Assembly: GCA_029780075.1 (NCBI GenBank)
Contig: JAKOZI010000180.1
Coordinates: forward strand, 1-45,507
DNA from: Pseudomonadota bacterium
GTDB taxonomy: Bacteria > Pseudomonadota > Gammaproteobacteria > Burkholderiales > Rhodocyclaceae
DNA: 45,507 nt
Reading direction: 5' to 3'
Shown here: one piece after another, positions 1 through 45,507 of the stretch
How the letters are laid out: each line of letters starts with the position of its first letter
Position numbering within the stretch: the stretch's first letter is position 1
Program-made: the position numbers and the translations under genes
The notes under the pieces: generated by a model
Told to the model about the DNA's origin: nothing
What the model saw: only the letters and a program-made list of their open reading frames with translations
Databases searched by the model: none

Positions 1-120
1 ATCAAGCTGGTCGACCACCTCCACAATGAATCGCGCCAAGTGATCCTGGTTCAGCCAATCGTCGAGTGACGGCGGCAGCAGGTAGTCGGTCTTGCGGTCG
101 GTGACGATGAACTTGGACAT
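1..120 (-). CDS. IS1182-like transposase, N-terminal fragment (runs off left edge)
   Basis: The minus strand is open for 40 codons from an ATG at 120 to the window edge. It begins MSKFIVTDRKTDYLLPPS and continues with DDWLNQDHLARFIVEVVDQLD. This is the typical start of IS1182-type (DUF772-containing) transposases, with the LLPPS and DHLAR-F-VE patterns that precede the catalytic part. The catalytic domain lies outside the window, so it cannot be said whether the gene is intact. The IS end upstream of the transposase must lie between 121 and about 160, because a host gene fragment begins there. Family assignment is by recognition of the N-terminus only; an IS5-group relative is the alternative. 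Confidence 0.75.
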   Translation of the reverse strand, partial: MSKFIVTDRKTDYLLPPSLDDWLNQDHLARFIVEVVDQLD

Positions 121-150
121 GCCAGACCTCGGTCGCTTGAATAGCTATGA

Positions 151-393
151 TTATAGCATATCCGGCAGCGGCAGGCCTATAGTCCGACAGGCTGCTAGCC
201 ACCACTCCGCCAGTTCATCGGTTTGCATCAACGCCAATTCCAGAGCAGCGACGCAGGCGACAGTGAAAGCGCTGAGTGCAAATAGCAGTCGGGGCGCGCG
301 TGGGCGCTGCGCAAGTCCAATGCCCATCTCGATTAAGCCTAGCGTGAGGCAGGCCGCAGCCACCATGGGCCAGGTGATGGTCATCCAATTCAT
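151..393 (-). pseudogene. Truncated membrane sensor protein (probable histidine kinase N-terminus)
   Basis: This 80-residue reading frame starts at an ATG at 393. It shows two clear hydrophobic segments, at about residues 8-28 (TWPMVAAACLTLGLIEMGIG) and 37-60 (RLLFALSAF...LELALMQ). That pattern suits the membrane input module of a sensor kinase. The frame stops at 151, a few dozen bases before the transposase at 1-120, with no kinase domain following. The likeliest reading is a sensor gene cut by IS insertion. The receiver-domain gene at 616-1008, upstream on the same strand, is a plausible former partner. The histidine kinase identity is an inference; the membrane segments and the abrupt end next to an IS are what the sequence shows. 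Confidence 0.5.
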
Positions 394-615
394 GACAAAG
401 TACCTATGCCTTCGCGTCCTCTGTCTTCCGAATGCCGGATTCCACCGACCGCAGGTGCCCAATCTGGCAATTTTACGTCAGCAACCGGCGCATGCGAGAG
501 ATTGCGAACTGCCGACTTGCGCCCGATATTATGCGACCGGGCTTGACCGGCATACACGTCGGCGCACTGAATTGCACCGCAGGATTGGCCACAGGAAGAA
601 TGTTGAAGCGTGACG

Positions 616-1008
616 CTATCCGGGGGCGGAAGACGAAACCACACTGCGAATCGCCTCCAGAAGGTCGCTACCGGCATCCGTCTTGCGAAAATAGCCGACA
701 CACTGCCCGGACCATGCCGCCTCGCGCACCCTGGGATCGTCATGAGCGGTGACAAAGAGTATCGGCGTTCGGTCCCCTTCCACGGCAAGTTGATTGCGCA
801 AATCGATCCCGGACATGCCGGGTAGCTGAACGTCGAGCACGAGACAATCAAATCTCGGATGCTTCATGTCCTCGTTGAACGCTTCGGCGGATGCGTACGT
901 GACCGACTGCATCCCCGCCGCACGCAACAGTCGAGCGACCGAGCGACGAAGACTCTCGTCATCGTCGACGACACCTACACAGAGTTTGCCCAAGCCGCTA
1001 GTTGCCAT
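616..1008 (-). CDS. Stand-alone response regulator receiver protein (FixJ-like REC)
   Basis: This is a 130-residue single-domain receiver. It has the acidic cluster VVDDDES near the N-terminus, the phospho-acceptor Asp in LVLDVQLPGMSG, the conserved Thr in LFVTAHDD and the Lys in YFRKTDAG. No helix-turn-helix output domain follows; the frame stops after the last receiver helix, so it is either a natural single-domain regulator or the remnant of a FixJ/NarL protein. The start at 1008 (MATSGLGK) is preferred over 1029 because GGATAGG lies about 6 bases upstream. It would act as a cytoplasmic phosphorelay partner. The downstream sensor fragment at 151-393 suggests that its cognate kinase was lost. 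Confidence 0.75.
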   Translation of the reverse strand: MATSGLGKLCVGVVDDDESLRRSVARLLRAAGMQSVTYASAEAFNEDMKHPRFDCLVLDVQLPGMSGIDLRNQLAVEGDRTPILFVTAHDDPRVREAAWSGQCVGYFRKTDAGSDLLEAIRSVVSSSAPG

Positions 1009-1498
1009 GATGACAAGCCTATCCGGCATGCGAAGCTAACGCTACTGCCCTTTGGGGCAGCTGAACCCTGTCGAGAACGGCGAATGGCCGCTTGTTACGT
1101 CCCGGAGGGTTAACCACCCATCGCAAGGGTGCTCAGTCGGCCGGTATCTGATGAGTTACCAGCCGTTCGCGCTGCTCGATTTTTTGCGGTTGCTACGGCG
1201 GGTTGTGGCCGTTAGCTGCCTACCAGACCACCAGTCTTGAACTACCGTCGCAGACTGCTCACCTTTGGAATCTGTCAGACGGCGCCTAGAACACGCTGGG
1301 TCTGGCTAGGGGCAGGTGAGAATTGCCGACGGTGCGGCAACGCCTTCTACAGCCGCGGTCGTTGCTGACAGCCCTCACTTCTTGAGACTTTACGCAGCGC
1401 AGGTTAACGGAACAGCGCGCTTAACTTGTATCCTGCCGTGGAAGCGAATGGGAATTGCTGATGCATCCATTCGTGCTTTAGAGTGCTCCTGCGCGAGC
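1009..1498. other. 490 bp without a recognisable gene
   Basis: No open frame in this stretch has recognisable protein features on either strand. The longest frames are short, start without a ribosome binding site and look random. No hairpin-U terminator, tRNA or inverted repeat stands out. It lies between the receiver gene and the broken end of radC, so it is probably decayed or foreign DNA joined at the radC breakpoint near 1502. Confidence 0.5.
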
Positions 1499-1957
1499 TT
1501 AGACGCTGGTCTGCGTCAGCGTGCCGCGAAACAGCTCTTCAGCGGCGATCAGGCGATTCTGCGCATCCAGCCACAGCGCGAAGAACACCTCGTGCTGCAG
1601 CCCCGCGAGATGCAGCCGCAGGTAATCGCGCACCGCCGCCGGAGAAGAAAAGCCGATTCCCCGGCGCATTTCCTCGCCCAACGACCGCCGCGCCATTTCC
1701 AGGACCGCCTGCAACTGCGCGAATTTCGCGGGGCCCATGCCGGGCACCGCCGAAAAGTCGGCCTGGCTGGCCGCGAACAGGCCGTTCAGCCCGCCGAAGC
1801 GGCTGATCAGCTCACGCCCCAGATCAACCGCGGATTTTCCCCTGCAGCCGACACGCAGGAAGATCGCCAGCAACTCGGCATCCGAGAGCGATGCGGCACC
1901 GTGCGCCAGAAGGCGCTCGCGTGGTCGCTCATCCTCGGGCCAATCGGTAATCGCCAT
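1499..1957 (-). pseudogene. radC: radC, truncated before the JAB/MPN metal site
   Basis: The first 152 residues are a clear RadC (UPF0758). The N-terminus [12 protein letters not shown] is followed by an [13 protein letters not shown] segment, a helix-hairpin-helix-like [15 protein letters not shown] and the start of the MPN domain, [14 protein letters not shown]. The protein ends at GTLTQTSV and then stops. Full-length RadC (about 224 residues) continues with a YPREV segment and the metal-binding HNHPSG motif; both are absent here and are not found downstream in any frame I could read. GAGGTGA lies 6 bases before the ATG, so translation initiation is intact. The break falls at about 1502, where RadC homology stops and unrelated sequence begins. 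Enzymatic function is therefore unlikely. Confidence 0.8.
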
Positions 1958-2177
1958 GTCGTCACCTCACCAGTCGAATGCGCCTTCCGGCATCCCGCTC
2001 CCGACCACAGCTACTCGCCGCTGCCTTCCGATTTTCCCTGAGTCACGCCCGGTTCTTCCGTATGGCGATTGGCTTGCTGCGCCAGCAGTTCGAGCGACAT
2101 CCCCGGCAATCCATGCCGTCGCCACTCGGTGTAGGTGAAGCGATCACGCGATACCGCTGGCCGGCCCTCCCGGAAGC

Positions 2178-5100
2178 CTATGCGCGAGGCTTGCTCAACC
2201 ACTGCAACAAGCTCTCGTACAGCATATCGGGGTCGATGGGTTTGGCGATGTGGTCGTCCATGCCGGCGGCAAGGCAGACCCTGCGATCCTCATTGAAGGC
2301 ATTCGCCGTCATCGCCAGAATCGGGGTGTGTGCGTAGCCGGGCAAGGTCCGGATCACCCGCGTGGCCTCAATGCCGTTCATCATCGGCATCAGCATGTCC
2401 ATCAGGATCAGGTCGTAGTGGCTGCGTTGCGACATGGCGACCGCGCAACCTCCATCCTCGGCCAACTCCACGGTGAGGCCGACATCTGCCAGCAACCCGC
2501 ACGTCACCTCCTGATTGATCGGCTCGTCCTCCGCGAGGAGGATGCGTGCCCCGGCGTGATGGGCCTTGAGTTGCACCTCGGCTGACTGTTCTGCAATAGT
2601 CGGCGCCGGGGTGTCGGCGTCGGTCGTCTTCTTCAGATTTATGGTAAACCAGAAGGTACTACCCTGCCCAACCGTACTCTCGATGCCGACGCTCCCACCC
2701 ATCTTTTCAACCAGACGTTTGCTGATGGCAAGTCCCAGGCCGGTACCGCCATACTTGCGAGTCATCGAACTGTCGGCCTGCTCGAAGGCGGTAAACAAGC
2801 GTCCCTGGTCCTCGATTGCAATGCCAATGCCGGTATCCTGCACCTCGCAACGCAACAGGACGTCGCCCGGATGTTCCTCAAGTAGCTTGATTCGCACGGC
2901 AATGGCACCTTGTGCGGTGAATTTGACGGCGTTGCCCGCGAGATTGAGGAAGATCTGACCCAGACGCATGGGATCGCCCAGCAGCGTCAGGCTGGCAACC
3001 GCAGGCGGCAGATCGAAGAACAGCTTCAGGCCTTTTTCCGCAACTTTCTGCCCGATCATGCCCATCAGGTTTTCCAGCACCAGGCCGAATTTGAAGCTGA
3101 CCTGCTCCAGAACCAGGTGCTCGGCCTCGATCCTGGAAATATCCAGGATGTCGTTGATGACTGAAAGCAGATGGGTGGAAGCGTGTTTCAGTTTGCCCAA
3201 CTGATCCATCTGTCTTGCGTCGGTTGTCCGTCGCATGACCAGTTCAGTCATCCCCATGATGGCGTTCATGGGCGTGCGCAACTCGTGACTCATGTTGGCA
3301 AGGAAGGTGCTCTTGGCGCGACTCGCGGCTTCGGCAGCCTCCTTGGCCAAGTAAAGCTCCTGCGTGCGCTCTTCGACCATCGCTTCGAGGTGATGACGGT
3401 ATTGGTCAAGCTCGGCTTCCGTACGCTTGCGTTCGGTAATGTCGAGGTTGCTGCCAATGTATTTGACGATATGGCCCGCGGTATCCCGCTGTGGCGAGGC
3501 CAAACCATATACCCAGGTTACCCTTCCATCCGGAGAGCGAAAACGGTACTCAAGCCCCCAAGTCCCCTCGGACTCAACCATTCGCTGCCAGTTCGATGCA
3601 ACGGCTTCGCGATCTTCCGGATGCAACGCCGCCAACCATCCCTTGCCGAGAGCGTCTGCCGGGGACATTCCGGCCATTTCACACCAGCGCCTGTTCGCAT
3701 AAATGCAGTCACCGTCGGGCGCAGCCAGATAAATACCGACGGGCGCCAGTGCAGCCAGGGTTCGGAACGTATCCTCGCTGTCGTGCAGATCGGACTCGAC
3801 TTGCTTCCGCGATGTGATATCGATGCATAAACCACTCATGCACAAGGGACGACCCTGCGCGTCATACGATGTATCGCCCCTGGCATAGATCCAGCGCGTC
3901 TGCCCCGAGGGCAGGACAACGCGATATTCGTTGACCAGTGGAACATGGTCCCGTATGGCATCGCCAATACTTCTTTCAGCCTCTTGAAGGTCTTCAGGGT
4001 GCAGCACAGACTGCCATGCTTCGAAACTGGCCTCCGTTGTGGCCGGATCGAGGCCAAGGAGCGAGAAGAGTGCCGGCGTCCAGGTCGGATTGCCGCTGCC
4101 AATATCCCAACTCCAGAAGCCGGCTTGAGCCGCGCTCTGCGCCACGGCCAGTTGCAGGCTGGCTTCATGCAGCGCTCTCTCCTGCTGCTTGCGTTCCGTG
4201 ATGTCATGGATCACGGAAAAAAGCAGTGGCCTGCCATCAGCTTCGATCGGTGTCGAATAGACCTCGACATCGCGGATCTTGCCGGAAGCAAGCCGGTGGG
4301 GAAAGTTGAAATAGTTCCGTTCCTCGTGCAATGCCCGTTGTCGTTCCTGAGCGACTTCTTCCGGGGGAAGCGTGTTGATCTCGCTGATGAGCATGCCGAG
4401 CAGGCTTGACTGCGAATAGCCATAATAGCTTGCTGCCGCCTGATTGGCAGCGATGATCGCACCGCTTTCAGGATCGATGAGCAACATCACCGATTTGTTC
4501 TTCTCGAAGAAGTCGCGGAAGCGGGACTCGCTTTCCTGCAATTGGCTAACCGCAACGGCGAGACGTGCAGCACTGCGTAACTGGTTCATGTTGAGGAAGG
4601 CCAGCAACAGGCTGATACCCAAGCCTGCCGTCAGGATGACCATTGAATTCGCCACACTCGTCGGCTCACCCAGGCCGGGTAGTGCCGTTGCCGTCAGAAA
4701 CCACGGTTGTCCTGCAATCTCCATTTTCCTGCTGGCGTGGAATCGATTGGCGTCGCCTTTGTCGGACTCTTCGTTGGAAAAGAGCAACGCCGCTGGGTCG
4801 GCGTTTTCTCCGTCGTAAATGGTGAACGCAATCCGCCCAGCCGTGTGCGAAATGTCGCGTTCAAGCAGACTGGACATCATGTCCTTCATCCGTAGCGGCG
4901 AATACGCCCAGCCGATGAGTTCGTCCAGACGTCGCTCTTCGTCGGTCGGCGTAGTCCCTGAGTGGTAAACCGGCAGATACATCAGGACCCCTGGTTGAAC
5001 GTCCTTGTCGGTTTCCTGTAGCAGGATGACCCGGCCGGAGAGGGCCGCAGCACCACTTTTCCAGGCTCGCTCCATCGCGCGCTGTCGCACCGGTTCCGAG

Positions 5101-5630
5101 TACATGTCGTAGCCGAATGCACGCTGGTTTCTCCAGTCGAACGGTTCAAGATAGACGATGGATGAGTAGTGCCTGCGCTCGCCGGGGGGGCGCAACAGGT
5201 ATTCCGGAAATCCCTCGGCGCGAATCGCCAGCAGGTGGTCGGCAAGCTGCGCGGGCGGGATCAGCCTGGAAAAGCCGACACCCTGGATACCCGGGTATCG
5301 CTCGTTGAGTCTTAAAGCCGCCACAAAGGTTTTGAACTCGGACCGGGTCACATCCCTTCCGGCCTGGCTGTTGGCAGAAAAAAGACCGACAACGCCTCGC
5401 AGAACCTGTTCGTTCGCCTTCATTCGATCCTGGATGGCGTCTGCTATCTGGTGGAGCAGGAGGTCGAATTCGACTCGGGATTTGCTGCTCTCGTGCTGGC
5501 GAACGACTTGCCAAACCACGAGGGTCAACACCATGCCGGCAATCAGGATCATTCCCGGGACCAGGTAATTGCCGAGACTCCACGAGCCCCTTCGGTCCAC
5601 ACTCGTGTGCCACGCAGCCTTACCGATCAT
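2178..5630 (-). CDS. CHASE/PAS hybrid sensor histidine kinase with receiver domain
   Basis: This is an inner-membrane hybrid kinase of 1150 residues. In order it has a membrane segment at about 22-42, an extracytoplasmic CHASE-type sensor (about 70-290), a second membrane segment (about 330-352), three PAS/PAC units (about 370-740, two ending in DITERK and one in DITSRK) and a short coiled linker. A HisKA domain follows with phospho-acceptor His782 in SHELRTPM, then an HATPase with DTGIGI and GGTGLGLAI, and a C-terminal receiver with Asp1078 in LILMDMLMP. No output domain is present, so signals probably pass to an unlinked regulator. The ATG at 5630 is chosen; a TTG at 5705 would add 25 unlikely residues. 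It sits between radC and coaBC and may be a lineage-specific insertion. The ligand is unknown. Confidence 0.85.
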   Translation of the reverse strand: MIGKAAWHTSVDRRGSWSLGNYLVPGMILIAGMVLTLVVWQVVRQHESSKSRVEFDLLLHQIADAIQDRMKANEQVLRGVVGLFSANSQAGRDVTRSEFKTFVAALRLNERYPGIQGVGFSRLIPPAQLADHLLAIRAEGFPEYLLRPPGERRHYSSIVYLEPFDWRNQRAFGYDMYSEPVRQRAMERAWKSGAAALSGRVILLQETDKDVQPGVLMYLPVYHSGTTPTDEERRLDELIGWAYSPLRMKDMMSSLLERDISHTAGRIAFTIYDGENADPAALLFSNEESDKGDANRFHASRKMEIAGQPWFLTATALPGLGEPTSVANSMVILTAGLGISLLLAFLNMNQLRSAARLAVAVSQLQESESRFRDFFEKNKSVMLLIDPESGAIIAANQAAASYYGYSQSSLLGMLISEINTLPPEEVAQERQRALHEERNYFNFPHRLASGKIRDVEVYSTPIEADGRPLLFSVIHDITERKQQERALHEASLQLAVAQSAAQAGFWSWDIGSGNPTWTPALFSLLGLDPATTEASFEAWQSVLHPEDLQEAERSIGDAIRDHVPLVNEYRVVLPSGQTRWIYARGDTSYDAQGRPLCMSGLCIDITSRKQVESDLHDSEDTFRTLAALAPVGIYLAAPDGDCIYANRRWCEMAGMSPADALGKGWLAALHPEDREAVASNWQRMVESEGTWGLEYRFRSPDGRVTWVYGLASPQRDTAGHIVKYIGSNLDITERKRTEAELDQYRHHLEAMVEERTQELYLAKEAAEAASRAKSTFLANMSHELRTPMNAIMGMTELVMRRTTDARQMDQLGKLKHASTHLLSVINDILDISRIEAEHLVLEQVSFKFGLVLENLMGMIGQKVAEKGLKLFFDLPPAVASLTLLGDPMRLGQIFLNLAGNAVKFTAQGAIAVRIKLLEEHPGDVLLRCEVQDTGIGIAIEDQGRLFTAFEQADSSMTRKYGGTGLGLAISKRLVEKMGGSVGIESTVGQGSTFWFTINLKKTTDADTPAPTIAEQSAEVQLKAHHAGARILLAEDEPINQEVTCGLLADVGLTVELAEDGGCAVAMSQRSHYDLILMDMLMPMMNGIEATRVIRTLPGYAHTPILAMTANAFNEDRRVCLAAGMDDHIAKPIDPDMLYESLLQWLSKPRA

Positions 5631-5876
5631 TTCAATCCCATCTCGCCGCAAGAGGCCAGGTTCTAATTTGACGTGAGCCGGAAAAGCTGGAAAAGCCGGA
5701 ACCAAACAGGAGAAGGTCGTTGTCGCAACTCAGGAGGCAGCGCATCCGAAAGGTTGACAACACCGAAAGTATAAACGAAAAGATTTGCATGCGCTCATGC
5801 CTGAATTTTGCCTGCACAATCTCAAGTAGAATGTGCCGCCAAACCATCCAACCAGGACACTTGAAGAGAGCAACGC

Positions 5877-7073
5877 ATGGAACTCGCTGGAAAACGCATC
5901 GTCCTCGGCGTCACGGGCGGCATTGCGGCCTACAAGGCGGCCGAGCTGCTGCGCCTGCTGCTCAAGGAGGGCGCCTCGGTACAGGTGGTAATGACCGCAG
6001 CGGCGACCCATTTTGTCACCCCGGTGACCTTCCAGGCGCTGTCCGGCAAACCGGTGTTCAGCGACCAGTGGGATGCACGCGTGCCCAACAACATGGCGCA
6101 CATCGATCTGTCGCGGGAAGCCGACGTGCTGCTGGTCGCCCCGGCGTCGGCCGATTTTCTCGCCAAGCTGGCCAATGGTCTGGCCGATGACCTGTTGAGC
6201 ACGCTGGCGCTGGCGCGCGCTTGCCCCTTGCTGGTCGCACCGGCGATGAACCGCCAGATGTGGGAACACCCGGCCACCTGCCGCAACATCGCAACACTGC
6301 GCGGTGACGGCGTGCACATCCTCGGGCCGGGTTGCGGTGATCAGGCCTGCGGCGAGACCGGGCTGGGGCGGATGATCGAGCCGGAGGAGATCCTGGCCGA
6401 CATGGTCGCGCACTTCCAGCCCAAGCGCCTGGCCGGCAAACGCGTGCTGCTGACCGCCGGTCCGACCTTCGAAGCGATCGACCCGGTACGTGGTATCACC
6501 AACCTGTCGAGTGGCAAGATGGGGTACGCCATTGCCCGCGCCGCCCGCGAAGCGGGTGCGCAGGTGACGCTGGTTTCCGGTCCGGTCAGCCTGCCCTGCC
6601 CGCAGGGCGTCACCCGCATCGCCGTGACCAGCGCGCTGCAGATGCACGCGGCGGTCCACCACGAAGTCGCGGCGAGCGACGTGTTCATCGCCGTCGCGGC
6701 GGTGGCCGATTACCGACCCGCGAAGCCGATCGGCCACAAGATCAAGAAAGGCGCCCAGACCTCGCCTCCGCAGATCGAACTGCTGCAGAATCCGGATATC
6801 CTCGCCGAAGTCGCCGCGCTGCGCGATCCGCCGTTGTGCGTCGGTTTTGCTGCCGAGAGCGAGAATCTGGCGGAATACGCGGAAAACAAACGGCGGACCA
6901 AGAAGATCCCCCTGCTGGTCGGCAACCTGATCCACGACGGTTTTGGTGGCGACGACAACACGCTGATCCTGTTCGACGACGCGGGCCAGTACCCCCTGCC
7001 TTCAGCACCCAAACTCCAGCTCGCCCGTCAACTTGTCGCGCGTATCGCCAGCCTGCTCGAGCAACGCCGATGA
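5877..7073 (+). CDS. coaBC: Bifunctional phosphopantothenoylcysteine decarboxylase/synthetase
   Basis: This cytoplasmic enzyme carries out two steps of coenzyme A synthesis: CTP-dependent joining of cysteine to 4'-phosphopantothenate, then decarboxylation to 4'-phosphopantetheine. The 398-residue length is normal. The N-terminal flavin (CoaC) half has the [11 protein letters not shown] start, catalytic His75 in NNMAHID, the PAMNRQMW substrate motif (122-129) and Cys158 in [10 protein letters not shown]. The C-terminal CoaB half begins near [17 protein letters not shown] and contains VAAVADYRP and the KIKKG loop. GAGAG precedes the ATG. Its TGA overlaps the ATG of dut (ATGA), so the two are translationally coupled, as in many proteobacteria. 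Confidence 0.96.
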
Positions 7074-7525
7074 GCCGACCCGACCTGCGGGTAGACGTCA
7101 AGCTGCTCGACCCGCGCCTGCGCGACAGCCCGCCACACTATGCGACTGCCGGATCGGCCGGTCTCGACCTGCGCGCATGCATCGCGGCGCCTGTGGACAT
7201 CCGGCCCGGGGAAACGCTGTTGATTCCAACCGGGGTAGCCATCCATCTCGCCGACCCGGGGCTGGCGGCGATGATCCTGCCGCGGTCGGGGCTAGGCCAC
7301 AAACACGGCATCGTCCTGGGCAACCTGGTCGGCTTGATCGATTCAGACTATCAGGGCGAAATCATGGTCTCGACCTGGAACCGTGGTCAGCAGACCTTCA
7401 CGCTGCAGCCGCTCGAACGCCTGGCGCAACTGGTGATCGTGCCGGTGTTGCAGATGCGCTTCAACGTGGTCGAGGACTTCGCGGCCAGCGCGCGCGCCGC
7501 GGGTGGTTTCGGCAGCACCGGTTAG
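7070..7525 (+). CDS. dut: dUTP diphosphatase
   Basis: This is a 151-residue homotrimeric dUTPase that converts dUTP to dUMP and pyrophosphate, keeping uracil out of DNA and feeding thymidylate synthesis. The five family motifs are visible: [40 protein letters not shown] and the C-terminal flexible GGFGSTG. The start at 7070 overlaps the coaBC stop by four bases; an upstream in-frame extension inside coaBC is a shadow. The length matches the E. coli enzyme. Confidence 0.96.
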
Positions 7526-7559
7526 GACTGAGGGCTGAGGCTGAGGCAGCGCCGAACGT

Positions 7560-8048
7560 TCAGCGCTCGATGCGCCGTAGCAGCAGCCATACCGCGGCGG
7601 CCAGAAAGACGAGAAAACAAAGCACCGACCAGTTGGCCATCGACAGGCCGAGGAACACCCATTCCTTGCTCGAACAGAAACCGGTGGCCATGAACATCGC
7701 TGGCCAGCGCACGCCGAACCAGTCGACGATGCGTTCGATCAGGGTCGGCTCGCCGAAACCGCACTCCATGCTCACCTCGGGCAGGTACTGCAGCCAGCTC
7801 TGGTAGGCGGCGGTGGCCACGCCACCGGCCGCGGTCAAGGCCAGCAGCGCACCCCACACGCGGCGCGCGCCGGGGAACAAGGCTCCGGCCAGCGCCAGCA
7901 GGCCGATCAGCAGATAGAGCAGCCGCTGAAAAATGCACAACGGACACGGCTGCAGTTTCATCAGTTCGCCGATCGACCAGCCGGCCAGCGTCAGACCAAC
8001 TGCTGCCAACGCCAGCAAGGCGAAGGCAGCCCGCAAGGAAAGCGACAT
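7560..8048 (-). CDS. dsbB: Disulfide bond formation protein DsbB
   Basis: This 162-residue inner-membrane protein reoxidises the periplasmic thiol oxidase DsbA and passes the electrons to quinone. Four hydrophobic segments are apparent. The first redox pair, Cys35-Cys38, is in LQPCPLCIFQR after the first membrane helix. The second pair, Cys96 and Cys125, is in the long periplasmic loop (SMECGFGEP and ATGFCSSKEW), followed by the usual KEW. It lies 12 bases downstream of the desaturase gene on the same strand and is probably co-transcribed with it. It converges on dut, with only 34 bases between the stops. Confidence 0.93.
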   Translation of the reverse strand: MSLSLRAAFALLALAAVGLTLAGWSIGELMKLQPCPLCIFQRLLYLLIGLLALAGALFPGARRVWGALLALTAAGGVATAAYQSWLQYLPEVSMECGFGEPTLIERIVDWFGVRWPAMFMATGFCSSKEWVFLGLSMANWSVLCFLVFLAAAVWLLLRRIER

Positions 8049-8060
8049 CGGCGCGCCTGC

Positions 8061-9224
8061 TCAGGCCAGCACGTAGCTGCGCAAGCGCAGCGACAGTTCC
8101 TGCAACTGCCGGACGCCGGAATTCTCGGCACGCTCGCACCAGTCCTGCAGGGCCTGAAGCAGATGCTCGCGGGAGGCATTCGAGCGCTCCCAGACGGCCA
8201 CCAGTTCCTGGCGCATGGCGTAGGCCGTTTGCAGGGCCGTGCTTTCGCCGAGCAGCAACTCTAGGCGGCCGCGTTGCTCCTGCGGCACCGCGCCGGCATC
8301 GGTGGTCAACCAGCGCTTGAGTCCCTTGAAGCGCTGGCTGTCCTGCAGCGTGGTGAGTTCCTCGCGATACACCTGCTTCAGCGACCTGGCGTATTGCGAC
8401 AATACGTCATAGCGGTTGACGATCACCGCCTGCAGGGTATCGAAGTCGACGACCGGGCGCAGCGTCCCGAGGCGCGGCCTGGGCGCGACTTTCTTCACCC
8501 GGGCCATGCCCAGCGCGGCAAGGATGCGGATATACAGCCAGCCGATGTCAATTTCGTACCAGTGGATCGACAAGCGCGCGGAAGTGGGATAGGTGTGATG
8601 GTTGTTGTGCAGTTCCTCGCCGCCGATGAGGATGCCCCAGGGGGAAATGTTGGTGCTCGCGTCCGGGGAAGCGAAGTTCCGGTAGCCCCAGAAATGTCCG
8701 AGGCCGTTGATCACCCCCGCCGCCCAGAAGGGAATCCAGATGATCTGCACGGCCCAGATCAGGAAACCCGGCAGCACGCCGAACAAGGCCATGTCGATGG
8801 CCAGCATGATCACCACTCCGAGCTTGTGCCACGGCGTGTAGAGGTGATTCTCGATCCAGTCGTCCGGTGTTCCATGCCCGTAGCGGCGCAGGGTTTCAGC
8901 GTTCCTGGCTTCCCTGACATAGAGGAAGACACCGGTCCACAGGACGCGGTGGATGCCGTAGATCTGCGGGCTGTGCGGGTCCTCGGGGGTCTCGCATTTG
9001 GCGTGATGCTTGCGGTGGATCGCGGCCCATTCCTTGGTGACCATGCCGGTCGCCAGCCACAGCCACAAACGAAAGAAATGCGCGGGCAGCGGGTGCAGGT
9101 CGAGCGCGCGATGCGCCTGATGCCGGTGCAGGAAGATGGTCACCGCGGCAATGCTCACATGGGTCAGGCCCAATGTGATCAATACCTCAGCCCACCAGGG
9201 CAAATCGACGAGTCCAGCGTACAT
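8061..9224 (-). CDS. Membrane acyl-CoA / acyl-lipid delta-9 type desaturase
   Basis: This 387-residue integral membrane di-iron desaturase introduces a double bond into a saturated acyl chain. The three histidine boxes that bind iron are present: HRHQAH (33-38), HRKHH (70-74) and HNNHH (206-210). They are separated by hydrophobic pairs of helices, as in the OLE1/DesA class. A helical, charged C-terminal extension of about 110 residues (from roughly residue 275) follows the catalytic core; relatives in Pseudomonas and other betaproteobacteria have a similar tail. Whether the substrate is acyl-CoA or phospholipid-bound cannot be told from sequence. It heads a two-gene unit with dsbB and is divergent from the response regulator at 9402. 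Confidence 0.9.
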   Translation of the reverse strand: MYAGLVDLPWWAEVLITLGLTHVSIAAVTIFLHRHQAHRALDLHPLPAHFFRLWLWLATGMVTKEWAAIHRKHHAKCETPEDPHSPQIYGIHRVLWTGVFLYVREARNAETLRRYGHGTPDDWIENHLYTPWHKLGVVIMLAIDMALFGVLPGFLIWAVQIIWIPFWAAGVINGLGHFWGYRNFASPDASTNISPWGILIGGEELHNNHHTYPTSARLSIHWYEIDIGWLYIRILAALGMARVKKVAPRPRLGTLRPVVDFDTLQAVIVNRYDVLSQYARSLKQVYREELTTLQDSQRFKGLKRWLTTDAGAVPQEQRGRLELLLGESTALQTAYAMRQELVAVWERSNASREHLLQALQDWCERAENSGVRQLQELSLRLRSYVLA

Positions 9225-9369
9225 GGAGCGTTCCAGGAAAGAGCAAGCCCGCGATTCTAAGGCAATAACCCGCGCGCGCCAAACTCCCTGAAGAACCGGA
9301 ACAGCGTGCCGATGCAGGTCGCACGGTTGTCCCGCGGCAGCACATTTGGCATCTTATTGGCAACGGACG

Positions 9370-9398
9370 TTCATCACGTGCCGACAACCCGTTATGAT
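9370..9398 (+). promoter_or_regulatory. Possible promoter giving a leaderless rstA-like mRNA
   Basis: TTCATC (9370-9375) is followed after 17 bases by TATGAT (9393-9398), a good -10. A start of transcription about 6-7 bases further on would fall at the second of two consecutive ATG codons (9405). No ribosome binding site precedes either ATG. The -35 matches only half of the consensus, so this is tentative. Confidence 0.3.
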
Positions 9399-9401
9399 TG
9401 A

Positions 9402-10124
9402 ATGATGAAGACACGTATCCTGCTGGTCGAGGACGATGAACGCCTCGCCAAACTGACCGCCGAGTACCTGCACAAGAACGATTTCGAGGTCCTTGTCGAG
9501 GCGAATGGCAACAAGGCCGAGACGCGCATCCTGGACGAGCGACCGGACATGGTGATTCTCGACATCATGCTGCCCGGCAAGGACGGCTTCGAAATCTGCC
9601 GTGCCGTCCGCGCCCAATATCGCGGGGTGATCCTGATGCTCACCGCACGTGACGAAGACTTCGACCAGATCCTGGGCCTCGAACTGGGCGCCGACGACTA
9701 TATCACCAAGCCGGTGCAGCCCCGCCTGCTGCTGGCGCGCATCAAGGCCTTGCTGCGCCGCGCACCGGGCAACCCCGTCGTTGCCGATGAAAGCGCTGAA
9801 CCGAGCGAGCCGGCTGAGCTGTCCTTCGGCAGGTTCCGCATCAGCCAGGCGACGCGCAGCACGCAACTTGGCGACGACGGCATCGACCTGACGACGGCGG
9901 AGTTCGACCTGCTGTGGCTGCTTGCCCGCCACGCCGGCAGCATCCTGTCGCGCGACGATCTTCTCCAGGAACTGCGTGGCATCGGTTTCGACGGCCTCGA
10001 CCGATCGATCGACGCGCGCATCTCGAGGCTGCGCCGCAAACTCGGTGACGACCCGGAAAACCCCACGCGTATCAAGACCGTGCGCGGCAAGGGCTATCTG
10101 TTCAGCAAGCATGACTGGCAATAA
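9402..10124 (+). CDS. OmpR-family response regulator, RstA-like
   Basis: This is a 240-residue DNA-binding regulator. The receiver domain (about 1-120) has acidic residues in LVEDDE, phospho-acceptor Asp54 in VILDIMLPG, Thr81 and Lys103 (ITKP). A winged-helix domain (about 145-235) contains TTAEFDLLWLLA and the recognition region LDRSIDARISRLRRKL, and ends in IKTVRGKGYLF. RstA is the closest family by overall look. Its last codons overlap the partner kinase gene by 14 bases. The start may be 9402 or 9405 (two ATGs in a row). It is divergent from the desaturase gene. Confidence 0.9.
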   Translation: MMKTRILLVEDDERLAKLTAEYLHKNDFEVLVEANGNKAETRILDERPDMVILDIMLPGKDGFEICRAVRAQYRGVILMLTARDEDFDQILGLELGADDYITKPVQPRLLLARIKALLRRAPGNPVVADESAEPSEPAELSFGRFRISQATRSTQLGDDGIDLTTAEFDLLWLLARHAGSILSRDDLLQELRGIGFDGLDRSIDARISRLRRKLGDDPENPTRIKTVRGKGYLFSKHDWQ

Positions 10125-11514
10125 CAAGCTCCTGTCGATCCTCGGGAATTACAAGCCCGCGCCCTGGCGCGGGCGCTACAGCCTGTCGCGGCTGTTCTTC
10201 AACTTCTACCTGCTGGTCATGGGTTCCTTCGTGGCCATCGCAATTTTTGCAGACTTCGTCATCTCGACCGCAGTCAAGGGGATCACCGACGATTACACCA
10301 GTCGTTTCATGCGCGGCACCGTCCTGCTGATCGAGGAGGAGCTTTTCCGAAAGCCGCGTTCGGAGTGGCCGAGAACCATCGAGGCACTCGATCGCAAATT
10401 TGCCTACAAGCTTGAAATCGTCGACCGCTGGACCTTGAGTCTTCCGGCGGCACAGGCCGAGAAGCTCGACGGTGGGGAAATGGCGATCGATGCGCAGGGA
10501 GACATCATCTACCACCGCCTCAAGCAGACGCCACAGATTCTCGTCGTCGGACCGATCTCTCCCGAACGCAATCCCGAATACCGGCGCGGCATGCCGCTCG
10601 ACCTGCGCATCAGCCTGCTGACCTGGAGCCTGATCGGTGTATGCCTGGCGATCGTCGTCTGGCTGTGGGTGCATCCGGTGTGGCGAGACCTCGAAGCGAT
10701 GCGTCAGACCGCGCGCGCCCTCGGCGAAGGGCTCTTCGAGGCGCGCGCGCCAATCATGCGCAGCAGCGCCTTCGGACCGCTGGCCGAAACCCTGAATGGC
10801 ATGGCCGAGCGCATACAGCGGCTGATCGCCACGCAGAAGGAGTTGTCGAGCGCCATTTCGCACGAGTTGCGTACGCCCATTGCGCGCCTGCGCTTCGCGC
10901 TCGAGATGCTCGCCGAAACCCATGACGCCGCCGAAGGCGAGCGTTTGTCGCGCATGATGGAGTCCGACCTCGATGAACTCGACGGACTGATCGACTCCAG
11001 CCTGACCTACGCCCGCTTCGAGCGCGAACAGCCGGAACTGCATCTCGCCGAAGTGGAGATCGCGCCCTGGCTTGAAGAACAGGTCGAGGGCATCCGCCTG
11101 CTGGGACGCCAGCTCGAGCTGCTGGTCGATACCGACGCCTTGCCGCCGCAGTTGCGCGTCGACCTCGATCGTCGCAGCATGCCCTACGCGATGACCAACC
11201 TCCTGCGCAACGCCATCAAGTACGCCAGGACGCGCATCAGGGTGAACGCGGAAATCGTCGGTGACCAGATCCAGGTGCATGTCGACGACGACGGTATTGG
11301 CATCCCCCCCGGGGAACGCGAGCGGGTGTTCTCTGCCTTCACCCGCCTCGACCGTTCGCGCGACCGATCGACCGGCGGCTATGGGCTCGGTCTGGCGATC
11401 GCGCGACTGGTACTGGAGCAGCACAGCGGCACTGCCTTTGCCGGAGAATCGCCGCTGGGCGGCGCCCGCTTCACGCTGAGTTGGCCGCTGTCACAAAACG
11501 TCACTGAAAGCTGA
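10111..11514 (+). CDS. Sensor histidine kinase, RstB-like
   Basis: This 467-residue inner-membrane kinase is the partner of the preceding regulator. It has an N-terminal membrane segment (about 25-52), a periplasmic sensing loop of about 110 residues, and a second membrane segment (ISLLTWSLIGVCLAIVVWLW). Then come a HAMP-like linker, HisKA with His251 in SAISHELRTPIARLR, and an HATPase domain with NLLRNAIKYA (N box), DDDGIGIP (G1) and GGYGLGLAIA (G2). The start ATG lies inside the end of the regulator gene, indicating coupled translation. The periplasmic stimulus is unknown. No terminator was seen directly after it, so the two small ORFs downstream could share the transcript. Confidence 0.9.
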   Translation: MTGNNKLLSILGNYKPAPWRGRYSLSRLFFNFYLLVMGSFVAIAIFADFVISTAVKGITDDYTSRFMRGTVLLIEEELFRKPRSEWPRTIEALDRKFAYKLEIVDRWTLSLPAAQAEKLDGGEMAIDAQGDIIYHRLKQTPQILVVGPISPERNPEYRRGMPLDLRISLLTWSLIGVCLAIVVWLWVHPVWRDLEAMRQTARALGEGLFEARAPIMRSSAFGPLAETLNGMAERIQRLIATQKELSSAISHELRTPIARLRFALEMLAETHDAAEGERLSRMMESDLDELDGLIDSSLTYARFEREQPELHLAEVEIAPWLEEQVEGIRLLGRQLELLVDTDALPPQLRVDLDRRSMPYAMTNLLRNAIKYARTRIRVNAEIVGDQIQVHVDDDGIGIPPGERERVFSAFTRLDRSRDRSTGGYGLGLAIARLVLEQHSGTAFAGESPLGGARFTLSWPLSQNVTES

Positions 11515-11592
11515 CGCAAACACAGAAGACGCTCTGGCCGGTCGGCCCCTATCATGGCACCTGTTCACAAAACAACGATAGAGGAAGACGAC

Positions 11593-11748
11593 ATGAGCGA
11601 ATTCAATTTGAACTACGAGCGGTTTCTTGCCGCATCCCGCCTACACTTCTTCGCCGGCGAACTGGGTTCAGCCTCTGCACAGGACACCGAGGACGATTCA
11701 TCGGACGCCTGCGGCGAAACAGCGCATCGCCCTCACGCCAATACATGA
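11593..11748 (+). CDS. Small hypothetical protein (51 aa), first of an overlapping pair
   Basis: A strong GAGGAA ribosome binding site sits 6 bases before an ATG that opens a 51-residue frame beginning MSEFNLNYERFLAASRLHFF. The protein is acidic in its second half (EDDSSDAC) and has no obvious membrane segment. It ends in an ATGA overlap with the next small ORF, which argues that both are translated. It lies 78 bases after the RstB-like kinase. No known family was recognised. An upstream in-frame ATG at 11554 has no ribosome binding site. Confidence 0.55.
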   Translation: MSEFNLNYERFLAASRLHFFAGELGSASAQDTEDDSSDACGETAHRPHANT

Positions 11749-11942
11749 GCGCAGTGGCGCAATCCCCTGTGCCCTTCCCGTTGGCTGAAGGAATCGGTAT
11801 CTTTGTCGGGATTGTCGCCTGGGACGTTTTGAGCGTCGGAGAGATGGAACTCCTCAAGGCGTCGCTGGTTGCCACCGCCGGCGCGCTGCTCTGGTACGGC
11901 GTACGCTGCTGGCTAACCACCAACCGCCGCAAGGGGCCCTGA
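11745..11942 (+). CDS. Small membrane protein (65 aa), second of an overlapping pair
   Basis: This 65-residue frame overlaps the preceding small ORF by ATGA. It has a proline-rich start, a first hydrophobic stretch (LAEGIGIFVGIVAWDVL), a second one (LLKASLVATAGALLWYGV) and a basic C-terminus (RCWLTTNRRKGP). That suggests a small inner-membrane protein with two helices and a cytoplasmic basic tail. Followed by a hairpin terminator at 12010-12041. Function unknown. Its position after a two-component system makes it a candidate accessory or target protein, but that is only inference. Confidence 0.5.
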   Translation: MSAVAQSPVPFPLAEGIGIFVGIVAWDVLSVGEMELLKASLVATAGALLWYGVRCWLTTNRRKGP

Positions 11943-11983
11943 ACAAGAATAGCAAGTTCCTGACCGGATTACCCTTCCCTCAC

Positions 11984-12041
11984 GCCCGTTGCCATGACGG
12001 GCCTTGATTCCCGCGCTACTCCCCCTGCGCGGGTTTTTTTT
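11984..12041 (+). terminator. Rho-independent terminator (tandem hairpins) after the small ORF pair
   Basis: CCCGCGC (12010-12016) pairs with GCGCGGG (12027-12033) across a 10-base loop, followed by eight Ts. A second hairpin just upstream pairs GCCCGT (11984-11989) with ACGGGC (11997-12002). The T-run supports termination on the plus strand. Confidence 0.85.
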
Positions 12042-12142
12042 GCCCGTGCCCGGCCACCCTCAGGAAGGTCCACGACCTTGGCATTCATGCAGAGTGGCCT
12101 GGCTGATCACCCTACACGCAACGAGTCTGAGCGACGCTCTGC

Positions 12143-12151
12143 TGCTATACT
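12143..12151 (+). promoter_or_regulatory. Extended -10 promoter for the MBL-fold hydrolase
   Basis: TGCTATACT matches the extended -10 form TGnTATAAT with one mismatch, 41 bases before the ATG at 12192. There is no good -35, as is allowed for extended -10 promoters. Confidence 0.45.
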
Positions 12152-12191
12152 CACCCGCTTTCTTCACCCAACACCAGCGCCAACGCAGACC

Positions 12192-12824
12192 ATGAAATTT
12201 CAGATCATCCCAGTCACCCCTTTCGCACAAAACTGCAGCCTTCTGTGGTGCGAGCAAACGCAACGCGGCGCGGTGGTCGACCCGGGAGGCGACGTGTCGC
12301 GGATCATGCGTGCTGTCGAGGCCAACGGAGTCATACTGGAGAAGATCCTGGTCACGCACGGGCATATCGACCACGCCGGTGCGGTAGCCGAAATGGCGTC
12401 GCGCCTCTCCCTGCCTATCGAGGGGCCGCAGTGCGAGGATAAATTCTGGATTGATGGCATGCCGGCACAGAGCAAGATGTTCGGCTTCCCGAACGTGCTG
12501 GCCTTTACTCCGGACCGCTGGCTTGAGCAGGGCGACACGATATGTTTCGGCAACGTCGAGATGGATGTCCTGCATTGTCCCGGACACACGCCGGGTCACG
12601 TCGTCTTCTTCAACCGCCGTGGCCGACTGGCGATCGTCGGCGACGTGCTGTTCCAGGGGTCGATCGGTCGCACCGATTTCCCCAAAGGCGATTTCGATAC
12701 GCTGATCTCCTCGATCCGCGACCGGCTCTGGCCACTCGGCAACGATGTGGCGTTCATTCCCGGCCACGGACCGATGTCGACCTTCGGTGATGAACGGCGC
12801 AGCAACCCCTTCTGTGGCGACTAG
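12192..12824 (+). CDS. MBL-fold metallohydrolase, glyoxalase II-like (YcbL type)
   Basis: This is a 210-residue cytoplasmic metallo-beta-lactamase-fold hydrolase. The metal motif THGHIDHAG (His56, His58, Asp60, His61) is present. It is followed by [14 protein letters not shown] with the bridging Asp, and the C-terminal FIPGHGP. The length and motif spacing fit the YcbL class related to glyoxalase II, but without the C-terminal glutathione-binding domain of GloB. The substrate is not defined. The upstream extension of the frame lies in a region with a terminator and promoter, so the ATG at 12192 ([11 protein letters not shown]) is preferred. Confidence 0.88.
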
Positions 12825-12850
12825 CGCGTAGTGTAATCGTTGGTGGTGTC

Positions 12851-12886
12851 AAAAAAACGGCGAGGTGCCGAATGGAGCACCTCGCC
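12851..12886 (-). terminator. Rho-independent terminator of lpdA
   Basis: A perfect 10-base stem, GGCGAGGTGC (12859-12868) with GCACCTCGCC (12877-12886) and an 8-base loop, is followed on the minus strand by a run of seven Us (A-run at 12851-12857). It lies 20 bases past the lpdA stop and closes the sucA-sucB-lpdA transcript. Confidence 0.93.
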
Positions 12887-12905
12887 TGCTTTCTGGCGGC
12901 TCCGC

Positions 12906-14342
12906 CTAGAAGTGCAACGGCCTCTTGTCGCAGGCGAGTGCCGCTTCGTGAACCACCTCCGACAGCGTCGGGTGTGCGTGGCAGATGCGCGCAAGGTCTT
13001 CCGCAGCGGCGCCGAACTCCATCGCCACCACGGCTTCCGAGATCAACTCGGACGCGTTCGCACCGATGATATGGACGCCCAGGATGCGGTCAGTGTCGGC
13101 ACAGGCAAGCATTTTGACAAAGCCGGTTGGTTCCCCCATGCCAAGCGCACGACCATTTGCAGCGAAGGGAATCTTGCCAGTCTTGAAGGCCACGCCTTCG
13201 GCTTTGAGTTGCTGCTCGGTCCTGCCGACCCAGGCGATCTCCGGACTGGTGTAGATCACCCATGGGATGGTGTCGAAATTGCAGTGCCCCGCCTGACCAG
13301 CCATGATCTCGGCAACCATGACCCCCTCTTCCATCGCCTTGTGCGCCAGCATCGGACCGGCAACGACGTCACCCAACGCCCAAACACCGGGCAGATTGGT
13401 CCGGCAATGGGCATCGACCACGATTTGTCCGCGCTCGTTGATATGGAGACCCACCTTGTCGGCATCCAGGCCGTCGGTGTTCGGGATGCGGCCAATCGAT
13501 ACGATGAGGCGATCGGCGTCGAGCTTCTGCTCGTTGCCGCCCTTGTCCGTATAGTCGATCGAAACGCCCTTCTGCGAGATCTTGACGTCGCCGATTTCAA
13601 TCCCGGTCACGATTTTGAGGCCCTGCTTGGCAAACACTTTGGCCGCTTCCTTGGCAACATCAACGTCAACCACGGAGAGAAAGTCCGGCAGTGCTTCGAG
13701 AAGGGTCACGTCGGCACCGAGCCGGCGCCAGACGCTACCCATTTCCAGGCCAATAACGCCAGCGCCGATGACTGCGAGTTTTTTTGGCACGATGTCGATA
13801 TCGAGCGCCCCGACGTTGTCGCAGACGATCTCGTTATCGACCGGGACACCGGGCAAGTGACGAGCCTTGGACCCGGTGGCGACGATCACCTGCTTCGCCT
13901 CGACCAACTCATCGCCAACACGCAATTGCCAGACCTCACTTCCGGCATCCCCGTTACGTCCAACAAAAGCGCCGTGGCCGTTCAGCAGGGTGACCTTGTT
14001 CTTCTTGAACAGACCCTTGATGCCGCTGGTCAGTTGTTTGACGATGCCGTCCTTGCGCCCCACCATCTTCGCTACATCAATAGTCGGCGTACCGACCGAA
14101 ATACCCTGCTCGGCGAAGCCGTGTCCGGCTTCCTCGAAGACGTGCGAGGTGTGCAACAAGGCTTTCGACGGGATGCAACCAACGTTCAGACAGGTTCCGC
14201 CAAGACGCGGTTCGCCCTTGGGATCTGCATAGGCATTCGATTCACAACAGGCGACATTGAAACCGAGCTGCGCGGCTCGAATGGCCGCAATATAGCCACC
14301 TGGACCAGCACCGACAACAAGAACGTCAAATTGCTTGGACAT
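12906..14342 (-). CDS. lpdA: Dihydrolipoyl dehydrogenase (E3)
   Basis: This 478-residue flavoprotein is the E3 of the 2-oxoglutarate dehydrogenase complex. It reoxidises dihydrolipoyl groups on E2 and passes the electrons to NAD+. It has the FAD-binding GAGPGGY motif at the N-terminus, the redox pair Cys51/Cys56 in [13 protein letters not shown], the NAD-binding [14 protein letters not shown] segment, and the active-site His457-Glu462 dyad in HAHPTLSE. The ATG at 14342 has GAAAGGGAA upstream; an in-frame start 30 bases earlier falls inside a palindromic repeat and is unlikely. It is the last gene of the suc cluster and ends at a strong terminator. Confidence 0.95.
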
Positions 14343-14357
14343 GATAAATTCCCTTTC

Positions 14358-14438
14358 TAACCGCAGAGACACAAAGGCACGGAGGCCGCACAGAGAAGTT
14401 CCTCTGTGTGTCTCCGTGCCCCGGTGATGAGTGGTTAA
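14358..14438. repeat. Long imperfect palindrome between sucB and lpdA
   Basis: A perfect 9-base stem, GGCACGGAG (14376-14384) with CTCCGTGCC (14412-14420), encloses a second stem, CACAGAG (14389-14395) with CTCTGTG (14402-14408). Outer, less perfect arms extend to CTAACCGC on the left and GTGGTTAAA on the right, where the TTA is the sucB stop codon. It resembles the extragenic palindromes built from 'cagagacac' words that are scattered in Rhodocyclales genomes. That resemblance is from memory; only one copy is in this window. It would fold in the mRNA between the E2 and E3 cistrons. Confidence 0.7.
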
Positions 14439-15688
14439 ACGCCGAGCAGCAGGCGCGCTGGATCTTCCAACGCCTCTTTCATCGTGACCAGACCGAGTAC
14501 CGCTTCGCGGCCATCGATGATGCGATGGTCATACGACATCGCCAGATAATTGATCGGACGAATCATGATCTGGCCATTCTCGACGACCGGACGGTCTTTG
14601 GTGGCATGAATGCCGAGGATCGCAGACTGCGGGGGGTTGATGATCGGCGTAGACAGCATCGAGCCGAAAACACCGCCGTTCGAGATCGAGAAGGTGCCAC
14701 CTGTCAGATCTTCCATGGACAGCTTGCCATCCTTGGCTTTAACACCAAACTCGCCAATCTTCTTCTCGATGTCGGCGATCGTCATCTGGTCTGCGTCACG
14801 CAGAATCGGAACGACGAGACCGCGCGGACTACCCACGGCGATGCCGATGTCGATATAGCCATGATAGACGATATCGTTGCCATCCACCGAAGCGTTGATC
14901 ACCGGGAATTTCTGAAGCGCAGCAACGGCAGCCTTGACGAAGAAACCCATGAAACCAAGGCGAACGCCATGCGCCTTCTCGAAGCGGTCGCCGTACTGCT
15001 TGCGCAGCGCCATGATTGGCCCCATGTTGACTTCGTTGAAAGTGGTCAGGATCGCGTTGCTGGCCTGTGACTGCAGCAGGCGCTCGGCAACCCGGGCGCG
15101 CAGGCGGGACATCGGCACGCGCTGCTCCGGGCGATCACCCAACGGAACCGTCACTGTCGGGGCCGGGGCGAGCACCGCAGCAGTGCTCGCGGCCGGTGCC
15201 GGAGCGGCAGCCGCCGCCGGTTTTACTGCCGGAATCTGGGCGGCGAGCGCATCGGCTTTGGTCACACGTCCGCCGCGCCCGGTACCGGCGACGTCACTCG
15301 CGGCGACACCTTTTTCTTCCAGGATCTTGCGGGCGGCCGGCAGAGCCACGCCAGACGCAGTCGCCGCGGCCGCCGCCGTGGGCGCGGCGATCGCTTCGGG
15401 CGTGCTTGCAACGGGCTTGGCAGCAGCCGGTGCAACTGTGCCGGCCTGCGCTGCGGTGTCGATGCGTGCAATCACCTCGCCCGCGACAACGGTTTCGCCA
15501 TCGCTTTTGACAATCTCAACCAACACGCCGCTATCCGGTGCCGGCAGTTCGAGGACGACCTTGTCGGTCTCGATGTCGATCAGGTTATCATCCCGCGCGA
15601 CCGCTTCGCCGGCCTTCCTGTGCCAGGACACCAGGGTAGCTTCGGCGACGGACTCGGAAAGCTGTGGAACTTTGACGTCGATGATCAT
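14435..15688 (-). CDS. sucB: Dihydrolipoyllysine-residue succinyltransferase, E2 of 2-oxoglutarate dehydrogenase
   Basis: This 417-residue E2 core protein transfers the succinyl group from lipoyl-lysine to CoA. A single lipoyl domain (about 1-76) carries Lys43 in IETDKVVLE. An Ala/Pro-rich swinging linker follows. Then come the E1/E3-binding domain ([19 protein letters not shown]...GRVTKADAL), a second Ala/Pro linker and the catalytic domain, ending in DHRIIDG with His388 and Asp392. It lies 12 bases after sucA and is separated from lpdA by a palindromic repeat that overlaps its stop codon. The gene order E1-E2-E3 supports the 2-oxoglutarate rather than the pyruvate complex. Confidence 0.95.
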
Positions 15689-15700
15689 GTTCTCTCCGTT

Positions 15701-18541
15701 CTAGGGCAGTTTGTAGTACTCGATCTCACCAAATGCGGATTCAATCAGAGCCTTTTGTTGGGCGTTGTGCTTGCTATGGTAGCCGACAGCCGGGGAAGCC
15801 GATGCGGGCCGGGAAACAAGCAGGAGATGCTGCTTGTCGCTGAGCGACCGCGACAGGTGCTGACGCGAGGCGATCCAGTACCAGGCTCCCTGATTGCGCG
15901 GCTCTTCCTGACACCAGACGACCTCGGTGGCTTTCGGATACTTCGCAAGCTCCTCCTGGAACGACTCCTGCGGGAAGGGATAGAACTGTTCAAGACGAGC
16001 GATCGCAACATGCGAAATCTTCCTCTCGTGCCTTGCAGCCACCAGTTCGTAATAGACCTTGCCGGAACAGAAGACGACACGCGTCACTTTCTTGGCGTTG
16101 ATCGGCTCGACCTCGCCGATCACCGGGCGGAATTGACCTTCGCTCAACTCTTCCAGCGTCGACGTCGCATCCTTGTGGCGCAACAGCGATTTCGGAGAAA
16201 AGACAATCAGCGGCTTGCGCTGACTACGCAACGCTTGCCGACGCAACATGTGGAAGACCTGTGCTGGCGTCGATGGCTGGCAGACTTCCATGTTCATCTC
16301 GGCACACAATTGCATGTAGCGCTCGATGCGTGCCGATGAATGCTCCGGACCCTGCCCCTCGTAGCCGTGCGGCAGCAGCAGTACCAGGCCGCTGGCCCGA
16401 CCCCATTTGGCTTCACCGGCAGCGATGAACTGATCGATCACTACCTGCGCACCATTGGCGAAATCACCGAACTGCGCCTCCCAGACCACCAGTTCATGGG
16501 GATTGGCTGAAGTGTAGCCATACTCGAACGCCAGTACCGCTTCCTCCGAGAGCACCGAGTCAAAGCATTGGAAACCTCCCTGTCTGTCCTGCAGGTTGGC
16601 CAGAGGATAGTAGGTTCCGTGGTCCCAGTGTTCACGATTCTGATCGTGCAGGGCAGCGTGCCTGTGGAAAAAGGTGCTGCGTCCGACATCTTCGCCAGAA
16701 ATACGAACGCCGTAGCCTGAAACCAGCACCGAAGCGTAGGCGAGGTTTTCAGCCATACCCCAGTCGACCGGGAGCTTGCCCTCACCCATCAGCCGTCGGT
16801 CTTCAATGATCTTCTTGACCCGACTATGCAGGGTAAAATTCTGCGGGATCGTCGTCAGCCGCTCGGCAAGCCGCTGCAACTCGTTGATCGGCACCGTCGT
16901 ATCGCAGTTTTCGATGTATTTTGGCGAAAGGAACGGAGTCCAGTCGATGGTCATCGGGTGTTTGTAGCCAGCGAGCACCGGGTTGTACAACAGTTCGCCA
17001 CGGTCAAGGTGAGCGCGATAATCGGCGATGATCTCGTCCGGCCCCTCCGGGTGCAGGACACCCTCGGCAACCAGCTTGTCCGCATAGAGCTTGCGCGTTC
17101 CGGGATGCATCTGGATCTTTTTGTACATCAGCGGCTGCGTGACCATCGGCTCGTCCTGCTCGTTATGGCCGAGCTTGCGGTAGCAAACGATGTCCACCAC
17201 CACATCCTTCCTGAAAGTCCTGCGGTAGTCCACTGCGATGCTGGTGACCAGCGCCACTGCCTCGGGATCATCGCCGTTGACATGGAAGATCGGAGCTTCG
17301 GCCATCTTGAAGATGTCGGTACAGTACAGCGACGAACGATAATCGCGCGGATCGGAGGTGGTAAAACCGATCTGGTTATTGACCACGATATGAACCGTGC
17401 CACCGACGCCGTAGCCTCGTGTTTGCGCGAAGTTGAGCATTTCCTGGTTGACGCCCTGGCCAGCGACCGCTGCATCACCGTGGATGAGTACCGCCAGCAC
17501 CTTGTCCTTGCCATTCTCGCCGCGACGCCGTTGACGCGAGAAGACCGATCCGACGACTACCGGGTTTACGATCTCGAGATGTGACGGGTTGAAAGCGAGT
17601 GTCAAATGGCAAGGGCCGCCAGGAGTGGACACGTCGGACGAGTAACCCATGTGATACTTGACGTCACCGGCTGCGAGATCCTGCGCCTTCCTGCCCTCGA
17701 ACTCGTCGAACAGCATCGCCGGCGCCTTGCCGAGGGTATTGACCAGGACATTGAGACGGCCGCGGTGGGCCATTCCGACGACGATTTCATCAACACCGCC
17801 AGCACCAGCGACCCGAATCAACTCATCCATGGCGACGATGGTGGATTCCCCACCTTCGAGCGAGAAACGCTTCTGGCCAACGTAGCGGGTGTGCAGATAA
17901 CGCTCAAGTGTCTCTGCGGCCGTCAGGCGCTCGAGCATGCGCTTGCGCTCATCAGCAGTATACGTCGGCTTGGAATGGATCCGCTCCAGCCGATCCTGGA
18001 TCCAGCGCTTCTCGGCCACCGTGCTGAGGTACATGTACTCGACCCCGATCGAGCCGCAATACGTCGCCTTCAAGGCGTCGTAGATCTGGCCAAAGGTCGC
18101 ATGGTCCGGCGTCCCCTTGAACGAACCGGCATTGAACACCGTGTTCAGATCGGCATCCGACAGCCCGTAATACGCCGGGTCAAGCTGCGGCACATCCGGG
18201 CGCGGTGTGCGCTTGAGCGGATCCAGGTTGGCCCAGCGATCGCCGATGAAACGATACGAGGTGATCATCTGCAGAATGCCGACCTGCTTCCTGTCATCTA
18301 TGGGTGCCACGGCGGCAGCCCGGTAGCCACCCTTCCTCGCCTGTTCGGCGAACGCATTGATCACCGGCAGATGCGGAACGTCGCGCGCCACATGACCCGG
18401 CAATTGCGCCAGCTTGTCGAAGTATTCGCGCCACTGTTCGGAGACGGATCCGGGGTTGTCGAGGTAGTTTTCATACAACTCCTCGACAAAAGGCGCGTTG
18501 CCGCCAAAGAGGAGGGAGTTACCAAAAAGCTGATTCATCAT
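15701..18541 (-). CDS. sucA: 2-oxoglutarate dehydrogenase E1 component
   Basis: This 946-residue thiamine diphosphate enzyme decarboxylates 2-oxoglutarate and loads succinyl onto the E2 lipoyl arm. The N-terminus (LFGGNAPFVEELYENYLDNP) is the E2-binding segment typical of OdhA/SucA. The ThDP/Mg motif region is recognisable at LIHGDAAVAGQG with NNQIGFTTSDP. Active-site segments VGMAHRGRLNVL and LPHGYEGQGPEHSSAR are present. The length is normal for the family. Two ATGs in a row (18541 and 18538) are possible starts, with AGGTAA upstream. A terminator separates it from gltA, so it should have its own promoter in 18542-18608. Confidence 0.96.
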   Translation of the reverse strand: MMNQLFGNSLLFGGNAPFVEELYENYLDNPGSVSEQWREYFDKLAQLPGHVARDVPHLPVINAFAEQARKGGYRAAAVAPIDDRKQVGILQMITSYRFIGDRWANLDPLKRTPRPDVPQLDPAYYGLSDADLNTVFNAGSFKGTPDHATFGQIYDALKATYCGSIGVEYMYLSTVAEKRWIQDRLERIHSKPTYTADERKRMLERLTAAETLERYLHTRYVGQKRFSLEGGESTIVAMDELIRVAGAGGVDEIVVGMAHRGRLNVLVNTLGKAPAMLFDEFEGRKAQDLAAGDVKYHMGYSSDVSTPGGPCHLTLAFNPSHLEIVNPVVVGSVFSRQRRRGENGKDKVLAVLIHGDAAVAGQGVNQEMLNFAQTRGYGVGGTVHIVVNNQIGFTTSDPRDYRSSLYCTDIFKMAEAPIFHVNGDDPEAVALVTSIAVDYRRTFRKDVVVDIVCYRKLGHNEQDEPMVTQPLMYKKIQMHPGTRKLYADKLVAEGVLHPEGPDEIIADYRAHLDRGELLYNPVLAGYKHPMTIDWTPFLSPKYIENCDTTVPINELQRLAERLTTIPQNFTLHSRVKKIIEDRRLMGEGKLPVDWGMAENLAYASVLVSGYGVRISGEDVGRSTFFHRHAALHDQNREHWDHGTYYPLANLQDRQGGFQCFDSVLSEEAVLAFEYGYTSANPHELVVWEAQFGDFANGAQVVIDQFIAAGEAKWGRASGLVLLLPHGYEGQGPEHSSARIERYMQLCAEMNMEVCQPSTPAQVFHMLRRQALRSQRKPLIVFSPKSLLRHKDATSTLEELSEGQFRPVIGEVEPINAKKVTRVVFCSGKVYYELVAARHERKISHVAIARLEQFYPFPQESFQEELAKYPKATEVVWCQEEPRNQGAWYWIASRQHLSRSLSDKQHLLLVSRPASASPAVGYHSKHNAQQKALIESAFGEIEYYKLP

Positions 18542-18608
18542 GGCAGTTACCTGTCGTCACCGTTCTGGTTCGAATTAAGGAAAGCCGTGGCCGAAAAGTC
18601 ACAGCATG

Positions 18609-18636
18609 AAAAAAGGGCGGCTACTGCCTGCCGCCC
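18609..18636 (-). terminator. Rho-independent terminator of gltA
   Basis: GGGCGGC (18615-18621) pairs with GCCGCCC (18630-18636) across an 8-base loop. On the minus strand it is followed by six Us (A-run 18609-18614). It lies 17 bases after the gltA stop and before sucA, so the two genes are probably separate transcripts or partially coupled by read-through. Confidence 0.9.
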
Positions 18637-18652
18637 TCTTGCATCCGTCGGC

Positions 18653-19948
18653 CTAGCGGTGGCCGGCAGGAACCACGTCGCGCCGAGCGGTGCCAACATA
18701 GAGCTGACGCGGACGACCGATCTTGTACTCGGGATCGTTGATCATTTCTTCCCACTGCGTCATCCAGCCGACCGTGCGCGCCAGGGCGAAGATACACGTA
18801 AACATCGTGGTCGGAATGCCAAGCGCCTTCTGGACGATACCTGAATAAAAATCGACGTTCGGATAGAGCTTCTTATCGATGAAGTAATCGTCTTCGAGTG
18901 CGATTTTTTCGAGTTCCATCGCCAGTTTGAACAAACGATCATTCTCCAGGCCAAGTTCCTGCAGCACTTCGTTGCAAACCGTACGCATCAGCTTGGCGCG
19001 TGGATCGAAGTTCTTGTACACGCGGTGACCGAAACCCATCAGCTTGAAGTCATCACTCTTGTCCTTGGCGCGGGCAATGTACTTTCCGACGCGCGAGACA
19101 TCATGGATTTCCTCGAGCATCTGCAGGCAGGCCTCGTTCGCGCCACCGTGTGCCGGCCCCCATAGACAGGCGATACCCGCCGAAATACAGGCATAAGGAT
19201 TGGCACCCGAAGAACCCGACAGACGGACCGTAGAGGTCGATGCGTTTTGCTCGTGATCGGCATGCAAGGTAAAAATGGTGTCCAGTGCATGGACCAGCAC
19301 CGGGTTCGGCTTGTACTCCTCGCACGGCGTGCCGAACATCATATGCATGAAGTTGGCGGTGTAATCGAGGTCGTTGCGAGGATAGATGAACGGCTCGCCA
19401 CGGTGGTACTTGTAGGCCATGGCGACGATCGTCGGCAATTTGGCAACAATCCGGTTGAAGCTGATGTTCTGATGCTCGAGGTCGGAAAAATCCTCCGCCT
19501 CATGGTAAAAGGCCGACAAGGCGCCGACAACGCCAACCAGCACGGCCATGGGGTGCGCATCCCGACGGAAGCCCTGGTAGAACTTGACCAGTTGCTCATG
19601 CACCATGGTGTGCTGCTTGATATTCTTTTCGAAGCCTACCTTCTGCGTCGGCGTTGGCAGTTCGCCATGCCACAGGAGGTAGGCGACCTCCAGGAAGTTG
19701 CACTGCTCGGCCAATTGCTCGATGGGATAGCCGCGATAGAGCAGTTCGCCCTTGTCGCCGTCAATGAACGTGACCGTCGACTTGCAACTGGCTGTCGACA
19801 GGTAGCCGGAGTCGTAAGTAAATAGACCGGTCTTGGCGCCAAGAGTACGAATGTCGATACAATCATTGCCATGGGTAGGCGTCATGATTGGAAACTCGAC
19901 GGGCGCCCGTCCTTCGATGATCAGCGTTGCTTTACGTTCGGTCGTCAT
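18653..19948 (-). CDS. gltA: Citrate synthase (type I)
   Basis: This 431-residue enzyme condenses acetyl-CoA and oxaloacetate into citrate, the entry step of the TCA cycle. The N-terminal beta domain ([24 protein letters not shown]...[23 protein letters not shown]) is that of the hexameric, NADH-sensitive proteobacterial type. Catalytic residues lie in [12 protein letters not shown] (first His), [16 protein letters not shown] (second His) and [10 protein letters not shown] (Asp). CGGGGAT precedes the ATG. It lies between sdhE and sucA on the same strand and ends at its own terminator. Confidence 0.97.
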
Positions 19949-20018
19949 TGTTTTATCCCCGTTCAGGTGTTGAGGTCACAGCTACGAACAGGAGGTCGCC
20001 TAGATTATGGCAACTTCC

Positions 20019-20273
20019 TTACTTAACTCTTACGTCGCGCAACAAGGCCACGACTTCGGCTTGCACCGGATCTGAACACTCGCGGCTACCATTCACCAGC
20101 GGCCACAGTTCCAGGTCCTCCATGTCGGCCAGGTTGACAAACGCATCTGCCTGCTCGGGAGTCAGGGTCGGGAAAATGCGGTCGAGAAACTCCCCGAGCA
20201 AGAGATCCATTTCCAGCATGGCGCGGCGTGTGCAGCGCCAGCGCAGGCGATTGAGCTTTTCCCTGTCCCCCAT
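20019..20273 (-). CDS. sdhE: Succinate dehydrogenase assembly factor SdhE (flavinylation)
   Basis: This is an 84-residue member of the SdhE/Sdh5 family, which promotes covalent attachment of FAD to SdhA. The frame begins MGDREKLNRLRWRCTRR, with the family's Arg-rich first helix and a LEMDLLLGEFLD segment, followed by LTPEQADAFVNLADMEDLELWPLV. The family signature RGxxE is RAMLE here, so the Gly is replaced by Ala. The start is fixed by the ATGA overlap with the sdhB stop; upstream in-frame codons lie inside sdhB. Its place directly after sdhB confirms the role. Confidence 0.88.
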   Translation of the reverse strand: MGDREKLNRLRWRCTRRAMLEMDLLLGEFLDRIFPTLTPEQADAFVNLADMEDLELWPLVNGSRECSDPVQAEVVALLRDVRVK

Positions 20274-20992
20274 CAGATCGCGCGACGCACCATCATTTCC
20301 TTGATCTTGCCGATCGCTCGCGTCGGGTTGAGACCCTTCGGGCAGACATCGACACAGTTCATGATACTGTGGCAACGGAACAGGCGATACGGATCCTCAA
20401 GATCATCCAGGCGCTCATTGGTCGCCTGGTCACGGGTATCGGCGATGAAGCGGTAAGCATTCAGCAATCCCGCCGGACCGACGAATTTGTCCGGATTCCA
20501 CCAGAATGATGGGCATGAGGTTGAACAGCAGGCGCACAGAATGCACTCGTAGAGGCCGTTGAGCTCTTCGCGCTCTTCCGGCGACTGCAGACGCTCACGG
20601 TCTGGACGCGGCCCTTCATTGATCAGGTAAGGTTTGATCGAGTGGTACTGCTTGAAGAACTGGGTCATGTCGACGATCAGGTCGCGGATCACCGGCAAGC
20701 CCGGCAGCGGCCGCAGGACAACCGGCTGCTTGAGGTCCTTGATCTCGGTAAGGCAGGCCAGGCCGTTCTTGCCGTTGATGTTCATCGCATCGGAGCCGCA
20801 AATCCCCTCGCGACACGACCGGCGATACGAAAGCGTGTCATCCTTGGCTTTCAGCTTGGTCAGCACATCGAGCAGCTTGCGATCAATGGCGAAATCGACC
20901 TCGACCGAGATGTCCTGCATATAGGGCGCAGCGTCCTTGTCGGGATCGTAGCGGTAAATCTTGAACTGCATGGTACTGGTGGCCATATTCAT
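20273..20992 (-). CDS. sdhB: Succinate dehydrogenase iron-sulfur subunit
   Basis: This 239-residue subunit of complex II carries electrons from the SdhA flavin to the quinone site. The [2Fe-2S] ligands are in SCREGICGSDAM with a further Cys in NGLACL. The [4Fe-4S] ligands are in CILCACCSTSCP. The [3Fe-4S] ligands lie in CHSIMNCVDVCPKGL. AAGGAG sits 5 bases before the ATG at 20992. It is the fourth gene of the sdhCDAB operon, 18 bases after sdhA, and overlaps sdhE. Confidence 0.96.
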   Translation of the reverse strand: MNMATSTMQFKIYRYDPDKDAAPYMQDISVEVDFAIDRKLLDVLTKLKAKDDTLSYRRSCREGICGSDAMNINGKNGLACLTEIKDLKQPVVLRPLPGLPVIRDLIVDMTQFFKQYHSIKPYLINEGPRPDRERLQSPEEREELNGLYECILCACCSTSCPSFWWNPDKFVGPAGLLNAYRFIADTRDQATNERLDDLEDPYRLFRCHSIMNCVDVCPKGLNPTRAIGKIKEMMVRRAI

Positions 20993-21010
20993 TGACTCCT
21001 TGGCGCTCGA

Positions 21011-22795
21011 TCAATAGGAACGCGTCTTCAGCGCGATGGATTCGACGGACAGCGGCTTCATGATCACCGGCTTGTAATCGAGACGATTGCTCTCGCGGTG
21101 CCACAGGGTGTGCTTGTGCCAGTTGACGTCGTCGCGGCCGTTCGGATTGGCGGCGGTATCCGGCGCGTCGTCGCGAACATGCGCGCCGCGTGACTCCTTG
21201 CGTGCTTCGGCCGAAATCATCGTCGCCTTGGCGACTTCGATCAGGTTGTCGAGTTCCAGCGCTTCGACACGCGCGGTGTTCCACACCTGCGATTTGTCCT
21301 TGATCTCGGTTCTGAGCACCGCCTTCTCGACATCGAGAATCTTCGCGACCCCTTCGACCAGCATGTCCTTGAAGCGAAAAACGCCACAATGCTTCTGCAT
21401 GGTCCGCTGCAATTCGAGACGTGTCTCATTGACACTCGTCCCACCGGTCTGCGTGTTGAGGCGATTCAGGCGACTCAGCGTGCGCTCGGCGTAATCCGCT
21501 GGCAATTCCTTGAGTCCGATGGCCCCCGACCGGAGGTCGTCGATCACCGAATCGCCGGAAGACTTGCCGAAAACCAGAAGATCCAGCAGCGAATTGGTTC
21601 CCAGCCGGTTGGCGCCATGCACCGAAGCACAAGCCACTTCGCCGGCGGCATAGAAGCCGGGGATCGGCGTCGCATCCTGCGACACCACCTGTCCCTTGTA
21701 GTTGGTCGGCACACCGCCCATCTGATAGTGACAGGTTGGAACTACCGGAATCGGCGCCTTGATCGGGTCGATGCCGGCAAACTGGATCGAAATTTCGCGA
21801 ATCCCCGGCAGCCGCTTCATGATCGTCGCCGGATCGAGGTGGGTAATGTCGAGCAGGACAAAGTCCTTGTTCGGGCCACAACCACGACCCTCATTGATCT
21901 CGGTGACCATCGCCCGCGACACCACGTCACGCGACGCCAGGTCCTTGGCGTTGGGAGCGTAGCGCTCCATGAAACGTTCGTTGGCGGAGTTACGCAGAAT
22001 ACCGCCCTCACCGCGCACACCTTCCGTAATCAGCACGCCGGCACCGGCGACACCGGTGGGATGGAACTGCCAGAATTCCATGTCTTCGAGTGCGATGCCG
22101 GCGCGCGCCGCCATTCCCAGACCGTCACCGGTATTGATGAAGGCATTGGTCGACGAATAGAAGATCCGGCCAGCCCCACCGGTGGCGAAGACCGTTGCCT
22201 TGGCATGGAAGGCGACGACATCACCAGTCTCCATTTCGAGTGCGATGACCCCAAGCACCTGACCCGTGTTGTCACGGATCAGATCAAGGGCCATCCATTC
22301 GACGAAGAACTGGGTATTGGCACGTACGTTCCGTTGATACAGCGCATGCAACATCGCGTGGCCAGTACGGTCGGCGGCGGCGCAAGCACGCCGTACCGGC
22401 TTTTCGCCAAAATTCGACATGTGCCCGCCGAAAGGACGCTGGTAGATCTTGCCTTCGTCCGTACGGTCGAAAGGCATGCCAAAGTGCTCAAGTTCGACGA
22501 CCACCTCGGGCGCCATGCGGCACATGTATTCGATCGCGTCCTGGTCACCGAGCCAGTCAGAACCTTTCACCGTATCGTACATATGCCAGTGCCAGTGGTC
22601 TTCCTCGGAGTTGCCGAGCGACGCCGAGACGCCGCCCTGCGCAGCAACGGTATGCGAACGGGTGGGAAAAACCTTGGACAGGACGGCCGTCTTCAATCCG
22701 GCTTCGGAAAGCTGAATCGCCGCCCGCAGACCCGAACCGCCAGCCCCAACAATGACTGCATCGAACTTACGTACTGGAATGGTTAGCTTGCTCAC
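21011..22795 (-). CDS. sdhA: Succinate dehydrogenase flavoprotein subunit
   Basis: This 594-residue catalytic subunit oxidises succinate to fumarate. The FAD-binding start FDAVIVGAGGSGLRAAIQL, the covalent FAD-His motif RSHTVAAQGG, substrate-site segments such as GEGGILRNS and HPTG, and the C-terminal RGAHVRDDAP are all present. The start codon is GTG at 22795, directly after the sdhD stop, with GGAG 8 bases upstream inside the sdhD end. That leaves no gap between the two cistrons and implies coupled translation. A normal-length, intact member of the family. Confidence 0.97.
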   Translation of the reverse strand: MSKLTIPVRKFDAVIVGAGGSGLRAAIQLSEAGLKTAVLSKVFPTRSHTVAAQGGVSASLGNSEEDHWHWHMYDTVKGSDWLGDQDAIEYMCRMAPEVVVELEHFGMPFDRTDEGKIYQRPFGGHMSNFGEKPVRRACAAADRTGHAMLHALYQRNVRANTQFFVEWMALDLIRDNTGQVLGVIALEMETGDVVAFHAKATVFATGGAGRIFYSSTNAFINTGDGLGMAARAGIALEDMEFWQFHPTGVAGAGVLITEGVRGEGGILRNSANERFMERYAPNAKDLASRDVVSRAMVTEINEGRGCGPNKDFVLLDITHLDPATIMKRLPGIREISIQFAGIDPIKAPIPVVPTCHYQMGGVPTNYKGQVVSQDATPIPGFYAAGEVACASVHGANRLGTNSLLDLLVFGKSSGDSVIDDLRSGAIGLKELPADYAERTLSRLNRLNTQTGGTSVNETRLELQRTMQKHCGVFRFKDMLVEGVAKILDVEKAVLRTEIKDKSQVWNTARVEALELDNLIEVAKATMISAEARKESRGAHVRDDAPDTAANPNGRDDVNWHKHTLWHRESNRLDYKPVIMKPLSVESIALKTRSY

Positions 22796-23143
22796 TTACA
22801 TTCTCCACAGAATCTGAACCGCCCAGCCGGCATATCCGACCAGCACCGCAGCCGTCGCAATCATCATCAACAGACGCAAGCCATCCGGCTTGACGTAATC
22901 CATCCAGATATCCCGAATCCCAATCCAGGCATGGTAGAAGACGCTGACAAAGAACAGGAATGTTGCAAATTTCATGAAGCCGTTGGCAAAAATGCCGCGC
23001 CAGGCCTCAAAGGTATCGGGCCCGACAGCACCGACGACGACCAGGAAGATGAGCGTAAAGACTGCCATCACGATGGCGGTGGCGCGCTGGATGATCCAGT
23101 CCTTGAGGCCGTAATGCGCCCCGACGAGAATACGATTTACCAT
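22796..23143 (-). CDS. sdhD: Succinate dehydrogenase membrane anchor subunit
   Basis: This 115-residue hydrophobic anchor has three membrane helices: one around AIVMAVFTLIFLVVVGAV, one around FATFLFFVSVFYHAWIGI and one around LLMMIATAAVLVGYAGWAV. The heme-region His is in VFYHAWIGIRDIWMDY, the conserved SdhD pattern. With SdhC it anchors SdhAB and forms the ubiquinone site. The gene overlaps the sdhC end by 7 bases and abuts the GTG of sdhA. Confidence 0.92.
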   Translation of the reverse strand: MVNRILVGAHYGLKDWIIQRATAIVMAVFTLIFLVVVGAVGPDTFEAWRGIFANGFMKFATFLFFVSVFYHAWIGIRDIWMDYVKPDGLRLLMMIATAAVLVGYAGWAVQILWRM

Positions 23144-23529
23144 AGCACTCTAGCTCCGATGATCAGGGTCAGGGCGATGCTGACGCCGAAAACGATCTTG
23201 CTCGAAAGGCGCGCCGCCTCGAGCTCTACCCCCTTGTGCAGATCCAGCAGCAGATAGCGGATGCCGGCACAGAAGTGGTGCATGTAGAACCAGACCAGGC
23301 CGAGCAGGACAATCTTCGCCAACGGGTGACCGACCACCGCTTTGACGCCGGCAAAGGATTCAGGAGAGGTGAGGCTACCCTGAAACAGCCATAGCAGGAA
23401 CGGCAGCAGCAGGAACATCGCCGCTCCGCTGATGCGGTGAATGATTGACAGGATCCCCGGAAGGGGTAGCCTGATAGTGGGCAAATCCAAATTCTTTGGA
23501 CGCTTTTTCTTGATTGCCAGCTCTGCCAT
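23137..23529 (-). CDS. sdhC: Succinate dehydrogenase cytochrome b556 subunit
   Basis: This anchor subunit of 130 residues has three membrane helices. The family motif is recognisable in SIIHRISGAAMFLLLP (quinone-site Ser/His/Arg region), and the heme-ligand His is in WFYMHHFCAGIRYLLLDL. The start at 23529 (MAELAIKKK) is preferred over the ATG at 23538 because GAGGG lies 10 bases before the former but only one base before the latter. It is the first gene of sdhCDAB and follows a region with a good -10 element. Confidence 0.92.
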   Translation of the reverse strand: MAELAIKKKRPKNLDLPTIRLPLPGILSIIHRISGAAMFLLLPFLLWLFQGSLTSPESFAGVKAVVGHPLAKIVLLGLVWFYMHHFCAGIRYLLLDLHKGVELEAARLSSKIVFGVSIALTLIIGARVLW

Positions 23530-23595
23530 GCACGTCATCCCTCATGTGTTATACGGCCGAATGCACGTCATCCGACCCCTGCGATACCACGCTGG

Positions 23596-23622
23596 ATTAT
23601 AAACCATCCAAGCGTGCCTGAA
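23596..23622 (-). promoter_or_regulatory. Candidate sdhCDAB promoter
   Basis: On the minus strand a perfect TATAAT (23596-23601) lies 67 bases before the sdhC ATG. The nearest -35 candidate is TTCAGG (23617-23622) with a short 15-base spacer. The -10 is convincing and the -35 is weak, so an activator may be needed. No TCTTAT operator word was seen here. Confidence 0.45.
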
Positions 23623-23647
23623 TTGCCCGACGGGACTGTTCCAGTGC

Positions 23648-24385
23648 TCACCCCAGTTCATTGTGATAATGATAATTGCGTGTCGAATAGAATCCCCGGC
23701 GCCATTCGACGGGTTTGTGACCATAGGTGAAGGTGACCCTTTCGACCAGCAGCAGGGGGCTTCCATCGGCCACCTGCAGCCACTCTGCGCTGACTCTGTC
23801 AGCCGAGACGGCGCGCAGCCGTTCGTCGGCGCGAATCATGCGCACGCCATAGCGAGTCTCGAACAGGCTGTAGAGTGACTCTCCCGAACGCAACACATCG
23901 AGCGACAGGTCGGGAAAGAGTTCGCTGGGTAGATAGATCTCGTCGAAAACGACCGGCTCGTCGCCCAACTTCAGCAACCGGCGAACAATCGTAATCGGGG
24001 CCCCGGTGTTAAGAGCGAGAATACGCGCGACGTCTGCACCGGCCTTGGCGCGCCAGCATTCGAGCGGCACGCTTTGGGAGACCTGCAGATCCCCGTCATT
24101 CGGCGCCAGTCGGAGAAATCGGAAAAAGGAACCCGGATCCTTGTGAGTGGCGACGAAGGTTCCCTTGCCCTGCTGCCGTACCAGGAGGTTCTCGGCAGCC
24201 ATCTCGTCAATCGCCTTGCGAACCGTACCCTGGCTCACACCGAAGCGGCCAGCAAGTTCCGACTCGCTCGGGATCGGGTCACCCGGGCCCCACTCGCCGG
24301 ACTCCAGATCACGCAGGATCAATTCCTTGATCTGCCGATACAGGGGGCTGAATGTGGGCGAGTGCACTGACGAAGACCGGCTCAT
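23648..24385 (-). CDS. GntR-family transcriptional regulator (HutC/UTRA type), likely TCA-cycle regulator
   Basis: This is a 245-residue regulator. An N-terminal winged helix-turn-helix (about 12-80) contains PLYRQIKELI and the GntR signature PSESELAGRFGVSQGTVRKAIDEMAAENLLVRQQGKGTFV. A C-terminal UTRA effector domain (about 95-240) has IVRRLLKLGDEPVVFDEIYLP. It lies between mdh, from which it diverges, and sdhCDAB, upstream of which it is transcribed. This suggests control of TCA genes in response to an organic acid or related metabolite. A palindromic site overlapping the mdh promoter (24439-24465) is the likely operator and could also give autoregulation. The effector is unknown. Confidence 0.9.
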   Translation of the reverse strand: MSRSSSVHSPTFSPLYRQIKELILRDLESGEWGPGDPIPSESELAGRFGVSQGTVRKAIDEMAAENLLVRQQGKGTFVATHKDPGSFFRFLRLAPNDGDLQVSQSVPLECWRAKAGADVARILALNTGAPITIVRRLLKLGDEPVVFDEIYLPSELFPDLSLDVLRSGESLYSLFETRYGVRMIRADERLRAVSADRVSAEWLQVADGSPLLLVERVTFTYGHKPVEWRRGFYSTRNYHYHNELG

Positions 24386-24438
24386 GGATCGTCATTTCAG
24401 CATAATTTCACACTTCCGTCCATCCCACTGGAGTTATT

Positions 24439-24465
24439 TATATCTTATATAAGACATAAGATATA
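24439..24465. promoter_or_regulatory. Palindromic operator, probable GntR site
   Basis: A perfect inverted repeat, TATATCTTAT (24439-24448) and ATAAGATATA (24456-24465), is separated by 7 bases. It also holds the nested 10-base palindrome CTTATATAAG (24444-24453). Half-sites TCTTAT/ATAAGA occur at 24443, 24449, 24456 and again at 24488-24493 inside the mdh -10 region. The AT-rich site stands out in GC-rich surroundings and lies just upstream of the mdh -35. Confidence 0.7.
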
Positions 24466-24466
24466 T

Positions 24467-24496
24467 TTGACACTCCACGACCTTAGATCTTATGAT
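24467..24496 (+). promoter_or_regulatory. Sigma70 promoter of mdh
   Basis: A perfect -35 TTGACA (24467-24472), an 18-base spacer and TATGAT (24491-24496, five of six matches) lie 97 bases before the mdh ATG. A TCTTAT half-site overlaps the -10 and a palindrome abuts the -35, so binding there should block RNA polymerase. Confidence 0.75.
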
Positions 24497-24593
24497 TTGA
24501 GTGATTTGCTGCTCCTGCACTTAACGGCGTGCGGGGTCAACGCCAATCGTATTCTGCCCATTTTTGCTCATCATCAATAACAGGAGCCGCATC

Positions 24594-25580
24594 ATGTCCA
24601 AAGCCCCCATGCGCGTCGCGGTCACCGGCGCCGCCGGTCAAATCGGTTACAGTCTGCTCTTCCGGATTGCCTCCGGCGAAATGCTTGGCAAGGATCAACC
24701 GGTCATACTCCAACTCCTTGATCTGCCGCAAGCACAAAAAGCCTGTCAGGGCGTGATCATGGAACTCGAGGACTGTGCCTTCCCGCTACTCGCCGGCATG
24801 TTCGCCACCGACGACCCGAACCTCGCCTTCAAGGACGCTGACGTCTGCCTGCTGGTCGGCGCCCGTCCGCGCGGCCCGGGCATGGAGCGGGCAGACCTGC
24901 TGACCGCCAACGGCGCCATCTTCACCGTTCAGGGCAAAGCCATTGCGGAAAACGCCAAGGAAGATGTCCGCGTACTCGTCGTCGGCAACCCCTGCAACAC
25001 CAATGCCCTGATCGCCGGCGCCGCCGCTCGAAAAGTCGGCCGCACCAATCCATCGAACTACCATGGCATGCTGCGCCTCGATCACAACCGTGCCTTGTCA
25101 CAGCTTGCTGCGAAGACCGGACGACCGGTAGCCAGCTTCAAGCAACTCGTCGTGTGGGGCAATCATTCGCCGACGATGTACGCCGACTATCGCAATTGCA
25201 CTTCTGATGGCGATAACGTCAAGACGCTGGTCAATGATCCAGTGTGGAACAACGATGTGTTCCTGCCGACCGTCGGCAAGCGCGGCGCGGCGATCATCGA
25301 CGCGCGCGGCCTGTCGTCCGCCGCTTCGGCAGCCAACGCAGCCATTGATCACATGCACGACTGGGTCCTCGGTTCCGACGAGTGGGTGACCATGGGCGTC
25401 CCCTCGGACGGCTCCTACGGCATCCCGACCGGGATTGTTTTCGGCTTCCCGTGCGAATGCAAGGGCGGTTCGTATACTATTATCCAGGGCATCGAAATCG
25501 ACGATTACTCACGCGAGAAGATCAACAAGACGCTCAAGGAACTCACCGACGAAGCAGAAGCCGTGCAGGGCATGCTTTAA
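24594..25580 (+). CDS. mdh: Malate dehydrogenase (NAD)
   Basis: This 328-residue cytoplasmic enzyme interconverts malate and oxaloacetate. It has the NAD-binding [20 protein letters not shown], the substrate loop [13 protein letters not shown] with two Arg, [21 protein letters not shown] and catalytic His in [14 protein letters not shown]. The length and the long loop match the betaproteobacterial, cytosolic-MDH-like type. AGGAG lies 7 bases before the ATG at 24594; an in-frame codon 30 bases upstream has no such site. It is monocistronic, with its own promoter and a terminator at 25600-25627. Confidence 0.97.
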
Positions 25581-25599
25581 ACAACGGCGCAACCAGCCA

Positions 25600-25627
25600 A
25601 AAGCCGCGGCCAGACCGCGGCTTTTTT
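25600..25627 (+). terminator. Rho-independent terminator of mdh
   Basis: GCCGCGG (25603-25609) pairs with CCGCGGC (25615-25621) across a 5-base loop, followed by six Ts (25622-25627). It lies 22 bases after the mdh stop. Confidence 0.92.
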
Positions 25628-25694
25628 GTCTCCGCATTCCCTCCCGGAGCGCAGTAGAATACGGAATCCCAAGTTCGCATACACAGACACCCCG

Positions 25695-26684
25695 ATGCGC
25701 CATCCCAGCCAGGTCCTGTTCGCCGGAGAGCAGCCGTTTCCCATGATGCCCGCGGTAGACCACTATGCGGGCTCGGAAAAACTGATGTACAAGGCACTCC
25801 AGTTGCAGAACGAATTGGGGCCAATTTTCGACGTCACCTGCGACTGCGAGGATGGCGCCGCAGCCGGTGCTGCCCGGGAACACGCCGAAATGGTGGCCGC
25901 GGTCATCATGTCCGACGCCAACCAGCACGGGCGCGTTGGCGTCCGCATTCACGACCTCAGCCATCCGCACTGGCAACAGGACATCGAAATTATCGTCACC
26001 CGTGCCGGGCGACGCCTGGCGTTCGTCACCCTGCCGAAAGTGCGCGGGAGCGACGATGTCCGAAGGCTGCTGGGCGAGTTGGCGCGCGCAACCACCGCAG
26101 CAGGGCTCGAACGCCAGATTCCCGCACACGTCCTGATCGAGACGCATGGTGCCCTGCGTGAAGTCTGGGATATCGCAGCGTTGTCTGCAGTGGAATCGCT
26201 CGATTTCGGACTTATGGATTTTGTCAGCGCACACCACGGCGCCATCCCGGGCTCAGCGATGCAGAGCCCAGGTCAGTTCGAGCATCCGCTGGTCGTCCGC
26301 GCCAAGTGTGAAATCTCAGCCGCCGCGCTGGCCAATGGCGCAGTACCGTCACACAACGTGACCACCGAACTCAAGGATCTCGATGTCATCCGCGACAACG
26401 CGCAGCGCGCGCGCAACGAGTTCGGCTACCTGCGCATGTGGAGTATTCACCCCAACCAGATCGTGCCCATCTTCGAAGCCATGCGCCCCGACTTCTCGGA
26501 AGTCGAAGATGCAGCCGCAATCCTAGTCGCCGCCCAGGATTGCGAATGGGGGCCGATCCAGCACCATGGCAAACTGCATGACCGCGCCTCGTACCGCTAC
26601 TACTGGGAACTGCTCAGACGCGCACGCGCAACCGGCATGAGCCTGCGCGAGGACATCAAACAACGTTTCTTCGGCAGCCCATGA
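25695..26684 (+). CDS. CitE-like CoA-ester lyase (HpcH/HpaI aldolase family)
   Basis: This is a 329-residue TIM-barrel enzyme of the citrate lyase beta / malyl-CoA lyase superfamily. It has the N-terminal acidic patch DVTCDCEDGAAAGAAREHAE, an Arg in GVRIHDLSHPHW, the metal-binding Glu in HVLIETHGALREV and the Asp region SLDFGLMDFVSAHHG. The C-terminal RMWSIHPNQIVPI resembles the Asp/His loop that reaches a neighbouring active site. Members cleave or form malyl-CoA, methylmalyl-CoA or citryl-CoA-type esters; the substrate cannot be assigned. No citrate lyase alpha or gamma genes are nearby, so it is not part of a citrate lyase complex. The start at 25695 (MRHPSQVL) is chosen; upstream codons overlap the mdh terminator. 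The end overlaps the next gene by ATGA. Confidence 0.82.
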   Translation: MRHPSQVLFAGEQPFPMMPAVDHYAGSEKLMYKALQLQNELGPIFDVTCDCEDGAAAGAAREHAEMVAAVIMSDANQHGRVGVRIHDLSHPHWQQDIEIIVTRAGRRLAFVTLPKVRGSDDVRRLLGELARATTAAGLERQIPAHVLIETHGALREVWDIAALSAVESLDFGLMDFVSAHHGAIPGSAMQSPGQFEHPLVVRAKCEISAAALANGAVPSHNVTTELKDLDVIRDNAQRARNEFGYLRMWSIHPNQIVPIFEAMRPDFSEVEDAAAILVAAQDCEWGPIQHHGKLHDRASYRYYWELLRRARATGMSLREDIKQRFFGSP

Positions 26685-27103
26685 GTCTGCTGGCGTTGAC
26701 GGCGGAAGTCATCGAATTTCGCGAGCAACGGAACTGGGCGCAGTTCCACAACTTGCGCAACCTGATCGTCTCGCTGAATCTCGAGGCCAGTGAACTGCTC
26801 GAATTGACGCAGTGGAAAAGCGATGCCGACATGGCCGCCCTGGCCGAGGATGCCCGGGCTCGGGAAGCACTCCACGACGAGTGCGCCGATGTCCTCATTT
26901 ATCTGCTGCTGATCGCCGAAAATGCCGGCATCGACCTTGAAGCCGCAGCACGTGCCAAACTCGCCAGGAATGCCGTCAGATACCCGGTGGAACTCTGTTT
27001 CGGTTCGAGCCGCAAGTACGCAGCGGACACTGCCAATCCAGAGCGCTCCGACGGCTTGACTCACGGCCGGTCGCCCGTCAGGACACCTGACCCGCAAGCG
27101 TAA
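26681..27103 (+). CDS. MazG-like nucleotide pyrophosphohydrolase
   Basis: This is a 140-residue all-alpha NTP pyrophosphatase. The metal-binding motif is visible as EASELLEL followed by DECADVLIYLL, the ExxE...ExxD pattern, preceded by the RNWAQFHNLRNL helix of the dCTPase-like group. It probably hydrolyses a (d)NTP to the monophosphate, for nucleotide sanitation. The core ends near residue 110 with RYPVELCFGSSRKY. A further 25 or so polar residues (ADTANPERSDGLTHGRS...) form an unusual tail that overlaps the converging rlmJ gene by 26 bases. The ATGA overlap with the lyase gene indicates coupling. Confidence 0.8.
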   Translation: MSLLALTAEVIEFREQRNWAQFHNLRNLIVSLNLEASELLELTQWKSDADMAALAEDARAREALHDECADVLIYLLLIAENAGIDLEAAARAKLARNAVRYPVELCFGSSRKYAADTANPERSDGLTHGRSPVRTPDPQA

Positions 27104-27923
27104 AACCGGCACCGGCATCCTGCCCGAGCACCCCGACCAGATAGGGCATCACCTCCTGCAAGGTGGACTGCAGGGTCCACGGCGGATTGAGGATGTACAG
27201 GCCACTGCCGTACATTCCGAAACCGTCACTGGCCGGGGTGCGGATGCGTAGCGTCACTTGCAACCAGTTGCTGGCCGACAGGCGTTGCAGGCGTTGCGGC
27301 AAGTCATGCGCTTCGAGCTTGGTGAGTTGCGGATACCACAGCATGTAGGTGCCAGTCGGGAAGCGTGTCAGGCACTCCTTGAGCGAATGCACCACCCGGT
27401 CGTAGTCGCGGCGCTCTTCATAAGGCGGGTCGATCAGCACCACGGCACGCCTCGGTGGCGGCGGCAACAGGGCCTTGAGCGACGCAAATCCATCGCTGTG
27501 GTGAACGATCACCTGCTTGCCGAAGGCCTGGAAATTCTCCCGCAGCCGCAGCACTTCGCGGCTATGCAGTTCGAAAAGGCGCAGGCGGTCCTGTGCGCGC
27601 ATGATTGCGAGCGCCAGCAAGGGTGAACCGGGATAGACCTTCAAACCGCCGTCGGGATTGACCTTGCGCACCAGCGCCAAGTAATCAGCCAGAGCCGCCG
27701 GCAGATCCTTGCGCCCCCACAGCCGACCGACACCATCCCGAAACTCCTCCAGTTTGGCTGCCGCAGCGGAATCCAGAGCATAGGATCCCGCGCCGGCGTG
27801 CGTATCGAGGTACCAGAAGGCTTGCTCCTTCTGGCAGAGGTAGCGCGTAAGCTGCACCAGCACCAGATGTTTGAGCACATCGGCGTGGTTCCCGGCATGG
27901 AAGGCATGACGATAACTGAGCAT
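27078..27923 (-). CDS. rlmJ: 23S rRNA (adenine2030-N6)-methyltransferase
   Basis: This is a 281-residue SAM-dependent methyltransferase of the RlmJ (YhiR) family. It has the conserved start MLSYRHAFHAGNHADVLKHL, a YLDTHAGAGSY SAM-binding loop, SPLLALAIMRAQDRL, and the catalytic DPPYE in VVLIDPPYEERRDYD. The C-terminal GFGMYGSGLYILNPPW is also typical. The product modifies A2030 of 23S rRNA. It converges on the MazG-like gene with overlapping 3' ends, so no terminator separates them. Confidence 0.94.
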   Translation of the reverse strand: MLSYRHAFHAGNHADVLKHLVLVQLTRYLCQKEQAFWYLDTHAGAGSYALDSAAAAKLEEFRDGVGRLWGRKDLPAALADYLALVRKVNPDGGLKVYPGSPLLALAIMRAQDRLRLFELHSREVLRLRENFQAFGKQVIVHHSDGFASLKALLPPPPRRAVVLIDPPYEERRDYDRVVHSLKECLTRFPTGTYMLWYPQLTKLEAHDLPQRLQRLSASNWLQVTLRIRTPASDGFGMYGSGLYILNPPWTLQSTLQEVMPYLVGVLGQDAGAGFTLAGQVS

Positions 27924-27970
27924 CGGCTAACGCCCGTCCGCAGTCGCGGAGGAACGCCGCAGCCAGTGCA

Positions 27971-29215
27971 CTACTCCGGCACCCGGAGCTTGCCGTCGGT
28001 GCTGAACTGATAGTCGAGGAAGATGTGCTCTGCGCTCAGCAACTGGTAGCTGCCGTCGGGCAAGCGCTTCGACGTATCCTTCAGGCGGTACGCATAGTGA
28101 CCGCAGGTCCAGCAATCGAAGTTGCGCATTTGCGTACATAGACAGGTCTTGTCCCGAACCGATATCTTCTTGACGCCAGGATTGGCCGCCACCTCGCGGT
28201 TATACGCGGTAATGTAGGAACAGCTGCCGCTGCTGTCGAGAAGATACCCATAGGCCTCGCAATTGGGCCGAATCCCGTCGCCAATCGCCGGGCTGTTGCT
28301 CAACATGCGCATCGGGTAACCGGTAGGCGAGATCTGGTTGACCTCGATCTGGTCTTCACTGGCAGCGAAATAGCGTTGTTTGACGTCTTCCGGCAAACCA
28401 CACTCTTTGGCCACAGTGAAACGCGTCGCCACCTGAACTGCCGCCGCCCCCTGGTCGAGGAAGGAAACGGCGTCACTCCCGGTGAAGATACCGCCCGCCG
28501 GAATCAGCGGAATATCCAGATGTTCAGCCTGCAGATAACGGTGAATTTCGCCGAAGATGGTCGCCAGGTCATACTGGGCCCAGTCCATGCCGAAACCCAG
28601 ATGCCCGCCGGCCAGTGGCCCTTCAACCACCACATAGTCCGGTAGCCGGTTGCAGCGTGCGGTCTTGCGCAGGAACAATTGCAGGGCGCGCAGCGAGGAG
28701 ACGATGATTCCCAGCTTGGCGTCGCGGAAACGCGGATGCTCCTCGATCAGGGCAAACGACCCCAGGTGCAGACCGGCAGCCAGAGTGATGCCGTCGATGC
28801 CGGCATCGAGCGCCGCCGCCATGCGCACGCGCAAAGTCTCGCGAGGCGCGTTCATGGTCAGCTTCTCCATGCAGTTCACGAAGATCAGGCCGTCACCACG
28901 TTTCGCTTCCATGGTTCGGCCAACGTGCATCTCGGTGGCTTCGGCGAGTTGTCCGAGATCGAAGCGCACCATCGACTTGTCGGAGTTGGCGACGTTGAAT
29001 TTGTACTGCCTGAGCTTGTCCTTGACGAACTTTGCATTGAAACGCCGATCGGCCACGGTATTCACCATGGCATCGGAAATATGTCCGACACCGCCAAGCC
29101 GAGCCGCTTCAAGCGCGAGTTCGGCGGTTGAAATATCCACCCCCATGCCGCCGATCATGATCGGCACCAGTTCCTTGTTGCCGAACCGCAGACGGAAATC
29201 ATCAACGCTCTTCAT
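27971..29215 (-). CDS. Nitronate monooxygenase-like FMN protein with a Cys-rich C-terminus
   Basis: This is a 414-residue TIM-barrel flavoprotein of the nitronate monooxygenase / 2-nitropropane dioxygenase superfamily. It has the N-terminal PIMIGGMGVDISTAELA and the FMN-phosphate motifs VEGPLAGGHLGFG and IPAGGIFTGSDAV, with AVQVATRFTVAKECG. The last 100 residues are unusual. They hold a CEAYGY...CSYI pair and a cluster CLCTQMRNFDCWTC, giving a CxC-x7-CxxC pattern that could bind zinc or iron-sulfur. That tail seems shared by a subfamily, so the annotated oxygenase activity is uncertain; enoyl reductase-like or other roles are possible. GGAAGGGTAGGG precedes the ATG at 29215. Confidence 0.75.
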   Translation of the reverse strand: MKSVDDFRLRFGNKELVPIMIGGMGVDISTAELALEAARLGGVGHISDAMVNTVADRRFNAKFVKDKLRQYKFNVANSDKSMVRFDLGQLAEATEMHVGRTMEAKRGDGLIFVNCMEKLTMNAPRETLRVRMAAALDAGIDGITLAAGLHLGSFALIEEHPRFRDAKLGIIVSSLRALQLFLRKTARCNRLPDYVVVEGPLAGGHLGFGMDWAQYDLATIFGEIHRYLQAEHLDIPLIPAGGIFTGSDAVSFLDQGAAAVQVATRFTVAKECGLPEDVKQRYFAASEDQIEVNQISPTGYPMRMLSNSPAIGDGIRPNCEAYGYLLDSSGSCSYITAYNREVAANPGVKKISVRDKTCLCTQMRNFDCWTCGHYAYRLKDTSKRLPDGSYQLLSAEHIFLDYQFSTDGKLRVPE

Positions 29216-29440
29216 CCCTACCCTTCCCAACCCGCGTCAGCGTTCCCAACTCGCCTATAGGTGATCACCACGACCCCCAACCCCGGCATTATCGCTCATC
29301 AAATGCCTGTATGGCTTGATGCATGCAAGGAAATCGCGCGCACGGGCGGCGAGGTGGCGAAAGCGTTGCGCAGAGCGTGCCTCAAACGGCTGTGATCACT
29401 GAGCGCGTGTATTATCTTTGGTCCAAACAACGCTCAATGA

Positions 29441-30094
29441 ATGCCAGCCATGGATGACAGCAGCCACCACGAACTCTCGTTCCCTCGTGAATGCGAAATC
29501 GGTATTCCGCGCCGGCAAGCGTTCGACGCAGCCGCCTTCGAGCGCGCAGTCGGCGATCTGCTCAGCGCCTGTGGCATTGCGCCGGACGCCGCGCATATGG
29601 GGCGAACACCACAGCGCGTACGCGAGCTATGGCAACGGCGCCTGCTCGGCGGCTACGACCTCGATCCGGCGGCAGCACTCGGTGACGGTTTTGCCGATCA
29701 CCGCAGCGACCTGGTGGTGGTCCGCGGCATTGCCATCCACGGGGTCTGTCCGCATCACCTGGTACCTTTTCGCGGCCTGGCGCACGTCGCCTACTTGCCG
29801 GGTGGTCGCCTGCACGGCTTTGGCCGCATCGCGCGCCTGGTCGACGCCATCGGCCATCGCTTCACCTATCAGGAATGGATGACTCGCGACATCGCCGACG
29901 CGCTGATGCGGCACGGGAAGGCGCGTGGCGCTGCTTGCGTGGTCGAAGCCGAACAATTGTGCCTGCTGCTTGGTGAAGACCGGCGTGGCGACGAGCGCGT
30001 GATCACCCAGTCCTTCAGCGGCGAGTTCGAGCGCTCCGCGCAGCTGCGCAGCGAATTCCTGCGTGCCATCGCGCTTCGCCGCCAAAGTGATTGA
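29441..30094 (+). CDS. GTP cyclohydrolase I-like protein with altered catalytic residue
   Basis: This 217-residue protein has the FolE fold pattern: TPQRVRELW early, VCPHHLVPFRGLAHVAYLPGG, RIARLVDAIGHRFTYQEWMT, VVEAEQLC and SEFLRAI late. The zinc ligands Cys103, His106 and Cys174 are kept, as is the substrate Glu in YQEW. The residue equivalent to E. coli His179 is Gln172, the Glu of CEHH is Pro, and the Ser-Lys of GLSK is Gly-Arg. In E. coli FolE, His179 is needed for full conversion of GTP to dihydroneopterin triphosphate. The protein may therefore stop at an intermediate or act on something else. The start may be 29441 or 29450; neither has a clear ribosome binding site. A canonical folE probably exists elsewhere in the genome. 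Confidence 0.8.
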   Translation: MPAMDDSSHHELSFPRECEIGIPRRQAFDAAAFERAVGDLLSACGIAPDAAHMGRTPQRVRELWQRRLLGGYDLDPAAALGDGFADHRSDLVVVRGIAIHGVCPHHLVPFRGLAHVAYLPGGRLHGFGRIARLVDAIGHRFTYQEWMTRDIADALMRHGKARGAACVVEAEQLCLLLGEDRRGDERVITQSFSGEFERSAQLRSEFLRAIALRRQSD

Positions 30095-30263
30095 ACGGCC
30101 GACACCCGCGCAACCGCCGGTCAACGTCAAGATTTGGTCCCTGCTGACTGCAACCCCTGCACCGGCCGAATACCCAGCATATCCATTGGCAACGCCCTCT
30201 TTACCAGATCATCACGGTGCGGAGCCACACCGCTCGTTTACCGAACCTTGTCCCGATTCGCCC

Positions 30264-30956
30264 ATGGCACCCACCGGCACTGCGCAGAATGTTCCGCCCC
30301 CGCCACCCTACCGCCCGCCACCCAACGACGCGCTGGACATCCTGTACGTCGACTCCTGGCTGCTGATGGCAAACAAACCGGCCGGACTGCTCTCGGTACC
30401 CGGTCGCGGCGAAGACAAACAGGACTGCCTGGTGCTGCGCGTCCAGGCCGAGTATCCCGACGCGCTGATCGTGCATCGCCTTGACATGCCGACTTCAGGC
30501 CTGCTCCTGCTGGCGCGTGGCAAGGAAATGCAGCGGCGACTGAGTCACGAATTCGCGCAGCGACGGGTCGAGAAGCGCTATCTGGCGGTCGTCATGGGGT
30601 GTCCGTTGTCGGTCACCGGTGTCATTGATCTGCCACTCGCTGTTGACTGGCCGAATCATCCACGCCAGAAGGTTGACCGACAGGCTGGCAAGCCCGCGCT
30701 CACGCGTTACCGGTTCCTGAGTCACACCGCGTCAGATGACACCTCGCGCCTCGCCCTGTCGCCTGAAACCGGTCGCACACACCAGTTGCGTGTGCACCTG
30801 CAGGCACTCGGGCACCCCATCGTCGGGGACATGCTTTACGCCGACGCCACGACCGTCGCCAAATCCGATCGCCTTCTGCTGCACGCCGATGAATTGGCTT
30901 TCACGCATCCCGCAACGGATCGTCGGATGCGTTTCTGCAGTCCGCCGCCGTTCTAG
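30264..30956 (+). CDS. RluA-family pseudouridine synthase
   Basis: This 230-residue enzyme isomerises uridine to pseudouridine in rRNA and/or tRNA. After a proline-rich start come LYVDSWLLMANKPAGLLSVPGRG, the catalytic motif VHRLDMPTSGLLLLA with Asp74, RVEKRYLAVV, and the C-terminal ETGRTHQLRVHLQALGHPIVGDMLYA. No S4 domain precedes it, and the size is near that of RluA itself (219 residues). The ATG at 30264 is chosen; the open frame extends back to 30063 over the folE-like 3' end, but that part is low-complexity and unlikely to be translated. RluA is the likeliest specific identity. Confidence 0.85.
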   Translation: MAPTGTAQNVPPPPPYRPPPNDALDILYVDSWLLMANKPAGLLSVPGRGEDKQDCLVLRVQAEYPDALIVHRLDMPTSGLLLLARGKEMQRRLSHEFAQRRVEKRYLAVVMGCPLSVTGVIDLPLAVDWPNHPRQKVDRQAGKPALTRYRFLSHTASDDTSRLALSPETGRTHQLRVHLQALGHPIVGDMLYADATTVAKSDRLLLHADELAFTHPATDRRMRFCSPPPF

Positions 30957-30997
30957 CCCGCAGGGCACTGTGCCGCGGCGGCGTGCGGATCCGACTG

Positions 30998-31026
30998 GCG
31001 ACAGGCACCGGTCATCCCGCTATACT
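30998..31026 (+). promoter_or_regulatory. Candidate promoter of the nnrS-like gene
   Basis: GCGACA (30998-31003, four of six matches) and TATACT (31021-31026, five of six) have the ideal 17-base spacer, 66 bases before the ATG at 31093. Confidence 0.5.
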
Positions 31027-31092
31027 GGGCAGCCATCCACCCCTGCAGTCTTCCTGCTTTCTCACGCCGTAACTGACCGAGACCCCGCGAGC

Positions 31093-32256
31093 ATGAGCTT
31101 TTCGAACCACCCGCTATGGCTGGTCGGTTTCAGACCCTTCTTTACCCTCGCCTGCTTGTCCGGACTCAGCCTGCCCGTACTCTGGGCGCTGATCTTCTCG
31201 GGAATATTGGCACCGCCAGCAACACCATTCTCACCAGCGCAGTGGCACGCCCACGAAATGTTCTTCGGCTTCGGCTGGGCGGTTCTCGGCGGCTTCCTGC
31301 TCACCGCCACCAGGAACTGGGTGAAGATTCGCGGCTATCACGGCCAGGCGCTGATGCTGCTGGTCAGCGCCTGGCTGCTCGAACGCGCTGGAATGTGGTA
31401 CGCAGGAATCTTGCCACCGCTCGTGTTCCGCTTTTTCAGCAACCTCTTTCTGGCAATGATCGTCCTGATGCTGCTATGGACGTTGATCCGACACCATCAG
31501 GATGATTCCTTCCCGGACAACACTTTTTTCCTGATCGTCCTGCCACTGTTCCTGGTCGCCAAGAACCTGTTGCTCAGCGAAGACCACTTCCAGGTCGGCG
31601 CCGCCATGACCCTTGGATTGTTCCGCGTCGTATTCCTGGTGATGCTCGAAAGAACCGTTACGCAGTTCATGAAGAACGCCGTGCAGGCCGACATCCTGCG
31701 CAGCGCGCCACTTGATCGGGCGATCAAACTGCTGGCCTTATTGCTCGTGTTCGTCGGCCTGCTGCCGACACAGATTGCGCCGTGGCTGGCACTGCTGCTG
31801 GCACTGCTGCTGAGTGGCCGCTTCGTCTTCTGGAAGCCGCAACTGGCGATGCGCCGACTCGATATCGGCATCATGTACCTCGGCTATCTCGCCATCGTCG
31901 CCCAGTTGCTGTTGCAGTTCATCGAGCAGCTCGTAACGCCGGGATGGCTAGGCTCGTTGTCAATGCACGTGTTTACCTTCGGCGCCATGGGCCTGATCAT
32001 CCCCGCAATGCTGATCCGCATCGCCAACGGCCACACCGGCCGAAAAATCATCTTCGACCGGCTCGACAAGGCAGTACTCTGGATCATGATTGCCGGTTTC
32101 GTGATCCGCATCATCCTCCCGCAGTTCGATCCGGCGGGTTACCTGCGCTGGATTGGCCTCGCTGCGGCTTGCTGGTTTACCTGCTTTGCGGTACTGTCCT
32201 GGCGCTATGTGCCCTACCTCCTGCAACCACGGGTGGACGGCAAACCCGATGCGTGA
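31093..32256 (+). CDS. NnrS family membrane protein
   Basis: This is a 387-residue polytopic inner-membrane protein with about 12 hydrophobic segments. It has the family start [17 protein letters not shown], the [28 protein letters not shown] segment with conserved His residues, and late [27 protein letters not shown]. NnrS proteins bind heme and copper and support growth under nitric oxide or nitrosative stress. Which role applies here is inferred from the family. The gene has its own candidate promoter and is followed within 7 bases by a glutathione S-transferase gene. The open frame upstream of 31093 overlaps rluA and is a shadow. Confidence 0.88.
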
Positions 32257-32263
32257 GACCAGA

Positions 32264-32971
32264 ATGATCGACCTCTACACCGCCGCGACACCCAACGGGC
32301 ACAAAATCTCGATTGCCCTGGAGGAACTCGCTCTGCCCTACAGGGTACACGCGCTGAAGCTGTCAGAGGGTGAGCAGAAGCAACCCTGGTTTCTGGCGAT
32401 CAACCCGAACGGGCGAATCCCGGCGATCGTCGATCGCGCAGAAGAGAATTTCGCGGTCTTTGAATCGGGCGCGATTCTCCTTTATCTGGCTCAAAAAACC
32501 GGGCGCCTGATGCCCGATGACGCCAGGGGCCGATCCCGCGCCATCCAGTGGCTGATGTTCCAGGTCGGTGGGGTAGGACCGATGATGGGCCAGGCCAATG
32601 TTTTCTTCCGTTATTTCCCCGAAAAGATTCAGCCCGCGATAGACCGCTATCAGGGTGAGTGCCGACGACTGTTTCGCGTTCTCGATGGGCACCTCAAGGA
32701 GCATGAGTACCTGGCCGGTGACTATTCGATCGCTGACATCGCGAACTGGGCCTGGGTTCGCACGCATCGCTGGTCGGGCGTGGATCTCGCCGAGCTGCCC
32801 CATCTGCAACGCTGGCTGGAGCAGATACGCCGTCGCCCGGCAGTGCAACAAGGAATCAACACGCCACCCTCGCCGATCGATCGGGATGCCGACCCCGACC
32901 TGGCACGGCAGTTCGCAGAGGAGGCGCGCCGAATGGTCGAGATCGGGCAGTCGCGCCAGAGCGGCGTTTGA
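32264..32971 (+). CDS. Glutathione S-transferase family protein, YfcG/YghU-like
   Basis: This is a 235-residue thioredoxin-fold GST. The start [21 protein letters not shown] matches YfcG, whose Thr/Asn near residue 10 bind glutathione. NGRIPAIVD has the cis-Pro, and [16 protein letters not shown] supplies the glutathione Glu-Ser. The all-helical C-terminal domain contains [17 protein letters not shown]. YfcG acts as a glutathione-disulfide reductase, so a redox role is likely. The ATG at 32264 fits the family alignment; an alternative at 32249 overlaps the nnrS stop. Probably co-transcribed with nnrS. Confidence 0.87.
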
Positions 32972-33037
32972 GGCGCTCTTGCTCTCGTCACGGCATCATG
33001 TCCAACCATACAGCATGTTACGAACAGTGAGGGAACG

Positions 33038-33661
33038 ATGAAAATTTATGTCTCACCAAGAGCACCGAACCCCCGCCGAGTGCTGATGTTCATTGCCGAG
33101 AAGGGTTTGACCGGCATCGAACAGGAGATCGTCGACATCGGCAGTGGCCAGCACCTGAGTGCTGCCTTTCGCGCCAGGAGTCCGCTGGCCAAGCTGCCGG
33201 TGCTCGAACTCGACGACGGGCGCTCGCTCGGTGAGACAAGAGCCATCTGTACCTACCTGGAAGGCTTGGTCGCAGAACCCAACCTGATGGGCAATGATTT
33301 TGAAGAGCGCGCCTTCATCGAAATGGCTGACCGCCGGGTGGAACTGTACCTCTTCGGAGGCATCGCCAACTGGATTCGCCACACTCATCCCGGCCTGGCG
33401 CCACTCGAACAGCCGCAGTTCCCCGACTTCGGCCACTCGCAAGCCGAGAAGGTGCGAGAAGTGGCGCGCTGGCTGGATCGCAAACTCGCCAGCGAGCCCT
33501 ATATGGCTGGACAGCGCTTCACGATCGCCGACATCACCGCTTTCTGCGCTCTCGAATTCGCGCGCGGACTGATGAAGTTCCGTCCTGCCGATGAGGGCAT
33601 GCACCGTCTGCAGGCCTGGCGGGACCGCATCAGCCAGCGCCCCAGCGCCGGCGTCTCATGA
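33038..33661 (+). CDS. Glutathione S-transferase family protein
   Basis: This is a 207-residue two-domain GST unlike the preceding one. The N-terminal thioredoxin fold starts MKIYVSPRAPNPRRVLMFIAEKG, has the cis-Pro in LAKLPVLELDDG and Glu in LGETRAICTYLE. The helical C-terminal domain contains PYMAGQRFTIADITAFCALEFA with the N-capping motif. The substrate is unknown; it most resembles the general soluble GST group common in proteobacteria. It follows the YfcG-like gene by 66 bases on the same strand and may share its transcript. Confidence 0.87.
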   Translation: MKIYVSPRAPNPRRVLMFIAEKGLTGIEQEIVDIGSGQHLSAAFRARSPLAKLPVLELDDGRSLGETRAICTYLEGLVAEPNLMGNDFEERAFIEMADRRVELYLFGGIANWIRHTHPGLAPLEQPQFPDFGHSQAEKVREVARWLDRKLASEPYMAGQRFTIADITAFCALEFARGLMKFRPADEGMHRLQAWRDRISQRPSAGVS

Positions 33662-33734
33662 CCCGGCAGATGATGCAGCTGCCGAGCCAGCGCGCTTGGC
33701 CTTTGCCGTGCAGTGAATGACCGAACCGGCCGAC

Positions 33735-33766
33735 ATGACCGGTACAACCCTGGGCGGGGGTATAAT
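33735..33766 (+). promoter_or_regulatory. Candidate promoter of ppa
   Basis: A perfect TATAAT (33761-33766) lies 34 bases before the ppa ATG. The best -35 words, ATGACC or TGACCG (33735-33741), are weak and have long spacers of 19-20 bases. The -10 is the main support. Confidence 0.5.
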
Positions 33767-33800
33767 TGCTGTTCCCGCAACCAGTAGAGAGACCACGAAC

Positions 33801-34349
33801 ATGGGCCTAGATCGCGTGCCCTCCGGCAAAGCACTTCCCAATGATTTCAACGTCATCATCGAGATACCGATGCATGCCGATCCGGTGAAATACGAAGTGG
33901 ACAAGGACAGCGGCGCGGTCTTCGTCGATCGTTTCATGTCCACTGCCATGCACTACCCCTGCAACTATGGCTACATTCCACACACCATTGCCGGTGATGG
34001 TGACCCGGTCGATGTGCTGGTGGTCACTCAGTTCGCCCTGCACCCCGGGGTCGTCGTACGCTGTCGGCCGATCGGCATGCTGGCCATGGAAGACGAAGCA
34101 GGACAGGATGCCAAACTGCTCGCAGTCCCGGTCGATAGCCTCACGTCGATGTATCGCGACATCGAGTCACCGCGCGACTTTCCCCAGGTCATCCTGGATC
34201 AGATCGCGCACTTCTTTGCCCACTACAAGGACCTCGAACGTGGCAAGTTCGTCAAGGTCGCCGGCTGGCTGGGCAGCGACGAAGCCAAGAAGGAAATCAT
34301 GGAAGGCGTGCGGGCCTACGAGAATGCCAAAGAAAAGCCGGCTTTCTGA
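33801..34349 (+). CDS. ppa: Inorganic pyrophosphatase (family I)
   Basis: This 182-residue cytoplasmic enzyme hydrolyses pyrophosphate to phosphate and pulls biosynthetic reactions forward. The signature DGDPVDVLV with its metal-binding Asp residues is present. So are IEIPMHADPVKYEVDKDSG, the YPCNYGYIPHT loop and YKDLERGKFVKVAGW. The start at 33801 (MGLDRVPSG) is chosen from the family N-terminus. A TATAAT lies just upstream and a strong terminator just downstream, so it is probably monocistronic. Confidence 0.95.
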   Translation: MGLDRVPSGKALPNDFNVIIEIPMHADPVKYEVDKDSGAVFVDRFMSTAMHYPCNYGYIPHTIAGDGDPVDVLVVTQFALHPGVVVRCRPIGMLAMEDEAGQDAKLLAVPVDSLTSMYRDIESPRDFPQVILDQIAHFFAHYKDLERGKFVKVAGWLGSDEAKKEIMEGVRAYENAKEKPAF

Positions 34350-34375
34350 ACCGCTTTTTCCGCCACGCTGATCGG

Positions 34376-34398
34376 GGGGCGCACGTGCGCCCCTTTTT
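34376..34398 (+). terminator. Rho-independent terminator of ppa
   Basis: GGGGCGCAC (34376-34384) and GTGCGCCCC (34385-34393) form a perfect palindrome that folds with a 4-base loop, followed by five Ts. It lies 27 bases after the ppa stop and only 15 bases before the nadE ATG, so nadE transcription must start very close by or rely on read-through. Confidence 0.82.
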
Positions 34399-34413
34399 CT
34401 GGTACCTGTGCTT

Positions 34414-36024
34414 ATGTCCCTGAAGATTGCGATTGCCCAGATCAATGCCACGGTTGGCGACTTCGCCGGCAACCGCGCGCGGATCCTCGGTTTTGCCGAG
34501 CGTGCCCGGCAACAGGGTGCCGACCTGTTGCTGACACCCGAACTGGCGCTCTGCGGTTATCCTCCCGAGGATCTGCTGCTGCGCGCCGACTTCTGCGAAA
34601 CCTGTGAACGCGAACTTGATGCCCTGGCCAAAAGCCTGCAAGGCATTGCCGTCCTCGTCGGTCACCCGGAAAAGCGCGGCCCGCACTGCTACAACGCCGC
34701 AACGCTCCTCAACGATGGACAGCGGCTGGCAACCTATTACAAGCAGCGTTTGCCCAGCTACGAGGTCTTCGACGAAGAGCGGTATTTCGACTCTGGTGAC
34801 GGGCCTTGTGTCCTGACGCTCAAAGGCATTCGCTGCGGCGTCAACATCTGCGCCGACGTCTGGGAGCCTGGCGCCGCTGATCTGGCGCACGCGGCCGGAG
34901 CGGCGATATTGCTGGTGCTCAATGCCTCCCCATACCACATGGGGAAACGCGAGCGACGTACCGAAGTCCTGCGCCAACGTATCGCCACTACCGGCCTGCC
35001 GGTGGTTTACGCGAACCTTGCCGGCGGACAGGACGAACTGGTCTTCGACGGGGGGTCGTTCGTGCTCGACTCACGCGGGCAACTGTGCTGTCAGTTGCCG
35101 CAGTTCGAGGAAGCGCTGATGGTGGTCGACTTCGTCGATGGCGAACCACAGCCGGGAACCATCGTTGCCGCACCGTGCCTGGAAGCCGAGGTCTACCAGG
35201 CGCTGGTGCTCGGGGTGCGCGACTACCTTGGCAAGAACGGTTTTCCTGGTGCCATCATCGGCCTTTCAGGTGGCATCGACTCGGCGCTGACGCTGTGCAT
35301 CGCAGTTGACGCTCTCGGCGCCGACAAGGTGCGGGCGGTGATGATGCCTTCCCCATACACTGCCGAACTAAGCCTCTCGGAGTCACGTGAGATGGTCCGC
35401 CTGCTCGGCGTCCGCTACGATGAAATCGCCATCGAGCCAGCTATGCTGACCCTTGGCAGCATGCTCGAGAAGCAGTTTGCGGGCCTGCCGGCCGATACCA
35501 CCGAAGAAAATCTGCAGGCCCGGATTCGCGGCATGATCCTGATGGCCCTCTCGAACAAGACCGGTTCGCTGGTCCTGACCACCGGCAACAAGTCGGAAAT
35601 GGCGGTCGGTTACTGCACGCTCTACGGCGACATGGCGGGCGGTTTCGCGGTGATCAAGGACATCGCCAAGACGCTGGTCTATCGCCTCTCGCGCTGGCGC
35701 AACACGCGTTCGTACGTCATTCCCGAGCGGATCATCAATCGCCCGCCCTCTGCGGAGTTGAAACCGGACCAGACCGACCAGGACAGTCTGCCGCCCTACG
35801 CAGTGCTCGATGCCATCGTCGAGGCGTACATGGAAAAGGACCTCAGTCCGCGCGAGATCATTGCCCGTGGTTACGCCGAAGCCGACGTGCGCCGTGTCGT
35901 CCATTTGCTCAAGATCAGCGAGTACAAGCGACGTCAGGCACCCGTAGGCATCCGGGTAACGCAGCGCGGTTTCGGCAAGGATTGGCGTTTCCCGATCACC
36001 AATCGCTACCGCGACCCCTACTGA
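34414..36024 (+). CDS. nadE: Glutamine-dependent NAD+ synthetase
   Basis: This 536-residue two-domain enzyme makes NAD+ from nicotinate adenine dinucleotide, ATP and glutamine. The N-terminal nitrilase-type glutaminase domain (about 1-270) has the catalytic triad Glu43 (TPELALCGYP), Lys110 (YYKQRLPSYEVFDE) and Cys146 (GVNICADVWE). The synthetase domain has the PP-loop IGLSGGIDSALTL, TTGNKSEMAVGY with the GDMAGG loop, and PPSAELKPDQTDQDSLPPY. The start is the ATG at 34414; a GTG two codons earlier is less likely. It lies 61 bases before glnB, a pairing seen in several proteobacteria, where PII links nitrogen status to NAD synthesis. Confidence 0.95.
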   Translation: MSLKIAIAQINATVGDFAGNRARILGFAERARQQGADLLLTPELALCGYPPEDLLLRADFCETCERELDALAKSLQGIAVLVGHPEKRGPHCYNAATLLNDGQRLATYYKQRLPSYEVFDEERYFDSGDGPCVLTLKGIRCGVNICADVWEPGAADLAHAAGAAILLVLNASPYHMGKRERRTEVLRQRIATTGLPVVYANLAGGQDELVFDGGSFVLDSRGQLCCQLPQFEEALMVVDFVDGEPQPGTIVAAPCLEAEVYQALVLGVRDYLGKNGFPGAIIGLSGGIDSALTLCIAVDALGADKVRAVMMPSPYTAELSLSESREMVRLLGVRYDEIAIEPAMLTLGSMLEKQFAGLPADTTEENLQARIRGMILMALSNKTGSLVLTTGNKSEMAVGYCTLYGDMAGGFAVIKDIAKTLVYRLSRWRNTRSYVIPERIINRPPSAELKPDQTDQDSLPPYAVLDAIVEAYMEKDLSPREIIARGYAEADVRRVVHLLKISEYKRRQAPVGIRVTQRGFGKDWRFPITNRYRDPY

Positions 36025-36049
36025 TCACTTACGGAAGCCGGATTTCTGA

Positions 36050-36424
<375 letters not shown>

Positions 36425-36437
36425 TTAGCCGGGGCGC

Positions 36438-37010
36438 CTATGGGCGGAGTTTGCCGCCAGCCTTCAGCAACACCCACAGGGCACCATCACCGCCGTCGTT
36501 GGGCGGCGCGTGACAAAACGCCAGCACCTCCTGGCAGCGACCGAGCCAGACCTTGACCCACTGACGCAGGATCGCCTCCCGACCCGGAGAACCATGCCCG
36601 CGGCCGTGTACGATACGCAGGCAGCGCTTGCCCGCCGCCAGTGCCTCGGCAATGAACAGCGCCACTTGCGCGTGCGCCTCGTGCCTGTTCATGCCGTGCA
36701 GGTCCACGTGATCCTGGATACTCCAGCGCCCGCGACGCAGATCACGCAGCAGGGTGCGTGGCAGTCCGTTGCGCAGAAAAGAGTCGGCACCGCCGAGGTC
36801 GAGCCAGTCGTCGATGCCCAGAGGCGCATGCAGCATTTCGCTGATGACCGCCGCTTCGTCGAGTTCGCGTTGCCGTGGTCGCGGGCTTGGCCTGGGCGGA
36901 TCAAAGCTGACGCGATCAAACTTGCGCAGCGGCGTCGCCCCATCGACCGCGGCGAGAAACGCGGCCACATCTTCGGCATCGGGTCGATCGCAGAGGTTCA
37001 TCGCCGGCAT
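36438..37010 (-). CDS. Smr-domain protein (possible endonuclease)
   Basis: This is a 190-residue protein with a C-terminal Smr domain. It has DHVDLHGMNRHEAHAQVALFI with the DLHG motif, then LRIVHGRGHGSPGREAILR with the HGxG motif, and ends in GALWVLLK. The N-terminal half is charged and proline-rich (FDPPRPSPRPRQRELDE). Stand-alone Smr proteins of this kind (SmrA/SmrB, YdaL/YfcN) act as nucleases; SmrB cleaves mRNA at collided ribosomes. Which one this is cannot be decided. The start is uncertain among 37037, 37010 and 37001; 37010 is preferred because GAGG lies 4 bases upstream. It follows trxB on the same strand and converges on glnB. Confidence 0.83.
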   Translation of the reverse strand: MPAMNLCDRPDAEDVAAFLAAVDGATPLRKFDRVSFDPPRPSPRPRQRELDEAAVISEMLHAPLGIDDWLDLGGADSFLRNGLPRTLLRDLRRGRWSIQDHVDLHGMNRHEAHAQVALFIAEALAAGKRCLRIVHGRGHGSPGREAILRQWVKVWLGRCQEVLAFCHAPPNDGGDGALWVLLKAGGKLRP

Positions 37011-37073
37011 CGCTCCTCGTGTCGGTCGCGCACGCATGTCGAGGGCCTCGCTCGCTGGGAACCCGCCCCACTC

Positions 37074-38174
<1,101 letters not shown>

Positions 38175-38201
38175 TCACTTCACTTGATGAAAGATTGGCC
38201 C

Positions 38202-38912
38202 ATGAACATGCAGGTCGAGCAACCCAGGAGAGGCCCCAGCCTGACTTTGCTGCACAGCATCCCGATTTTTGCCGGCGTACCCGATTCGCAACTCGAACAG
38301 ATCGCAAAAGTCGCGTTTCATCGTCGGGTAACGCGCCAGACCACCATCGTTCGCGCCGGCGACAGCACTGATTCGCTGTACGTCCTGATCAGCGGCGGCG
38401 CCAAGGTGCTCAACAGCGACGAAGAGGGACGCGAGGTGATTCTGACCCTGCTCGGCCCCGGAGAGTTCTTCGGCGAGATGGGACTGATCGATGGCAGCCC
38501 GCGTTCAGCAGACGTGGTCGCCACCGAAACCTGCGAACTGCTGGTGATTACCAAGACCGACTTCAAACGTTGCCTGGCCGAGAACTTCGACCTCTGCCTG
38601 AACATCATGAAAAGCCTCGTGCAGCGGCTGCGTGAAGCGGATCGCAATATCGAAAGTCTGGCGCTGCTCGACGTCTATGGTCGCGTCGCCAAGTTGCTCC
38701 TGGATTTCTCGGAAGACGAGCACGGGGAACGCGTGATCCGTCGGCGGCTGACCAAACAGGATATCGCCAAGATGATCGGGGCCTCGCGAGAAATGGTCAG
38801 CCGGGTGATGAAGGATCTGGAAAATCGCGGCTACTTCCGGGCCGAAGAAGGTCGCATCGTCATTCTCGAAAAGCGCGTCCCCGCCCCAGTCACCGCCCCA
38901 CCGCAGCCCTGA
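38202..38912 (+). CDS. Crp/Fnr-family transcriptional regulator, CRP-like
   Basis: This is a 236-residue regulator. A cyclic-nucleotide-binding domain (about 20-135) has [19 protein letters not shown], matching the phosphate-binding cassette of CRP with the Arg-Ser pair. A long dimer helix and a winged helix-turn-helix follow (about 160-230), [29 protein letters not shown]. The recognition helix pattern RE-x-V-x-R is that of CRP and predicts a TGTGA-type target. FNR-type cluster cysteines are absent, so it is not an oxygen-sensing FNR. The start is uncertain: ATG at 38187 has no ribosome binding site, while 38202 (MNMQVEQ) has a weak GAAAGA. It lies 37 bases before ftsK. Confidence 0.88.
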
Positions 38913-38949
38913 ACCCCATTTTCCCATTCCCACTCCCCGTCCGAAACTG

Positions 38950-41478
38950 ATGGCTTTGCTGAACAAATTTGCCGGCAGGACGACGTCTCCGTCCAGAGCG
39001 CCGAGTCCGCTGCCGGAGAAGATCGCGGTTCTGCTGCGGGAATCGCGCTGGCTGGTCCTGATCGTCGTCGCGAGTTTTCTCGCGCTCTCCCTGTGGGGTT
39101 ACCATCGGGCCGACCCTGGCTGGTCGCACGCCGTGCATGCCACGACGCTGCATAACCCGGCTGGTCGCAGCGGTGCCTGGCTGGCTGATTTGATGCTGTA
39201 CGTCTTCGGCGTCTCGGCGTGGTGGTGGATCGCCCTGCTGCTCGCCTTCGTCTGGTGGGGCTACCGCCGACTCGACGGTCAGCGACCAACCGACCGCCGC
39301 CCGCTGTACATTGCTCTGGCTGGATTCGTGGTGCTGATCGTCGCCAGCAGTGGCCTCGAAACCCTGCGTTTCTACACCCTCAAGGCGACGCTGCCGGTCG
39401 GTCCGGGAGGCGTGATGGGCCTGGAGTTGCGCGATTTCGCGGTGCGCTACCTGGGCTATACCGGCGCGACGCTGACCCTGTTGGCGATGCTGAGCCTTGG
39501 CTGGAGCATCTTCTCCGGCATGTCGTGGATCAGCGCTGCGGAACGCGCCGGAACACTCCTTGAAGAGGCGGTTGTCGGCGTTGGCAAGCTGTTCGAGCGC
39601 TGGCAGGACCGGCGCATCGGCCGCGAAGTCGCGCGCGAACGCAAAGCGGTGGTCGATGGCGAGAAGAAGCGGGGCGAGGCGCATGAACCCTCCCTGACCG
39701 AGAAACCCGAGACGGTCACCCCTCCACCACTGAAGCAAGGGATCAAGCGCAGCGACGCTCGGGAACCGACGCTCGCCGAAGGGCCGCAGCCGTCCCTCGC
39801 CGACAGGCCCGAGCCGGCAGCCACCTCGACACCGCTGCCGCCGCAAGACGAGCAGCCTGACGCAGCCCTGCAGCCAGAGCCTCTCCCGAGTGAGAAAGCA
39901 GGTGCGATCACGACACCACCACTTGCGCTGAAAGTTGACAAGCGCATCGCCCGCGAGCGACAACCTGCGCTCTTTCCCGACGCCGTCGAGGGTGCCCTGC
40001 TGCCGCCCCTGCATCTGCTCGAACCGGCGCCGCCGCAGAGTGACCGCATCCGCCCGGAAACCCTTGAATACACCTCGCGTCTGATCGAGCGCAAACTCGC
40101 GGATTTTGGCGTGCAGGTCACGGTGACCGCGGCCTTCCCGGGGCCGGTCATCACCCGTTATGAATTTGAACCGGCGGTGGGCGTCAAGGGGGCGCAGATC
40201 CTCAACCTGGCCAAGGATCTGGCGCGCTCGCTGTCGCTGACCTCGGTACGCGTCGTCGAAACGGTGCCGGGCAAGTCGTCGATGGCGATCGAACTCCCGA
40301 ACCCGAAGCGTCAAGTGGTGCGCTTGCTGGAAATCATCTCCAGCAAGGAATACCATGAACTGAACTCGCCGCTGACGATCACCCTCGGCAAGGACATCAG
40401 CGGCCAGCCGCTGGTGGTCGATCTGGCCAAGATGCCGCACCTGCTGGTAGCTGGCACAACCGGCTCCGGCAAGTCGGTCGGTATCAACGCGATGATCCTG
40501 TCGCTGCTCTACAAGGCCGAGCCCGACCAGGTACGGCTGATCCTGGTCGACCCCAAAATGCTCGAACTGTCGATCTACGAGGGCATCCCGCACCTGCTCG
40601 CACCGGTGGTGGTCGACATGAAGCACGCCGCCAATGCGCTCAACTGGTGCGTCGCCGAGATGGAAAAGCGTTACAAGCTGATGTCCGCGATGGGGGTGCG
40701 CAATCTGTCCGGACTCAACCAGCGCATCCGTGACGCTGAGAAGAGCGGCGAGAAAATCGCCAACCCGGTATCGCTGACCCCGGACGCTCCCGAACCGCTG
40801 TCGATACTACCGTACATCGTCGTCGTGATCGACGAACTCGCCGACCTGATGATGGTTTCCGGCAAGACCGTCGAGCAACTGATTGCCCGCCTGGCCCAAA
40901 AGGCCCGCGCCTCGGGCATTCACCTGATTCTCGCCACACAGCGACCGTCGGTCGACGTCATCACCGGCCTGATCAAGGCTAACATCCCGACGCGTATCTC
41001 ATTCCAGGTGTCGTCAAAAATCGACTCGCGCACCATCCTCGACCAAATGGGTGCCGAGACGCTGCTTGGCCAGGGCGACATGCTCTATCTGGCACCGGGA
41101 ACGGGCTATCCGACCCGCGTCCATGGTGCTTTTGTCGCCGATGACGAAGTGCATCGAGTCGTCGACTTCCTGAAGAAAACGGGTACCCCGGATTACGTCG
41201 ATGGCGTGCTCAAGGGCGGCGTCGGAGATGAGGACGGCGAAGGTGGCGGCGAGAAGGCTGGCCTGGACACCGATGGGGAGGCCGATCCGGTCTATGACCA
41301 GGCGGTCGAAGTGGTGTTGAAGAATCGACGCGCGTCGATCTCACTGGTGCAGCGGCACCTGCGCATCGGCTACAACCGCTCGGCCCGCCTGATCGAGGCG
41401 ATGGAGAAGGCTGGACTGGTTTCCGCCATGGACGCTCGTGGCGGGCGCGAAGTCCTGGCCCGCAAGGAGGAAGAATGA
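38950..41478 (+). CDS. ftsK: DNA translocase FtsK
   Basis: This 842-residue septal DNA pump resolves and segregates chromosome ends at division. It has four membrane segments in the first 190 residues and a Pro/Glu-rich linker (about 215-345) with loosely repeated EPSLTEKPE / EPTLAEGPQ / PSLADRPEP units. Then come the alpha/beta motor with Walker [11 protein letters not shown] (from residue 502) and Walker [40 protein letters not shown], and a C-terminal gamma winged helix ([36 protein letters not shown]) that reads KOPS sites. It overlaps lolA by ATGA. Slightly longer than many FtsK proteins of related bacteria, owing to the linker. Confidence 0.96.
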
Positions 41479-42089
41479 TCCGGCGCGGCCTCTTCGCAGC
41501 CGCCTGCCTGCTGGCTGCGCAGGTGGCAGGCGCGGGGGCGATCGACAAGTTGCACCAGTTCCTGGAATCGACCCGGACGGTGCGTGCCGACTTCACGCAG
41601 ACCGTTATCGCCAGGAACGGGCGCCAGGCGCAGACCTCGAGCGGGGTCATGATGTTCTCGCGCCCCGGCAAGTTTCGCTGGCAGATCGAGAAGCCCTACA
41701 GCCAGTTGCTGCTGGGGGACGGTGAAAAAGTCTGGATCCACGACCCGGATTTGCGCCAGGTCACGGTCAGGAAAGCCGGTACCGCGCTCGGCGGAACGCC
41801 GGCCTCGCTGCTCGCCGGCGATACCCAGATCGAAAAGAGCTTCAGCCTGCGCGAAGCCGGCGAACGCGATGGCATGGAATGGATCGAAGCGATTCCCAAA
41901 GTCCAGGACAGCGGTTTCGAGAAGGTTCGTCTCGGTTTTGCCGGCAACGATCTGCGCGCGATGGAACTGTTCGACAGCCTGGGCCAGATCACCTCGCTGG
42001 CATTCTCGCACCTCGAGCGCAATCCCAGGCTGGCGCCTTCGTTGTTCCGCTTCGCCACGCCCGCCAATACCGATGTGATTGGCGAGTAA
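41475..42089 (+). CDS. lolA: Outer-membrane lipoprotein carrier LolA
   Basis: This is a 204-residue periplasmic chaperone that ferries lipoproteins from LolCDE to LolB. A short signal peptide ([22 protein letters not shown], cleaved near residue 20-22) precedes the mature part: [55 protein letters not shown] and ASLLAG. These are the family's conserved segments. The ATGA overlap with ftsK couples translation; ftsK-lolA is a conserved pair. In many relatives rarA follows, but here an IS element begins 30 bases after the stop. Confidence 0.95.
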
Positions 42090-42119
42090 GCGTCGCTTCC
42101 CAAGTCGCTTGCAGCAAGG

Positions 42120-42140
42120 CGCTTACCACCCATCACTTTT
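42120..42140 (+). repeat. Left terminal inverted repeat of the IS4-family element
   Basis: The outer 11 bases CGCTTACCACC match the right end exactly; differences occur at positions 12, 17 and 18 of the 21-base arm. Confidence 0.85.
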
Positions 42141-42180
42141 AATGTAATCTCTCATTACTACGAGGCAACACATTGATACG

Positions 42181-43239
42181 ATGGGAAAGACAGATAAGTT
42201 AGCGGACGAGGTACGGTTTGGTCTGGAAGAGGCCCTCCCTGGGATGCGCAAGACGATCCTGAAAAAGCTACCGCTAGCGGTGGCGGCGATGATTCAGGCG
42301 CGCACACCGAACACGATGGAGTTGTCGGCGCTGCTGGCGCTCGACACGGAACGTGCGGACATGCGCGAGCAGTGGTTGCGGCGACTGCTGACGAACCGGC
42401 TGATCCGCAGTGCGGGGGTGCTTGAACCCTTCGCTCGCCGAGCGCTGGAGCAAGCGGCGGCGGGAGGGCAGGCGATACTGCTGTCGATGGACCAAACCGA
42501 CTTGGGCGATCGCTTCGCGGTATTGATGCTCAGCGTGCGTTGCGGCGACCGATCGCTGCCGCTGGTGTGGCGGATCGAGGAAGGCGAGGCCAATATTGGC
42601 TTTGCCGGGCAGCAGGTGCTGCTGGAGGAGGTACGGGCGTGGTTGCCCGAAGGCGCGGCGGTGATGCTGCTGGCGGATCGATTCTACCCCTCCGTGACCT
42701 TGTTCGAGTGGCTCCTCGCGACGGGCTGGCAGTATCGGCTGCGCCTGAAGGGGAACCTGTTGGTTGATGTCGGTTGCGCTGGCATCGGGACCACCGGCGA
42801 GTTGGCCGCCGGCGTGCGTGAGCGCTATGAGGCGAATGCGCGTCTGTTCGAAGCGGGCATCCCAATGGCGATTGGCGTGCTGCATGAGCCTGGACACCCC
42901 GAGCCCTGGATCATCGCGATGGATTGTCCGCCCAACCGGGCCGCGGTCCGAGACTACGGCGCGCGCTGGGCCATCGAACCGATGTTCTCGGACTTCAAGA
43001 GCCGCGGCTTCCGCCTGGAGGATACGAAACTCGAAGCGCCCAAGCGTCTCGATTGCCTTATCCTGATCATGGCGCTGGCTATGTACTGGTGTGTTCAGGC
43101 CGGGCAGGAGGACGCCCGCTGCAATCCCACCGCCACTGAAAAAAAGCCCGTGAGCAGACCGACCCCAACCATTGGAGTGTCCGCAAAGCCTATCGCAGTG
43201 CCCTTTCCTGGTTCAAACGCGGCCTCCGCCTGCTCTTGA
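42181..43239 (+). CDS. IS4-family DDE transposase (zero frame product; tail in -1 frame)
   Basis: The zero-frame protein has 352 residues. Catalytic Asp104 is in LLSMDQTDLG, Asp166 in LLADRFYP and Glu266 in the YREK motif YGARWAIEPMFSDFK (Tyr259, Arg262, Glu266, Lys273 in the exact Y-2-R-3-E-6-K spacing). The zero frame then goes PVSRPTPTIGVS... for 30 low-complexity residues to a stop at 43239. The expected C-terminal helix (NHWSVRKAYRSALSWFKRG) is instead in the -1 frame and runs to a TGA at 43293-43295. The two frames meet at A_AAA_AAG (43140-43146). Either programmed -1 frameshifting makes a 371-residue protein, or one A has been lost from the A-run. The catalytic core is intact. Confidence 0.88.
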   Translation: MGKTDKLADEVRFGLEEALPGMRKTILKKLPLAVAAMIQARTPNTMELSALLALDTERADMREQWLRRLLTNRLIRSAGVLEPFARRALEQAAAGGQAILLSMDQTDLGDRFAVLMLSVRCGDRSLPLVWRIEEGEANIGFAGQQVLLEEVRAWLPEGAAVMLLADRFYPSVTLFEWLLATGWQYRLRLKGNLLVDVGCAGIGTTGELAAGVRERYEANARLFEAGIPMAIGVLHEPGHPEPWIIAMDCPPNRAAVRDYGARWAIEPMFSDFKSRGFRLEDTKLEAPKRLDCLILIMALAMYWCVQAGQEDARCNPTATEKKPVSRPTPTIGVSAKPIAVPFPGSNAASACS

Positions 43240-43295
43240 GACGCGCTGCCAGCGCACTGCCTCTCCCCAAGTTCTTCCAGGGGGCCGAAACATGA
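43140..43295 (+). other. -1 frame transposase tail after A_AAA_AAG slippery heptamer
   Basis: The heptamer A_AAA_AAG (43140-43146) is in the zero frame required for -1 slippage (GAA AAA AAG). A slip there continues GCC CGT GAG CAG in the -1 frame, which stays open for 49 residues with the conserved IS4 tail YRSALSWFKRGLRLLLRR and stops at 43295. A -1 frame stop (TGA 43137-43139) immediately precedes the heptamer, so the tail can only be reached by shifting at or after this point. AGGAGG at 43106-43111 is 28 bases upstream, farther than the SD-like stimulators known for dnaX. Confidence 0.6.
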
Positions 43296-43308
43296 TAGGT
43301 GGTAAGCG
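43288..43308 (-). repeat. Right terminal inverted repeat of the IS4-family element
   Basis: The reverse complement starts CGCTTACCACCTATCA, matching the left end. The -1 frame stop codon of the transposase (43293-43295) lies inside this repeat, a compact arrangement that favours the -1 frame end as the true C-terminus. Confidence 0.85.
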
Positions 43309-43324
43309 ATCAGCAGACCGTTGC

Positions 43325-43353
43325 TTGCCAGACGCTGCTATTTCTGATATCTA
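43325..43353 (+). promoter_or_regulatory. Candidate dksA promoter beside the IS end
   Basis: TTGCCA (43325-43330, five of six matches) and TATCTA (43348-43353) have a 17-base spacer and an extended -10 TG at 43345-43346. The -35 begins only 16 bases beyond the IS right end, so the insertion removed or displaced whatever lay upstream. Confidence 0.5.
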
Positions 43354-43392
43354 GTCGTCTTTTTTTGCAAACAGAAAACAGGGTCTTCGAAC

Positions 43393-43818
43393 ATGGCTGA
43401 AGAATTGCTCCACAAGCATTTCACTCCCTACGTACCGGAACCGGGCGAGGAGTTCATGAACAGCGATCAGCTGGCTCATTTTCGCGGCATCCTCGAAGCC
43501 CTCAAGCGGCAGTTGATGGAAGACATCGAGCGCACGGTGCACACGATGAAGGATGAAGCGACGGTTTTTGCTGATCCCATTGATCGTGCGAGCCAGGAAA
43601 CCGACATCGCCATCGAGTTGCGCAACCGTGACCGCGAGCGCAAGCTGATCAAGAAGATCGAGGAAACCATCGCGCGTATCGACAGTGGCGACTATGGCTA
43701 CTGTGCGGCCTGCGGCGTCGAGATCGGCATCAAGCGTCTGGAAGCGCGGCCGACGGCGACGCTGTGCATCGACTGCAAGACGCTGGAAGAGGTGCGCGAG
43801 AAGCAGATCGCCAAATAG
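43393..43818 (+). CDS. dksA: RNA polymerase-binding transcription factor DksA
   Basis: This 141-residue protein binds the RNA polymerase secondary channel and, with ppGpp, drives the stringent response. The coiled-coil tip has FADPIDRASQETD with Asp61, Asp64 and Ala66, the DxxDxA motif needed for function. The C4 zinc finger uses Cys104, Cys107, Cys125 and Cys128 (YCAACGVEIGIKRL...LCIDC). The length is normal. It stands between the IS4-family element and a terminator, and converges on pnp. Confidence 0.95.
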   Translation: MAEELLHKHFTPYVPEPGEEFMNSDQLAHFRGILEALKRQLMEDIERTVHTMKDEATVFADPIDRASQETDIAIELRNRDRERKLIKKIEETIARIDSGDYGYCAACGVEIGIKRLEARPTATLCIDCKTLEEVREKQIAK

Positions 43819-43870
43819 GCGGTCCCAGACGTGTGCAGCGCGGACGAATTTGCCGCGCGCGAAGCAGAAA

Positions 43871-43894
43871 AGGACGCCGTGGCGTCCTTTTTTT
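43871..43894 (+). terminator. Bidirectional terminator between dksA and pnp
   Basis: AGGACG (43871-43876) pairs with CGTCCT (43883-43888), extended inward by CC/GG, and is followed by seven Ts for dksA. On the minus strand four Us follow the same stem, so it can also end the pnp transcript, which stops at 43912. Confidence 0.9.
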
Positions 43895-43911
43895 GATCTG
43901 CTGTTGCGTGG

Positions 43912-45507
43912 TTACGACGCCGGCGCTGCTGCCCCGGCTCCACCCTCTTCGACCGTCAGGGCTTTCATCGACAGGCGCACGCGACCCTTCTCGTCGGCTT
44001 CGAGTACCTTGACGCGCACTTTCTGGCCTTCCTTGAGATAATCGGCGACGGCATTGACGCGTTCGTTGGCAATCTGCGAAATATGCAGCAGGCCGTCTCG
44101 TCCAGGCAGGATGCTGACGATGGCGCCGAAGTCGAGCAGCTTGAGCACGGTGCCGTCATAGACCTTGCCGACTTCGACGTCGGCGGTGATCGACTCGATT
44201 CTCGCCCGCGCGGCATCGGCCGCGTCACCGCTGACCGAGGCGATGGTAATCGTGCCGTCGTCCTTGATGTCGATGGTCGTCCCGGTTTCCTCGGTGATCG
44301 CCCGGATCACCGCACCGCCCTTGCCGATCACGTCGCGGATCTTCTCGGGGTTGATCTTCATGGTGTACAGGCGCGGGGCGTAGGTCGAGACTTCCTCGCG
44401 GTGTCCGGACATCGAGTCCTGCATCTGCTTGAGAATGTGCAGGCGTGCTTCGCCGGCCTGCGCCAGGGCGACCTGCATGATCTCCTTGGTGATGCCCTGG
44501 ATCTTGATGTCCATCTGCAGCGCGGTGACCCCGGAATCGGTACCGGCGACCTTGAAATCCATGTCGCCGAGGTGATCCTCGTCGCCGAGGATGTCGGTCA
44601 GCACGGCGACGCGATTGCCCTCCTTGATCAGACCCATGGCGATTCCGGCGACGTGTGCCTTGAGCGGCACACCCGCATCCATCAGGGCCAGCGAGGCGCC
44701 GCAGACACTGGCCATCGAACTCGAACCGTTGGATTCGGTGATCTCGGAGACGACGCGGATCGAGTACGAGAAGTCTTCCACCGATGGCAGCACGGCCAGT
44801 AGTGCCCGTTTGGCCAGCCTGCCATGTCCGATCTCACGCCGCTTTGGCGTGCCGACGCGTCCGCATTCGCCGGTTGCATAGGGAGGGAAGTTGTAGTGCA
44901 GCATGAAACGGTCACGATATTCGCCGGACAGCGCGTCGATGATCTGCTCGTCACGGCCGGTGCCGAGCGTGGCCACGACGATGGCCTGGGTTTCACCACG
45001 GGTAAACAGGGACGAACCGTGCGCCCGCGGCAAAACGCCCGAGCGGATCGCGATCGGCCTGACCGTACGCGTGTCGCGACCGTCGATTCTTGGCTCGCCG
45101 GCCAGGATGCGGCCGCGTACGATGCGCGCTTCGGCGGCGGAAACCATGTTGCGCACCGCGTTGGCGTCCGGGGCGTCGTCACCGGCGGTCAGGACCTCGA
45201 CGGCGTAGGCGGTGATCTCCTTGATGCGCTGGCTGCGTAGCTGTTTGCTGGTGATCCGGTAGGCCTCCTGCAGCTCGGCATCGACCAGTTGGTCGAGCTT
45301 GCCGTGGACCGCTTCGTTTCTCGCTGCCGGTGTCCAGTCCCATTCCGGTTTGCCGGCTGCATCGGCCAGTTCGTTGATGGTGTCGATCGCCGCCTGCATC
45401 TGCTGGTGCCCATAGACCACGGCACCGAGCATGACTTCCTCCGAGAGTTCCCTGGCCTCCGACTCGACCATCAGGACCGCCGACTGCGTACCGGCGACGA
45501 CCAGATT
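43912..45507 (-). CDS. pnp: Polyribonucleotide nucleotidyltransferase (N-terminus beyond window)
   Basis: The window holds the C-terminal 531 residues of PNPase, a trimeric phosphorolytic 3'-5' exoribonuclease and degradosome component. The frame is open to the right edge, entering at [18 protein letters not shown] in the first RNase PH domain. The all-alpha linker, the second RNase PH domain ([25 protein letters not shown]...[14 protein letters not shown]), a KH domain ([25 protein letters not shown]) and an S1 domain ([32 protein letters not shown]) follow. It ends with a Gly/Ala-rich tail. rpsO, the usual upstream neighbour, would lie outside. Confidence 0.96.

Follow-up and report, generated by a model that had tools for sequence, protein, structure and literature searches.

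The insertion sequence and its two frames

The window, by which we mean the whole stretch of 45,507 nucleotides analysed here, is part of a draft genome of 346 contigs. It carries an insertion sequence (IS) between genes at 41475-42089 and 43393-43818, which we take from their translations to be lolA-like and dksA-like, respectively. The right boundary of the element is set by alignments with copies at other sites, which end at 43306. Its right inverted repeat is 14 bp long (TGATAGGTGGTAAG, 43293-43306), and the left end (CTTACCACCCATCA) departs from it by one mismatch. A target duplication was searched for around the window copy, and none was found. The features of the element are listed in Table 1.

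Table 1. Features of the IS4-like element in the window.
Feature	Position	Strand	Basis and remarks
IS4-like insertion sequence, 1185 bp	42122..43306	+	Ends CTTACCACC...GGTGGTAAG; inverted repeats
Zero-frame transposase ORF, 352 aa	42181..43239	+	D104, D166, E266 and Y-R-E-K signature; ends in a 30-residue tail without detectable constraint
-1 frame TGA directly 5' of the heptamer, opening the -1 frame	43137..43139	+	Sequence reading
Slippery heptamer A_AAA_AAG in zero-frame phase	43140..43146	+	Sequence reading; in-phase scan
-1 frame C-terminal extension, 49 codons and TGA	43146..43295	+	Homology, selection, continuous homologue P0001, two predicted helices

The zero frame reads GAA AAA AAG at 43138-43146, with a run of seven As (A7) at 43139-43145 followed by a G. 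A_AAA_AAG thus lies in the phase used for -1 frameshifting, with a -1 frame stop immediately before it, both as the preliminary description had stated. The -1 frame continues from 43146 as AREQTDPNHWSVRKAYRSALSWFKRGLR...KFFQGAET up to its stop, TGA 43293-43295. Since the 14-bp right repeat begins, on its inner side, with this TGA, the earlier statement that a -1 slip leads to a stop inside the right inverted repeat is correct. The slip would join 322 zero-frame residues to 49 residues of the -1 frame, and the 371-residue product predicted earlier has exactly the length of P0001, a relative that is naturally continuous.

The string AAAAAAG occurs eight times in the window, against 2.2 occurrences expected from dinucleotide shuffles. 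The heptamer by itself is common here, and what goes beyond chance is the open, conserved -1 frame downstream and the recurrence of the arrangement in relatives.

Relationship to the IS4 family

The window ORF matches Pfam PF01609 (DDE_Tnp_1) with 39.3 bits, above the cut-off of 23. Residues D104, D166, Y259, R262, E266 and K273 (numbering of P0001) are invariant in all six aligned rows, including the window, and form the Y-(2)-R-(3)-E-(6)-K signature. The closest NCBIfam family is IS4_2, with a cut-off of 152; the window ORF scores 136.5 bits, P0001 137.8 and L049 128.3, and the in-frame relatives L083 (156.2) and L100 (154.0) exceed the cut-off. Along the 340 positions of this profile, the continuous proteins P0001, L049, L083 and L100 match up to positions 308-320, whereas the match of zero-frame ORFs stops earlier, at 284 in the window and 281 in L079. 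The -1 frame therefore carries the ordinary C-terminus of the family.

The structural model of P0001 (pLDDT 86.0, pTM 0.87) places two helices behind the site, at residues 332-339 and 344-357, with a confidence of 62 for residues 331-340 and 82-94 for residues 341-360. Its best match among solved structures is the Tn5 transposase 4dm0 (E 9.6e-11, TM 0.59 by query). The conserved IS4 C-terminus that the preliminary description placed in the -1 frame is borne out by homology, selection, the ends of the IS4_2 matches and the helices of this model.

A review of the IS4 family gives a target duplication of 7-13 bp, depending on the subgroup, and names the absence of a frameshift as a hallmark of the family (PMC2266710); the earlier remark that IS4 elements are described without frameshifts is thus found in print. 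The present element resembles the family, which includes the Tn5/IS50, IS10, IS4Sa and IS231 subgroups, in its DDE transposase with Y-R-E-K, in the 10-bp target duplications of its relatives and in having the Tn5 fold as best PDB match. It would count as a member by its catalytic signature, by the fold of P0001 and by the target duplications of relatives, it departs from the family in the no-frameshift hallmark, and the IS4_2 scores of the group lie on both sides of the cut-off. The 12 in-frame rows among the 49 compared at the site (described below) conform to that hallmark; the 25 -1 rows, the window element among them, and the 12 +1 rows do not. IS231V and IS231W may be IS4-family elements with split frames, which would be a precedent if true.

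Copies in the same genome and genus

The genus offers a range of states at the site. In the own genome, A7 is present in all three copies that keep this end (C304, C138 and C139), and no in-frame copy was found among these three in the draft assembly; a further fragment, C120, is without the site. Matches to the element occur in eight of the 28 genomes of the genus, the own genome included. L008 in genome G019, 84% identical, has A7. Two matches in G018 cover the site, one with A7 (L009) and one in which the run is interrupted by a T (L021), and a 76% identical fragment in G012 (L010) has no A run. The sister genome G005, a single contig, has five copies, 90% identical, in which the frame is continuous by way of an interrupted run. 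All five have intact 371-residue frames, and four showed 1188-bp ends, the same ends as in the window element, flanked by 10-bp target duplications. Another G005 element, L030 (79% identical), has the same interrupted run and a stop shortly downstream, and L049, L012 and L018 are further continuous elements of the genus, more distant. Among Candidatus Accumulibacter records, the proteins of L096 and L108 are 82% and 91% identical to that of the window.

In G018, the right end of the element is found on about ten contigs, often at contig edges, and the matches begin at nearly one point about 140 bp from that end. This pattern is probably an assembler effect that masks many copies.

Frame relations in distant relatives

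Relatives were sought in plasmids, in GTDB contigs (38 loci), in viral contigs and in genomes of the family, the class, the phylum and other groups; the viral contigs yielded none. The frame relation was scored where the catalytic and C-terminal parts lie close together, with identical stretches counted once, and the census covers loci with a nearby C-terminal match, which sets aside L052, L053, L081 and other loci with only the N-terminal part. The resulting 49 site rows come from 48 loci and divide into 25 in the -1 state, 12 in frame and 12 +1. At 80%, they fall into 28 clusters, with a majority state of -1 in 16, in frame in six and +1 in six, a split that is approximate because three tied clusters (L082/L098, L084/L102 and L192/L207) were assigned by listing order.

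In 13 of the 28 clusters, one copy or more combines an in-phase A_AAA_AAN with a conserved C-terminus that lies in the -1 frame, a number that takes in one decaying lineage (IS-b, see below). These are the cluster of the window, L072, L079/L080 from Methylomagnum plasmids, L082 from a Methylobacterium indicum plasmid, L084 and L091 from two Thiorhodospira lineages, L087 (Contendobacter), L093, L095/L187, L097 (a Solibacter MAG), L110 (an Acidobacteriota MAG), L189 and L154. Three other -1 clusters have mixed A/G runs instead of pure A runs: L181 (A5G4), L188 (A6G5) and L202 (A7G5). The share of -1 rows is 11/11 for A_AAA_AAG, 4/6 for A_AAA_AAC and 5/14 for A_AAA_AAA, an association that is partly forced, since the length of the run determines the frame.

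The preliminary description had proposed a count of the A run in other copies, in which a conserved A7 would favour programmed shifting, and had held that copies with eight As and one continuous frame would speak against it. The count supports the former: A7 in 3/3 copies of the own genome, in L008 and in one of two G018 copies, together with the 13 clusters. Part of the latter is seen, as the five G005 copies are indeed continuous at 90% identity, but through an interrupted run and not through eight As. A purely local deletion of one A is very unlikely, given A7 in all three own copies and the heptamer with a -1 C-terminus in 13/28 clusters.

With IS-b set aside, ten -1 rows in eight clusters have an otherwise complete N-terminal part; L188 is among them, yet it has no in-phase A heptamer. 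Ten of the 11 complete frameshifted rows are -1, again without IS-b, the exception being L098, which is +1. Outside IS-b, the +1 rows other than L098 (12 +1 rows in total) are damaged or truncated by a contig edge.

Two side observations concern individual loci. L192 and L207, two AT-rich relatives in G1266, have about ten and nine As, respectively, and different frame states, which would fit transcriptional slippage. L111 from Candidatus Achromatium palustre is full length with its C-terminus in frame, and its site has a TAA codon where the A run would be.

A tree of 35 rows was built from the catalytic part, with distant outgroup rows and seven rows filling less than half of the columns. One clade, whose named members are mostly alphaproteobacterial, has ten -1 rows, two +1, one in frame and one not classed. 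A second clade, which contains the window, has six -1, seven in frame and four +1. At least ten changes of frame state are needed, and on this tree the state is labile.

Selection on the -1 frame

Substitutions in the C-terminal part were compared with random placement of the same substitutions in 17 pairs, which share sequences and are not independent. Where both copies are -1 (14 pairs), the -1 frame protein is spared in 11 (p <= 0.0005), and the remaining three have only 2 to 6 substitutions. In the pair L095-L187, for example, four of 42 -1 frame residues differ, compared with 15.3 expected. For the zero-frame tail, 30 residues that the preliminary description had called meaningless, none of these 14 pairs gave significant evidence of constraint (p >= 0.08). 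The same test on mixed pairs gave p < 0.0005 for L001-L007 and L082-L098 and p 0.21 for L088-L091. L001 and L008, which are 16% apart, share A7 with selection on the -1 frame. By this test, the -1 frame was being translated while the copies diverged, a result that by itself is compatible with an in-frame ancestor.

Mobility of the -1 copies

Thiorhodospira sibirica carries two -1 copies, L084 and L085, with 100% identity along 1190 bp, each between its own 10-bp target duplication. A third locus, L104, is internally deleted, with both remaining parts 100% identical to L084 and the same site; it is a MITE-like derivative left by recent activity. The site could be read in five copies or fragments of this lineage (IS-a), namely L084, L085, L104, L102 and L280; all have A7 and none is in frame, L102 being degenerate and reading +1 and L280 reading -1 by eye against L084. 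Target duplications were found at seven of 24 loci, with 10 bp at L014, L082, L084, L085, L187 and L100 and an apparent 12-bp repeat at L079, so that the -1 elements L079, L082 and L187 also have them.

A second multi-copy lineage in Thiorhodospira sibirica, IS-b (L088-L091 and L224-L238), is 72-74% identical to IS-a (L084). Its runs are A7, A8 and A9, with all three frame relations. In the four copies read at the N-terminus (L088-L091), residues 1-19 are in another frame, and these copies were excluded from the counts of complete N-terminal parts for that reason. IS-b may be either dead and mobilised in trans or equipped with a second recoding site.

How the full-length transposase could be made

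The comparisons support the frameshift interpretation of the preliminary description, as far as sequence data reach. In our judgement, programmed -1 ribosomal frameshifting at A_AAA_AAG is the probable, though by no means assured, source of the full transposase. Most ribosomes would keep the zero frame and produce the 352-residue protein, which has the catalytic triad and a meaningless tail. A minority would slip by -1, with lysine tRNAs on AAA AAG, and continue in the -1 frame, so that the conserved C-terminal helices are part of their 371-residue product. We infer that the slippage is ribosomal and of this low rate and that transposase activity lies with the 371-residue form; the short, tail-less form would presumably be inactive or inhibitory. 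Two features of ribosomal frameshifting are present: a motif of the form X_XXY_YYZ in zero-frame phase and a downstream -1 frame under purifying selection.

A stimulatory stem-loop or Shine-Dalgarno sequence is frequent in -1 frameshifting but not required. No convincing stem-loop was found downstream of the window site, either in 80 nt (z -0.04) or in 40 nt (z -1.6, where 16 of 200 shuffles did as well), and the rows of relatives that were scanned gave no consistent signal. No Shine-Dalgarno-like site was found within 24 nt upstream, and Rfam gave no match. The tRNA scan, covering all 40 tRNA places, found both tRNA-Lys(TTT) and tRNA-Lys(CTT) in the host, so AAG should be less shifty than in E. 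coli, which weakens the case for ribosomal slippage. Of 83 species having both lysine tRNAs, 46 are reported to carry such motifs in their IS elements (PMC4066793). Further points against a ribosomal mechanism are the in-frame relative at 90% identity, the ten state changes, the T in one G018 run and the lack of a target duplication around the window copy.

The main rival is transcriptional slippage, in which RNA polymerase would add an A on A7 in some transcripts, leading to the same 371-residue protein. In DDE_Tnp_1 transposases, a mixture of -1 and +1 directions is taken to indicate transcriptional realignment (PMC3711429), a rule by which the 12 +1 rows suggest either transcriptional slippage or decay. 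The relatives also have runs of A8, A9 and about ten As (L192) in the -1, 0 and +1 states, the stimulators of ribosomal shifting were not found, and seven As are enough for transcriptional slippage in the IS3-family element IS1447 (PMC6211511). However, 16 of the 23 -1 rows scanned for stimulators have exactly A7, the minimum for the heptamer, and only L098 of the 12 +1 rows has a complete N-terminal part (IS-b aside). One survey of transcriptional slippage was restricted to runs of nine, with the remark that in some bacteria slippage may also occur on shorter ones (PMC1088944). Taken together, we regard transcriptional slippage as unlikely, if a serious contender.

Decay of an in-frame element is a somewhat more doubtful explanation. 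The A run would be a hot spot for replication indels, and the -1 copies would be recent pseudogenes of an in-frame master, mobilised in trans. In-frame relatives do exist at 90% identity (G005) and form the majority in six of the 28 clusters, and one G018 copy has a T inside the run. In IS-b, the run drifts from A7 to A9 alongside the N-terminal frame break in four copies, that is, in an element already broken, which supports decay for such copies. Against decay of the window element stands the A7 in all three copies of its own genome, where no in-frame copy was found, although draft genomes can hide one. L001 and L008 have A7 in common across their divergence, with the -1 frame selected, and the ten complete -1 rows in eight clusters also have an open C-terminal part. 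The identical -1 copies at two Thiorhodospira sites, in a lineage with no in-frame copy or fragment among five, are difficult to reconcile with it as well.

Phase variation, in which the DNA run would switch between A7 (off) and an in-frame length (on), is highly improbable: run length does differ among lineages, but it is constant within the intact ones (3/3 copies in the window genome, 2/2 in L079/L080 and 3/3 near-identical IS-a copies). An assembly or base-calling error in the homopolymer, conceivable for a draft of 346 contigs, is very unlikely to the point of being negligible, as A7 is found in three separate own copies and in independent records, including the complete plasmids NZ_AP019787.1 and NZ_AP019785.1.

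Programmed frameshifting might apply to more than the window element. A broader proposal, on which we are evenly divided, is that an IS4-like subgroup in three proteobacterial classes and Acidobacteriota relies on a conserved programmed -1 frameshift behind the catalytic core, with one gene giving a catalytic form without the tail, which probably acts as an inhibitor, and small amounts of the active, full-length form. The arrangement would have been gained and lost repeatedly, with the frame fused in some branches.

Comparison with known recoding systems

The closest parallels are IS1 and members of IS3 such as IS911 and IS150, in which an in-phase A_AAA_AAG/A/C precedes an overlapping -1 frame and leads to a trans-frame transposase (PMC4066793, PMC5009743); motifs of the A_AAA_AAN type are among the commonest in these families (PMC4066793). 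In IS1 and IS3, the shift generally brings together the catalytic ORF and a regulator ORF that lies upstream of it, whereas the zero-frame product of the window element already has the whole DDE triad and the shift alters only the end of the protein, its last 49 residues. The data support a candidate case of IS1/IS3-type recoding in an IS4-like transposase, behind the catalytic core, that reaches well beyond one element.

GeneTack clusters of DDE_Tnp_1 transposases (Antonov et al. 2013) share the Pfam domain and an A-rich site with the window element, and comprise three -1 and three +1 clusters (PMC3711429). Recoding within this Pfam domain is therefore already known, and some of these clusters could belong to the present IS4-like subgroup. 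In the IS427 group of IS5, too, the gene for the DDE transposase consists of two overlapping ORFs and has a frameshift motif (PMC3281130); there, the complete DDE is described only for the predicted fusion, whereas the short product of the window element already has it. A recoding review names IS1, IS3, IS5 and IS630 as users of frameshifting (PMC5009743), and predicted or demonstrated frameshifts are also described in IS982, IS5 and other elements (PMC3281130, PMC7335449, PMC3196728). Among the matches listed in the open-licence literature, none described programmed frameshifting for a member of IS4.

The absence of a frameshift, as a published hallmark of IS4, fails for many members of the subgroup. 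If the frameshift reading is true, programmed recoding would extend to the Tn5-like lineage, with an unusual placement after the DDE core. The fused and frameshifted sister elements, 10% apart, are a natural pair for the role of recoding in transposition. Two Methylomagnum records annotate the transposase only up to the zero-frame tail, and its real C-terminus has thus been missed.
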